A stretch of DNA of 41,775 bases from Oligoflexia bacterium (GTDB taxonomy: Bacteria; Bdellovibrionota; UBA1018). Where the stretch lies: the NCBI GenBank assembly GCA_014376785.1, contig JACMQW010000097.1, forward strand, positions 1 through 41,775, in the 5' to 3' direction. Position 1 is the first letter of the stretch. The number at the start of each line of letters is the position of its first letter. The notes under the pieces were generated by a model. That model searched no databases. It was given only the letters and a program-made list of their open reading frames with translations, and was not told the origin of the DNA. The position numbers and the translations under genes are program-made. Below, one piece after another: positions 1 to 41,775 of this stretch.

Positions 1-184
1 TAGCGGCTTGGACCTGCGCGCGATCCGGCGGTCTGAGGTGCCTCCAGCGGAACTCCCAAATTTCGTGGGCTTGAAAGTAGAGACCTGCATTAAACAAACG
101 CGCCCCCGTTTCCCACGCATCGAGATGATGCGCCGTGGGAATTTCCCCGGTAAAACATGCGGTCTTCGTTTGTGAGCCGGCCAT
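1..184 (-). CDS. DUF309 family protein, partial (N-terminal 61 residues)
   Basis: An open frame starts with ATG at 184-182 on the minus strand and runs off the left edge. About residues 26-44 read NAGLYFQAHEIWEFRWR, which matches the conserved core of the DUF309 family (N-x-G-x-Y-x-x-A-H-E-x-x-E-x-x-W-R). The family is short and helical and its biochemical role is unsettled; the HE and ExxW residues are its hallmark. The start lies 6 bp from the divergent ORF that begins at 191, so either that start is too far upstream or the two promoters overlap the coding ends. The family call is by motif; the C-terminal part cannot be judged. Confidence 0.75.
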   Translation of the reverse strand, partial: MAGSQTKTACFTGEIPTAHHLDAWETGARLFNAGLYFQAHEIWEFRWRHLRPPDRAQVQAA

Positions 185-190
185 TGCCTA

Positions 191-1663
191 ATGTATAGCC
201 TAAAGAGAATGACTGACGCACCCCCAACCCTGACTAAAATGAGATTGTGTGAGAGCGCATTTCCGCCTGCTGAAAAAAACGTCGAAACGGCTGGGCTGGG
301 GTTCGGAATGCTCCGCATCGATGTTGACTATGGGCCTCATCGATCTGCCGTCGAGGCCGCTTTGCGCGCCGGGGTTCGAGTCTTTGATTTGGGATCCATG
401 GAACGCACTGACCGATCTTCGTCTGCCTGGAAAAAGTTCAAATTCGTGCGGGAGATTTTCAAGGACTGCCAGTTTCCAGAAACACTCGAGTTTCTCATTC
501 GTGGGGACCTCGGGCAAGCCGCCCTTTTTCAAGAATGGCAAGCTCTCGGGAAAGACAATGACCATGGCAGAAGCGAACTCACGCCTGTTTTTACCTACCT
601 CGTTGCCGACCCCGAATTCGCGATCCGACAAGCAGCCGACCAGGAACATGCTGCACTCGAGCTTTATGAAAAGCTCACAAGTGAATTTAAATTTTTGGAA
701 GGACTCGCGGAAGCCGGGATCATCCGAGATTACGGCGTGGCGTCTGCCGGTTTTACCTACGCAAAAGAAGATCCCTACTTTCTATCGCTTTTTGCACTCT
801 ATCATGGTGAGGAAGGGTCAGCGCACTCTGCATTGAAATCGCACACTCCCTTCCCGCATTTCCGTGCCGTAGAATTTCCTTTCAACCTTTACGAATCGAG
901 CGCCTACCAATTCGAAAATCAATCGGATGGGCAATCAAACTTCACACTGCTCAAAGCCGCAGCGAAGTGCGGTTTCAGAACTTACGCGAGGCGGCCCCTC
1001 GATGCTCTAACAAATACTCAGCTTCTCCGGTTTATTTCGTATCCCGACCATCACCGTCTCGACTTAGACGCTGCCGTGATGCGGACCTTCCAAGTCGCAC
1101 TCGCTGCGGAGCTTGAAGTGGGGAAAGAGATCGAAGAATCGAAATCTCCAGCCTGGGCTCATCGACTGAAGAATTCACTGAAGCAAATCACCGATCCTGA
1201 ACAGTGGAAAGAAATTCGCCGTCGTCGAATCGACCGTGATTTGGAAATCATCTACGCCTCCCCTTCAGAACCCAGTCGCAAAATGGACCATTACCTGAGC
1301 GCAATGGAGGCATTGCTTTTAGCCATCCAACTTTGGTGCGAGAAAAAGGGAGCGGAAAGAAACGAACGCATTCGCGCTAAAATCGTATCCGCCGCACCGG
1401 CGTCGCGGGGGTCTGCAAACGGAAAGCCTTGGAGCTTGGCCGAAACGGCATTTCACCTTTACCGGTCCGTTCCTCATTTAGACTGTGTGCTTGTCGGGAT
1501 GCGATCACCGAAGTATGTCGAGATGGCATTAGGAATATTCAGCCTCGGGGAGAAGCCCCTGGACCCTGACGTTCTCGGACGGGCATTCGAGGCCGCCCAT
1601 AGCGCCATCCATGCCTCTTTAGAAATCGCAGAAAACCCCTCTCATCCGGAGATGTTGTCATGA
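191..1663 (+). CDS. aldo/keto reductase-like protein, probably non-canonical
   Basis: The 490-residue product has the outline of an aldo/keto reductase TIM barrel: TAGLGFGMLRID near the N-terminus, EAALRAGVRVFDLGSME (about 57-73), EAGIIRDYGVASAGF (about 175-190), and a C-terminal LAETAFHLYRSVPHLDCVLVGMRSP stretch like the family's NADPH-binding end. It is much longer than the usual 280-340 residues, with extra helical sequence around 290-400. Most of the catalytic tetrad is not visible: the Asp of FDLG is kept, but the usual AxxYG Tyr and the barrel Lys and His are not recognisable. It may be an inactive or repurposed barrel. The start is uncertain: no good Shine-Dalgarno is seen and ATG codons at 209 and 239 are alternatives. 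The stop overlaps the next ATG (ATGA), so it is translationally coupled to yhhQ. Confidence 0.7.
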   Translation: MYSLKRMTDAPPTLTKMRLCESAFPPAEKNVETAGLGFGMLRIDVDYGPHRSAVEAALRAGVRVFDLGSMERTDRSSSAWKKFKFVREIFKDCQFPETLEFLIRGDLGQAALFQEWQALGKDNDHGRSELTPVFTYLVADPEFAIRQAADQEHAALELYEKLTSEFKFLEGLAEAGIIRDYGVASAGFTYAKEDPYFLSLFALYHGEEGSAHSALKSHTPFPHFRAVEFPFNLYESSAYQFENQSDGQSNFTLLKAAAKCGFRTYARRPLDALTNTQLLRFISYPDHHRLDLDAAVMRTFQVALAAELEVGKEIEESKSPAWAHRLKNSLKQITDPEQWKEIRRRRIDRDLEIIYASPSEPSRKMDHYLSAMEALLLAIQLWCEKKGAERNERIRAKIVSAAPASRGSANGKPWSLAETAFHLYRSVPHLDCVLVGMRSPKYVEMALGIFSLGEKPLDPDVLGRAFEAAHSAIHASLEIAENPSHPEMLS

Positions 1664-2352
1664 CTGCTAAAAGCGAACTTCGCACCTACCGCTACTACGA
1701 TTTTGTGATGGTGGCTTTCGTCACCATTCTGCTCACCTCTAACCTCATCGGCGCCGCGAAAGTTTGCGAGTGGCACGGATTTACTTTTGGGGCTGGAATC
1801 TTCTTTTTCCCCCTCAGTTACGTTTTCGGAGACGTGATGACCGAAGTCTACGGCTACGCCCGAGCGAGAAAAATCGTGTGGGCTGGATTCGGAGCCATGA
1901 TTTACGCCATCATCATGGCCGAAATCATCATCCGCATGCCTCCGTCGCCCGGCTGGCCAAACCAAATTGCCTTAGAAACGATTTTCGGATCGGCGTGGCG
2001 AATCGTGATTGCATCGCTCACCGCTTATTTTTTCGGTGAATTCGTGAACTCTTACGTCATGGCAAAAATGAAGCTGATGACGGATGGAAAGTACCTTTGG
2101 ACCCGGACCATCGGCTCCACGATTGCGGGCGAGTTCGTGGATTCCCTGATTTTTTACCCGGTGGCTTTTTTGGGAGTTTGGGAAACATCACTGGTCTTGA
2201 AAGTGATGATCGGAAATTATTGCTTGAAAGTGCTTTGGGAAATTTTAGTCACGCCCTTCACTTACCGTTTAGTCCGTTTCCTAAAAGCGGCGGAGCACGA
2301 AGATTACTTCGACCGCGATACGGACTTTAGTCCCTTTAAACTGAAAGTGTGA
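1660..2352 (+). CDS. yhhQ: queuosine precursor transporter (DUF165/YhhQ family)
   Basis: A 230-residue polytopic inner-membrane protein with about six hydrophobic segments. The family signature VFGDVMTEVYGYARARK (about 51-67) is clear, as are the later GEFVNSYVMAKMK and GSTIAGEFVDSLIFYP segments. Family members import preQ0/preQ1 for queuosine modification of tRNA. The ATG overlaps the stop of the preceding aldo/keto-reductase-like gene, and hldD follows 4 bp downstream, so the three probably share a transcript. No queuosine synthesis gene or preQ1 riboswitch is visible here, so the substrate is inferred from the family only. Confidence 0.88.
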   Translation: MTAKSELRTYRYYDFVMVAFVTILLTSNLIGAAKVCEWHGFTFGAGIFFFPLSYVFGDVMTEVYGYARARKIVWAGFGAMIYAIIMAEIIIRMPPSPGWPNQIALETIFGSAWRIVIASLTAYFFGEFVNSYVMAKMKLMTDGKYLWTRTIGSTIAGEFVDSLIFYPVAFLGVWETSLVLKVMIGNYCLKVLWEILVTPFTYRLVRFLKAAEHEDYFDRDTDFSPFKLKV

Positions 2353-2356
2353 TCCA

Positions 2357-3364
2357 ATGCCGATTCTGAAAACACTCACTCCCACCGCCTCCTCCGCCCC
2401 CTGGTTAATCACCGGAGCGGGAGGATTTGTGGGTTCAAACTTCGTCGAGCATTGCAATGAACGGGGATTTCCCGTGATTTCCGTCGATGATCCGTCCTAT
2501 TTCCAAAACCGGAAAGAGCGACCCGGCAAGGACTTCGGCAGGATTATAGACCGAGAAAACCTTTTCACATGGCTTGAAAACGAGCGGCCCGAACTTGCGG
2601 GGGTGGTTCATCTCGGTGCGTGCACCGATACGGGGGAAATGGATGAGGAATACCTCGCCAAGATGAATCTGAATTATTCGAAACGCCTGTGGAATTACTG
2701 CACCGAACAGCAGCTTCCTTTCGTCTACGCTTCGTCGGCAGCGACCTACGGAGACGGCGAGTTCGGCTACGATGACGACGACCTTCTTACCGCGAAATTA
2801 AAACCCCTGAATCCTTACGGTGAATCGAAACGGGCTTTCGATGAGTGGGTGCTCGCCAAAGAGGCGGCAGGCTTTACTCCCTCTCATTGGGCGGGATTTA
2901 AGTTCTTCAACGTTTACGGGTATGGAGAGGCTCACAAGGGAAAGATGGCGAGCGTGATTCTCCATGCCTTTCGGCAAATCCAGGAAACGGGCGGAGCGAA
3001 ACTCTTTCAGAGCCATAAGGCCGGCATTCAAGACGGCGAGCAGAAGCGCGACTTCATTTTCGTCGGCGACGTGATCGATGTGATCTGTTTTTCCCTCCAA
3101 GAACCGATTCGCCGCGGAATCTATAACCTCGGTACAGGCACCGCGCGCACCTTTCTTGACCTCGTTCGAGCGACCTTTAAAGCGATGGGAAAACCTGAAA
3201 AGATCGAATTCGTGCCTACCCCCGAATCGCTTCGTGAGCGCTACCAGTACTTCACGGAAGCGAATATGGAGCGCCTGAGAGCGACGGGCTACAGCCAGCC
3301 TTTCACCTCATTAGAAGCCGGCGTTGCCGCCTATGTTCGACGTTTACAGAGCGAAAACGCCTAA
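2357..3364 (+). CDS. hldD: ADP-L-glycero-D-manno-heptose 6-epimerase
   Basis: An extended short-chain dehydrogenase/epimerase of 335 residues that makes ADP-L-glycero-beta-D-manno-heptose for the lipopolysaccharide inner core. The NAD(P)-binding GAGGFVG motif is at residues 20-26, the SSAATYG segment at about 126-132 and the catalytic YxxxK pair is Y154/K158 in NPYGESK. GACTDTGEMDEEY (88-99) and FNVYGYGEAHKGKMASV are typical of HldD rather than of other sugar epimerases. Length is normal for the family apart from a short N-terminal extension. It sits 4 bp behind yhhQ. Its presence implies heptose-containing LPS. Confidence 0.92.
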   Translation: MPILKTLTPTASSAPWLITGAGGFVGSNFVEHCNERGFPVISVDDPSYFQNRKERPGKDFGRIIDRENLFTWLENERPELAGVVHLGACTDTGEMDEEYLAKMNLNYSKRLWNYCTEQQLPFVYASSAATYGDGEFGYDDDDLLTAKLKPLNPYGESKRAFDEWVLAKEAAGFTPSHWAGFKFFNVYGYGEAHKGKMASVILHAFRQIQETGGAKLFQSHKAGIQDGEQKRDFIFVGDVIDVICFSLQEPIRRGIYNLGTGTARTFLDLVRATFKAMGKPEKIEFVPTPESLRERYQYFTEANMERLRATGYSQPFTSLEAGVAAYVRRLQSENA

Positions 3365-3390
3365 GATTCGGGAACCACCCTGCTTTCTGC

Positions 3391-3451
3391 TTGAAAGAAT
3401 GCGTTCTCCTCGGGTATTCCCACCAGCGAACCGACGCCTTAATCTGTCGGT
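3391..3451 (+). promoter_or_regulatory. possible rpsT promoter and leader hairpin
   Basis: A TTGAAA at 3391-3396, 17 bp and GTATTC at 3414-3419 resemble a sigma-70 type promoter with a weak -10. Downstream, ACCGAC (3430-3435) and GTCGGT (3446-3451) can form a 6-bp hairpin in the leader. The rpsT ribosome-binding site is probably AAAGGGA just before the start codon. All of this is by eye and unproven. Confidence 0.3.
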
Positions 3452-3471
3452 GATGAAAGGGATCCCTAGTC

Positions 3472-3849
3472 ATGGCAAATACCAAACAATCTTCGAAACG
3501 CGCCCGCCAAACCATTAAACGTGCAAAGCGGAACACGACCAATAAATCCATCACGAAAACCGTGGTTCGGATGGCCGTGGAAGCAATCTCCACTCTCGAT
3601 GCGAAAGCAGCCGAGCCCGCTTACAATGCCGCAGTGAAAGCTCTGGCAAAAGCGGCTTCAAAAGGCGCCATTCCAAAAGGCCGCGCTGCTCGCAAGATCA
3701 GCCGCCTCACCCGACTCGCTCGCAAGCCAAAAGTGGAAGCTGCAGCAGTAAAAGCCCCTGGTGCAAAAGCGGCTGCGAAAGCCGGCGCTGCAAAAGCGGC
3801 CGCAGCGACCAAAGCTGCCAAGGCTGCTGCAAAAACGACCTCCGCTTAA
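3472..3849 (+). CDS. rpsT: 30S ribosomal protein S20 with Lys/Ala-rich C-terminal extension
   Basis: The N-terminal 87 or so residues (MANTKQSSKRARQ..., ...NKSITKT..., ...GAIPKGRAARKISRL) are a normal S20, which binds the 5' domain of 16S rRNA. S20 usually ends at about 86-90 residues; this product has 125, and the extra 35-38 residues consist almost only of Ala, Lys, Gly and Thr, like a histone H1 tail. The extension is in frame and ends at a TAA just ahead of a strong terminator, so it is not a sequencing run-on. Whether the tail is kept on the ribosome or binds nucleic acid is unknown. Confidence 0.95.
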   Translation: MANTKQSSKRARQTIKRAKRNTTNKSITKTVVRMAVEAISTLDAKAAEPAYNAAVKALAKAASKGAIPKGRAARKISRLTRLARKPKVEAAAVKAPGAKAAAKAGAAKAAAATKAAKAAAKTTSA

Positions 3850-3931
3850 GCCTAACGGCTGATCCCATTCCACGAATGAACCCTCCGCTGAGCCTGAGGG
3901 AGATCATCACCGGAGTTCGATCGATCACTTT

Positions 3932-3966
3932 AAAAACCCCAGTGGCATCCCACTGGGGTTTTTTTA
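3932..3966. terminator. bidirectional intrinsic terminator between rpsT and holA
   Basis: AAAACCCCAGTG and its perfect complement CACTGGGGTTTT flank a short loop and are followed by a T tract (3959-3965) on the plus strand. The matching A run on the left becomes a T tract on the minus strand, so it can end both rpsT (+) and holA (-). The T tract overlaps the holA stop codon. Confidence 0.92.
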
Positions 3967-5001
3967 TTTGGAAACGCGGGCATGCTGGAGAACCAATGCG
4001 GTCCAAAATCCAAGTGGGTCGCGCGAAGTTTGTTTTGTTGAAAAATCCACCTCGGCCAATGATTTCGATAAATGGATCGCCTCCGCGAGTGTCCAAAACT
4101 TCGCGTAGCGGCCGAATCTCTCGGCCATGAACGAGCCGAGTTTCGATTCTCGCGTGCCTGCGTCCTGATCCTTCAGCAAGCTGATGAGCATTTTCACGTT
4201 CCATCCCAGAAGCCCGAGCAAAGGAAGAGCACTTTCGGGCGAGGTCGCGAAATGGGGAACTTCTGCCAAAGCGACTGGACCATCCCGGTGGAAAAAAGCG
4301 TCTACGAAATTTTCAGAGGCATTTTTACCTTCCGCCCCGCCTAACAAAACCGCTTCGCGGTCTTCCGTGCGCGCGACCGCCTCGATCTTTTCAAGTTCGC
4401 GCTCCACATGATCGAGTGACCAAGTATCCATCGCCCGAAGCGACGCGGTCTCTGGTTCGGAAAGCGTGAGTCCTTTTCTCTTCGCAAGGTAACCCACCCA
4501 AGCTTCGCGGTCTTGCTCCGGTATTTCCTCGCAGGGGACGCATGCCGCTTTTTCAAGGAGCGCTTTCGAAAACTTTTTTCTCTGATCGAGGTCTTTGGAT
4601 AAAAAAACGGTGACCGAAGCGCCACTGCCGATATCTGCAAACTCAGAAGCGCAAAGTTCGATGAGCGGCTCCGGGTGCTTCAAAAGGTGCGCTTGCTTTA
4701 CAATCACGAGTTTTCCCCCTCCCCCGAGTGAGAGAGACTGCGCGGAATCTAGAACTTCGGAAACTTCACAGTCGGCAGCATCAAGAACGGTTTCTCTAAA
4801 ACTCGTCGCGAAAATAGAAAACCCACCCCCTTGAGCGAATCCGCCAGCATCATCCCCCGCCTCTTCACCGAAGACTTTTGCCCGGATTCGCTTCACGAGT
4901 TCCCGGGACTTCATCCTTTCAGACCCAAAAAACCAGTAAACGGAGCGGATCTTTCCAGTCTCCAATTCTTTTTGAATCTGCTTGGGTTCCATTTTCGGCA
5001 T
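3964..5001 (-). CDS. holA: DNA polymerase III delta subunit
   Basis: A 345-residue protein with the HolA outline: an N-terminal SVYWFFGSERMKSRELVKRI segment (the P-loop-like AAA+ start), a central domain with DQRKKFSKALLEKAACV, and a helical C-terminal part. The delta subunit opens the beta clamp within the clamp loader. I place the start at ATG 5001-4999 because a GGAGAG Shine-Dalgarno lies at 5007-5012; the frame stays open upstream to a TTG at 5061, but that part is made of tandem repeat derived from lptE. The lptE-holA order is common in proteobacteria and supports both calls. It ends at the shared terminator with rpsT. Confidence 0.88.
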   Translation of the reverse strand: MPKMEPKQIQKELETGKIRSVYWFFGSERMKSRELVKRIRAKVFGEEAGDDAGGFAQGGGFSIFATSFRETVLDAADCEVSEVLDSAQSLSLGGGGKLVIVKQAHLLKHPEPLIELCASEFADIGSGASVTVFLSKDLDQRKKFSKALLEKAACVPCEEIPEQDREAWVGYLAKRKGLTLSEPETASLRAMDTWSLDHVERELEKIEAVARTEDREAVLLGGAEGKNASENFVDAFFHRDGPVALAEVPHFATSPESALPLLGLLGWNVKMLISLLKDQDAGTRESKLGSFMAERFGRYAKFWTLAEAIHLSKSLAEVDFSTKQTSRDPLGFWTALVLQHARVSK

Positions 5002-5023
5002 TTTACTCTCCGACTTAAAAATC

Positions 5024-5088
5024 GCTAAAAGCGCGCAACCATCGCCGCTAAAAGCGCGCAACCATCGCCGCTAAAAGCGCGCAACCAT
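5024..5088. repeat. 23-bp tandem repeat copied from the 3' end of lptE
   Basis: Two full 23-bp units (5024-5046, 5047-5069) and 19 bases of a third (5070-5088) are identical. Read on the minus strand, each carries the last codons of lptE, MVARF and its TAG stop. The unit overlapping 5071 is the genuine gene end; the other two fill most of the 69-bp gap between lptE and holA. The copies create extra ATG-stop mini-frames and an artificial upstream extension of the holA frame. Confidence 0.95.
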
Positions 5089-5700
5089 GGCTTCGTGCAC
5101 GTCTTGCATCATTCCGTGCGAAACCTCTTTCAAAGTCCGCTCAAATTCCGATTCATTGATCAAAGCAGAAGTGGTTCCAAATTCGGCCTTTTGGTTGTTC
5201 CCCGCAAATCGACGCGAACGAGTATAGGTCGAGCCCCAAACTTCCTCTTTCGAAACGCCGCCCTTTTGGCGACGAAGATGGAAAGAACAAGAAACCGTGG
5301 CAACGTATTCAGTCGCGACCGTGATTTGGATGGTCGTCACCGTCGTTGGATAAATCGAATCAGAAGAAGTGGTTGCGGAAGGAGTGTAGTAAGCTTGACC
5401 GACCGTGGAATCGAGAACCGCATCTGCCAGCTCCGGTCGATCGACCAGCTTGACGCGTTTACCGGCCAGGATGATTTGGATCAGTTCATTATAAAAAAGA
5501 TTTTCAATCCCTGCTTTGTAGCTCTCATTTTTTACCGGTGCGACATAAACACGCTCAACACCCGCTTCTTTCAAACTGTTTTGCTTGGTGCTCTGGAGGG
5601 AGTAGCCGCAGCCTGAGAAGAGCAAGGCAATCCCCACCGAACAAATCGGAAGCAAACCTCGTTTTAACGCTGTGCGAATCGAAAGTGTGCCTGGGTTCAT
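5071..5700 (-). CDS. lptE: LPS-assembly lipoprotein LptE
   Basis: A 209-residue outer-membrane lipoprotein. The N-terminus has basic residues, a hydrophobic stretch and the lipobox LFSGC with Cys31 as the lipidation site, followed by GYSLQST as in the LptE/RlpB family. The body has VERVYVAPVKNESYKAGIENLFYNEL, a typical LptE pattern. LptE plugs the LptD barrel that inserts LPS in the outer leaflet. The start chosen is ATG 5700-5698, preceded by GGGGAA; the frame stays open to 5835 but that stretch lies opposite dciA. It is followed by holA, the usual neighbour. Its 3' end has been tandemly duplicated. Confidence 0.87.
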   Translation of the reverse strand: MNPGTLSIRTALKRGLLPICSVGIALLFSGCGYSLQSTKQNSLKEAGVERVYVAPVKNESYKAGIENLFYNELIQIILAGKRVKLVDRPELADAVLDSTVGQAYYTPSATTSSDSIYPTTVTTIQITVATEYVATVSCSFHLRRQKGGVSKEEVWGSTYTRSRRFAGNNQKAEFGTTSALINESEFERTLKEVSHGMMQDVHEAMVARF

Positions 5701-5719
5701 GTATTCCCCGTCGTACCCC

Positions 5720-6118
5720 ATGGCCATTAACTCCATCAAGGATATCCTCGATAAGATCCGCGCGAAGAACCCCTCGCTCCAAAAGCGCCTAGAAGAGGCC
5801 CTGGCCGTGGACGCTTGGGAAAAAACCGTCGGCACTCAGATCGCCAATCACGCGCGGGCCCTGAAGGTCGAAGATGGTGTCCTGTGGATAGAAGTGGACC
5901 ATTCGGTCTGGCGGACCGAACTGCATCACCGGAAACGCCAGATTTTGGAAAAACTCAACGCTGCCGTTTATCCCGATGAACAAGGTCACGAGGGACTTCC
6001 GAAAAAAACGGGACAGAAAACCACGATCAAGGATCTTTTCCTGATCGAACCCAAGCGCGATTACGCGGCAAACGGAAAATCACGTTCCGCGACTTACCTC
6101 AAAAATACGAAAAATTAA
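5720..6118 (+). CDS. dciA: DciA-like DUF721 protein, replicative helicase loader candidate
   Basis: A 132-residue protein of the DUF721 family: SIKDILDKI at the N-terminus, [48 protein letters not shown] in the core. DciA proteins assist loading of the DnaB helicase where DnaC/DnaI is absent. The start chosen is ATG 5720; only 19 bp separate it from the divergent lptE start, so the promoters must overlap the coding ends. The C-terminal 39 bp overlap, tail to tail, the 3' end of the GYF-like gene on the other strand. The symbol is by family, not by experiment. Confidence 0.75.
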
Positions 6119-6553
6119 GTACGTGATCAGTAGAAAGAAAAGCCACAGGGCAACCCGAAGCGACCCGATGGTCTCGGGGCGATTCGGAATCGTTTCTTCC
6201 ACCGGCGTCACGACTGCGGCCGAACCTGTTTCACCCACCGGAGTCAAAGTCTGTGTGCTGATCGGCGCTGGGTGAGGAACGGCAGTTTCCGTTTCGGTTT
6301 CCGTCGCTTCCTCATGAAACTCATCTTTGCGTGGCAGAACAGCACCGAGGAGTGCTTTTGATTCCTCTCGTTCGTGGAGATAGATCCAATAGCCATCGCC
6401 GGCGCAAACCTCATCCCCTTCGCGCAAATCGCCGCGCGCCACTTGTTCAGCAACGAGTGCCCGGGAGAAAGGCCCATAGAGTCGGTTCTCTTTTGTTCGG
6501 ATCATGAACTTCGCGGCTAAATCTGTGATGACCGGTTTTTCGCCAGAATTCAT
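6080..6553 (-). CDS. GYF_2-like domain protein with C-terminal membrane anchor
   Basis: A 157-residue protein. Residues about 15-60 ([28 protein letters not shown]...[10 protein letters not shown]) resemble a GYF_2/DUF4339 domain, with the YGPFS core and a closing aromatic motif. A Thr/Pro/Glu-rich linker (about 75-125) leads to one hydrophobic segment near the end ([17 protein letters not shown]) and a very short tail, so it looks tail-anchored in the inner membrane with the domain in the cytoplasm. The start codon overlaps the mlaF stop (ATGA), giving translational coupling. No enzymatic motif is seen. It is probably an adaptor, possibly acting with the ABC ATPase; that is inference. Confidence 0.68.
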
Positions 6554-7359
6554 AGTTGAGACGCGCTCTCTTTCATCAAAGCATTCACCGTCCGCAGTTC
6601 CGCATCGAGAAAAGCACGAATCGCCGGATGAGTGGCTACCCGAAACGCATCGGGTTTACCCCAAAATACAATCTCTCCCTCGTGAAGAAACGCAATTTGA
6701 TCCGCGAGGAGCAGCGCAGAGGGAATATCATGGGAAATCACAATCGAAGTGAGGCGCAGTTCGCGCTTCAGCTTGGCGATCAGATCATCCACCGTGGTCC
6801 GAGTAACCGGATCGAGACCCGTCGTCGGTTCATCGTAGAGGAGGATGGAAGGTTCACGAATGATCGCCCTTGCAAGCGCCACCCGCTTTTTCATCCCACC
6901 CGAAATTTCATTCGGGAGTTTGTCGTGAGACTCGCGGTTCATCCCGAGCAAATCGAGCGCCTTCTGCACTTTATCCGTGATTTCCACCTCGCTCAGCTTC
7001 GTGTGCTCGCGCAGCGGAAAAGCGACATTCTCAAAAATCGTCATGTCATCGAAAAGGGCAGAGTTTTGGAAGAGCATTCCGAAGAGTTCGCGCTGCTTCA
7101 TGAGCTCGCGCCCCTTCAGCTTTGCCATATCTTTCCCGGCCACGATCACTTCTCCGGAGTCAGGCAAAAGAAGCCCAAGAATATGCTTCAGGGTGACGGA
7201 CTTTCCAGCACCGGAACTTCCGAGGATGTAAGTCAGCTCACCCGCAGGAAAATCGATGCTCACCCCTTTCAAAATCTGATCGCGTCCATCGCGAAAAGAT
7301 TTGAAAACATTCACAAGCTTGACTCCCGAAGGAGTGGGATTCGAGGTCCTGGTTTCCAT
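6550..7359 (-). CDS. mlaF: ABC transporter ATP-binding protein, MlaF/Ttg2A type
   Basis: A 269-residue ATPase. Walker A is GSSGAGKS (47-54), the Q-loop follows in [24 protein letters not shown], the signature is [13 protein letters not shown] (154-166) and Walker B is [13 protein letters not shown] (173-185). The [11 protein letters not shown] and [13 protein letters not shown] segments are typical of the phospholipid-transporting Mla/Ttg2/TGD family. In that family the ATPase pairs with MlaE permease and MlaD; neither is in this window. It follows alr by 24 bp and is coupled to a GYF-like tail-anchored protein. The symbol is by family resemblance. Confidence 0.82.
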
Positions 7360-7383
7360 TGCTTTAGGTCTTTCTCACTCTAG

Positions 7384-8661
7384 CTATTCTACCGTTCTTC
7401 GAACTCGGCGCGAAACCGACGTTAAAAGCTCATAAGGGATTGTGCCAGCCGCTTTCGCTTGCGTCCATGGGTCCAGACCATCGCCGAGCATTTGGGCCCA
7501 TTCTCCGACCCGTGTTGACGCATCGCACTCGATTGCGCTGAGATCCATGCTCACTACCCCGAGAAACCGCCGCATCTTCCCACCCAGCCATACCCTGCCA
7601 CCACCCGCGGAGGTCCCGGAATTCACCCGGTGAAGTCCATCCGCATAACCCGCCGACAAGATGGCGACTTCCATCGGGCTTTCATTCCCTGCCAACCGAA
7701 ATTGGGCGCCGTACCCGATGCTCTCACGTGGCTCCAGGGTCCGACGTTGGACGACTGCATACTCAAGCGCCATCACCGGCGTGAGACCCCGAGTCGGGCC
7801 GCCCGGCCACGGCGAAACTCCGTAGATAGAAATTCCAGGTCGCACCACATCGGTCAGCCCGCTCAGCCCAAGCTTCCGCGCATTCCAAATCGCGGAGCTA
7901 TTGGCGATGTGAAAAAGTGTGTCGCTCCAAGGAGCCCTCACCGAAGCCATGATGCCTCGAAAGGAGTCCATTTGCTTTCTGGTGAGTGGATGATCAGGCT
8001 CCTCCGCGATTGCCAAATGAGAAGCCACGCCTTCTGGCCGCCAATCCGCGGGTTTATCCTTTAACTGGGAAACAATTTGCTGGGCGAGACCGGGCGACAT
8101 TCCAAGTCGGTTCATTCCGGTATTAAACTTCAAATGGTATTTCAACCGCGCGGGCCACTTCCCTTTCAGGAAACTTCGCCAGTCTTCTTCTGAAAAAAGC
8201 GTGGGTGTGATTCCGAATCGCTCGCAGTACTGGCCCTTTTCCTCACTCCAATTTCCCGCACCCGAGAGGGTCATGATGCGAATGTTTCGACCTTTCGCTC
8301 CGATGGCTTCCCGGACTTCGCGAGCTTCATCGAGAGAAGCCGTTCCAAATCCGTAGAGATTTTTCATTTGTGCAAGCGCGCGGGCCGCGAACACGGCGCC
8401 ATGCCCGTAGCCGTCGGCTTTGATCATCGGCAAAATGGCTTGTCCGCCGGACTCTTCCGCAAGCGTCTCATAGTTATTTTGAATCGCGCGTTTTGAGAGC
8501 CGAATTCTAACCCGATCAAACCGAGTGGTAAGCGCGGAGGCGGATTCGCGCGTGCTGTCTTCATCGAAATCTCCGGGAGCGCCCTCGTTCCCAGTGTCCT
8601 CTTCGTGCTCTTTTGACTTCACCAGTTTTGACCAGTTCAGCTTTTTTTTGTCCGCGTCCAT
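7384..8661 (-). CDS. alr: alanine racemase with acidic N-terminal extension
   Basis: A 425-residue PLP-dependent fold-III racemase that makes D-alanine for peptidoglycan. The PLP lysine is K81 in MIKADGYGHG and the catalytic tyrosine of the other face is Y317 in SIGYGAQF; HLKFNTGMNRLG and DVVRPGISIYG are further family signatures. Catalytic domains normally begin about 10 residues from the N-terminus, whereas here some 47 charged residues precede the barrel. The start is supported by GGAGGTGA five bases before the ATG, so the extension is probably real. The gene lies 4 bp behind a membrane protein gene and ahead of mlaF. Confidence 0.92.
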   Translation of the reverse strand: MDADKKKLNWSKLVKSKEHEEDTGNEGAPGDFDEDSTRESASALTTRFDRVRIRLSKRAIQNNYETLAEESGGQAILPMIKADGYGHGAVFAARALAQMKNLYGFGTASLDEAREVREAIGAKGRNIRIMTLSGAGNWSEEKGQYCERFGITPTLFSEEDWRSFLKGKWPARLKYHLKFNTGMNRLGMSPGLAQQIVSQLKDKPADWRPEGVASHLAIAEEPDHPLTRKQMDSFRGIMASVRAPWSDTLFHIANSSAIWNARKLGLSGLTDVVRPGISIYGVSPWPGGPTRGLTPVMALEYAVVQRRTLEPRESIGYGAQFRLAGNESPMEVAILSAGYADGLHRVNSGTSAGGGRVWLGGKMRRFLGVVSMDLSAIECDASTRVGEWAQMLGDGLDPWTQAKAAGTIPYELLTSVSRRVRRTVE

Positions 8662-8665
8662 CGAT

Positions 8666-9736
8666 TCACCTCCGCGTGAGATTCATTCCTGAAAGATTCA
8701 GTCCAGAAACAGTTCCGTCGCTCGGGCGAACCCGTGCCGAGTGAGCTCGGGTGACGATGAGGACTCCCAGCAACTTAAGCCCCCGAAAAGTGGGCGTTTC
8801 TAAGATCGGCCATGCCTCGAAATAGGAAATGCCGTATCCGTTTCGAAGCAGAAGCATCAATCCCGGTAGGTCGGACAAATCCCGACGCTCCTTCATCGAT
8901 TCAGCCAACTCGATTTCGGCTAAAATTTGTTTGTCGATGGCGAAACTCATCCCGCCATGATGAAGGCGCGAAGCCGATGAAAGCCCCGCTTCGGCCGATA
9001 GCTTGCAAATTCCTTCATTCGGAAGGTAGCGAAAGAAAAAAGACGGCAATCGAGTGGCCCGGTAGGAAGCTTCAACTAAACTGCGTTCGATGGCTCCTTC
9101 GCGCAGGGATTCCGGTAGCGGCCGAGAAACCGTGACGGGCTTCACCTCTTGTTCGTCCTTCGTGAGGGCATTCACTTCGATGACTTTTCTCCTGGATGGG
9201 AAAAAACTCAGAATGAAACATGCGGCCCCGACCAGTGCGCAAAGTAGGAGAATGAGGTTTCGTCCGATGAGTTTTCGCTCGTCGACTCCGCCCGCCGGCT
9301 TCCACGGCGTGTGCACCTTTTCCATCATGAGAAAAGTGGGGTGATTCGCCAGGCGAACAAACCGAATGGTCGTGGGAAATCCTTCCCATGACTTCGATTC
9401 GAACCGCATTCTTTCACTGAGGCCAGACGCGGCTTTTTCCTTTTCGGCTAAAAGGTGCGAAAGACGCTCCGTCCCGACCGGGATCAACGAAAGCTTTAAC
9501 CCCGTCGTTTGGGTCCTCATGGGAAGGGAATTTAAATCAGCGGGTGAGGATTCAATCCGGGACTTTTCGGCGTCGAACGCTTCGTTCAACTCCGTGACCT
9601 CGCGGGCATGCCAGGCGTCTCTTGCCTCTCCCCATGCGAGGCGGTCGCGCAAATAAATCGAGCCCGTCACTCCGAGAATCAGGAGGGCCGTAAAAAGGAG
9701 CCGAGGATTGACGGGGGACGTTCCTTCGCTTTTCAT
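8666..9736 (-). CDS. two-pass membrane protein with GAF-like cytoplasmic region, function unknown
   Basis: I do not recognise this protein (356 residues from the start at 9736). It has one transmembrane helix near the N-terminus (LLFTALLILGVTGSIYL), a periplasmic section of about 130 residues beginning with charged helical sequence, a second helix (LILLLCALVGAACFILSFF) and a cytoplasmic part of about 180 residues. The last part (SYRATRLPSFFFRYLPNEG...LGVLIVTRA) looks like an alpha/beta sensory fold such as GAF, but no output domain is visible. The frame is open to 9880, overlapping the divergent nadB; ATG 9736 is chosen to avoid that, though no strong ribosome-binding site is seen. It heads the alr-mlaF-GYF operon. 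Confidence 0.62.
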   Translation of the reverse strand: MKSEGTSPVNPRLLFTALLILGVTGSIYLRDRLAWGEARDAWHAREVTELNEAFDAEKSRIESSPADLNSLPMRTQTTGLKLSLIPVGTERLSHLLAEKEKAASGLSERMRFESKSWEGFPTTIRFVRLANHPTFLMMEKVHTPWKPAGGVDERKLIGRNLILLLCALVGAACFILSFFPSRRKVIEVNALTKDEQEVKPVTVSRPLPESLREGAIERSLVEASYRATRLPSFFFRYLPNEGICKLSAEAGLSSASRLHHGGMSFAIDKQILAEIELAESMKERRDLSDLPGLMLLLRNGYGISYFEAWPILETPTFRGLKLLGVLIVTRAHSARVRPSDGTVSGLNLSGMNLTRR

Positions 9737-9779
9737 TTTGAGTCGACCAGGGGTATATCCTTCCTGAAGTGACCTTAAC

Positions 9780-11465
9780 ATGACTACCCCAAAACGTATC
9801 CCCCATGTCCTGATTCTCGGTACTGGTATCGCTGGTCTCTCCGCGGCGATCAAGTTCGCAGGCGGGGGAGTCAGAGTCACGGTCGTTGCGAAATCAGATG
9901 CAGCGGAAGGAGCAACCCGGTGGGCTCAGGGCGGTATCGCCACCGTCTGGTCGAAAGACGACAGCATCGAAGAGCACAAACGCGATACCTTTGTCGCCGG
10001 GGCCGATCTTTGCCGAGAATCCGTCGTCGATCTCTGCGTCCGTGAAGGGCCAGAACGCGTAAAAGAACTCATCGACCTCGGCGTCGAATTCACTCGTTCT
10101 GAACGAATGAGCGAAATGGCCGCGGATGGAAGCACCCTGCCCGTCGATCCGGCCGAAGCCTTCGATTTACACCGCGAAGGCGGCCATGGCCAGAGACGCA
10201 TCCTTCACGCTGCAGATCTCACGGGATGGGCGATTGAGAAAGCGCTGCTTGCCCAGGCGGCTCTCAATCCTTTGATTTCAATTCTAGAAGATCACTGCGC
10301 AATCGATTTGATCACTGAGGCGAAAATCGCGGCCATCGGATCTGCTCCGGGGGCAGGACGGTGTCTCGGTGCTTATGTTCTCAACGTTCGAAGTGGACAC
10401 GTCGAAACGCTCGGTGCGGACCTCACGGTGCTCGCGACCGGCGGCGCGGGAAAAGTTTACCTCTACACCTCGAATCCCGATACGGCGACGGGTGATGGGA
10501 TTGCGATGGCTTACCGAGCCGGCGCGAAAGTCGCGAATTTAGAATTTATTCAGTTTCATCCGACCTGCCTCTTTCACCCGACTGCTCGCACTTTTCTCAT
10601 CACGGAAGCGCTCCGCGGTGAGGGAGCCATTCTGAGAAACCTCGCGGGCGACCCTTTCATGGATCGCCAGCATGAACTTGGTTCGCTTGCGCCGCGGGAC
10701 ATCGTTGCGCGCGGAATCGATTTGGAAATGAAGCGGACGGGAGACAAGCACGTGCTTCTCGACTGTTCTCCGATCCCAGCGGAAAAACTGAAATCGCACT
10801 TTCCAAATATTTACGAGACCTGCCTGGGTTTCGGAATTGATATCACCCAAGGCCCCATCCCCGTAGTTCCAGCCGCCCACTACACCTGTGGCGGCGTGGT
10901 CGTCGATGAGCGCGGACTCACCGATATCGAAGGGCTCTATGCGGTCGGAGAAGTTTCTTGCACCGGACTCCATGGCGCGAATCGACTCGCATCGAATAGT
11001 TTGCTGGAAGCCGTCGTTTACGCCCACCGTGTTTACGTCGATGGCATGTCGGCAATCGATCGCCTTTGGAAAAGTTTCGCCGCATCCGAAGAAGACGAGC
11101 AGGCATTGCCGGCTCCTTTGCCGGAATGGTCCGTCGGCGGAGCCGTGGAGCTCGAAGAACAAATCGATATCGCGGCTACCTGGCACGAAATCCGTTCGAT
11201 CATGTGGAATTACGTCGGCATCGTCCGCTCAAACCACCGGCTGGTGCGCGCGCGCCGCAGGCTCGAAATTTTAAAAGAGGAAATCAACGGCTACTACTGG
11301 AGCCACTTTCTCACGCGAGATCTGATCGAACTTCGAAACTTAGTAGAAGTCGCGGATCTCATTGTTCGCTGCGCTCAGCTGCGACAAGAAAGTCGCGGAC
11401 TTCATTACACCGTTGATTATCCCGAGCGGGATGATGTCCACTTTCGTCGAGATACCATGATCTAA
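9780..11465 (+). CDS. nadB: L-aspartate oxidase
   Basis: A 561-residue FAD enzyme that oxidises L-aspartate to iminoaspartate, the first step of de novo NAD synthesis. The dinucleotide-binding VLILGTGIAGLSAA is at about 10-23; WAQGGIATVW, HREGGHGQRRILHA, TGGAGKVYLYTSNPDTATGDG, EFIQFHPTCLF and GEVSCTGLHGANRLASNSLLE are all NadB/succinate-dehydrogenase flavoprotein signatures, and the last is typical of NadB. Length is normal. nadA and nadC are not adjacent. It ends 6 bp from the convergent pyrE with no visible terminator between them. Confidence 0.94.
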   Translation: MTTPKRIPHVLILGTGIAGLSAAIKFAGGGVRVTVVAKSDAAEGATRWAQGGIATVWSKDDSIEEHKRDTFVAGADLCRESVVDLCVREGPERVKELIDLGVEFTRSERMSEMAADGSTLPVDPAEAFDLHREGGHGQRRILHAADLTGWAIEKALLAQAALNPLISILEDHCAIDLITEAKIAAIGSAPGAGRCLGAYVLNVRSGHVETLGADLTVLATGGAGKVYLYTSNPDTATGDGIAMAYRAGAKVANLEFIQFHPTCLFHPTARTFLITEALRGEGAILRNLAGDPFMDRQHELGSLAPRDIVARGIDLEMKRTGDKHVLLDCSPIPAEKLKSHFPNIYETCLGFGIDITQGPIPVVPAAHYTCGGVVVDERGLTDIEGLYAVGEVSCTGLHGANRLASNSLLEAVVYAHRVYVDGMSAIDRLWKSFAASEEDEQALPAPLPEWSVGGAVELEEQIDIAATWHEIRSIMWNYVGIVRSNHRLVRARRRLEILKEEINGYYWSHFLTRDLIELRNLVEVADLIVRCAQLRQESRGLHYTVDYPERDDVHFRRDTMI

Positions 11466-11471
11466 CCGCGA

Positions 11472-12101
11472 TTATGCGCCTGAACGAAGATCCCGAATCG
11501 TGAGCAAACTGTAAAGCGGTATACCCAGAGCAGCGAATGCAGCCGCACCGCCCTCTTCTCGGTCGACGACGGTCAGCACCGCGATGGGTTGGTAGCCTTC
11601 GGCCCGCAGACGTTCAATGGCTTTCACGCTCGACCCGCCCGTCGTCACGACATCTTCCAAAACGATGACTTCCGCACCGTCAGCGAGATTCTCCCGACCT
11701 TCGACAAATCGGCCGGTGCCGTGGCCCTTCGCTTCTTTCCTCACGATGAAAGCCGGCCATTCTGCGCCGAACGCGTATGCCGCTAAGCTCACGGCCGTGG
11801 CGATGGGATCCGCACCCAAAGTGAGTCCGCCGACTCCTTCGATCCGCGCTTCGGTTTCGCTCAGTTTATCCGTGAGCAATTGGTAGGCGAGTCTCCCGAT
11901 TAAGAAGGCTCCCGCTGGAGCGAGGGTCGCTGCTTTCATGTCGATGTAGAACGTGCTTTTTTTTCCGGAGGCGAGGGTAAAGTCACCTTCGCGGTAACTT
12001 CGCTCGCGAATGAACGTGCGAAGTTTTTCTTTTTCCGCTGCAAATTCTATCGGAGCATGGAAATCAGGCTTCCACTCGATGGAGCGTTCGCTCTTCTTCA
12101 T
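11472..12101 (-). CDS. pyrE: orotate phosphoribosyltransferase
   Basis: A 209-residue type I phosphoribosyltransferase that joins orotate to PRPP in UMP synthesis. The PRPP-binding motif is VIVLEDVVTTGGSS, and GDFTLASGKKSTFYIDMK near the N-terminus is the characteristic OPRTase segment; GVGGLTLGADPIATAV and VRKEAKGHGTGRFVEG (flexible catalytic loop with the KxxGxG pattern) are also present. The start codon overlaps the stop of the upstream hydrolase gene (ATGA). It is the last gene of the PilZ-hydrolase-pyrE operon. Confidence 0.94.
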   Translation of the reverse strand: MKKSERSIEWKPDFHAPIEFAAEKEKLRTFIRERSYREGDFTLASGKKSTFYIDMKAATLAPAGAFLIGRLAYQLLTDKLSETEARIEGVGGLTLGADPIATAVSLAAYAFGAEWPAFIVRKEAKGHGTGRFVEGRENLADGAEVIVLEDVVTTGGSSVKAIERLRAEGYQPIAVLTVVDREEGGAAAFAALGIPLYSLLTIRDLRSGA

Positions 12102-13045
12102 TTCTGCACCGAAGTCTTTTCAGAGTCCCTCATCTCAGAATGATCGATGACTGTTTTCATGTTCTCAAAGAAAGCTTCTTTGCCAATGTCGTTCATCGCT
12201 TCATGCCGAAGTTCTGGATATTCAAACAATTGCTTTCCTTCATTCTGAAGCGCATCGAAAAATTCGCGGCTCACTTTCGCACTGATTAGGCGATCGGCGA
12301 GAGGCAGGTGAAGGCTCAAGGGGTAATTCAGCCCACTCACACGGCTTCGAGTGTCTTTTTGGGCAATTTTCATCGAAGCGTAGAATCTCGGGCTCATGCG
12401 CGCATGGTTCAGCCGATCGGTGGCATAATTCTCGATCACCCGCTCATCACGACTCACCAGCGATGCGTCGATATCCGCCGAGAGCGAAAGCGAACTCCAA
12501 GTCTTTGCTAGTACGCCCGCAGCGACCCGCAGCGCGAGGGCGGGTTCCTGATAAAGCGCAAGGTAGGGAGCGGAAATTTGAAAAGTTTTTAAGGGCAACC
12601 CGGCGTGCAGAAATCCAACCCGGAGACCGATGTGGCCTCCGATCGAATGACCGAGAAAATGAAGTTCTGCGTCTGGAAAACGGGCATGAATCCGTTTGAT
12701 GACCAGTTTCTGATCTTCGACGAGAGACTCAAACGACGGGGCGTCTCCCCGCATTCCCTCGCTCCGGCCATGACCTCGAAGGTCATGCACGTAAAGGGCA
12801 TCGATCGAATCCCCCAGATAATGCGGGAAATGGAGGTAACGTCCTCCGTGTTCCCCGAACCCATGGGCGACGACCAAAATTTTCTGAAGGGGCGCCGAGT
12901 TTTTCCGGTGATGGAAAAGGGCGAAAAGTTTCGATTGTCCATCTGATGCGAGGAAGGATTCGCATTCCGATTCCCACGAATCGGGCAATCCCGGATACCC
13001 CTGCGGTTGTTTGAGGCCGAGGGTATTTTTTTCGAAACCGTTCAT
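12098..13045 (-). CDS. alpha/beta hydrolase, monoacylglycerol lipase-like
   Basis: A 315-residue serine hydrolase of the Hydrolase_4 (monoglyceride lipase/lysophospholipase) group. HGFGEHGGRY (61-70) supplies the oxyanion region, VHDLRGHGRSEG is the conserved second strand, and the triad is S134 in GHSIGG, D251 in PLADRLI and H281 in LRHEAMND. Substrates are usually monoacylglycerols or lysophospholipids; the exact one cannot be read from the sequence. It has no signal peptide. An AGGGA ribosome-binding site lies seven bases upstream, inside the stop region of the preceding PilZ gene, and its own stop overlaps pyrE. Confidence 0.85.
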   Translation of the reverse strand: MNGFEKNTLGLKQPQGYPGLPDSWESECESFLASDGQSKLFALFHHRKNSAPLQKILVVAHGFGEHGGRYLHFPHYLGDSIDALYVHDLRGHGRSEGMRGDAPSFESLVEDQKLVIKRIHARFPDAELHFLGHSIGGHIGLRVGFLHAGLPLKTFQISAPYLALYQEPALALRVAAGVLAKTWSSLSLSADIDASLVSRDERVIENYATDRLNHARMSPRFYASMKIAQKDTRSRVSGLNYPLSLHLPLADRLISAKVSREFFDALQNEGKQLFEYPELRHEAMNDIGKEAFFENMKTVIDHSEMRDSEKTSVQK

Positions 13046-13048
13046 GAA

Positions 13049-13885
13049 TTATCCCTGTAGAATGCGTTCGATGATTTGACGAGCGCTTGATGAGAGTTCT
13101 TCGAATCGAAAGCTGAAACCGCGTCGATCTTCGTGCAACCGCACGACCAGTCCCTCCGCAACGAAAGGAAGAAAGGACGGATTTGCGGGATCCGAGGGAG
13201 AGATGTTTAATTTTAATTTCGAGCCCACCTTCGATGGAACGAATTCTGACAAGACTTGCATTCCTCCGACCGAGACATCCCGTGCCATGCCCACCAAGAG
13301 CTGATCACCATCGACGATCATGATTTTGGCCAAAAGGGGCTTTCGGGAATAGAGTCTCTTCTCTGATCCGGCTGGTGACACTTCACCCGTTCTGGACTGA
13401 TTCCCCGAAATCGCCGCAGAGCTGGACCCTGAGTGAGTGGCGCTAGCAGTAGCGGTCGAGAAAGCGTGAACGGAATCTAAACGCTCCCAATCGCTCATCC
13501 CGTCTTTCCAGACAAATGTTTCGCCATTTGCTTTTCCAGCGCCGAGCATCCCTTCGATTTCATCTTCTGAAAACGGACCATGCTGAGATTCGTTGAAGAA
13601 AAGAAACCAAACTTTTGGCTGAATTTTCTTCGTCGGCATCGCAGGAGGCTGGGCCTTTGGTTTTGCCACGGGGGGCGGAGGAACCGCGGATTGGAAGGTC
13701 GGGATGTCGCAGAGCCTTGCCCAATCTCCCATTCCTTCCTTCCAGGCGTAAGAAATCCAAGTGAGTTCGCCGGCGACTACTCGTTCGTAAACCTCGGGGG
13801 CACTCATCGGACCCACCGATTTTTCCCCGATCGCGATAAACCACTCCGGCTGCGTCTGACCCTGAAACGTTCCCCGATTTTCCAT
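13049..13885 (-). CDS. GYF_2-GYF_2-PilZ domain protein, candidate c-di-GMP effector
   Basis: A 278-residue protein with two GYF_2/DUF4339-like modules, WFIAIGEKSVGPMSAPEVYERV...SYAWKEGMGDW (about 13-55) and WFLFFNESQHGPFSEDEIEGML...FVWKDGMSDW (about 90-135), a Ser/Ala-rich linker and a C-terminal PilZ-like domain (about 175-278) starting RKPLLAKIMIV. PilZ domains bind c-di-GMP through an RxxxR and a D/NxSxxG motif; DVSVGGM is present and the Arg pair is partly recognisable. The start is put at ATG 13885, two bases behind AGGAG; the frame stays open to 14113 but overlaps a small plus-strand gene. It heads an operon with the hydrolase and pyrE. Confidence 0.75.
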   Translation of the reverse strand: MENRGTFQGQTQPEWFIAIGEKSVGPMSAPEVYERVVAGELTWISYAWKEGMGDWARLCDIPTFQSAVPPPPVAKPKAQPPAMPTKKIQPKVWFLFFNESQHGPFSEDEIEGMLGAGKANGETFVWKDGMSDWERLDSVHAFSTATASATHSGSSSAAISGNQSRTGEVSPAGSEKRLYSRKPLLAKIMIVDGDQLLVGMARDVSVGGMQVLSEFVPSKVGSKLKLNISPSDPANPSFLPFVAEGLVVRLHEDRRGFSFRFEELSSSARQIIERILQG

Positions 13886-14111
13886 ATCTCCTGATTCTAG
13901 CGACGGTTTTCCCGCGGACCAAGCAGAATGCGTAAGACCGGAAACTCTAGCGACCAATCGGTGCCGAATCGTCCCATCGGTGACAGTCTGGCCTAATTTT
14001 TTTGGGAATTCTGACGCGAACTCGGCGGTGGGCGACGCCAGAGTTTCGACGGTTGGTCTATCCCTTGCTGAATCAGAATAAAATCCTGGATTGGTCCCTA
14101 GGAAGAGACGC

Positions 14112-14198
14112 ATGAAGTCGAAGCTTTACCCCATCGGAGTCGCGCTGTTGTTGCTTGCGAGCATCATGGTTGCGGGAATCATTTTAGTTCCTCGTTGA
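14112..14198 (+). CDS. 28-residue single-pass membrane peptide
   Basis: A short frame reads MKSKLYPIGVALLLLASIMV and ends AGIILVPR before a TGA. It has a basic N-terminus, about 20 hydrophobic residues and a final Arg. An AGGAAG Shine-Dalgarno lies at 14100-14105, about six bases from the ATG, which is better than for many genes here. A 7-bp hairpin, GTTCCTC/GAGGAAC, covers the stop codon (14187-14203). It is divergent from the GYF-GYF-PilZ gene. It could be a small membrane regulator or a toxin-like peptide; no partner antisense RNA is evident. Confidence 0.5.
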   Translation: MKSKLYPIGVALLLLASIMVAGIILVPR

Positions 14199-14270
14199 GG
14201 AACTGGGGCGACGAGGCGCGCGCTCTAGACGATCCGAAAAAATGGGCGGGTATTTCCCGGATGGATAAAG

Positions 14271-14759
14271 TTAGAAATACTCAGGGGTCTGACTGGCAGC
14301 GAGAAAAACCGAACGTCCATGAGATTTGATCATGCATACGGTCGTTTGATACCGTTGAGCTGCTTCCGGAAGTCGTGAAAATCCAAATTTTTCGTAAAAC
14401 TCTGGCCGAATGTCTGAATAGAGAAATATTTGAACTTCCTCGGTTTCAGCCTCTAACATTTTCAATACTTCGGAAATGAGTCTCGTCGCATGACCGCGGC
14501 AACGCTCCACGACCGGAGTTGCAATAGACCCCATTCCAACAACTCCGGGTTCGAATCGATAGACAATCAACGAACTCAGCAGCCGCGATTCATCCTCTAG
14601 AACATACCAAGTTCCCTTTCGGTATTTCACCGAAGCACGGCATCCTTCTAAATATTCAGTTTCAGAACTGCCTTCTGACCAAACATCGATGCCCATTAGG
14701 TAAATGGAATCAAACTCTGTCGGCTTTGCTTTTCGAATGATCGGGCTCAAGGGAGTCAT
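14271..14759 (-). CDS. GNAT family N-acetyltransferase
   Basis: A 162-residue acetyltransferase. IIRKAKPTEFDSIYLM is a normal GNAT N-terminus; CRGHATRLISEVLKML is the acetyl-CoA-binding motif A region and YSDIRPEFYEKFGFSRL is the conserved motif B end. The acceptor is unknown. It is the last gene of a compact minus-strand cassette: its ATG follows directly on the stop of the 65-residue gene. No peptide signal or extra domain is seen. Confidence 0.82.
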   Translation of the reverse strand: MTPLSPIIRKAKPTEFDSIYLMGIDVWSEGSSETEYLEGCRASVKYRKGTWYVLEDESRLLSSLIVYRFEPGVVGMGSIATPVVERCRGHATRLISEVLKMLEAETEEVQIFLYSDIRPEFYEKFGFSRLPEAAQRYQTTVCMIKSHGRSVFLAASQTPEYF

Positions 14760-14957
14760 TCAATCATCCTCCCCCGCTGGCGAGGCCATTTTCATCAGCA
14801 CGATCGAAATCGTTTCAGAGTCCACCTTCGCGAGTTTCATCAGCGCCTTTGCTTTCGCAAAATCATCGGAATCAACCGCATCGAAAAAATCCTCGAATTT
14901 CCCAATCTCAGCAAGCTTCTCTAAAACCAACGTGCCTTCGAATGCTTCATCTTCCAT
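14760..14957 (-). CDS. small acidic helical protein, function unknown
   Basis: A 65-residue frame, rich in Asp, Glu, Ala and Lys, with two or three probable helices (LVLEKLAEIGKFEDFFDAV and DFAKAKALMKLAKV). It resembles no family I can name. It fits exactly between the HNH gene (1-bp gap) and the GNAT gene (contiguous), which argues for translation. The Asp/Glu-rich surface could suggest a binding or DNA-mimic role, but this is speculation. Confidence 0.55.
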   Translation of the reverse strand: MEDEAFEGTLVLEKLAEIGKFEDFFDAVDSDDFAKAKALMKLAKVDSETISIVLMKMASPAGEDD

Positions 14958-14958
14958 C

Positions 14959-15984
14959 TCAAGCTTCTCCCCCCGCTATTCTTGCTCGGATCGGAACTGA
15001 GGTGGGAGATTTTTTCAGTCTATGAAAACCTTGCATCTTTTCCGTCCCATATTCAACGACGGCACTCAGTTGATTGTGCGCAGGACAATACGCTCGGAGA
15101 TTTTCAGCTGTGTTCACGCCACCCTTCGCAAAAGGAACCACGTGTTCCATTTGTAATCCGAAGCCAGATCCGCAGCGTTTTCCGGTTTGTGGATGAAAGT
15201 ATTCGCATTCTCCGTTCGCGCGGGAATGCGTCTTCGCGCGGTCTCGCATCGAGATGTAGCGACTGCGTTTCAATGATTGGAATTCGACTCCAGAACCACC
15301 TGACTGTTTCAGTTCTGATTCAGGTAGCCGAACTTCGTCTTCCGCGACCGTTTCGTTTGCGTCGTCTTTCACTTGTCCTGCCTTCATTTCTCTCGGTGCT
15401 TTCGGCTCACGCTTCCTGATCTCTTCTTTCATCGCGTGTCGAAAGACTTCGGAAAGTGGGAGAGCCGGATTTCCTCGAAGCTCCCGTACGCGTTTCACGA
15501 GGTTCATAAATTCTTCTTCGACATCGATCGTTAGTCGAGTGAGCTCGGCCGAAATGATTTTCGATCTCTCCACTTTCGGAGGTTCGACCTGAGCCATTCC
15601 GAGCAAATATTTCTCTAAGGATTCGGTCGTTTGGTTTGCGGTCTCGAGCACGAGCGAAGTCGCGGCAACTCTATCCAGGTTTTCACGCCGCACATGAGAT
15701 GCAAGCTTCGCAACTGACGTTAAAGTATGCGAGCCGTCTTTTAAACCATCCGCAACTTCGGGCACTTTCCGCAACAGGCGCATCGCCGCCACGCGCTCCG
15801 AAGCCTGCGCGCTGGAATACCCAAGCCCGTCTCGGACATAGGTAAACATCGAATCATATCCAACCACCGCAAAGGTGCGACGATCCTCGACTTGCAAAAG
15901 AAAATTCAAAAGCTCGAGCGTTGAGGTTTTCTCGCGCTTTGCGGCCATCACTGTTTCTTCGTGGAGTTTCTCGTGCCCGATCAT
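14959..15984 (-). CDS. HNH endonuclease of the DUF222-like type
   Basis: A 341-residue protein. The N-terminal two thirds (RRTFAVVGYDSMFTYVRDGLGYSSAQASERV and following helices) look like the DUF222-type region found ahead of HNH nucleases in several bacterial lineages. The C-terminal domain has CEYFHPQTGKRCGS, LQMEHVVPFAKGG, NTAENLRAYCPAHN: paired Cys zinc ligands, the EH of the HNH core, the Asn and the final His. Start ATG 15984 is preceded by AGAGGTG. The frame is open to 16281 but that part has no domain and crosses an inverted repeat. Families like this are often present in several copies per genome and their role is uncertain. Confidence 0.82.
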   Translation of the reverse strand: MIGHEKLHEETVMAAKREKTSTLELLNFLLQVEDRRTFAVVGYDSMFTYVRDGLGYSSAQASERVAAMRLLRKVPEVADGLKDGSHTLTSVAKLASHVRRENLDRVAATSLVLETANQTTESLEKYLLGMAQVEPPKVERSKIISAELTRLTIDVEEEFMNLVKRVRELRGNPALPLSEVFRHAMKEEIRKREPKAPREMKAGQVKDDANETVAEDEVRLPESELKQSGGSGVEFQSLKRSRYISMRDRAKTHSRANGECEYFHPQTGKRCGSGFGLQMEHVVPFAKGGVNTAENLRAYCPAHNQLSAVVEYGTEKMQGFHRLKKSPTSVPIRARIAGGEA

Positions 15985-16002
15985 TTTACACCTCTTAATA
16001 GC

Positions 16003-16028
16003 CACTCCACCCAAAATAAAATGGAGTG
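16003..16028. promoter_or_regulatory. inverted repeat upstream of the HNH cassette, possible operator
   Basis: CACTCCA (16003-16009) and TGGAGTG (16022-16028) form a perfect 7-bp dyad with an AT-rich 12-base spacer, 19 bases upstream of the HNH start codon. A TATATC just beyond it on the minus strand could be a -10 box. It could be an operator or a leader hairpin. Confidence 0.4.
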
Positions 16029-16295
16029 AGAAAGATATACACCCGTTTTTTAGAATGAATTTCTCCCACCAGGGCGGCCGCCATCCCGCATTTGCTGTTT
16101 TTTGATTTAAACGGCCTAATTTTTTTAGATCGAGACAAGGAGAGCAACGGCAGCGATGAGAAGAGAGTTCACCCATGCGACCCACTCTTCTAGCCCTCCG
16201 GATCGAAAAAACTCCCAAGCAAATTCGGATGGAGCAATTAAAAAAATCCGTTTTTCGAGGAAGAGGATTGGTGTTTCTCACGCGATTGAACCATC

Positions 16296-16327
16296 GAACT
16301 ACTGCCTGATTGAACTACTGCCTGATT
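16296..16327. repeat. 16-bp tandem repeat, two perfect copies
   Basis: GAACTACTGCCTGATT occurs twice head to tail (16296-16311 and 16312-16327), then starts a third time as GAACT and diverges. Similar GAACTCACC words follow up to about 16365. No gene covers it. Confidence 0.9.
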
Positions 16328-16581
16328 GAACTCACCCATGCACGGCCGACCGATCGAACTCACCGTTGAACTGCCGAACAACCCGCGGGCCTCGCCCGTC
16401 GCTGAACCATTCCTCACCATCAGCCCGCTAACCGTTCGATCCCCCGCATCCTTTAAAACTCAGAACCGTCTGAAACTTAGTCGGCATGAAAACTCCTAAT
16501 CACTTCCCCGCCGCGAACTCCGTCGAAACGGAAACTCCGCCGGCACGATCCCTGCTCTAAGGCCCGCAGGAGAACTTTCGA

Positions 16582-16905
16582 ATGAAAAAAATGATCCTTA
16601 TTCTGCTGGCCCTGATGAGTTCCACGGCATTCGCATCCTCGGAGAGTATCCGCTCGGTGTCGGATTCTCCCCTTCTCACGGATCTCGAGCGACAGTTGGT
16701 AGCGGACGGATATGAACTGCGCTCCATCGAAGACAACAGCGCAGGATTGGCTTACCGTTCGAAATGCGGCTGCTCGGTCTACACCGCTAAATTTCAAAAG
16801 TCGAAAATCGATGGGGATAGCATTCAAACATCCGTGCGAATCTTCTCCCTCAAAATGGGATTAGACGGCGAAAAAGTCTCTGAAATCACCGGCCGACAGG
16901 ACTAA
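16582..16905 (+). CDS. small exported protein, function unknown
   Basis: A 107-residue product with a Sec signal peptide (MKKMILILLALMSSTAFAS, cleavage near ASS). The mature part of about 88 residues is mixed charged, with a CGC motif (SKCGCSVY) in the middle that could form a disulfide or be lipid- or metal-related. AGGAG about nine bases upstream supports the start. I do not recognise a family. It may be periplasmic. Confidence 0.7.
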   Translation: MKKMILILLALMSSTAFASSESIRSVSDSPLLTDLERQLVADGYELRSIEDNSAGLAYRSKCGCSVYTAKFQKSKIDGDSIQTSVRIFSLKMGLDGEKVSEITGRQD

Positions 16906-16919
16906 AGGTAGGATCGAGC

Positions 16920-16976
16920 GGGAAGTCGGCGGAAACGCCTCCGGTCAGTGACCAAAGTTTTTACACCCGACTTCCC
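16920..16976 (+). other. possible structured RNA element (nested hairpins)
   Basis: GGGAAGTCGG (16920-16929) pairs perfectly with CCGACTTCCC (16967-16976). Inside lie a short GGCG-GAAA-CGCC hairpin with a GNRA loop (16928-16939, sharing two bases with the outer stem) and GGTC-AGT-GACC (16943-16953). It follows the stop of the small exported gene and lacks a T tract, so it is not a standard terminator. It could be a 3' UTR element or a small RNA. Confidence 0.4.
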
Positions 16977-17075
16977 CCTAATCATCCTAACCCCCAGGGC
17001 TGATTCCAGCCTGCCAAAAAAGTCTCCAACCCATTGAAACTTAAGCTTTTTCAAAACACCGCGTTTTTCCCCTCC

Positions 17076-17091
17076 TGGCACCCCGCTTGCT
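17076..17091 (+). promoter_or_regulatory. sigma-54-type promoter (-24/-12)
   Basis: TGGCA at 17076-17080 and TTGCT at 17087-17091 match the -24 and -12 elements, with the invariant GG (17077-17078) and GC (17089-17090) exactly 10 bases apart. The predicted transcript start near 17102 leaves a leader of about 27 bases holding the GAGGAG site of the next gene. Activator sites were not identified. Confidence 0.65.
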
Positions 17092-17128
17092 TTATCAAGC
17101 GTGAGAGATGTGAAGAGGAGAAAAGCTT

Positions 17129-18313
17129 ATGATGTTCCCTACCCTGAAAAAGACAGCCTTACTGATGACTGTAATCGCGGCGCTTTCGAGCTGCGGAAAA
17201 CAGTCTTTCGATGTGATCCAGTCCCAAGAAAGCAGCGGCGCTGCCGGATCGACCACCATCGCCCCTAAGATCGATATCGTGCTTGCCGTCGATAACTCTG
17301 GCTCCACGCTGGAAATCGAAAGCCAGCTTCGGAACTCCATCCAAAACTTCCTCGTTTCCCTGAACAACCAGGGCTGGGATTTCCGAGTCACCACGATGCC
17401 CCTGATCGGCGCTCCAACCTTAGGCCGCATCGCTGCATCGAAATTTGACGCAAACTACCCGCAGTGGGTAGAGCCGTATCCGGGAGCACCCCGCACTTCC
17501 TCTATCCCGCTTTCAAACTACAGCCGCCCGGAAGATTACCAAACTCCCGTCGTCTCTGCTCAGTCGAACGGAATGGAACCAGGCCTTCGCAACATCGGAA
17601 ATTTCTTAGCCCTGTCTGACACTCAAAACCAGTTTCTCAGACCAGACGCTGCACTCGCGGTGGTCGTGATCGGAAACGGCGATGACACTTCCTACATTCC
17701 AGACGGCCAAGCCGGCGGATGTGCAAATCCTGCCCAAGTCTATTATCCAGGCACGAACACTCCTTGCCCGAACTCATCGGTCATCGACCCGGCCCTTCTG
17801 AATAACATTCGGAATGCAAAAGGCGCCGCCCTCGCAAGCACCGTCCACTTCTTTCCAGTCGTCGGAAACGGCGCTACGTGCTTCGGCGAAGTGAGTAAGA
17901 ACGGAACGCGCTACCGCGCAGCTGGATCCTCCATCGGCGGACATGCCGGAATCGATCTTTGTACCGCTGGTTCGGTCGCTTCGGTCTTGAATCAGCTGAA
18001 AGGTCAGCTCCAAGCCATCCAACTGAACTTCGTGAAGAACTACATCCAAATTTCGAAACAGCCGAATGAATCCACGATCACGGTGACGAAACATGCCCTA
18101 AATGGCGCGAAGATCATTGTTCCACCTTCTGTGAATGGATCGGCCGGATGGCGCTACGTCGGTTACACGACGGTGTACATGATCCGCTCCCCGATCCCGA
18201 TGGATCAACGCACCGGCTACATGATCGAACTGGTCGGATCTGCCTACGAGCTCACCGGATCCGAGACTGCCGATGTCGAATACAAAGAATTCGGCGCAGT
18301 CCCTTCTCACTGA
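17129..18313 (+). CDS. lipoprotein with von Willebrand factor A-type domain
   Basis: A 394-residue lipoprotein: signal peptide with lipobox ALSSC, Cys22 lipidated. Residues about 47-100 (KIDIVLAVDNSGST...) begin a VWA domain with the MIDAS triad D55-S57-S59; the strand AALAVVVIGNGDD and a later Ala/Gly/Cys-rich part (about 200-265) continue it. VWA domains mediate metal-dependent adhesion or protein assembly. The C-terminal about 110 residues look like an added beta domain. A GAGGAG site precedes ATG 17129. Expression probably depends on sigma-54 given the promoter 38-53 bp upstream of the start. Confidence 0.8.
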   Translation: MMFPTLKKTALLMTVIAALSSCGKQSFDVIQSQESSGAAGSTTIAPKIDIVLAVDNSGSTLEIESQLRNSIQNFLVSLNNQGWDFRVTTMPLIGAPTLGRIAASKFDANYPQWVEPYPGAPRTSSIPLSNYSRPEDYQTPVVSAQSNGMEPGLRNIGNFLALSDTQNQFLRPDAALAVVVIGNGDDTSYIPDGQAGGCANPAQVYYPGTNTPCPNSSVIDPALLNNIRNAKGAALASTVHFFPVVGNGATCFGEVSKNGTRYRAAGSSIGGHAGIDLCTAGSVASVLNQLKGQLQAIQLNFVKNYIQISKQPNESTITVTKHALNGAKIIVPPSVNGSAGWRYVGYTTVYMIRSPIPMDQRTGYMIELVGSAYELTGSETADVEYKEFGAVPSH

Positions 18314-18382
18314 TCCGAACTTCCTCTGGGTTCCCGACCCTGATCCTAATCCTAATCCTCTCATCCCTCTCAAACTCCAACT

Positions 18383-18412
18383 GACCGCGGACCTTTAAAA
18401 AAGTCCGCGGTC
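18383..18412 (+). other. intergenic hairpin between the two exported-protein genes
   Basis: GACCGCGGAC (18383-18392) and GTCCGCGGTC (18403-18412) are perfect complements with a 10-base A-rich loop. No T tract follows on the plus strand, so it may be a processing or stability element or attenuator rather than a terminator; transcription could continue to the next gene. Confidence 0.6.
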
Positions 18413-18455
18413 GAGAGGAGAAACGAAAAGCCGCACTCGATAGAAAGGAGACCCC

Positions 18456-19544
18456 ATGAAAAAGAAGAAGAAAACCGCAACGTTCAAGGTGTGTCTCCTG
18501 AGTGTGTTCGCAGCGCTGAGCTACGGCGCCCTAGCAAAACTTTCTCCGAGCGACCGCCTCTCACTCGATTGGCAAATGACGCTTGATCGAAACCTCAGTC
18601 ATTTAGAAGAGGCCGGGAAACTCGATCCGAAACACTTCCCTTGGGCCGATGCTCCTTGGAGTAGCGTCACCGGTGGACCACTCGATCGATACAAACGAGA
18701 AGACCTCGAGCTCTGCGATCGCTCCAAACAGCTTACCCCCTCACTCACTTCGCTCGGATCCCTGCCCCCGGAAGCTCGTGGACCTAAAATCGAACTCCTG
18801 TCTCCTGTAGAAATCTTCGACTTGATCCGCGGTTATTCCCGCTTTCCTCTAACCGGCGAAATTCGCGCTGCTTTAAAGAAAGAAACACCCGCAGAATTTG
18901 ATGAAAAAATGAATTTCGGATGGGCAGTAGCCGCAACCACCCTCGCCGAACCCGACTCGGTCTCAGACTATTCATTCCGAATCCCGCCGAAAGTCACCGC
19001 TAAAATCACGCTAGGATCATCCGATGTGAAAGCGCTGCTGGCCTATTACTACGGCGCAAAAGTTCCGAATAAAGTGAAGCTCGCCAAGGTCGGGTCGAGA
19101 TGCCACGGAATCCTCGATACCGCTTGCAAACGAATCGACCCTGCAAGTTTTCACATCCTCCTTGCCAATATGATCGGGAAAGCCGGAAAACCGTTTATTG
19201 CGGATCTAGATCCGTCGAAAAACGTAAACTACCGCCCCATTGTGGGTTACCAGTCCGACATTCGAAAAAAAGAAGGCGAAGAATTTCTCACGGTTTCGAC
19301 CACGGTAGAATTCGTCCGCAAGCGTGCAGCGCAGATCGAGCCTTACGGTTTCTATAACTTGGATACCGAGAAGGAGTCGTTTCAATACACGCTGGAACTC
19401 GATGAAAAAGGCGAAATCGTCGGAGGCAAATGGCTTTCGGAAGCTCACCCGGAATTCGTCTGGCGAGTGACCGAACTTCCGAGCATAGATCGCACCGATT
19501 ATGGGATGTTGAAGTCGATTTATCGAGAAGCACCCCTTCAATAG
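18456..19544 (+). CDS. exported protein resembling the transglutaminase-elicitor family
   Basis: A 362-residue protein with a basic N-terminus and hydrophobic signal (to about residue 27, ALAKL). Pattern elements resemble the transglutaminase-elicitor family (PF16683) known from oomycetes and found in some bacteria: a central FGWAVAATTLAEP, then SRCHGILDTACKRIDPASFHILLANMIGKAGKPFIADLDPSKNVNYRPIVGYQ with the characteristic fHxxLaN.iG...F..D sequence. In the family the first block normally carries the catalytic Cys (CHGWA or CNGWA); here N-F-G-W replaces it, so activity is doubtful. AAAGGAG precedes the ATG. It follows the VWA gene and ends at a strong terminator. The assignment is by memory of the pattern. 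Confidence 0.55.
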   Translation: MKKKKKTATFKVCLLSVFAALSYGALAKLSPSDRLSLDWQMTLDRNLSHLEEAGKLDPKHFPWADAPWSSVTGGPLDRYKREDLELCDRSKQLTPSLTSLGSLPPEARGPKIELLSPVEIFDLIRGYSRFPLTGEIRAALKKETPAEFDEKMNFGWAVAATTLAEPDSVSDYSFRIPPKVTAKITLGSSDVKALLAYYYGAKVPNKVKLAKVGSRCHGILDTACKRIDPASFHILLANMIGKAGKPFIADLDPSKNVNYRPIVGYQSDIRKKEGEEFLTVSTTVEFVRKRAAQIEPYGFYNLDTEKESFQYTLELDEKGEIVGGKWLSEAHPEFVWRVTELPSIDRTDYGMLKSIYREAPLQ

Positions 19545-19574
19545 AGCCCCCGCGGCTTCCTCAAATCTAAAATG

Positions 19575-19614
19575 CCAGAGGCGAACCCATTGATTGGATT
19601 CGCCTCTGGTTTTT
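19575..19614 (+). terminator. intrinsic terminator after the transglutaminase-like gene
   Basis: CCAGAGGCGAA and TTCGCCTCTGG form a perfect 11-bp stem around a 13-base loop, followed by TTTTT (19610-19614). It ends the rightward unit and faces the convergent lipoprotein gene. Confidence 0.93.
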
Positions 19615-19668
19615 AACGATGATCTCTAGCGATGAACTGAGAAGAATCGTACGAATGAATCGATATTT

Positions 19669-20493
19669 TTAATCGATGTTTACAGAACGAAGACCTTTGA
19701 AGGTCTTGTCCAAGCGCTTCACATCGGATTTCGAAATCGCTTCGCTGGTCACGCTGATCCGGCCGGAGGAAATTCCTGGGCTAGACTGGCGCAGAGAAAC
19801 GGATTTCGAAGCGGCGAGGGAAGAAATCGAAGACATGGACATCGACTCAGGTGAGCCAGCGGCCGCTGCAAGGACCGAAGGAGTCGCTTCTTTCATCGCG
19901 AATACAGCTACGCCTTGTTTTTCTCCAAGGTAGAATCCTGCCGTGCCCGTGATTTGGGAACTGATCGTGAAAGGAAGGAAGATGCTGATTGGGAGCTTCA
20001 ACGAATCTTGCTTCGCAATCGAAACAGCCACACCGAGCATGACCTGACTGCCGCTCACTGCGACGTAAACCACCGAGTTCGAATTGAAGGCTGGAATACC
20101 AATCGGAGTTAAGCCGACGGGCAAGGCGAGCGGAAGAAGCGATCCTCCAGGAAGTTTCGTCCCATCGACTAATCCAGGTAGTTTCAAAGCGGCAGTCGCA
20201 TTCACGTTCACGATGATGTGGAGTCCATTCGTTTCGATGGATCCTAAAACTTGTGAGGGATTTTTCGGATTGAAAAGTGGCAGGGTAACGGCCGGTAAGA
20301 TCAGTCCGTTCGGAGCCAAGGTTGCATCCATCGATGCATAGAGGTCACCGTTTTGGACGGTGTTTCCGAAAGTCACGTTGTTCACGACTTTCGATCCGGC
20401 TCCACAGCCCGTGAGGGCGAGAGCAAGAAGAGAAGAAACGCCGATGATTGCGTTTCGTAGAGACTTGGAATTCTGGGTTGGAGATACGTACAT
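19669..20493 (-). CDS. lipoprotein of unknown function
   Basis: A 274-residue lipoprotein: hydrophobic signal and lipobox LALTGC with Cys30. The body of about 200 residues is rich in Leu, Val, Pro, Gly and Ile with beta-type periodicity and contains no Cys after the lipobox; the last 70 residues are Ser/Ala-rich with many SxS words. No family is recognised. AGGAAGGA at 20498-20505 supports the start. A strong hairpin sits just upstream of that site. It ends near the terminator at 19575-19614. Confidence 0.72.
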   Translation of the reverse strand: MYVSPTQNSKSLRNAIIGVSSLLALALTGCGAGSKVVNNVTFGNTVQNGDLYASMDATLAPNGLILPAVTLPLFNPKNPSQVLGSIETNGLHIIVNVNATAALKLPGLVDGTKLPGGSLLPLALPVGLTPIGIPAFNSNSVVYVAVSGSQVMLGVAVSIAKQDSLKLPISIFLPFTISSQITGTAGFYLGEKQGVAVFAMKEATPSVLAAAAGSPESMSMSSISSLAASKSVSLRQSSPGISSGRISVTSEAISKSDVKRLDKTFKGLRSVNID

Positions 20494-20917
20494 AGCCCTG
20501 GATCCTTCCTGAAATACGACCAGGCTCTGCCTGGTCGATGCGTTGAGCGGGAATACGTCAGACCTCTGAATTCGAGTCCTGAAGAGACACTAAGATCTGC
20601 CGCTTGATACTCAGATCGTCAGACCGACTAAATTACTCCACCATCTTAAGAAATGAGAAGATTCAACGACATGGCTGAGTATTTTTTAACAATATGCGTT
20701 ATTTTTAATCATTGCTGTCAGAATCCTGACACTACGGAAAATGGCGCGCGACTGTCTCGCGAGGAATTGAAGAGACAGTGAATCGAGTCGCTGACACGAG
20801 CAATCACGAGCAAAAGAGCTAGGCTCATTCACGCCATTCATTCGAGATCAGTGACTGAGGAGAATTGATTTTGGAGAGGCTCCTCTCCAGCAACCAACGA
20901 AGCGCGAACGCCGTAAC
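20494..20917. other. intergenic region with hairpins and a probable promoter
   Basis: There is no gene in these 424 bases. It holds the leader hairpin at 20518-20536; a perfect dyad GTCAG-AATC-CTGAC (20717-20730); an 8-bp dyad ACTGTCTC/GAGACAGT (20751-20758, 20772-20779); and TGGAGAGG/CCTCTCCA (20872-20889), which lacks a T tract. On the minus strand a CTGACA near 20717-20722 followed by an AT-rich tract and CATATT could be a promoter for the lipoprotein gene. Confidence 0.5.
20518..20536 (-). promoter_or_regulatory. leader hairpin upstream of the lipoprotein gene
   Basis: GACCAGGC (20518-20525) pairs with GCCTGGTC (20529-20536) around a 3-base loop, an 8-bp perfect stem, 12 bases upstream of the ribosome-binding site of the minus-strand lipoprotein gene. 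It probably protects or modulates the 5' end of that mRNA. Confidence 0.5.
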
Positions 20918-22582
20918 TTAATTTGCTGCGAGATTGGATTGAAAGCGTCCTGACCACTCGGCCGCTTTGCGCACGATCGGAGAAGGATCTCTGCGAGCGG
21001 GCTCAATAATCGAACGAGCCACATCATTTGTGAAAAACCGAACTGCTGACACAGCTTTCGCGCGAACTTTCGCATCGGCGGAAAAGAACTGCTCTTTCAC
21101 AAACGGAAGGTACTCTGCGCTCCCTGAATTTCCGATCGCCTCTAAAAGTGAGAGAGCGCCGACTTCCGTTTTGGTTTCTTTAATTTCTTTCCAAAGCAAA
21201 TCCTCGAGTGCCTGACGTCTAGCAGGTTCGAGCTCTTTTCGAATCGTGCTTCCGAGAGCAAAGAGAGACGCTTCTCGGACAGAATCATTCGGAGATGCCG
21301 AATCAACCGGAGCCGATATTTCAGCCTCCAAGATTTTTTTCCATTCCGGAGCGGGCTGCCCTTCTCCAGATGTAAGACCCGCGAGGATTGAAATTTTTTC
21401 AGCACTTCCCCGTCTTTCTTCTTGATAGAGAGCAACCAAAGCGCTCGCTGCCAACGGATTATCGGACGCAGCCAACGCGCCGATCGAAGTCCTCCATTCC
21501 ATGCTGCCTGCGAGCTTGCCGGAGAGAGCTTTTACCAAGACGGAGACGATCTCGTTTTGTCCGCCATCCATCGCGCGCTTCACGAGTTGGAAATAGCGAA
21601 GCCGATCTGCAGGTGCGAGCTTTCCGATCGACGCCCATTCTTTCGCAAAAACGGCAAGGTCCACGCGTGGTGCCGGTTTTGCTTCCGCGCCCTCCACACC
21701 GCTCACGGTAAGCGCATCGCCCACGATCTCTGCCTGAGCGAGCACCGCGACTTTTTCGGTTCCTGTCCACAGCCAACGGTAAGACGTTTTTTGATCAAAA
21801 CTTCCATTCGCGGAAGGAATCGAGAAATTCTCGACCCCTTCGATGCGCTCCACTCGGTAGCCACTTTCACTGCTACCAGGATTCCCATGACTTCTTGCGA
21901 TCCATTCATGAGTCGAATCCAGTTTCGAAATCTCCGGGCGGTCTCGGTAGCGTTTCATCCGCTTCGAGATCGAACGCATCTCTGAATCCACCGCGTTTTC
22001 AGTCCACTCCACTTCGGCTACACCTAAGCGTGAAGTGGGCTCGAAAAAAAGCCACTGCGAAGCGAGGTCCTTCATGAAATCGGAGTCTTCGCTGGTGGGC
22101 GCCTTGCTGCTCAGCCACCGCATCTCCCGAAGCTTCCCCGCCCGATCGATTTCTAAACGAATGGGCGGAAAGGATCTTCGCTCATTCTTTGGTGTTCCTT
22201 CCATTTCCAAGCGGTCCGTCTCGGCCGTCATCTGGTAAAAGTGATTTTCCCCATGAGTGCCGGCCGACTCTAACGCCACCCGCCCACCGAGCTTCATCGC
22301 AAGCCATGACTTCGATTGATATTCAGCCGAAATAATCCGCTCAAATCGAAAGAGCCAACGTTCGCTCGGGGAGGGCCAAAGAGAGGAGCGCGGAACCTGC
22401 GTGACAAGCGGACTTTTCGCATTTGCAAAGGGAGCCCGCACTGATTCGGCTAAAGGCTGGGTGGACGCCGGAGACCGCTCCGCCGCTGACCCGAACGTCT
22501 CGGTTCCGATCGATGAGGAAAAACTCACGGTTAAGAAACCGGTGAAAAAAGCAAACGTGCTGAAAACTCTGAACGTTTTCAT
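20918..22582 (-). CDS. exported HEAT-repeat protein resembling vitellogenin-type lipid carriers
   Basis: A 554-residue protein with a Sec signal (KTFRVFSTFAFFTGFLTVSF). Residues about 60-290 are beta-rich, with WLFRFERIISAEYQSKSWLAMKLGGRVALES and later SYRWLWTGTEKVAVLAQAEIV; the C-terminal 260 residues are paired helices (WRTSIGALAASDNPLAASALVALYQEE, GALSLLEAIGNSGSAEYLPFVKEQFF, VRAKAVSAVRFFTNDV) in HEAT-like fashion. A beta sheet followed by a helical solenoid is the arrangement of the vitellogenin N-terminal lipid-transport module; similar bacterial sequences exist, but this call is structural resemblance only. The start ATG 22582 overlaps the upstream stop (ATGA), so it is coupled to the next gene. 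Confidence 0.55.
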   Translation of the reverse strand: MKTFRVFSTFAFFTGFLTVSFSSSIGTETFGSAAERSPASTQPLAESVRAPFANAKSPLVTQVPRSSLWPSPSERWLFRFERIISAEYQSKSWLAMKLGGRVALESAGTHGENHFYQMTAETDRLEMEGTPKNERRSFPPIRLEIDRAGKLREMRWLSSKAPTSEDSDFMKDLASQWLFFEPTSRLGVAEVEWTENAVDSEMRSISKRMKRYRDRPEISKLDSTHEWIARSHGNPGSSESGYRVERIEGVENFSIPSANGSFDQKTSYRWLWTGTEKVAVLAQAEIVGDALTVSGVEGAEAKPAPRVDLAVFAKEWASIGKLAPADRLRYFQLVKRAMDGGQNEIVSVLVKALSGKLAGSMEWRTSIGALAASDNPLAASALVALYQEERRGSAEKISILAGLTSGEGQPAPEWKKILEAEISAPVDSASPNDSVREASLFALGSTIRKELEPARRQALEDLLWKEIKETKTEVGALSLLEAIGNSGSAEYLPFVKEQFFSADAKVRAKAVSAVRFFTNDVARSIIEPARRDPSPIVRKAAEWSGRFQSNLAAN

Positions 22583-23517
22583 GGTTTGAAAGAAGCGCAT
22601 GGATCACTTCCACCCACGGGACCAAATGAATAGCATTTGCCTGGCCACTCGGCGAAATTACCCTGCCAAGCGCGCTTCCACTTCCAACCAAAAGGATTAA
22701 AATAGTCGGCAAATCCGTAGATTTTAGCCGCAAGCATTCCGATAAATCCCTGGTAGGCGAACGTTGCGGCTTTCGCCCCGAAACTCAGCACGCCCGAAAC
22801 ACTGGCATTTGCGCTGACCAGATTCAGGGATCCCCCCACTCCTGCGCGAACCGCGATCCACTTTGCGTAGCCTTCGACAAAACCAATGGCATCGACATGC
22901 GGATTCATCTCGGCACGAACGGAAGTGAACTGAATCGGAACGGCAATCAACGGGGTTAATTTTGCCGTGACGGCTGCTTCTGCAGCGATTCCCGCATCAA
23001 TGCGAACGGTAACCGGTCCGACCGGAACTCCAAAAAGCGGAATCCTCATGGAGAGCGAAGGAAGACCGGCGCTGATTTGATAGCTGCCATCGATAAAAGC
23101 AGGTTTCGAACTGAAAACTCGAAATCCGCCCCAGTAGAGGTCTGACTCGCCTTCCAATAAATCCGTCATGCCGGCGCGGGTTTCCAGAATCGAACGGTCT
23201 TTTCCAAACAACATCGTCGACAACATCCCCGAAAACCCAACCCAATCGGTGGTTTGCTGGGGACCGACTGCAGTCGGCGGTAAACTTTCAAAAGTAGGGT
23301 CAACCGGAGCCAACCCATAAGAGACCGAAGTACGTCCCCCGAAAACCGCGTGCGACTCGGAAAGCGAAGCAGGTATGGACTCGGGCAACGAGTCGGGCGA
23401 AGTTGCCTCTCCCGCGCTCGCGAACTGAGAACTCACTCCCCAGACTAAAAGCGGAAGGAGTAACATTTCTACACTGCTTTTATTTACCGAGAAGAAAAAA
23501 TCGTGCTTGAACAACAT
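22579..23517 (-). CDS. exported protein coupled to the HEAT-repeat gene, function unknown
   Basis: A 312-residue product with an N-terminal hydrophobic stretch (LLLPLLVWGVSSQFASAG); an internal ATG at 23466 would give a more typical signal of about 20 residues, and the start is uncertain. The mature part is hydrophobic and beta-prone, with long runs free of charge (PLFGVPVGPVTVRIDAGIAAEAAVTAKL; VGGSLNLVSANASVSGVL), which could be a lipid-binding or barrel-like fold. Two Cys near the C-terminus may pair. No family is recognised. Its stop overlaps the start of the vitellogenin-like gene, which suggests that the two act together. Confidence 0.6.
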   Translation of the reverse strand: MLFKHDFFFSVNKSSVEMLLLPLLVWGVSSQFASAGEATSPDSLPESIPASLSESHAVFGGRTSVSYGLAPVDPTFESLPPTAVGPQQTTDWVGFSGMLSTMLFGKDRSILETRAGMTDLLEGESDLYWGGFRVFSSKPAFIDGSYQISAGLPSLSMRIPLFGVPVGPVTVRIDAGIAAEAAVTAKLTPLIAVPIQFTSVRAEMNPHVDAIGFVEGYAKWIAVRAGVGGSLNLVSANASVSGVLSFGAKAATFAYQGFIGMLAAKIYGFADYFNPFGWKWKRAWQGNFAEWPGKCYSFGPVGGSDPCASFKP

Positions 23518-23824
23518 GTCTGCAGATCGGAGCGATTCGAAAACCCCTTGAGTTTACGAGTAATTGTTTGCTTTTCAGGAGAGTCGCTCACGACACGGCC
23601 CTGGGAAAAATATTTCTTCTCAAACCAAATGGCCGTCACGAAGCGCTGCCTAAATTTTTTCCACTCAGTGGTCAGAGAGTCGTCAACTTCTTGACCACGC
23701 ATTTCTTTCCACGCGCAGAGGTTTAGGGTCTTGACCCCGGTTTTTAAAGCGAATCGGTTGGCAGTCACTCGTTCGTCGCGATACGCTCGTTTCACGATCC
23801 GAGAACGTCCCCAGAGGCACACCC
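23518..23824. other. intergenic region with nested dyads
   Basis: Only weak frames lie here. GTGGTCA (about 23668-23674) and TGACCAC (23692-23698) form a dyad around an inner GTCAACTTCTTGAC, and CCACTCAGTGG overlaps its left arm. This cluster may hold divergent regulatory sites for the two flanking exported genes. Confidence 0.4.
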
Positions 23825-24103
23825 ATGATCCATCTATTTCGTTTCTTCGCTGCTGGTTTCGCTTTGGGAATCCTGGCGCTGACGAGCGTTTCAGTGAGTG
23901 CCGCGGTCACCGCACCGGTGAATGGACGAGTCGAGTCTTTCGACCGCAGCAGTATGGTATTAAAAATGACGGACGGGACGCTGGTGAAATTAAAGAAATC
24001 TCTGCTTTCGATTCGCAAGCAACAACGATTGCGCGTCGGACAGCAAGTCCACGTGGTGGTCGACCGCAGAGACCTTCTTCGTTCGGTGGTCGGGAAAAAA
24101 TAA
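23825..24103 (+). CDS. small exported protein with OB-like beta fold
   Basis: A 92-residue product with a Sec signal (FFAAGFALGILALTSVSVSA, cleaved near AAV). The mature 65 residues, with PVNGRVESFDRSSMVLKMTDGTLVKLKKS...LRVGQQVHVVVDRRDL, have the strand pattern of small periplasmic OB/SH3-type domains such as DUF1344. The function is unknown. No strong Shine-Dalgarno is visible. It is convergent with scoB. Confidence 0.6.
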   Translation: MIHLFRFFAAGFALGILALTSVSVSAAVTAPVNGRVESFDRSSMVLKMTDGTLVKLKKSLLSIRKQQRLRVGQQVHVVVDRRDLLRSVVGKK

Positions 24104-24127
24104 CCAACCGTTCAACCTTTCGACTCT

Positions 24128-24780
<653 letters not shown>

Positions 24781-24781
<1 letters not shown>

Positions 24782-25521
24782 TAGATTTTACCTCCGGCAT
24801 CTAACTGAGCCGTCACCGTGCGTTTCTCAATCCGCTTTTCATAACCCTTGCCTTGGAAAATTCGTTTCACATAAATTCCGGGAAGGTGAACTTGGTCCGG
24901 GTCGATCGAACCCACGGGCACCAACTCTTCGACTTCTGCGATCGTGATTTTCCCCGCCATCGCAGCCAGCGGATTAAAGTTCCTTGCGGCTTTCCGAAAT
25001 ACGAGGTTACCCATCGTGTCGCCCTTCCAGGCTTTCACGATCGCGAAATCGGCGACGATTCCGGCTTCGAGGACGTACTTTCGACCCCCGAATTCGCGAA
25101 CTTCCTTACCCCGCGATACGAGCGTGCCCGCACCGGCCGCGGTGAAGAAAGCAGGAATCCCCGCCCCCCCAGCGCGCATTCTTTCCGCGAGCGTTCCCTG
25201 TGGTAAGAGTTCTACTTCGAGCTCGCCCGATAAAAGTTGCTGCTCGAAGAGTTTATTCTCACCGACGTAGCTCGAAACCATTTTCTTCACTTGTTTGGTT
25301 TCGAGAAGGAGTCCAATTCCGAAACCGTCCACCCCTGCATTATTCGAGTAGATCGTCAGTCCTCGGACTCCGGTCGCCCGGATCGCCATTACGGAATTTT
25401 CCGGAATTCCGCAGAGTCCGAAACCTCCCATCGCGATGGTTGCGCCATCCGGGATATCTTTTACGGCTTCCGCTGCATCCCGAACGACTTTCCAATCCCA
25501 GGCTAACGCCTTCGACGGCAT
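24781..25521 (-). CDS. scoA: 3-oxoacid CoA-transferase subunit A
   Basis: A 246-residue alpha subunit: [22 protein letters not shown] near the N-terminus, [43 protein letters not shown] and [26 protein letters not shown] are typical of ScoA/AtoD. It forms the heterodimer with ScoB. I set the start at ATG 25521, which overlaps the thiolase stop by one base (TAATG), like the junction with scoB; the frame upstream to 25539 would lie inside the thiolase gene. Confidence 0.9.
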
Positions 25522-26714
25522 TAGAGGATCTCCAAACAAATCGCCGTGGCTTCCCCGCCACCGATGCAGACTCCCGCGACGCCCTTTTTCTTACCAGTGT
25601 TTTTCAAAGCGTTCACGAGTGTCGTCACTAACCTTGCGCCCGTGGCGCCCAGCGGATGTCCGACGGAAATTCCGCCGCCGTAAATATTCATTTTATCCAT
25701 GCTCACGCCGAGGTCTTTTGCGACGGCGAGCGGAACGACAGCGAACGCTTCCGAGACTTCGAAGAGATCGACATCGCCGAGTTTCCATCCCGCTTTTTCC
25801 ATCGCCCGGCGCATGCCTTCCGCCGGAGCGGTGGTGAACCACACTGGATCTTGAGCCACCCCGGCGTAGGAGACGATCCGCGCCAACGGTTTCACGCCCA
25901 GCGCTTTTGCTTTGTCGGCACTCATGAGCACCACCGCCGCTGCACCATCATTAATCGAAGAAGCGTTTGCGGCAGTGACGCTGCCGAGCTTGTCGAATAC
26001 CGGCTTCAGTCCCGGGATTTTTTCGTAATTTACTTTCGAAGGGCCTTCATCGATTTCGACTAAGACCTTGTCCCCTTTTTTACCGACGAGTTCGACGGGG
26101 GTGACTTCGTCCTTAAATTTGCCGTCTTTCCAAGCCGCATTTGCGCGCTTAAAAGATTCGATCGCGTAGCCGTCTTGCATCTCGCGCGTGAAACCTTTTT
26201 CTTTCGCACAGAGTTCTCCGCACGTCCCCATGTGCTGATTATTATATGGATCCCATAGGCCGTCGTGGATCATCCCGTCGATGAAGGGCGCATTGCCCAT
26301 GCGAAGTCCGGTGCGGGCATTCGGGAGGTAGTAAGGGACGTTCGACATCGACTCCATTCCGCCCGCAACCACCACCTCGTTGTCACCGGTCAGGATCGAC
26401 TGGACGCCGAGCATGATCGCCTTCATTCCGGAGCCACAAACCTTATTGATGGTGGTTGCAGGGACGGCATTCGGAATGCCTGCGAAGATCGCTGCTTGGC
26501 GAGCGGGGGCCTGTCCGATGCCGGCTTGAAGAACGTTCCCCAGGTAAACTTCATCCACTTTCGCACCATCGATCCCTGCGCGCTCGAGCGCGGCTTTAAT
26601 CGCGATGGCTCCGAGTTTCGGCGCGGAGAGCGACGCGAGACTGCCTTGAAAGGCGCCCTGAGGAGTGCGCGCAATAGAAACGATGACGACTTCACGGGAA
26701 AGAGGGGTGCTCAT
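25521..26714 (-). CDS. atoB: acetyl-CoA acetyltransferase (thiolase)
   Basis: A 397-residue biosynthetic-type thiolase. The nucleophile is C93 in [11 protein letters not shown], and the other catalytic residues are H353 in GHPLGATG and C383 in [28 protein letters not shown] and [14 protein letters not shown] are family signatures. With ScoAB it cleaves or forms acetoacetyl-CoA, suggesting use of ketone bodies or short acids, or the start of polyhydroxybutyrate metabolism. The AAAGGAG ribosome-binding site lies inside a short hairpin. Names atoB, thlA and phaA are equally usable. Confidence 0.92.
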
Positions 26715-26715
26715 G

Positions 26716-26730
26716 AAAGGAATCTCCTTT
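26716..26730 (-). promoter_or_regulatory. small hairpin over the thiolase ribosome-binding site
   Basis: AAAGGA (26716-26721) and TCCTTT (26725-26730) form a 6-bp dyad around three bases. On the minus strand it encloses the AAAGGAG of the atoB ribosome-binding site next to the start codon. It is AT-rich and weak, and may only slightly modulate translation. Confidence 0.4.
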
Positions 26731-26972
26731 AAGGGATGGATCTGAGGGACGGACCGCAGGGATGAACCTAGGCGACTGATGGTAAGAACGGATCGGTGAG
26801 CTAAATTTGCACCCCGGGGCGAGAGTTTCCATCAGAAAGTTCGCTCATGAGGATCGTTTCGACCCCCGAGCTAGAAATAACGCGAAGCATCTCTTCCTGG
26901 CGCTTGTCCGCGAGGGGCAAACCCTCCTCGCCCCTAGCAAAATGGCGCGATTCCCAGTAAACCTGCGTTCCT

Positions 26973-28094
26973 ATGCCTCGAACCGTTTCACAAACCGAAA
27001 GTCGTAGCCCCCTTCTCCTGTGGTTGATCGTGCTTCTGGGAATCTTTGGACTCGGATGGCTCTCGACCGCGAAAGCAGCGGGAATCACCTCGAGCGAACT
27101 CCCCGACCTAGTCGAAAAAATCCTTCCGGGTGTCGCAAACATTAGTTCGACCAAACTGAACCACGTGATGACCTACGGAATGGACCAGTACCTCCAACTC
27201 TGGGGCGTCCCGAAAGAACAACCGCAAACCTCGATGGGTTCCGGTTTTATCTTTTCAAAAGACGGTTATGTGATCACGAATAACCATGTGATCGCCGAAG
27301 CGGATGAAGTCATCGTGACGCTCCTTGACCGTAAATCTTACAAAGCCCGCATCATCGGTCGCGACGATAAACTCGATTTGGCGCTGCTCAGAATTCGGGA
27401 CGATAAAACCGGCGCCGTTCCACCGAATCTCCACATCGTGACCTTAGGCGACTCGAGCAAAACTCGCATCGCGGAGCCGGTATTCGCGGTTGGAAACCCA
27501 TTTGGCCTCGGGCACTCCGTCACCACCGGGATTATTTCCGCAAAAAACCGAACGATCGGCATCGGCCCTCTCGATAACTTTCTCCAAACGGATGCATCGA
27601 TTAACCCCGGGAATTCCGGCGGTCCGCTTTTCAACATGAAAGGCGAAGTGATCGGAATCAATACCGTTATTTTTTCTAAGATCGGCCAGAGTGCGGGTCT
27701 CGGTTTCGCAATCCCTATTAACGAAGCGAAAGCAGTCATCGAGGATTTAAAAAAATTCGGGCGCGTCCCTCGCCCTTGGCTTGGCATTCTCGGTCAGCCG
27801 ATTTCGGGTCCTTTGCAAGCCTACTATGACCTTCCGATCGACCATGGGATTTTACTCGCAAACCTAGTCGCGGACGCTCCCGGTGAAACAGCCGGCCTTC
27901 GAATCGGCGACATCATCACCTCCGCGGAAGGAAATGAAGTTCGGGAAAATGCGGAAGTCGAAAGGGAGATCTACAAAAAGAAACCCGGCGAAATCCTGAC
28001 CTTGAAAGTTCGGCGGAACGGCCGAGATCTGGTTCTGAAAGTTAAACTCGCGGAGCTTCCGAAGCTCGACCGCCTCCCCCAAGGAATCATTTAA
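26973..28094 (+). CDS. DegS-like membrane-anchored serine protease (HtrA family)
   Basis: A 373-residue trypsin-type protease with an N-terminal membrane anchor (LLLWLIVLLGIFGLGW), a protease domain with triad H105 (TNNHVI), D135 (LDLALL) and S215 (GNSGGPL), and one C-terminal PDZ domain (about 265-360, with GILLANLVADAPGETAGLRIGDII). One PDZ and an anchor resemble DegS rather than DegP. It likely acts in the periplasm in envelope stress or protein quality control. No good Shine-Dalgarno is visible at the chosen ATG. The following gene starts 3 bp after the stop. Confidence 0.88.
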   Translation: MPRTVSQTESRSPLLLWLIVLLGIFGLGWLSTAKAAGITSSELPDLVEKILPGVANISSTKLNHVMTYGMDQYLQLWGVPKEQPQTSMGSGFIFSKDGYVITNNHVIAEADEVIVTLLDRKSYKARIIGRDDKLDLALLRIRDDKTGAVPPNLHIVTLGDSSKTRIAEPVFAVGNPFGLGHSVTTGIISAKNRTIGIGPLDNFLQTDASINPGNSGGPLFNMKGEVIGINTVIFSKIGQSAGLGFAIPINEAKAVIEDLKKFGRVPRPWLGILGQPISGPLQAYYDLPIDHGILLANLVADAPGETAGLRIGDIITSAEGNEVRENAEVEREIYKKKPGEILTLKVRRNGRDLVLKVKLAELPKLDRLPQGII

Positions 28095-28097
28095 GTC

Positions 28098-28748
28098 ATG
28101 GAAAGCCGTAAAAACTCCCGCAAACTCACCACTCGCCTCTCTAAGTCTTCTGAACTCCCGGTGGATTACACCCGTGGTGTTCGAGAAGTCTACGCAACCA
28201 ATTTCGATGAAGGCTTAGCCGCTTTGGCAAGTCTGCAAAAAGTGAAAAATCACTTCGAAGTTCGCGGAACCATTTTCGCTGACGAAATCGTGCTGGCGGT
28301 ATCGCTCGTGAGTGAAGGCGTAATGGCCGCAACCACCGTACACGCTTCAGTAGACTTCGATCCGAAAGCATCGAGCCCGACGGCGACTGACCTCTTAAAC
28401 CTCTGCATGGACGGCGTGGGAAGCGTGTTTGCTAGACTGCTCGATCCAACCGAACCGGCGACCCTCGAAAAGCTCACCTCCACCGCACTCGGTGACTTCG
28501 ATGAAATTCCACTGGAGTGGACGAAGGTCGATTTCGAAGGAAAACGCGTTTGGCTTTTCGTTGATCGGTCAAATCCGACGCTGGATGAGTTGGCGGATGA
28601 CTGGCTTACGAAAAACGACCCGCTCACTCATGCCGAAGAAGAAGAATACGAAGAAGAAACCAAAGACAATTTCATGACCGGTAAAGACGGGAAGAAATAC
28701 TCCACCGATGACGACGAAGACGGTGAAGGCGGCGGACAGATTCATTGA
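28098..28748 (+). CDS. protein of unknown function with acidic tail, operonic with the HtrA gene
   Basis: A 216-residue product not recognised by family. Residues about 20-165 are a mixed alpha/beta domain (YTRGVREVYATNFDEGLAALASLQ, EVRGTIFADEIVLAVSLVSEGVMAATTVHASVDFD); the last 45 residues are strongly acidic (EEEEYEEETKDN, DDDEDGEGGG). There is no signal peptide, so it is probably cytoplasmic. An AAGGA lies 12 bases upstream, within the preceding gene. The 3-bp gap suggests co-expression with the protease. Confidence 0.68.
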   Translation: MESRKNSRKLTTRLSKSSELPVDYTRGVREVYATNFDEGLAALASLQKVKNHFEVRGTIFADEIVLAVSLVSEGVMAATTVHASVDFDPKASSPTATDLLNLCMDGVGSVFARLLDPTEPATLEKLTSTALGDFDEIPLEWTKVDFEGKRVWLFVDRSNPTLDELADDWLTKNDPLTHAEEEEYEEETKDNFMTGKDGKKYSTDDDEDGEGGGQIH

Positions 28749-28789
28749 GGTTAGAATAATAAACCTGTCGCCCAGACTCGGTCTACGAA

Positions 28790-29122
28790 TTATTCCGCTT
28801 CGTAACCGCACGTAATTTCATCTACGATGGCGATCATGCGGTGTTTGCCGAACTGGTTACGGCGATGAAGGATATTCGCCGCTCCGGTCTCATGCTTATA
28901 GAGTTCTAAGGTCTCGCCCTCCACGTCGACTTTTTTCGTCGACCAGTCCAGAGCCATCATTTTTCGGTCTTCAAATTTACCCGTACGATCGCGGCAGTAC
29001 CCGTCCATATTTGAACGAGCCATGATGAAATGGCCATCTGAGAGTGGAACGAAAACTTCCTCCCCAGCTGCGTAAGCGGAGAACGAACTCAGAGCGAGGA
29101 AAAGCATCAAAGTTTTTTTCAT
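28790..29122 (-). CDS. small exported protein, function unknown
   Basis: A 110-residue product with a clear signal peptide (KKTLMLFLALSSFSAYAAG). The mature part has FVPLSDGHFIMARSNMDGYCRD near its start and a C-terminal ITCGYEAE; the two Cys could form a disulfide. No family recognised. It is followed at 28749-28789 by a short convergent gap without a terminator. Confidence 0.65.
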   Translation of the reverse strand: MKKTLMLFLALSSFSAYAAGEEVFVPLSDGHFIMARSNMDGYCRDRTGKFEDRKMMALDWSTKKVDVEGETLELYKHETGAANILHRRNQFGKHRMIAIVDEITCGYEAE

Positions 29123-29367
29123 AAATCATTTACCTTTGCCCTCCCTATAGCGAATGCCATGCCACCACTGACCTAACCCAGGAAGACAGGTAGAGCCCGT
29201 CTCCGTCGAACGAATGGTCGGGACCCGCACACCGTGAACACCCACCTCGCTCTTTAAACGCCGAACCCCGCAAAACAAATAATGCCCCCCATGTACCAAA
29301 GGCCAAGGGCTGGTTCATAAACAGAGTTTCCGTCGCCAAACGCGCCGATCCCCTTACAAGCCCAACC

Positions 29368-30543
29368 TTAAAACTCCTCTTTCGCTGCTTCAAACTGCGT
29401 CGCCAGCTGCAAGAAAATCTTCGACTCTTGCAAGTCATTAAAAAGGGCTTTCGCTTCCGCACGTGTTTTTTCAAATTCCGCTCGAGACGCACTCCCCGTC
29501 GGCGAAACCAAACCAAGCAGCGGCTCAGCCTCGCGCTTCAGTGAATCATCTTCGGCCACCGCTTCTTCCAAGGCGGAGTGAACGTATTCCTTAATTCCGG
29601 TACTCGATTTCATCTTTCCCAGTCGCCGCACTAGACTCCCGATGTAGTAAAAGCCATCTTTCGAAATTCCCACGGCCCGCTTTAAGAGATCGGATTCATC
29701 GGGAATGAACTTACTTTTCAAATCTTCGTCCGAGATCGTGACCTTCTTCACTTTGATGGTCTCGTCGAGGTAAAACATCCCGGGAAAGCTCATGATCAGA
29801 ATCGGAATCGAACGCACTTCCCGGCGGAGCTTGTGGATTCCTTCTTCGATTTTAGTAGGATCCAGCTTTCCGCTCATCACATCGGCGTGGGTCTTCCTTA
29901 AGTCGTCCGCCATGGACTGCAGGATCTTCTTTTTCAAAGTACTTTTTTTCTCGATCGATTCTGAATTCTGTACGACGTCCATCATGCGTCCATAAACTTT
30001 ATTTTCCCCGATCCATCCAAACCGCTCGAGATTTTGGTTTAACCGCGCGCGCTGAGATAAAATTCGACCTTGGAAGAGAGCCTCAATCCGAGGGGTCATC
30101 GCCGCTTTAAGCGCCGAATCTTCTCGGAGCGCTTCTAACATCTCCGTCTCAAACACATAGTCTCCAATCGAGTTCTCGAGCACCTTACCCATGTCTCGCA
30201 TCGTCTCGTAGTAAACGGCGTCGACGGAGTGCAGAGCTTTTGCGATTCCTTCGAGTTGGTAGGAAAACCCTCGCGTGTCGGCCTTCACCAAATTTTCCAC
30301 TCGAGACAGGTCCATCAGGCCAGGGGCATTCAAGACCGCGTAAATCTGCGTCAGACTTTTTCGAACGTAGGGCAGAAGCGCCAATTCATCGTCCGTGTAT
30401 TTTTGAAGGGATTTGAAAAAAAGCCTGCACCTTTCCGCAGGCACGCGAGGCACCGAAGTAGGATCATCACCGGCGATGGCGAGGGGAAATGACGTCATAA
30501 CCAAACCTAAAATTCCTGCGACCAGGGCGGAGCTTTTAAACAT
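29368..30543 (-). CDS. exported alpha-helical protein, CHAD-like in part
   Basis: A 391-residue protein with a signal peptide (LVAGILGLVMTSFPLAIAG). The mature part is almost entirely helical and rich in Lys, Arg, Glu and Leu, without Cys except one near residue 39. One stretch (about 230-255, IEEGIHKLRREVRSIPILIMSF) resembles the first helix of CHAD domains (H-x-L-R-x-x-R-R-x-R), which bind polyphosphate. This is weak. The gene follows katE by 72 bp, and its ribosome-binding site lies in a 15-bp hairpin. No further function can be given. Confidence 0.68.
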   Translation of the reverse strand: MFKSSALVAGILGLVMTSFPLAIAGDDPTSVPRVPAERCRLFFKSLQKYTDDELALLPYVRKSLTQIYAVLNAPGLMDLSRVENLVKADTRGFSYQLEGIAKALHSVDAVYYETMRDMGKVLENSIGDYVFETEMLEALREDSALKAAMTPRIEALFQGRILSQRARLNQNLERFGWIGENKVYGRMMDVVQNSESIEKKSTLKKKILQSMADDLRKTHADVMSGKLDPTKIEEGIHKLRREVRSIPILIMSFPGMFYLDETIKVKKVTISDEDLKSKFIPDESDLLKRAVGISKDGFYYIGSLVRRLGKMKSSTGIKEYVHSALEEAVAEDDSLKREAEPLLGLVSPTGSASRAEFEKTRAEAKALFNDLQESKIFLQLATQFEAAKEEF

Positions 30544-30582
30544 GCGGACCTCTTTTCCATTGTTGCAGGAAAAGAGGTCCGC
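30544..30582 (-). promoter_or_regulatory. 15-bp hairpin burying the ribosome-binding site of the exported helical protein
   Basis: GCGGACCTCTTTTCC (30544-30558) and GGAAAAGAGGTCCGC (30568-30582) are perfect complements with a 9-base loop. On the minus strand the second arm, with AAGAGGT, ends directly at the ATG at 30543, so the Shine-Dalgarno is fully inside the stem. It also lies behind katE and may serve as its terminator, but only a weak T-rich tract (ATGTTT) follows. Confidence 0.85.
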
Positions 30583-30615
30583 TACTAGTTCCTCGCTGTT
30601 CGAAATCTCCCAGGT

Positions 30616-32844
30616 CTAGACCGGCATATTTTTCGTAGACGCTTCCCGGGCCCAATCACGGAATGGTTTAGAAGCTTCTACGAAAGTCTTCGCTCCAGCC
30701 GAGTTCACACCCACGTCCGTCCAAGGTTTGGCGCCGCCTTTCAAGAAAGGACGAAGGGCGGCCTCGACCACGGCATTCCCTTCTCCACCGGCTCCGATTG
30801 ACTTGCACTGCTTATAAGCTTGGGCAACGAATCGGATTGCCGGACCGCTCGCGGCTAGGGCGTTCCCACTTGCCCCCCCCGGGATAAAGACAGCGTCATA
30901 GAGAAAGGCGCTCACAATATCGAGGGATTGGTCGGCTTTAATCTTTTTGCCTCCCTTTGCCGGAAACTCGCCCATGCGGGGTCCGACGAGATCCACCTTC
31001 GCGCCTTCCTTTTCTAACGCGGATTTTAGAGCCGTCACCATACCCGCATCCACGCCGTCCCCCACTAAAAAGGCGAACTTCCGGGTCAGCAGATTTTTCG
31101 GATCGTTTTTAATGATGCTGAGAGCCCGCGATGTTTTCGGGGACTTCACTGCTTTCTTCGAAATCGAAACGTCATCTTCCTTTGCCATTTCTAGCGAACG
31201 ATTCGGAGGAATGATGTTGTTTTCTGGATCGGCCGGATTCGGCGGAATCGAGAAGTCTTTCGGAACCGCTACTCCCACTTTTCCAGAGATCGCCGCCGCG
31301 AGATCCCGGTCGACTTGGGAGATCAGTCCCAACACTCTCTCGCGCACGGCTTCGGTTTCGACCTTCGAGAGCTCGAAACTGATCGCATCACGGATGTGCC
31401 CTTGTTCGATCGGATCTTGGCTTTGAAAAAACATTCTCGCCTGGGAGAAGTGATCACCGAAACTCGTGCTCCGAGCGCGTACTTTATGAGCATCGACCCG
31501 TTCGGTGTGATGAACGTAGGATTTCATTTTTTCCGGTGAGTGAAAGGGACAACCTCCACCGAGTGAGTTCGGTTCGTAGGCGACTCGGCCGGAAGGAATC
31601 AGTTGCTGTCCAAATCCATCGCGCTGGTGATTATTCACCGGAGCAAGCGGTCGATTCACAGGAAGCTGATGAAAGTTAGGTCCACCGAGTCTAATCAGCT
31701 GGGTGTCCGTATACGAGAAAAGACGACCCTGAAGTAAAGGATCATTCGAGACATCGAGTCCTGGAACTAAGTGGCCAGGATGGAAAGCCGCCTGTTCAAT
31801 CTCTGAAAAAAAGTTATCGGGATTTCGATCGAGCGTCATTGTTCCCACGAGTTCTACTGGAACCAATTCCTCAGGAATGAGCTTCGTTGGATCAAGGAGA
31901 TCGAAGTCGAACTTAAATTCGTCTTCTTCCGGCACGATTTGCAGCCCTAAGTCCCACTGCGGAAAATTCCCTTGGTCGATATTTTCCCAAAGGTCGCGGC
32001 GGTGAAAATCACCGTCATGTCCCATGATGTTCATCGACTCTTCCCATGTAAGGCTATGAACTCCGAGACGCGGCTTCCAATGAAATTTTACGAAGCTCGG
32101 CTTTCCTTCGTCATTAATGAGTTTGAATGTGTGCACCCCGAAACCTTCCATCATGCGCAGGCTGCGAGGGATCGCGCGGTCGCTCATCACCCAGAAGATC
32201 ATGTGCATGCTTTCCGGCATCAGCGAAATAAAATCCCAGAACGTATCATGGGCGCTAGCGGCTTGCGGAATTTCGTTATGCGGTTCCGGCTTTATAGCAT
32301 GAATCAAGTCGGGAAATTTCATCGCGTCTTGAATAAAAAACACCGGAATATTATTTCCGACAAAATCGTAATTGCCTTCATCGGTGTAAAACTTCACCGC
32401 GAATCCCCGAGCGTCCCTGGCGGTGTCTGCAGAACCACGGCTTCCCGCTACGGTCGAAAAACGCGTCAGAACCGGAGTCTTTTTTCCTACTGCGCTTAAA
32501 AATCCCGCCGACGTGAATTTCGTCATTTTCTTTGTACACTCGAAAGTGCCGAAAGCCCCCGCGCCCCTGGCGTGTACGATGCGCTCCGGAATTCGCTCAT
32601 GATCGAAGTGCGTGATCTTTTCACGAAGCACGAAGTCTTCCAGCAGTGCGGGACCACGTGGACCTGCTTTCAAGCTGTTGTGGTTATCGGAAAGTCGCAC
32701 TCCCTGGTTTGTGGTGAGGAAATCGCCCGATTCTCCGGGCGGCGGAGACATTAAATCGGACCGTTCTTTCCCCGCCGATGATGCGGACTGGGGTTGAGCT
32801 GATTTTTTTGTCTTGGACGCAGATTTTCGGTTTTTCTTTTTCAT
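30616..32844 (-). CDS. katE: large-subunit (HPII-type) catalase
   Basis: A 742-residue clade II catalase that breaks down hydrogen peroxide. H91 (RIVHARGAGAFG), N164 (FVGNNIPVFF), the proximal heme Tyr Y378 (LFSYTDTQL) and H355 (FHPGH) align with E. coli HPII H128, N201, Y415 and H392 at a constant offset of 37, so the heme pocket including the His-Tyr crosslink pair is kept. The C-terminal 170 residues (RKFAFLVGDGVDAGMV..., VFIPGGASGNAL) form the flavodoxin/GATase-like domain of this clade. The N-terminal 25 residues are Lys/Ser-rich. The start ATG is at 32844. It is divergent from the dadA-like gene. Confidence 0.94.
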   Translation of the reverse strand: MKKKNRKSASKTKKSAQPQSASSAGKERSDLMSPPPGESGDFLTTNQGVRLSDNHNSLKAGPRGPALLEDFVLREKITHFDHERIPERIVHARGAGAFGTFECTKKMTKFTSAGFLSAVGKKTPVLTRFSTVAGSRGSADTARDARGFAVKFYTDEGNYDFVGNNIPVFFIQDAMKFPDLIHAIKPEPHNEIPQAASAHDTFWDFISLMPESMHMIFWVMSDRAIPRSLRMMEGFGVHTFKLINDEGKPSFVKFHWKPRLGVHSLTWEESMNIMGHDGDFHRRDLWENIDQGNFPQWDLGLQIVPEEDEFKFDFDLLDPTKLIPEELVPVELVGTMTLDRNPDNFFSEIEQAAFHPGHLVPGLDVSNDPLLQGRLFSYTDTQLIRLGGPNFHQLPVNRPLAPVNNHQRDGFGQQLIPSGRVAYEPNSLGGGCPFHSPEKMKSYVHHTERVDAHKVRARSTSFGDHFSQARMFFQSQDPIEQGHIRDAISFELSKVETEAVRERVLGLISQVDRDLAAAISGKVGVAVPKDFSIPPNPADPENNIIPPNRSLEMAKEDDVSISKKAVKSPKTSRALSIIKNDPKNLLTRKFAFLVGDGVDAGMVTALKSALEKEGAKVDLVGPRMGEFPAKGGKKIKADQSLDIVSAFLYDAVFIPGGASGNALAASGPAIRFVAQAYKQCKSIGAGGEGNAVVEAALRPFLKGGAKPWTDVGVNSAGAKTFVEASKPFRDWAREASTKNMPV

Positions 32845-33063
32845 GGATGCTCCGGGGTAATTTTCGTTTGTTCAGTAAGCTTCATTATATGTGCCACTGG
32901 CGACGCCGCCTTTTGCCTAAGCGGATCCTACCCCCTAGCGCCCGGCCCCGAGCACCCTGGTCCGACGACTGCGCTTTAAAAAGCGAGGCATGACGAGTTG
33001 CGCAAGACGCATTCGTAAAGGCAGTGATTGCTCAGTGCCTCATGCGGGTTTAGGATGTGCCGA

Positions 33064-34326
33064 ATGAATATCAACTCAGGGCAGAAGAAGTCGGACATCA
33101 TCATCGTCGGTGGCGGAGTGATCGGAATGTCCGTGGCTTATGAACTCGCGAAGCGCGGCGTCGGCGTGACCGTGATCGACAAAGGAGAACCTGGATTTGG
33201 TTGCTCCTACGGAAATGCAGGTTGGCTCACACCCTGCTTTTCAATGCCGCTGCCGATGCCCGGAATGCTCCTGAAATCCATTAAGTGGATGACCGATCCG
33301 GAGAGCCCCCTCTACATTCAACCCCGCCCGAGCTGGCTTCTGATTTCCTGGCTGACTCGCTTTCTTTTCGCCATGAACGAAAAACAAATGGTGAAATCAG
33401 TCACTGCTCTGACTGAGATTTCACAGTACAGCTTAGCCGCTTATTCTAAGCTCTCCGGAGAAACCGGCCACGACATCCACTTCGAAAAAAAGGGCCTGCT
33501 GATGGCCGCGAATACGAAGGATGGATTCGATTATGCCCAGACCGAGATGAATCTCGTCTCTGAGCACGGCGTTCCCGGACGCCGCATGAGCGCCGAGGAA
33601 TTGAAAGCGTTCGAACCGGCCCTCACGGGTCCTGTCGTAGGCGGAGTATACTTTCCGGATGAAGCGCATGCGGAGCCCCTCGAAGTGGTTCGCGCACTCA
33701 CGAAAGGTGCGATCGCGCATGGCGCGAAAATCCTCTCCGGTCATGAGCTCATCGATTGTGAAACTCGCGACGGAAAAATCGTTTCGATTCGCACGACCAA
33801 AGGAGTCCTCCGCGCCGATGAGTACGTGTTTGCGGCGGGATCTTGGTCGACCGGCGTCGGCCGCGCGCTGGGACTGAATGTGCCGATCCTCGGTGGAAAA
33901 GGTTATTCGTTCATCACGAAGCCTGTGAACCCAAATCCGATACATCCGTTGATGCTGGTTGAGAAAAAAGTAGCAATCACTCCGCGGAACGGAACCCTCC
34001 GCATCGCCGGGACCCTGGAACTCGTGAACAACGATTATTCGATCAGCCCTCGACGGATCGATTCGATCATTAAAGGTGCTCGTGCGTTTATGAACGTGCC
34101 GGAAGAATTTGAGTTTTCGGAACTCTGGCGCGGTCTCCGTCCTTGCTCTCCCGACGGGGTGCCTTTGATCGGTTACACGAAACAGTACTCGAATCTCTTC
34201 CTAGCGACCGGACACCAAATGCTCGGCCTCCAGTCCGCGATGGGTTCTGCTCGGTTGGCGGGTGATCTAATTCTGGGCGCGAAGCCTCTTTTTGATCCGA
34301 AGCCCTTTAACCCGAATCGTTTTTAG
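33064..34326 (+). CDS. dadA: D-amino-acid dehydrogenase-like FAD oxidoreductase
   Basis: A 420-residue flavoprotein of the DAO family. The FAD-binding fold is IIIVGGGVIGMSVAYELAKRGVGVTVIDKG (about 11-40), followed by SYGNAGWLTPCFSMPLPMPG, typical of D-amino acid dehydrogenase small subunits; the C-terminal LWRGLRPCSPDGVPLIGY and ATGHQMLGL segments match too. It oxidises D-amino acids to 2-oxo acids, passing electrons to the respiratory chain. The start is ATG 33064, with AGGATG six bases before it; the upstream frame from 33028 is not supported. Substrate preference cannot be told. The next gene begins 7 bp later. Confidence 0.85.
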   Translation: MNINSGQKKSDIIIVGGGVIGMSVAYELAKRGVGVTVIDKGEPGFGCSYGNAGWLTPCFSMPLPMPGMLLKSIKWMTDPESPLYIQPRPSWLLISWLTRFLFAMNEKQMVKSVTALTEISQYSLAAYSKLSGETGHDIHFEKKGLLMAANTKDGFDYAQTEMNLVSEHGVPGRRMSAEELKAFEPALTGPVVGGVYFPDEAHAEPLEVVRALTKGAIAHGAKILSGHELIDCETRDGKIVSIRTTKGVLRADEYVFAAGSWSTGVGRALGLNVPILGGKGYSFITKPVNPNPIHPLMLVEKKVAITPRNGTLRIAGTLELVNNDYSISPRRIDSIIKGARAFMNVPEEFEFSELWRGLRPCSPDGVPLIGYTKQYSNLFLATGHQMLGLQSAMGSARLAGDLILGAKPLFDPKPFNPNRF

Positions 34327-34333
34327 AAAACCC

Positions 34334-34672
34334 ATGAAAGCACTTTTTTTAACGCTCTGTTTTTTAGGACTTACCACCAGCGCTTCGGCCGAAAATGGGT
34401 GCCTGAAAAATGCCCTCACTCTTTCCACAGCGATTTTGCGAATCGAGTTTCCGAATACCGGCAAATCCGCCAGAACAGTTTCGGAAACGACTTGTTTAGA
34501 TCAACCATCGACCTTCGTGGTCGAGGTGCAGACACCGGTGGAATCTCGCTACTTGAAATTTGAGTTCGCGCCAAACATGAAAACCTGCAAGCTTTTAGCT
34601 TTCAAGTCTCTAGTCCCTCAGTCCGGCGATGGTTATCTTCTAGGAATGGGTGATTGCCGGAGTTTTCACTAG
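34334..34672 (+). CDS. small exported Cys-containing protein, function unknown
   Basis: A 112-residue product; signal KALFLTLCFLGLTTSASA, cleavage before ENG. The mature 94 residues contain four Cys (ENGCLKN, TTCLDQ, KTCKLL, GDCRSF), which could form two disulfides. No family recognised. The start at ATG 34334 is inferred from the signal peptide; upstream frame (from 34292) overlaps dadA. It lies 7 bp behind dadA and is likely co-transcribed. Confidence 0.65.
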   Translation: MKALFLTLCFLGLTTSASAENGCLKNALTLSTAILRIEFPNTGKSARTVSETTCLDQPSTFVVEVQTPVESRYLKFEFAPNMKTCKLLAFKSLVPQSGDGYLLGMGDCRSFH

Positions 34673-34761
34673 TAAATGAGCCATCCATGGAATCGCCAAT
34701 TTTTAGACAGTAGCGCATTCCGCTTTGATACCTCTACACTAGAGGAAGAAAAGGGGCGCGC

Positions 34762-35535
34762 ATGCTCAATCGAAATTTCAAGAAATCCTCAGTCGCACTC
34801 ACTCTGATCACGTTAATCGGAGCCCTCTCTTCCACAGCTAACGCATCCCCGTGTCCTTCACGGACCGGGAAAGTCACCAAAGAGCTCTTAGAGAGCAAAG
34901 CTTTCAATAAAATTGCAACGACCGCACTCGACGAAGCTTCGAAAAAAAACCCAGATAACATGGTTTTTTTAGTCGTTGATTCGAAGAATCGCACTCCGAT
35001 CACGATCACGGTTCCACTGCCGAGTGAAGGAAACCACGTGGATCTTCCGGCAAAACTCTTAGCACTGAATGAAGGCGACGAAGTCTACGCTTACCACCGC
35101 TCGAGCTCTGCCTATATTTTTGAAGGCGACCAAGAAACGCTGAGGAGCAGCGCGCTCGACGCAAAGTCCGCGTGTCTCGGCGCTCGGGTCGACAACCGTT
35201 TTATTCGGCCATCGCCGAGCGGCGAAAACGGTTGTGAAATCGTCACGCTCTCGGGAACGAAGAGTGCCACGCTCATTTACGGCAAAATGGCCCAGCGTTG
35301 TGACGATATTGCGATCTTAAGCCAGCAACGCAACCTCTCCAAGGACCAAGGCGAGCAGTTTAAAGAAGATGAAGCCTACCTGATGCAAAAACTCGGTCCG
35401 AAAAGTCGGCTTGGCGTAAACCGCTCCCCCGGTATCGAAACTCAGTCGACTCGCACCGCCGCGAAAGACGATATCCAGCCCATCGGTTCGTCAAATGCTC
35501 CGCTCAAGAAAAAGACTGCGGGCAACGGGAACTAG
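34762..35535 (+). CDS. exported protein of unknown function
   Basis: A 257-residue product: signal KSSVALTLITLIGALSSTANAS. The central part (ITITVPLPSEGNHVDLPAKLLALNEGDEVYAYHRSSSAYIFEGDQ) is predicted beta-rich; the C-terminal third is polar, with a Lys/Thr/Ser-rich tail. Cys at CPS, CLG, CEI and RCDD. AAGGGG precedes the ATG by five bases. A short CCTCTA-CAC-TAGAGG hairpin (34731-34745) lies in the leader. It ends at a strong bidirectional terminator. Family unknown. Confidence 0.68.
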   Translation: MLNRNFKKSSVALTLITLIGALSSTANASPCPSRTGKVTKELLESKAFNKIATTALDEASKKNPDNMVFLVVDSKNRTPITITVPLPSEGNHVDLPAKLLALNEGDEVYAYHRSSSAYIFEGDQETLRSSALDAKSACLGARVDNRFIRPSPSGENGCEIVTLSGTKSATLIYGKMAQRCDDIAILSQQRNLSKDQGEQFKEDEAYLMQKLGPKSRLGVNRSPGIETQSTRTAAKDDIQPIGSSNAPLKKKTAGNGN

Positions 35536-35598
35536 CTCGCCTTCCGCATCTGTGGCTAAAGCTAATGGTAGAGCTAACGATCATGAGTGAACCATCCT

Positions 35599-35646
35599 AA
35601 AAAAAGAGCGGAGTCGGACCATCGTCCAACCCCGCTCTTTTTTTAC
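35599..35646. terminator. bidirectional intrinsic terminator
   Basis: AAAAAAGAGCGG pairs with CCGCTCTTTTTT, and an inner GTCGGAC/GTCCAAC lengthens the stem around a CATC loop. A and T runs flank it, so it can end both the exported-protein gene at its left and the histone-like gene at its right. Confidence 0.94.
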
Positions 35647-35699
35647 TTTATCTGAATTTCAAAACTTAGATTCGCCTGCTCAAAGGCTCTCATTCTAGA

Positions 35700-36488
35700 T
35701 TAGAAATCCGTATCGCCGTCGTCGAACTCGCGCTTGATGTTGTCGATAATCGACTCATCGGCTTCGTCTTCGTTGGGGGCCTCGTCGACGTTCTCGTCCA
35801 GTTCCAGATCGTAAATGACTTTTGAGAAGGCTTTTTCATCGGTCAAATCGAGCTTAATTGCTTCGATGTATTTGTCTGGGTATTTCGAAACCAATTCTTC
35901 GATGTATTGGTTTAATTTTTTCTCTTTAAGGATGAGTTCCTTACGTTTAATTTTTTTCCAATTTTTTATGTAGTGCAGGCGGCAGTAACCGGCCGTCGTA
36001 GAAGAGCTTTCGCAAGCAATCTCGCGGCACATGTCTTCGTAATTCTTCGGCGCGCGAGGGGCTTTCACGCCCTTCCCTTTAGCAACCTTCGGCGCTCGAG
36101 TGAGCGCGGGGCCGGGAGCGGGAACGGCCGCGGCGAGTTCTGCGCCTTTCACTGGCTTCGAAGCCTTGATCGAAGCCTTGGCTGATTTTGCATTCTCTTC
36201 CATTTTTCCCGCTTTCGCCGATGTCGCAGTGGCAGACATCGGGGCAGACGACTTAACGTCTTTTTTAGTGTCTGGCTTGAGAGATGCTTTCGCGTTTGAT
36301 ACTTTTACGTTTAACGCCTTCGGCGCGGGAGCGAGTTTGGCCGGCGCTTTCGCGCTCGTTTTTAACGGCGCGGTCTTTTTCGCGGGACTGACTGCGCTTT
36401 TGGGCAATGGCGTCGCTCCGGCTTTCTTCGTCGCGCCTTTCGCTGGGATCTTGGCTTTCGCTTTTGCGGGGACCGGTTTTTTCGGCAT
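35700..36488 (-). CDS. histone H1-like protein with Cys3His domain
   Basis: A 262-residue protein in two parts. Residues 1-150 are low-complexity Lys, Ala, Pro and Ser (PAKAKAKIPAKGATKKAG and more), like eukaryotic histone H1 tails. Residues about 150-225 hold C154-x4-C159-x9-C169-x2-H172 (MCREIACE...GYCRLHY), a probable zinc site, then a basic helix (IKNWKKIKRKELILKEKKLNQYIEELVSKYP). The last 40 residues are acidic. It is likely nucleic-acid binding; similar proteins occur in bdellovibrios as far as I recall. The start ATG 36488 is preceded by AGGAAG; the frame to 36557 overlaps nagA. Confidence 0.75.
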   Translation of the reverse strand: MPKKPVPAKAKAKIPAKGATKKAGATPLPKSAVSPAKKTAPLKTSAKAPAKLAPAPKALNVKVSNAKASLKPDTKKDVKSSAPMSATATSAKAGKMEENAKSAKASIKASKPVKGAELAAAVPAPGPALTRAPKVAKGKGVKAPRAPKNYEDMCREIACESSSTTAGYCRLHYIKNWKKIKRKELILKEKKLNQYIEELVSKYPDKYIEAIKLDLTDEKAFSKVIYDLELDENVDEAPNEDEADESIIDNIKREFDDGDTDF

Positions 36489-36531
36489 AGTCTTCCTAGT
36501 CAAAGTCTTGAGAGATTGGTAACTTAGCGAT

Positions 36532-37575
36532 GTGCCACGCCCATTGAAACGCGTCAAGAGTTTCGGAGCCGTAGACCTTCACTTCCATGGAGCCTTCGGA
36601 ATCGATCTTATGACAGCAAACCCGAAAGACCTCGATTTTCTTTCAAAAAAACTCTGGGAAAAGGGAGTGGCCGCATTCACGCCTACGACGCTGTCCGCCA
36701 CTCCAGCCGACCTTCTCGCTGCGGTCGGGAAACTGGGAAGTTGGATCCGTTCGGGAAGTGCGCCCGGGGCAGTACCCCTCGGCATTCACCTCGAAGGACC
36801 CTTCATCAGCCCGGGTTCAGCGGGCGCCCATACGAAGTCCATTCTCCGGCCACTCGGATGGAAGGAACTGGGTGACCTCTGGGACGCGTCGCTTGAAACT
36901 TTAAAAATCATCACACTCGCTCCGGAAACTTTGCCGGAACCTCTCCGAATCGAGCTTGGTCGGTGGGCACAAGCGCGAAAGATTCGACTCTCGATCGGCC
37001 ACACCCGCTGCACTGAGCGGCAAGCTGAACTCGCACTGCGCCAGGGTTTTACGGGAGTGACGCACGCTTGGAATGCGATGACCTTTCACCACCGTGACAC
37101 CGGAGCGCTCGGCGCGGCTTTTGGAAATCCGAAAGTTCGAGTCGAAATCATCCCCGATGGAATTCACGTTTCGGACGAAACCGTCGGCTGGAGCTTACGT
37201 CTTCATCCGGAAGGGCTCTTCTTCGTCAGTGACGCAACCCCTGCAGCAGGAACCCGCGGCGGCGGCTTTTCCACCTTTGGGGACCTTCGTTGTCGCTTAT
37301 TCGACGGGGCTTCCCGTCTGGCGAACGGAACACTGGCGGGGGGAGGACGAGTCCTATCGGAAACTTTCGCAGACTGGGTCACTCGTGAAGCGCAGCGTCT
37401 GAATCAGCGCGCGGAAAAAATCCTGACCGACCACCTCGCCCGCGTCCAGGAGATTCCTCTCGACGCCCTTTTCTTTAAAAGGTCAGAAAAAGTAGCACTC
37501 CTCTCGAAATTCCCCGTGGGTTGGGAGATTTCTGGATCTGGGAAAGTAAAATGCGTCCCTGGTTCCGCTGGCTGA
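36532..37575 (+). CDS. nagA: N-acetylglucosamine-6-phosphate deacetylase, N-terminally short
   Basis: A 347-residue amidohydrolase with H17/H19 of the HxH motif (DLHFHGAFG), E88 (GIHLEGPF), H157 (SIGHTRC), H178 (VTHAWNAMT) and D234 (VSDATPAAG), which are the metal and catalytic residues of NagA. It deacetylates GlcNAc-6-phosphate, for peptidoglycan amino-sugar recycling or chitin use. NagA usually has about 50 extra residues before HxH (the beta-sandwich); here a TAA at 36520 blocks that extension, so the protein starts at GTG 36532. C-terminal strand sequence is present. nagB and a sugar transporter are not adjacent. Confidence 0.87.
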   Translation: MPRPLKRVKSFGAVDLHFHGAFGIDLMTANPKDLDFLSKKLWEKGVAAFTPTTLSATPADLLAAVGKLGSWIRSGSAPGAVPLGIHLEGPFISPGSAGAHTKSILRPLGWKELGDLWDASLETLKIITLAPETLPEPLRIELGRWAQARKIRLSIGHTRCTERQAELALRQGFTGVTHAWNAMTFHHRDTGALGAAFGNPKVRVEIIPDGIHVSDETVGWSLRLHPEGLFFVSDATPAAGTRGGGFSTFGDLRCRLFDGASRLANGTLAGGGRVLSETFADWVTREAQRLNQRAEKILTDHLARVQEIPLDALFFKRSEKVALLSKFPVGWEISGSGKVKCVPGSAG

Positions 37576-37623
37576 AAACCCTGATTCACAAACGTCTGCG
37601 TCGGTGATAGTTCTCGCGGTCCA

Positions 37624-38286
37624 TTGAAAATTTACCTCAAAGAAATTCAAGAAAACGACAGCGAAATTGAAGCGACCGAAGCGGATGCTTGGGTCCGAGA
37701 TTCGATTGCAGCACTCGATGAATGCCCTTCCGTGATTCTCGGCAACACCGAATCCCTTCGCCCCGCCTCCCTTAAAGCGGAAACACCCCCGCGCCCGACC
37801 TCCGTGCGCTTTAACATGCGCCGAGTGGATGATGTGATCATGGTCTCCGGAGACATGGAGACCACCGTGCAGCTACTCTGCTCGCGCTGCGCAGCTCCAT
37901 TCCTCATGCCGTTTAATCAGCACTTCACAGCCATGTATTGCAAAGACAAAGAAATGGCTGGCATCGCTTACCTCGATAAAAATTCGAATCCTCGCGGACA
38001 GAACAAGGGCCACGCCCGTCATGCGCACGACTTCAACGCACCTCAAGGCATCGAAGCGGCCGAGGACCTCGAGATCAATTACATCGCTGAAGAGTACCTC
38101 GACCTCGCGCTCGTTTTGACCGAACAAGTCACTGTCCGCATTCCGTTTCAGCCTCTTTGCAAGGAAGATTGCAAAGGAGTCTGTGCGACTTGCGGCGCAG
38201 ATTTAAACGTCGGCCGGTGTGCGTGCGCGAAAATTCGGACGACCAGCCCCTTCGCGGGACTGAAAAATATCAAACTGAATTCGTAA
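37624..38286 (+). CDS. yceD: YceD/DUF177 family protein
   Basis: A 220-residue protein. The hallmark segment LLCSRCAAPFLMPF (about 80-93) and the C-terminal PLCKEDCKGVCATCGADLNVGRCAC match the DUF177 family, whose Cys pairs likely bind zinc. The family normally lies just before rpmF and plsX; in E. coli and plants it influences 23S rRNA accumulation. The start appears to be TTG 37624; an in-frame TAG (37609-37611) closes the frame upstream. It is followed after 42 bp by plsX; rpmF is absent. Confidence 0.84.
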   Translation: MKIYLKEIQENDSEIEATEADAWVRDSIAALDECPSVILGNTESLRPASLKAETPPRPTSVRFNMRRVDDVIMVSGDMETTVQLLCSRCAAPFLMPFNQHFTAMYCKDKEMAGIAYLDKNSNPRGQNKGHARHAHDFNAPQGIEAAEDLEINYIAEEYLDLALVLTEQVTVRIPFQPLCKEDCKGVCATCGADLNVGRCACAKIRTTSPFAGLKNIKLNS

Positions 38287-38328
38287 TTCCTTTCGCGACG
38301 TTCGGTCCTTTGCTAGTCCTTTTGGTCC

Positions 38329-39423
38329 ATGTCACGGTTACTCCTCGACGTCATGGGAGGCGATCACGCTCCCTCAGCGATTTTAGATGGTGCGCTCCTC
38401 GCGCTGGAAGACCTCCAGTATCCGCTCGTTCTCCTCGGAGATGAGGAAGTCATTCGCGCCCATCCAATTGCTCAGCACCTCGATCAGTTCTCAGGAAAGT
38501 CCGCCCCGTTTGCAAAGGTCACCCTCATTCACGCCCCCGACATCATCGGCATGGAAGACAAAATTAAAGCCCTCCGCTCAAAACCGAATGCTCCGATTAA
38601 CGTCGGAACGAAATTGGTCGCGGAAAGTTGGGCAGCGTTTCACGCCGGGACTGGAACTCCCGATGCGTTTATCAGCGCGGGACATTCCGGAGCGGTGATG
38701 GCATCCGCACTCCTGACGCTGGGTCGAATTCGTGGTGCCGAGCGCCCTGCAATCGCCACTCGCCTCCCAACCACCAACGGAAAAGGCGTGATTTGTCTCG
38801 ATGTGGGCGCAAACGTCGATTGCAAACCTGAACACATCCGTGATTTTGCGATTATGGGAGCGCTCCTTTGTTCCGCACTTTCTCCGGCCACATCCCGACC
38901 TAAAGTTTCCATTCTCGCAAACGGCGAAGAGCGCACGAAAGGAAACGACACCACGCGCGCGGCCTATGCGCTCTTAGAATCCCATCCGCTTTTCCAAGCC
39001 GGCGGAATCGGGGAATTCGTCGGCTATTCTGAAGCGAAAGAAATGTTCAAAGGCGATGTGGATGTCGTCACGATGGATGGGTTCATCGGGAACCTGATTT
39101 TGAAAAATTCGGAAGCGCTCGGTTCCGCACTTCTGCAGATCATGAAAACCGAAGCGAAGAAAAATCCGCTGAATCGGATTGGCTTTGGTCTGGCGTTTGG
39201 TGCGCTGAAATCATTTAAGAAGAAAGTCGACTTTCGTGAAGTGGGAGCGGCCCCGCTCCTCGGTGTGAAAGGTTACATCTTCATCGCGCACGGTCGCAGC
39301 GACCGGATCGCCATTCGCAATTCGCTCCTCCGCGCCCAAGAAGCCCTCCAAGCGAAAATGGTCGAACGCCTCGAGGTGGCCCTCGCGCCGACATTTGCCG
39401 TGTCTGCACCGGTGACGACGTGA
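38329..39423 (+). CDS. plsX: phosphate acyltransferase PlsX
   Basis: A 364-residue protein with the family start LLLDVMGGDHAPSAILDGAL and downstream GHSGAVMASALLTLGRI, LDVGANVDCKPEHI, VVTMDGFIGNLILKNSE, GAAPLLGVKGYIFIAHGRSD. It makes acyl-phosphate from acyl-ACP for phospholipid synthesis. Length is a little above the usual about 340, owing to a C-terminal extension. Its TGA overlaps the GTG of fabH (GTGA), giving coupling. Confidence 0.93.
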   Translation: MSRLLLDVMGGDHAPSAILDGALLALEDLQYPLVLLGDEEVIRAHPIAQHLDQFSGKSAPFAKVTLIHAPDIIGMEDKIKALRSKPNAPINVGTKLVAESWAAFHAGTGTPDAFISAGHSGAVMASALLTLGRIRGAERPAIATRLPTTNGKGVICLDVGANVDCKPEHIRDFAIMGALLCSALSPATSRPKVSILANGEERTKGNDTTRAAYALLESHPLFQAGGIGEFVGYSEAKEMFKGDVDVVTMDGFIGNLILKNSEALGSALLQIMKTEAKKNPLNRIGFGLAFGALKSFKKKVDFREVGAAPLLGVKGYIFIAHGRSDRIAIRNSLLRAQEALQAKMVERLEVALAPTFAVSAPVTT

Positions 39424-40454
39424 AGCTGTATTCGTCACGCATCGCAGGCACCGGCTCTGCTTTTCCGGAACGAGTCGTGACGAATGAGGAACTCTGCAGG
39501 TGGCTTGAAAACTTGCCGGGCGAAGTGCCCGAAAATTTCTCGCCCGATTGGATTTTCGAACGGACAGGGATTAAGACTCGTCATCTTGCACGCTCCGGAG
39601 AAACGGTTTCAGAGCTCGCCTTTCTTGCATCGGTGCGAGCGCTCTCCAAAGCGGGAATTCTCGACAAAGACATCGACGGTATTTTAGTCGCCACTTGCAC
39701 GCCCGAGCAACCGCTGCCCGCCAGCGCAACTTTTCTCCAAATGAAACTCGGCGCGACCCGCGCATTCGCCCTAGACGTGAACGCGGCTTGCAGCGGATTC
39801 CAACACGCCTGGGCGCTGGCCCACGCAATGGTGGCGAGCGGTCAGGCAAAAAACATGCTGGTGGTGGGAGCGGATGTTCTCTCGTCCGTGACTGATTACA
39901 CTGATCGAAAGAGCGCGATTCTTTTCGGTGACGGCGCAGGAGCAGTAGTGATTACCCGAGATGAAAATCTCGAAAATGCACCACGATTCTCTCTCTCCGC
40001 GGATGGACGCGAATGGGATCTGTTTCAAGTTCCAGCCGGCGGCTCCGCAAAACCCGCATTTGGAATCGATCCTCGGGACAAAGCGGAGATCAGCTATTCC
40101 CAAACCCGCATGCAGATGAAGGGAACGGAGATTTTCAAATCGTCGGTCCGCACCATGGTCGACCTCTCCGCGAAGTTGCTGACGGAACTCGGGCTGAGCG
40201 TTTCGGACATCGATTTCGTGGTGCCTCACCAGGCAAATTTGCGAATTTTGGAAGCAGTCGCCCGGAAGACTCAAATCCCGCTTGCGAAATTTATCTTAAA
40301 CATCGAAACGCGCGGAAACACTTCTGCGGCAACCGTTCCTACGGCGCTCGACGAAGGATTTCGTTCGGGCAGAATCCTTCCCGGTCACCGAATCCTCGTC
40401 CCGGTATTCGGCGCCGGAACCACTTCTGGAGTTACCATTGCTCGCATTAGCTAG
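39420..40454 (+). CDS. fabH: 3-oxoacyl-ACP synthase III
   Basis: A 344-residue condensing enzyme that starts fatty acid chains from acetyl-CoA and malonyl-ACP. The triad is C124 (NAACSGF), H270 (VPHQAN) and N300 (GNTSAA); GDGAGAVVI is also present. The start is GTG 39420, overlapping the plsX stop. Length is slightly above the typical 317 residues. A 105-bp gap precedes fabD. Confidence 0.94.
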   Translation: MKLYSSRIAGTGSAFPERVVTNEELCRWLENLPGEVPENFSPDWIFERTGIKTRHLARSGETVSELAFLASVRALSKAGILDKDIDGILVATCTPEQPLPASATFLQMKLGATRAFALDVNAACSGFQHAWALAHAMVASGQAKNMLVVGADVLSSVTDYTDRKSAILFGDGAGAVVITRDENLENAPRFSLSADGREWDLFQVPAGGSAKPAFGIDPRDKAEISYSQTRMQMKGTEIFKSSVRTMVDLSAKLLTELGLSVSDIDFVVPHQANLRILEAVARKTQIPLAKFILNIETRGNTSAATVPTALDEGFRSGRILPGHRILVPVFGAGTTSGVTIARIS

Positions 40455-40559
40455 TTGCTCGTATGACCAAGAGGCTTCGCGACTTGCGCGCTCGAAACCT
40501 ATATCAATTTTCGTTCGAATGCTCTGTTCATGATTTTCGTTAAACCCTGAGGATTTCCG

Positions 40560-41603
40560 ATGCAGACCCCAAACCATTCACCGATTGCGCTCTTTCCCGG
40601 CCAAGGCTCCCAACAGGTGGGCATGGGAAAAGACCTTTTTGAAAATTTTAAAATCGCTCGGGAGCTTTTTGAAGAAGCGAGCGATGCGACGTCGCTGAAT
40701 TTGAAGAAACTCTGCTTTGAGGGTCCCGAAACCGATTTACAACTCACCGAGCACACCCAACCCGCGCTGCTAACGGCATCGATCGCGGCGTTTCGAGTCG
40801 CGGAATCAGAAATCGGCTTCAAACCCTCCGTCGTCGCCGGACATAGTCTAGGCGAATATTCTGCACTCGTGGCGGCCGGCGCGATTCCTTTTTCTTCGGC
40901 CGTCCGCTGGGTCCGTGAGCGAGGTCGTGCGATGCAAATTGCCGTTCCGGCTGGCCAAGGCGCGATGGCAGCACTCATGGGGATGGAAGATGCGGCTGTT
41001 GAAAACCTCTGCGCCGCTGCCGTGACTCGCGCGATGGCGAAACGAACGGTGGGCGAAGTCCATCACATGATCGTCGACTGTGTGCTTTCCCCCGCAAATT
41101 TTAACTCTCCCGGCCAAACCGTGATCGCCGGTGCAAGCGACGCCCTGTCAGAAGCATTAGTCCTCGTGAAAGCCGGCGGCGAATTCGCGGGAAAGGCGAT
41201 TCCGCTCGCCGTTTCAGCGCCTTTCCACTGCGCGCTGATGGCTCCCGCGAAAATGAAAATGGCAGAACTCTTTTCAAACGCCACTTCCTCCGAAAAACCT
41301 TCATCGCTCCGTTACGCGTACGTTCCAAACCGAACGGCAAACCTGACGGCCGAGCCTTCAGTCGTGTTTGAACTCCTCGTCGACCAAGTGGATCATCCGG
41401 TGATGTGGCGCCAGAGCATGACGACCTTGATTTCGAAAGGCTACTCGTCTGCCGTAGAATTCGGTCCCGGGAAAGTCCTTCAGGGCCTCGCGAAACGAAT
41501 CGCAGGCGGCATTCCGGGCGCGACGTTCACGACGAGTGGGATCTCCGATTCAAAAACCCTCGGCGAATGGAAGATCGCCTCTGAGTCGAAAGCAGGAACT
41601 TAA
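40560..41603 (+). CDS. fabD: malonyl-CoA:ACP transacylase with an internal insertion
   Basis: A 347-residue transacylase that loads malonyl on ACP. FPGQGSQQVGMG (12-23), catalytic S96 in GHSLGEYSAL, H223 in SAPFHCALM and ANFNSPGQTVIAG are all present. Compared with the E. coli protein there is an insertion of about 17 residues at about 155-172 (around AMAKRTVGEVHHMIVD), just before the ANFNSPGQ motif. AGGA six bases upstream supports the ATG. The 105-bp gap behind fabH may hold a promoter. Confidence 0.93.
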   Translation: MQTPNHSPIALFPGQGSQQVGMGKDLFENFKIARELFEEASDATSLNLKKLCFEGPETDLQLTEHTQPALLTASIAAFRVAESEIGFKPSVVAGHSLGEYSALVAAGAIPFSSAVRWVRERGRAMQIAVPAGQGAMAALMGMEDAAVENLCAAAVTRAMAKRTVGEVHHMIVDCVLSPANFNSPGQTVIAGASDALSEALVLVKAGGEFAGKAIPLAVSAPFHCALMAPAKMKMAELFSNATSSEKPSSLRYAYVPNRTANLTAEPSVVFELLVDQVDHPVMWRQSMTTLISKGYSSAVEFGPGKVLQGLAKRIAGGIPGATFTTSGISDSKTLGEWKIASESKAGT

Positions 41604-41604
41604 A

Positions 41605-41775
41605 ATGACGAGCCCATCCACTGATTCATCGACACAGACCGCCTTGCCGCTTGCGCTCGTCACTGGAGCTTCTCGCGGCCTCGGGGCTGCGATTGCAAAG
41701 CGCCTTGCTCGGGCGGGTTACCGCGTCGCCATTAACTACGCATCGAATGAAGCGAAAGCAGCCGAGTTGAAATCA
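41605..41775 (+). CDS. fabG: 3-oxoacyl-ACP reductase, partial (N-terminal 57 residues)
   Basis: ATG 41605 follows the fabD stop by one base, with AGGAA about eight bases upstream. The frame encodes LALVTGASRGLGAAIAKRLARAGYRVAINYASNEAKA, with the TGxxxGxG NADP-binding motif of short-chain dehydrogenases. In this cluster position it is expected to be FabG. It is cut by the window edge. Confidence 0.88.
   Translation, partial: MTSPSTDSSTQTALPLALVTGASRGLGAAIAKRLARAGYRVAINYASNEAKAAELKS

What the first reader, a model, noticed from the sequence alone, without database searches (positions are those of the whole stretch)
30544..30582. Perfect 15-bp hairpin that buries the Shine-Dalgarno and abuts the start codon
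The stem arms at 30544-30558 and 30568-30582 are exact complements with a 9-base loop, and the arm nearest the gene contains AAGAGGT and ends at the ATG. This geometry suggests translational control (RNA thermometer, protein-dependent opening, or coupling to katE readthrough) of an exported helical protein with a CHAD-like segment. A competing explanation is that it is the katE terminator, though only a short T tract follows.
Basis: partly seen in the sequence, partly recalled or inferred. Interest (0 to 1): 0.65.

Follow-up and report, generated by a model that had tools for sequence, protein, structure and literature searches.

The report
Hairpin hiding a gene's ribosome site
A perfect 15-pair RNA hairpin sits exactly where ribosomes would have to land to read the gene behind a catalase gene, so RNA running on from the catalase gene should leave that second gene unread; this is a known kind of switch at a place seen only in this bacterium, and nothing here shows what, if anything, opens it.

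Summary
The hairpin is real and not a chance match. Arms 30544-30558 and 30568-30582 pair perfectly (15 bp, 9-nt loop, -27.7 kcal/mol); the gene-side arm holds the Shine-Dalgarno and touches the ATG of ORF 29368-30543(-). Among 368 gene starts from this genome and a genus-mate it is the strongest start-abutting hairpin. It does not look like a terminator: no U tract, score -0.8, whereas other T-tract stems of this genome score 20 or more in their better orientation. It is not a thermometer: the Shine-Dalgarno stays about 95% paired at 85 C. The katE stop lies 33 nt before the stem, so ordinary stop-codon coupling should not open it. Neither 25 relatives of the ORF nor the best katE relatives carry it, but the katE-ORF junction was not seen elsewhere either, so covariation cannot be tested. 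Best reading: a cis-acting RBS lock that keeps katE read-through mRNA translationally silent for the ORF, as in phage T4 gene e and I-TevI. A terminator-like site about 100 nt inside the ORF could then end untranslated transcripts, but such sites occur at chance frequency. What opens the lock is unknown. New member of a known kind, modest interest.

The parts
30544..30582 (-). Perfect 15-bp / 9-nt-loop hairpin; 3' arm 30558-30544 holds the Shine-Dalgarno and abuts the ATG
   Evidence: outlier in the genome sample
30548..30554 (-). Buried Shine-Dalgarno AAGAGGT
   Evidence: sequence; unpaired probability 0.0001-0.0007 at 37 C
29368..30543 (-). ORF of 391 aa, predicted exported helical protein; its family is found in 40 of 369 genomes of the phylum
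30616..32844 (-). katE-like long catalase (Catalase, Catalase-rel, C-terminal DJ-1/Catalase_C domains), upstream gene, same frame as the ORF; TAG at 30618-30616
32884..32889 (-). TATAAT, the best promoter-like -10 upstream of katE; no comparable site lies between katE and the ORF
30423..30442 (-). Terminator-like hairpin GCCTGCGGAAAGGTGCAGGC followed by TTTTTTTC, inside the ORF about 100 nt after its start; possible polarity site when the ORF is not translated
   Evidence: score +37; but sense-strand sites of this kind are no more frequent than antisense ones

Best explanation
The hairpin is a cis-acting lock on the ribosome-binding site. RNA that continues from katE into the downstream ORF folds the Shine-Dalgarno into a very stable stem that ends at the ATG, so the ORF is transcribed with katE but hardly translated (occlusion: computed; repression: inferred). 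The ORF would be translated only when the 5' arm is missing or bound: from a transcript that starts or is cut inside the hairpin, or when a trans-acting RNA or protein holds the 5' arm (inferred, not identified). The terminator-like site just inside the ORF may end such untranslated read-through RNA (speculative).
For: Perfect stem burying the Shine-Dalgarno and touching the ATG; -27.7 kcal/mol and Shine-Dalgarno over 99.9% paired at 37 C; most occluded start of 368 and of 379 sampled genes. Not terminator-like: tail ATGTTTAAAA, score -0.8, while the other T-tract stems scored in the sample reach 20 or more in their better orientation. No credible promoter between katE and the ORF, whereas katE has TATAAT at 32889, so the ORF probably lies on katE read-through RNA. 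The start codon is supported by the signal-peptide-like N-terminus, alignable with the genus-mate homologue. The same geometry occurs independently in the phylum: phage-Rha-type genes carry Shine-Dalgarno-burying hairpins, the best a perfect 12-bp stem with z = -3.5. Precedents: T4 gene e, soc, 49 and I-TevI (PMC3014915, PMC2988022).
Against: No comparative support at this locus: 25 relatives of the ORF with usable starts have stems of at most 7 bp there, and katE relatives have either ordinary terminators or nothing similar. No opening mechanism is visible: the only promoter-like site that could start RNA inside the hairpin (extended -10-like TGCAACAAT in the loop) is weak and no better than 1.8% of all window positions. 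A stem this stable could equally serve katE mRNA 3'-end stability, with occlusion as a side effect.
Confidence: 0.58

Rival explanations
1. It is mainly the 3'-end element of katE: an intrinsic terminator with a poor U tract, or an exonuclease-blocking stem, which happens to overlap the ribosome site of the next gene.
For: Position 33 nt after the katE stop and a strong stem; the best katE relative L026 has a terminator directly after its stop.
Against: The tail has 4 T in 9 and the score is -0.8; the other T-tract stems scored in the sample reach 20 or more in their better orientation, and the L026 katE terminator +55. The ORF's only Shine-Dalgarno lies inside the stem, so full termination there would silence a gene that is kept intact.
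Confidence: 0.25
2. A recent palindrome without selected function, made by template switching during replication when katE came to lie in front of the ORF.
For: Perfect arms, single copy in the genome, absent from all relatives, katE absent from the genus-mates searched.
Against: Its exact end at the ATG would be a coincidence; perfect stems of this length are otherwise mostly terminators in this genome. Close strains that could show its age are not in the collections.
Confidence: 0.1
3. Translational coupling: ribosomes from katE (read-through of the in-frame TAG, or a leader ORF through the stem) open the hairpin and start the ORF.
For: katE and the ORF are in the same frame with only the TAG between them; a TTG-started 39-codon frame runs through the stem and stops 5 nt into the ORF.
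Against: Stop codon 33 nt before the stem; the leader frame has no Shine-Dalgarno and a TTG start; an open frame of this length is common by chance.
Confidence: 0.05
4. RNA thermometer controlling the ORF.
For: A Shine-Dalgarno-burying stem before the start codon is the general layout of thermometers.
Against: Perfect stem without mismatches or bulges; Shine-Dalgarno about 95% paired even at 85 C; no Rfam match.
Confidence: 0.02

Closest known systems
Phage T4 gene e (lysozyme), soc, 49, and I-TevI: RBS-sequestering hairpins formed on upstream-initiated transcripts (PMC3014915, PMC2988022)
   Same: Very stable stem that holds the Shine-Dalgarno next to the start codon, on RNA that enters from an upstream gene.
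   Different: In T4 gene e a late promoter lies in the DNA that encodes the 5' strand and yields RNA without it; here only a weak promoter-like site is found in the loop and no transcript data exist.
Intrinsic (rho-independent) terminators of the same genome
   Same: Strong stem shortly after a stop codon.
   Different: No U tract and no flanking A tract; overlaps the next gene's ribosome site.
RNA thermometers (ROSE and fourU types; from general knowledge)
   Same: Stem covering the Shine-Dalgarno.
   Different: Perfect and far too stable to open at a growth temperature.
Shine-Dalgarno-burying hairpins before Phage_pRha-type genes in other genomes of the phylum (found here)
   Same: Stem that buries the Shine-Dalgarno and ends within a few bases of the ATG.
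   Different: Unrelated genes and sequences; there the hairpin recurs in many copies, here it is single.

Membership tests
RBS-sequestering hairpin of the T4 gene e / I-TevI kind | Shine-Dalgarno and/or AUG held in a stable helix on read-through RNA | tested here: met
   -27.7 kcal/mol; Shine-Dalgarno unpaired 0.0007 at 37 C
RBS-sequestering hairpin of the T4 gene e / I-TevI kind | A second promoter placed so that its RNA lacks the 5' arm | tested here: inconclusive
   Only a weak extended -10-like TGCAACAAT in the loop; sigma factor preferences of this organism unknown
RBS-sequestering hairpin of the T4 gene e / I-TevI kind | Measured repression from read-through RNA | not testable with these tools
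   needs reporter assays
Intrinsic terminator | U-rich tail directly after the stem | tested here: not met
   ATGTTTAAAAG; score -0.8 against 20 to 69 for the other T-tract stems in their better orientation
RNA thermometer | Stem that melts in the physiological range | tested here: not met
   about 95% paired at 85 C
Rfam families | Match to any covariance model | tested here: not met
   no match up to E = 1 in 28500-33200
CHAD domain (for the ORF product) | Pfam PF05235 above its cut-off, or a significant profile match | tested here: not met
   window protein no hit; one family member E = 3.9e-4 below the cut-off; hhalign probability about 1%

The most novel reading that the evidence does not exclude
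A two-step silencer at a gene junction: the hairpin stops translation of the ORF on katE read-through RNA, and the exposed, untranslated 5' coding region then forms the intrinsic terminator at 30442-30423, so the start of the downstream gene acts as a conditional transcription end for the catalase gene that opens only when the lock is released (for example by an oxidative-stress RNA or protein).
Probability: 0.12. Interest if true: 0.55.

Novelty: new member of a known kind. Interest (0 to 1): 0.3.

Why it matters
If right, it is a clear bacterial case of a gene insulated at the level of translation from an upstream stress gene, in what appears to be the little-studied phylum of the predatory bdellovibrios (the tools gave no name; inferred from gene content). 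It gives a simple one-mutation test (mismatch the 5' arm) and would warn against reading gene adjacency there as co-expression.

Tried and rejected
1. Thermometer: rejected by the temperature series. 2. Canonical terminator: tail and score fail. 3. A repeated element: the arm sequence occurs without mismatch only at this hairpin. 4. Conservation with the ORF: 25 other members with usable starts have no such stem; three have 6-7 bp stems (L018, L019, L083). Shuffles give 2.5% per gene for 6 bp or more, but sampled real genes give 5%, so this is not convincing. 5. Conservation with katE: genes downstream of the catalase loci show no general Shine-Dalgarno occlusion; only L043 and L047, close relatives of each other, are near the 5% tail. 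6. Finding close strains: two genome-contig scans gave no relatives. 7. Structure of the ORF product from its single sequence: mean pLDDT 41, not used. 8. The intragenic terminator as a selected feature: 33 sense against 48 antisense sites in 381 kb of coding sequence, so frequency alone gives no support. 9. Synteny with the genus-mate: only the ORF itself matched in 40 kb around its homologue.

Full report
OBSERVATION. On the minus strand the sequence is GCGGACCTCTTTTCC TGCAACAAT GGAAAAGAGGTCCGC ATG. The stem is perfect over 15 pairs, the gene-side arm contains AAGAGGT, and the arm is followed without a gap by the ATG of the 391-codon ORF 29368-30543. The hairpin folds at -27.7 kcal/mol; the surrounding 71 nt give z = -6.5, with 0 of 200 shuffles as stable.

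MORE THAN CHANCE. I took 20 stretches of the same genome and with the window scanned 423 kb. There are 18 perfect stems of 12 bp or more; first-order Markov sequence gives about 0.7 (three replicates). Fifteen of the 18 have terminal A/T pairs (A's before, T's after), as intrinsic terminators do, many of them between convergent genes. The window hairpin is one of three without them, and the only one of the three ending at a start codon. Among 368 gene starts of this genome and a genus-mate it is the strongest hairpin ending within 8 nt of the start, and among 379 genes with a recognisable Shine-Dalgarno its Shine-Dalgarno is the most occluded. Gene starts in these surveys were picked by a simple script, so ranks other than first are approximate.

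NOT A THERMOMETER, NOT A GOOD TERMINATOR. The mean unpaired probability of AAGAGG is 0.0007 at 37 C and 0.053 at 85 C. A classical terminator score (stem energy per length plus tail) is -0.8 for the hairpin on the minus strand and -1.4 on the plus strand. The 13 sampled stems with terminal A/T pairs that I scored reach 20 or more in their better orientation and 12.8 or more in either; two terminators of the window score 63 and 65. The score is my implementation of the published form from memory, with two variants of the tail sum; the hairpin falls below zero with both.

SURROUNDINGS. Upstream lies a long catalase (Catalase, Catalase-rel, and C-terminal DJ-1-like/Catalase_C domains) whose TAG at 30618-30616 is 33 nt before the stem. 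It is in the same frame as the ORF and no other stop intervenes. A TTG-started 39-codon frame passes through the stem and stops 5 nt into the ORF; it has no Shine-Dalgarno and I regard it as chance. The gap between the genes has no credible sigma-70-type promoter (the best sites are equalled by 1.4-1.8% of all positions), whereas katE is preceded by TATAAT. So the ORF probably depends on RNA coming from katE, unless a promoter of another type lies in the gap or within katE. Inside the ORF, about 100 nt after the start, is a compact terminator-like site scoring +37. Such sites are not more common on the sense than on the antisense strand of genes (33 against 48 in 381 kb), so its presence may be coincidence.

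RELATIVES. The ORF belongs to a family of predicted exported helical proteins found in 40 of 369 genomes of the phylum, with a conserved G-x-H-x-x-R-[RK]-x-x-R motif. The genus-mate homologue (32% identity) follows exbB/exbD-like genes and an ordinary terminator, without katE. Of 26 members with usable starts, only the window has a strong stem; three have 6-7 bp stems and the rest at most 4 bp. About 5% of sampled real genes have 6 bp or more, so three of 25 is no firm signal. katE is absent from the two genus-mates searched; its best match in the phylum is 62% identical and is followed by an ordinary terminator. The stem therefore is a property of this junction, and covariation, the best comparative test, cannot be done with the collections at hand.

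MECHANISM. From the anatomy I commit to a lock on translation initiation: katE read-through RNA carries the ORF in a form ribosomes cannot start on. Shown by computation: the stem, its stability, the occlusion, the lack of a U tract. Inferred: repression in the cell, dependence on katE read-through, and the need for RNA lacking the 5' arm, or for a trans-acting partner, to express the ORF. Unknown: what opens it. The closest tested systems are T4 gene e and I-TevI, where read-through RNA is silent (100-fold for gene e) and RNA from a promoter in the 5'-arm DNA is translated (PMC3014915, PMC2988022). The promoter part of that scheme is not established here. A katE 3'-end element remains the main rival.

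AN INDEPENDENT PARALLEL. While measuring the background I met a 12-bp perfect stem that buries the Shine-Dalgarno of a Phage_pRha gene in another genome of the phylum (L076). Homologues of that gene occur in 43 of 369 genomes, often in several copies and decayed ones, and roughly ten of the 30 inspected have a hairpin of the same layout. Pair counts on 13 of them give 7 cells with changes on both sides against 3.5 in shuffles (8 of 500 shuffles as high) and the highest covariation score at the true register; the rows were partly chosen because they fold, so this is suggestive only. It shows that the layout recurs in the phylum, not that the window's copy works.

VERDICT. Real, unusual within its genome, of a known mechanistic kind, with no evidence yet for regulation. 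Interest 0.3.

Noticed in passing
L076:2468-2935 (-) and L105, L121, L123-L126, L128, L130, L132, L134: Phage_pRha-type genes in other genomes of the phylum often carry a Shine-Dalgarno-burying hairpin just before the ATG, with changes in both arms; the genes are multi-copy and many are decayed.
   Followed up: partly
window 30423-30442 (-): Compact hairpin followed by seven T inside the ORF, a terminator-like site about 100 nt after the start codon.
   Followed up: partly
L043 and L047 (catalase loci), gene 99 nt after the catalase stop: Both related genomes have a 7-bp perfect stem (TCTCCAC...GTGGAGA) covering the Shine-Dalgarno of a small exported protein gene downstream of catalase.
   Followed up: partly
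L060:3007-3055: 23-bp perfect A-tract/T-tract stem with a 3-nt loop between two divergently called genes, an unusual place for a bidirectional terminator (gene starts not verified).
   Followed up: no
L071:6831-6871: 13-bp perfect G+C-rich stem (GGATCCGCCGCTC...) inside a called gene near its 3' end, without a T tract.
   Followed up: no
window 30616-32844 (-): Long katE-type catalase absent from both genus-mates searched; best match in the phylum 62% identical, which suggests gene transfer or repeated loss.
   Followed up: partly
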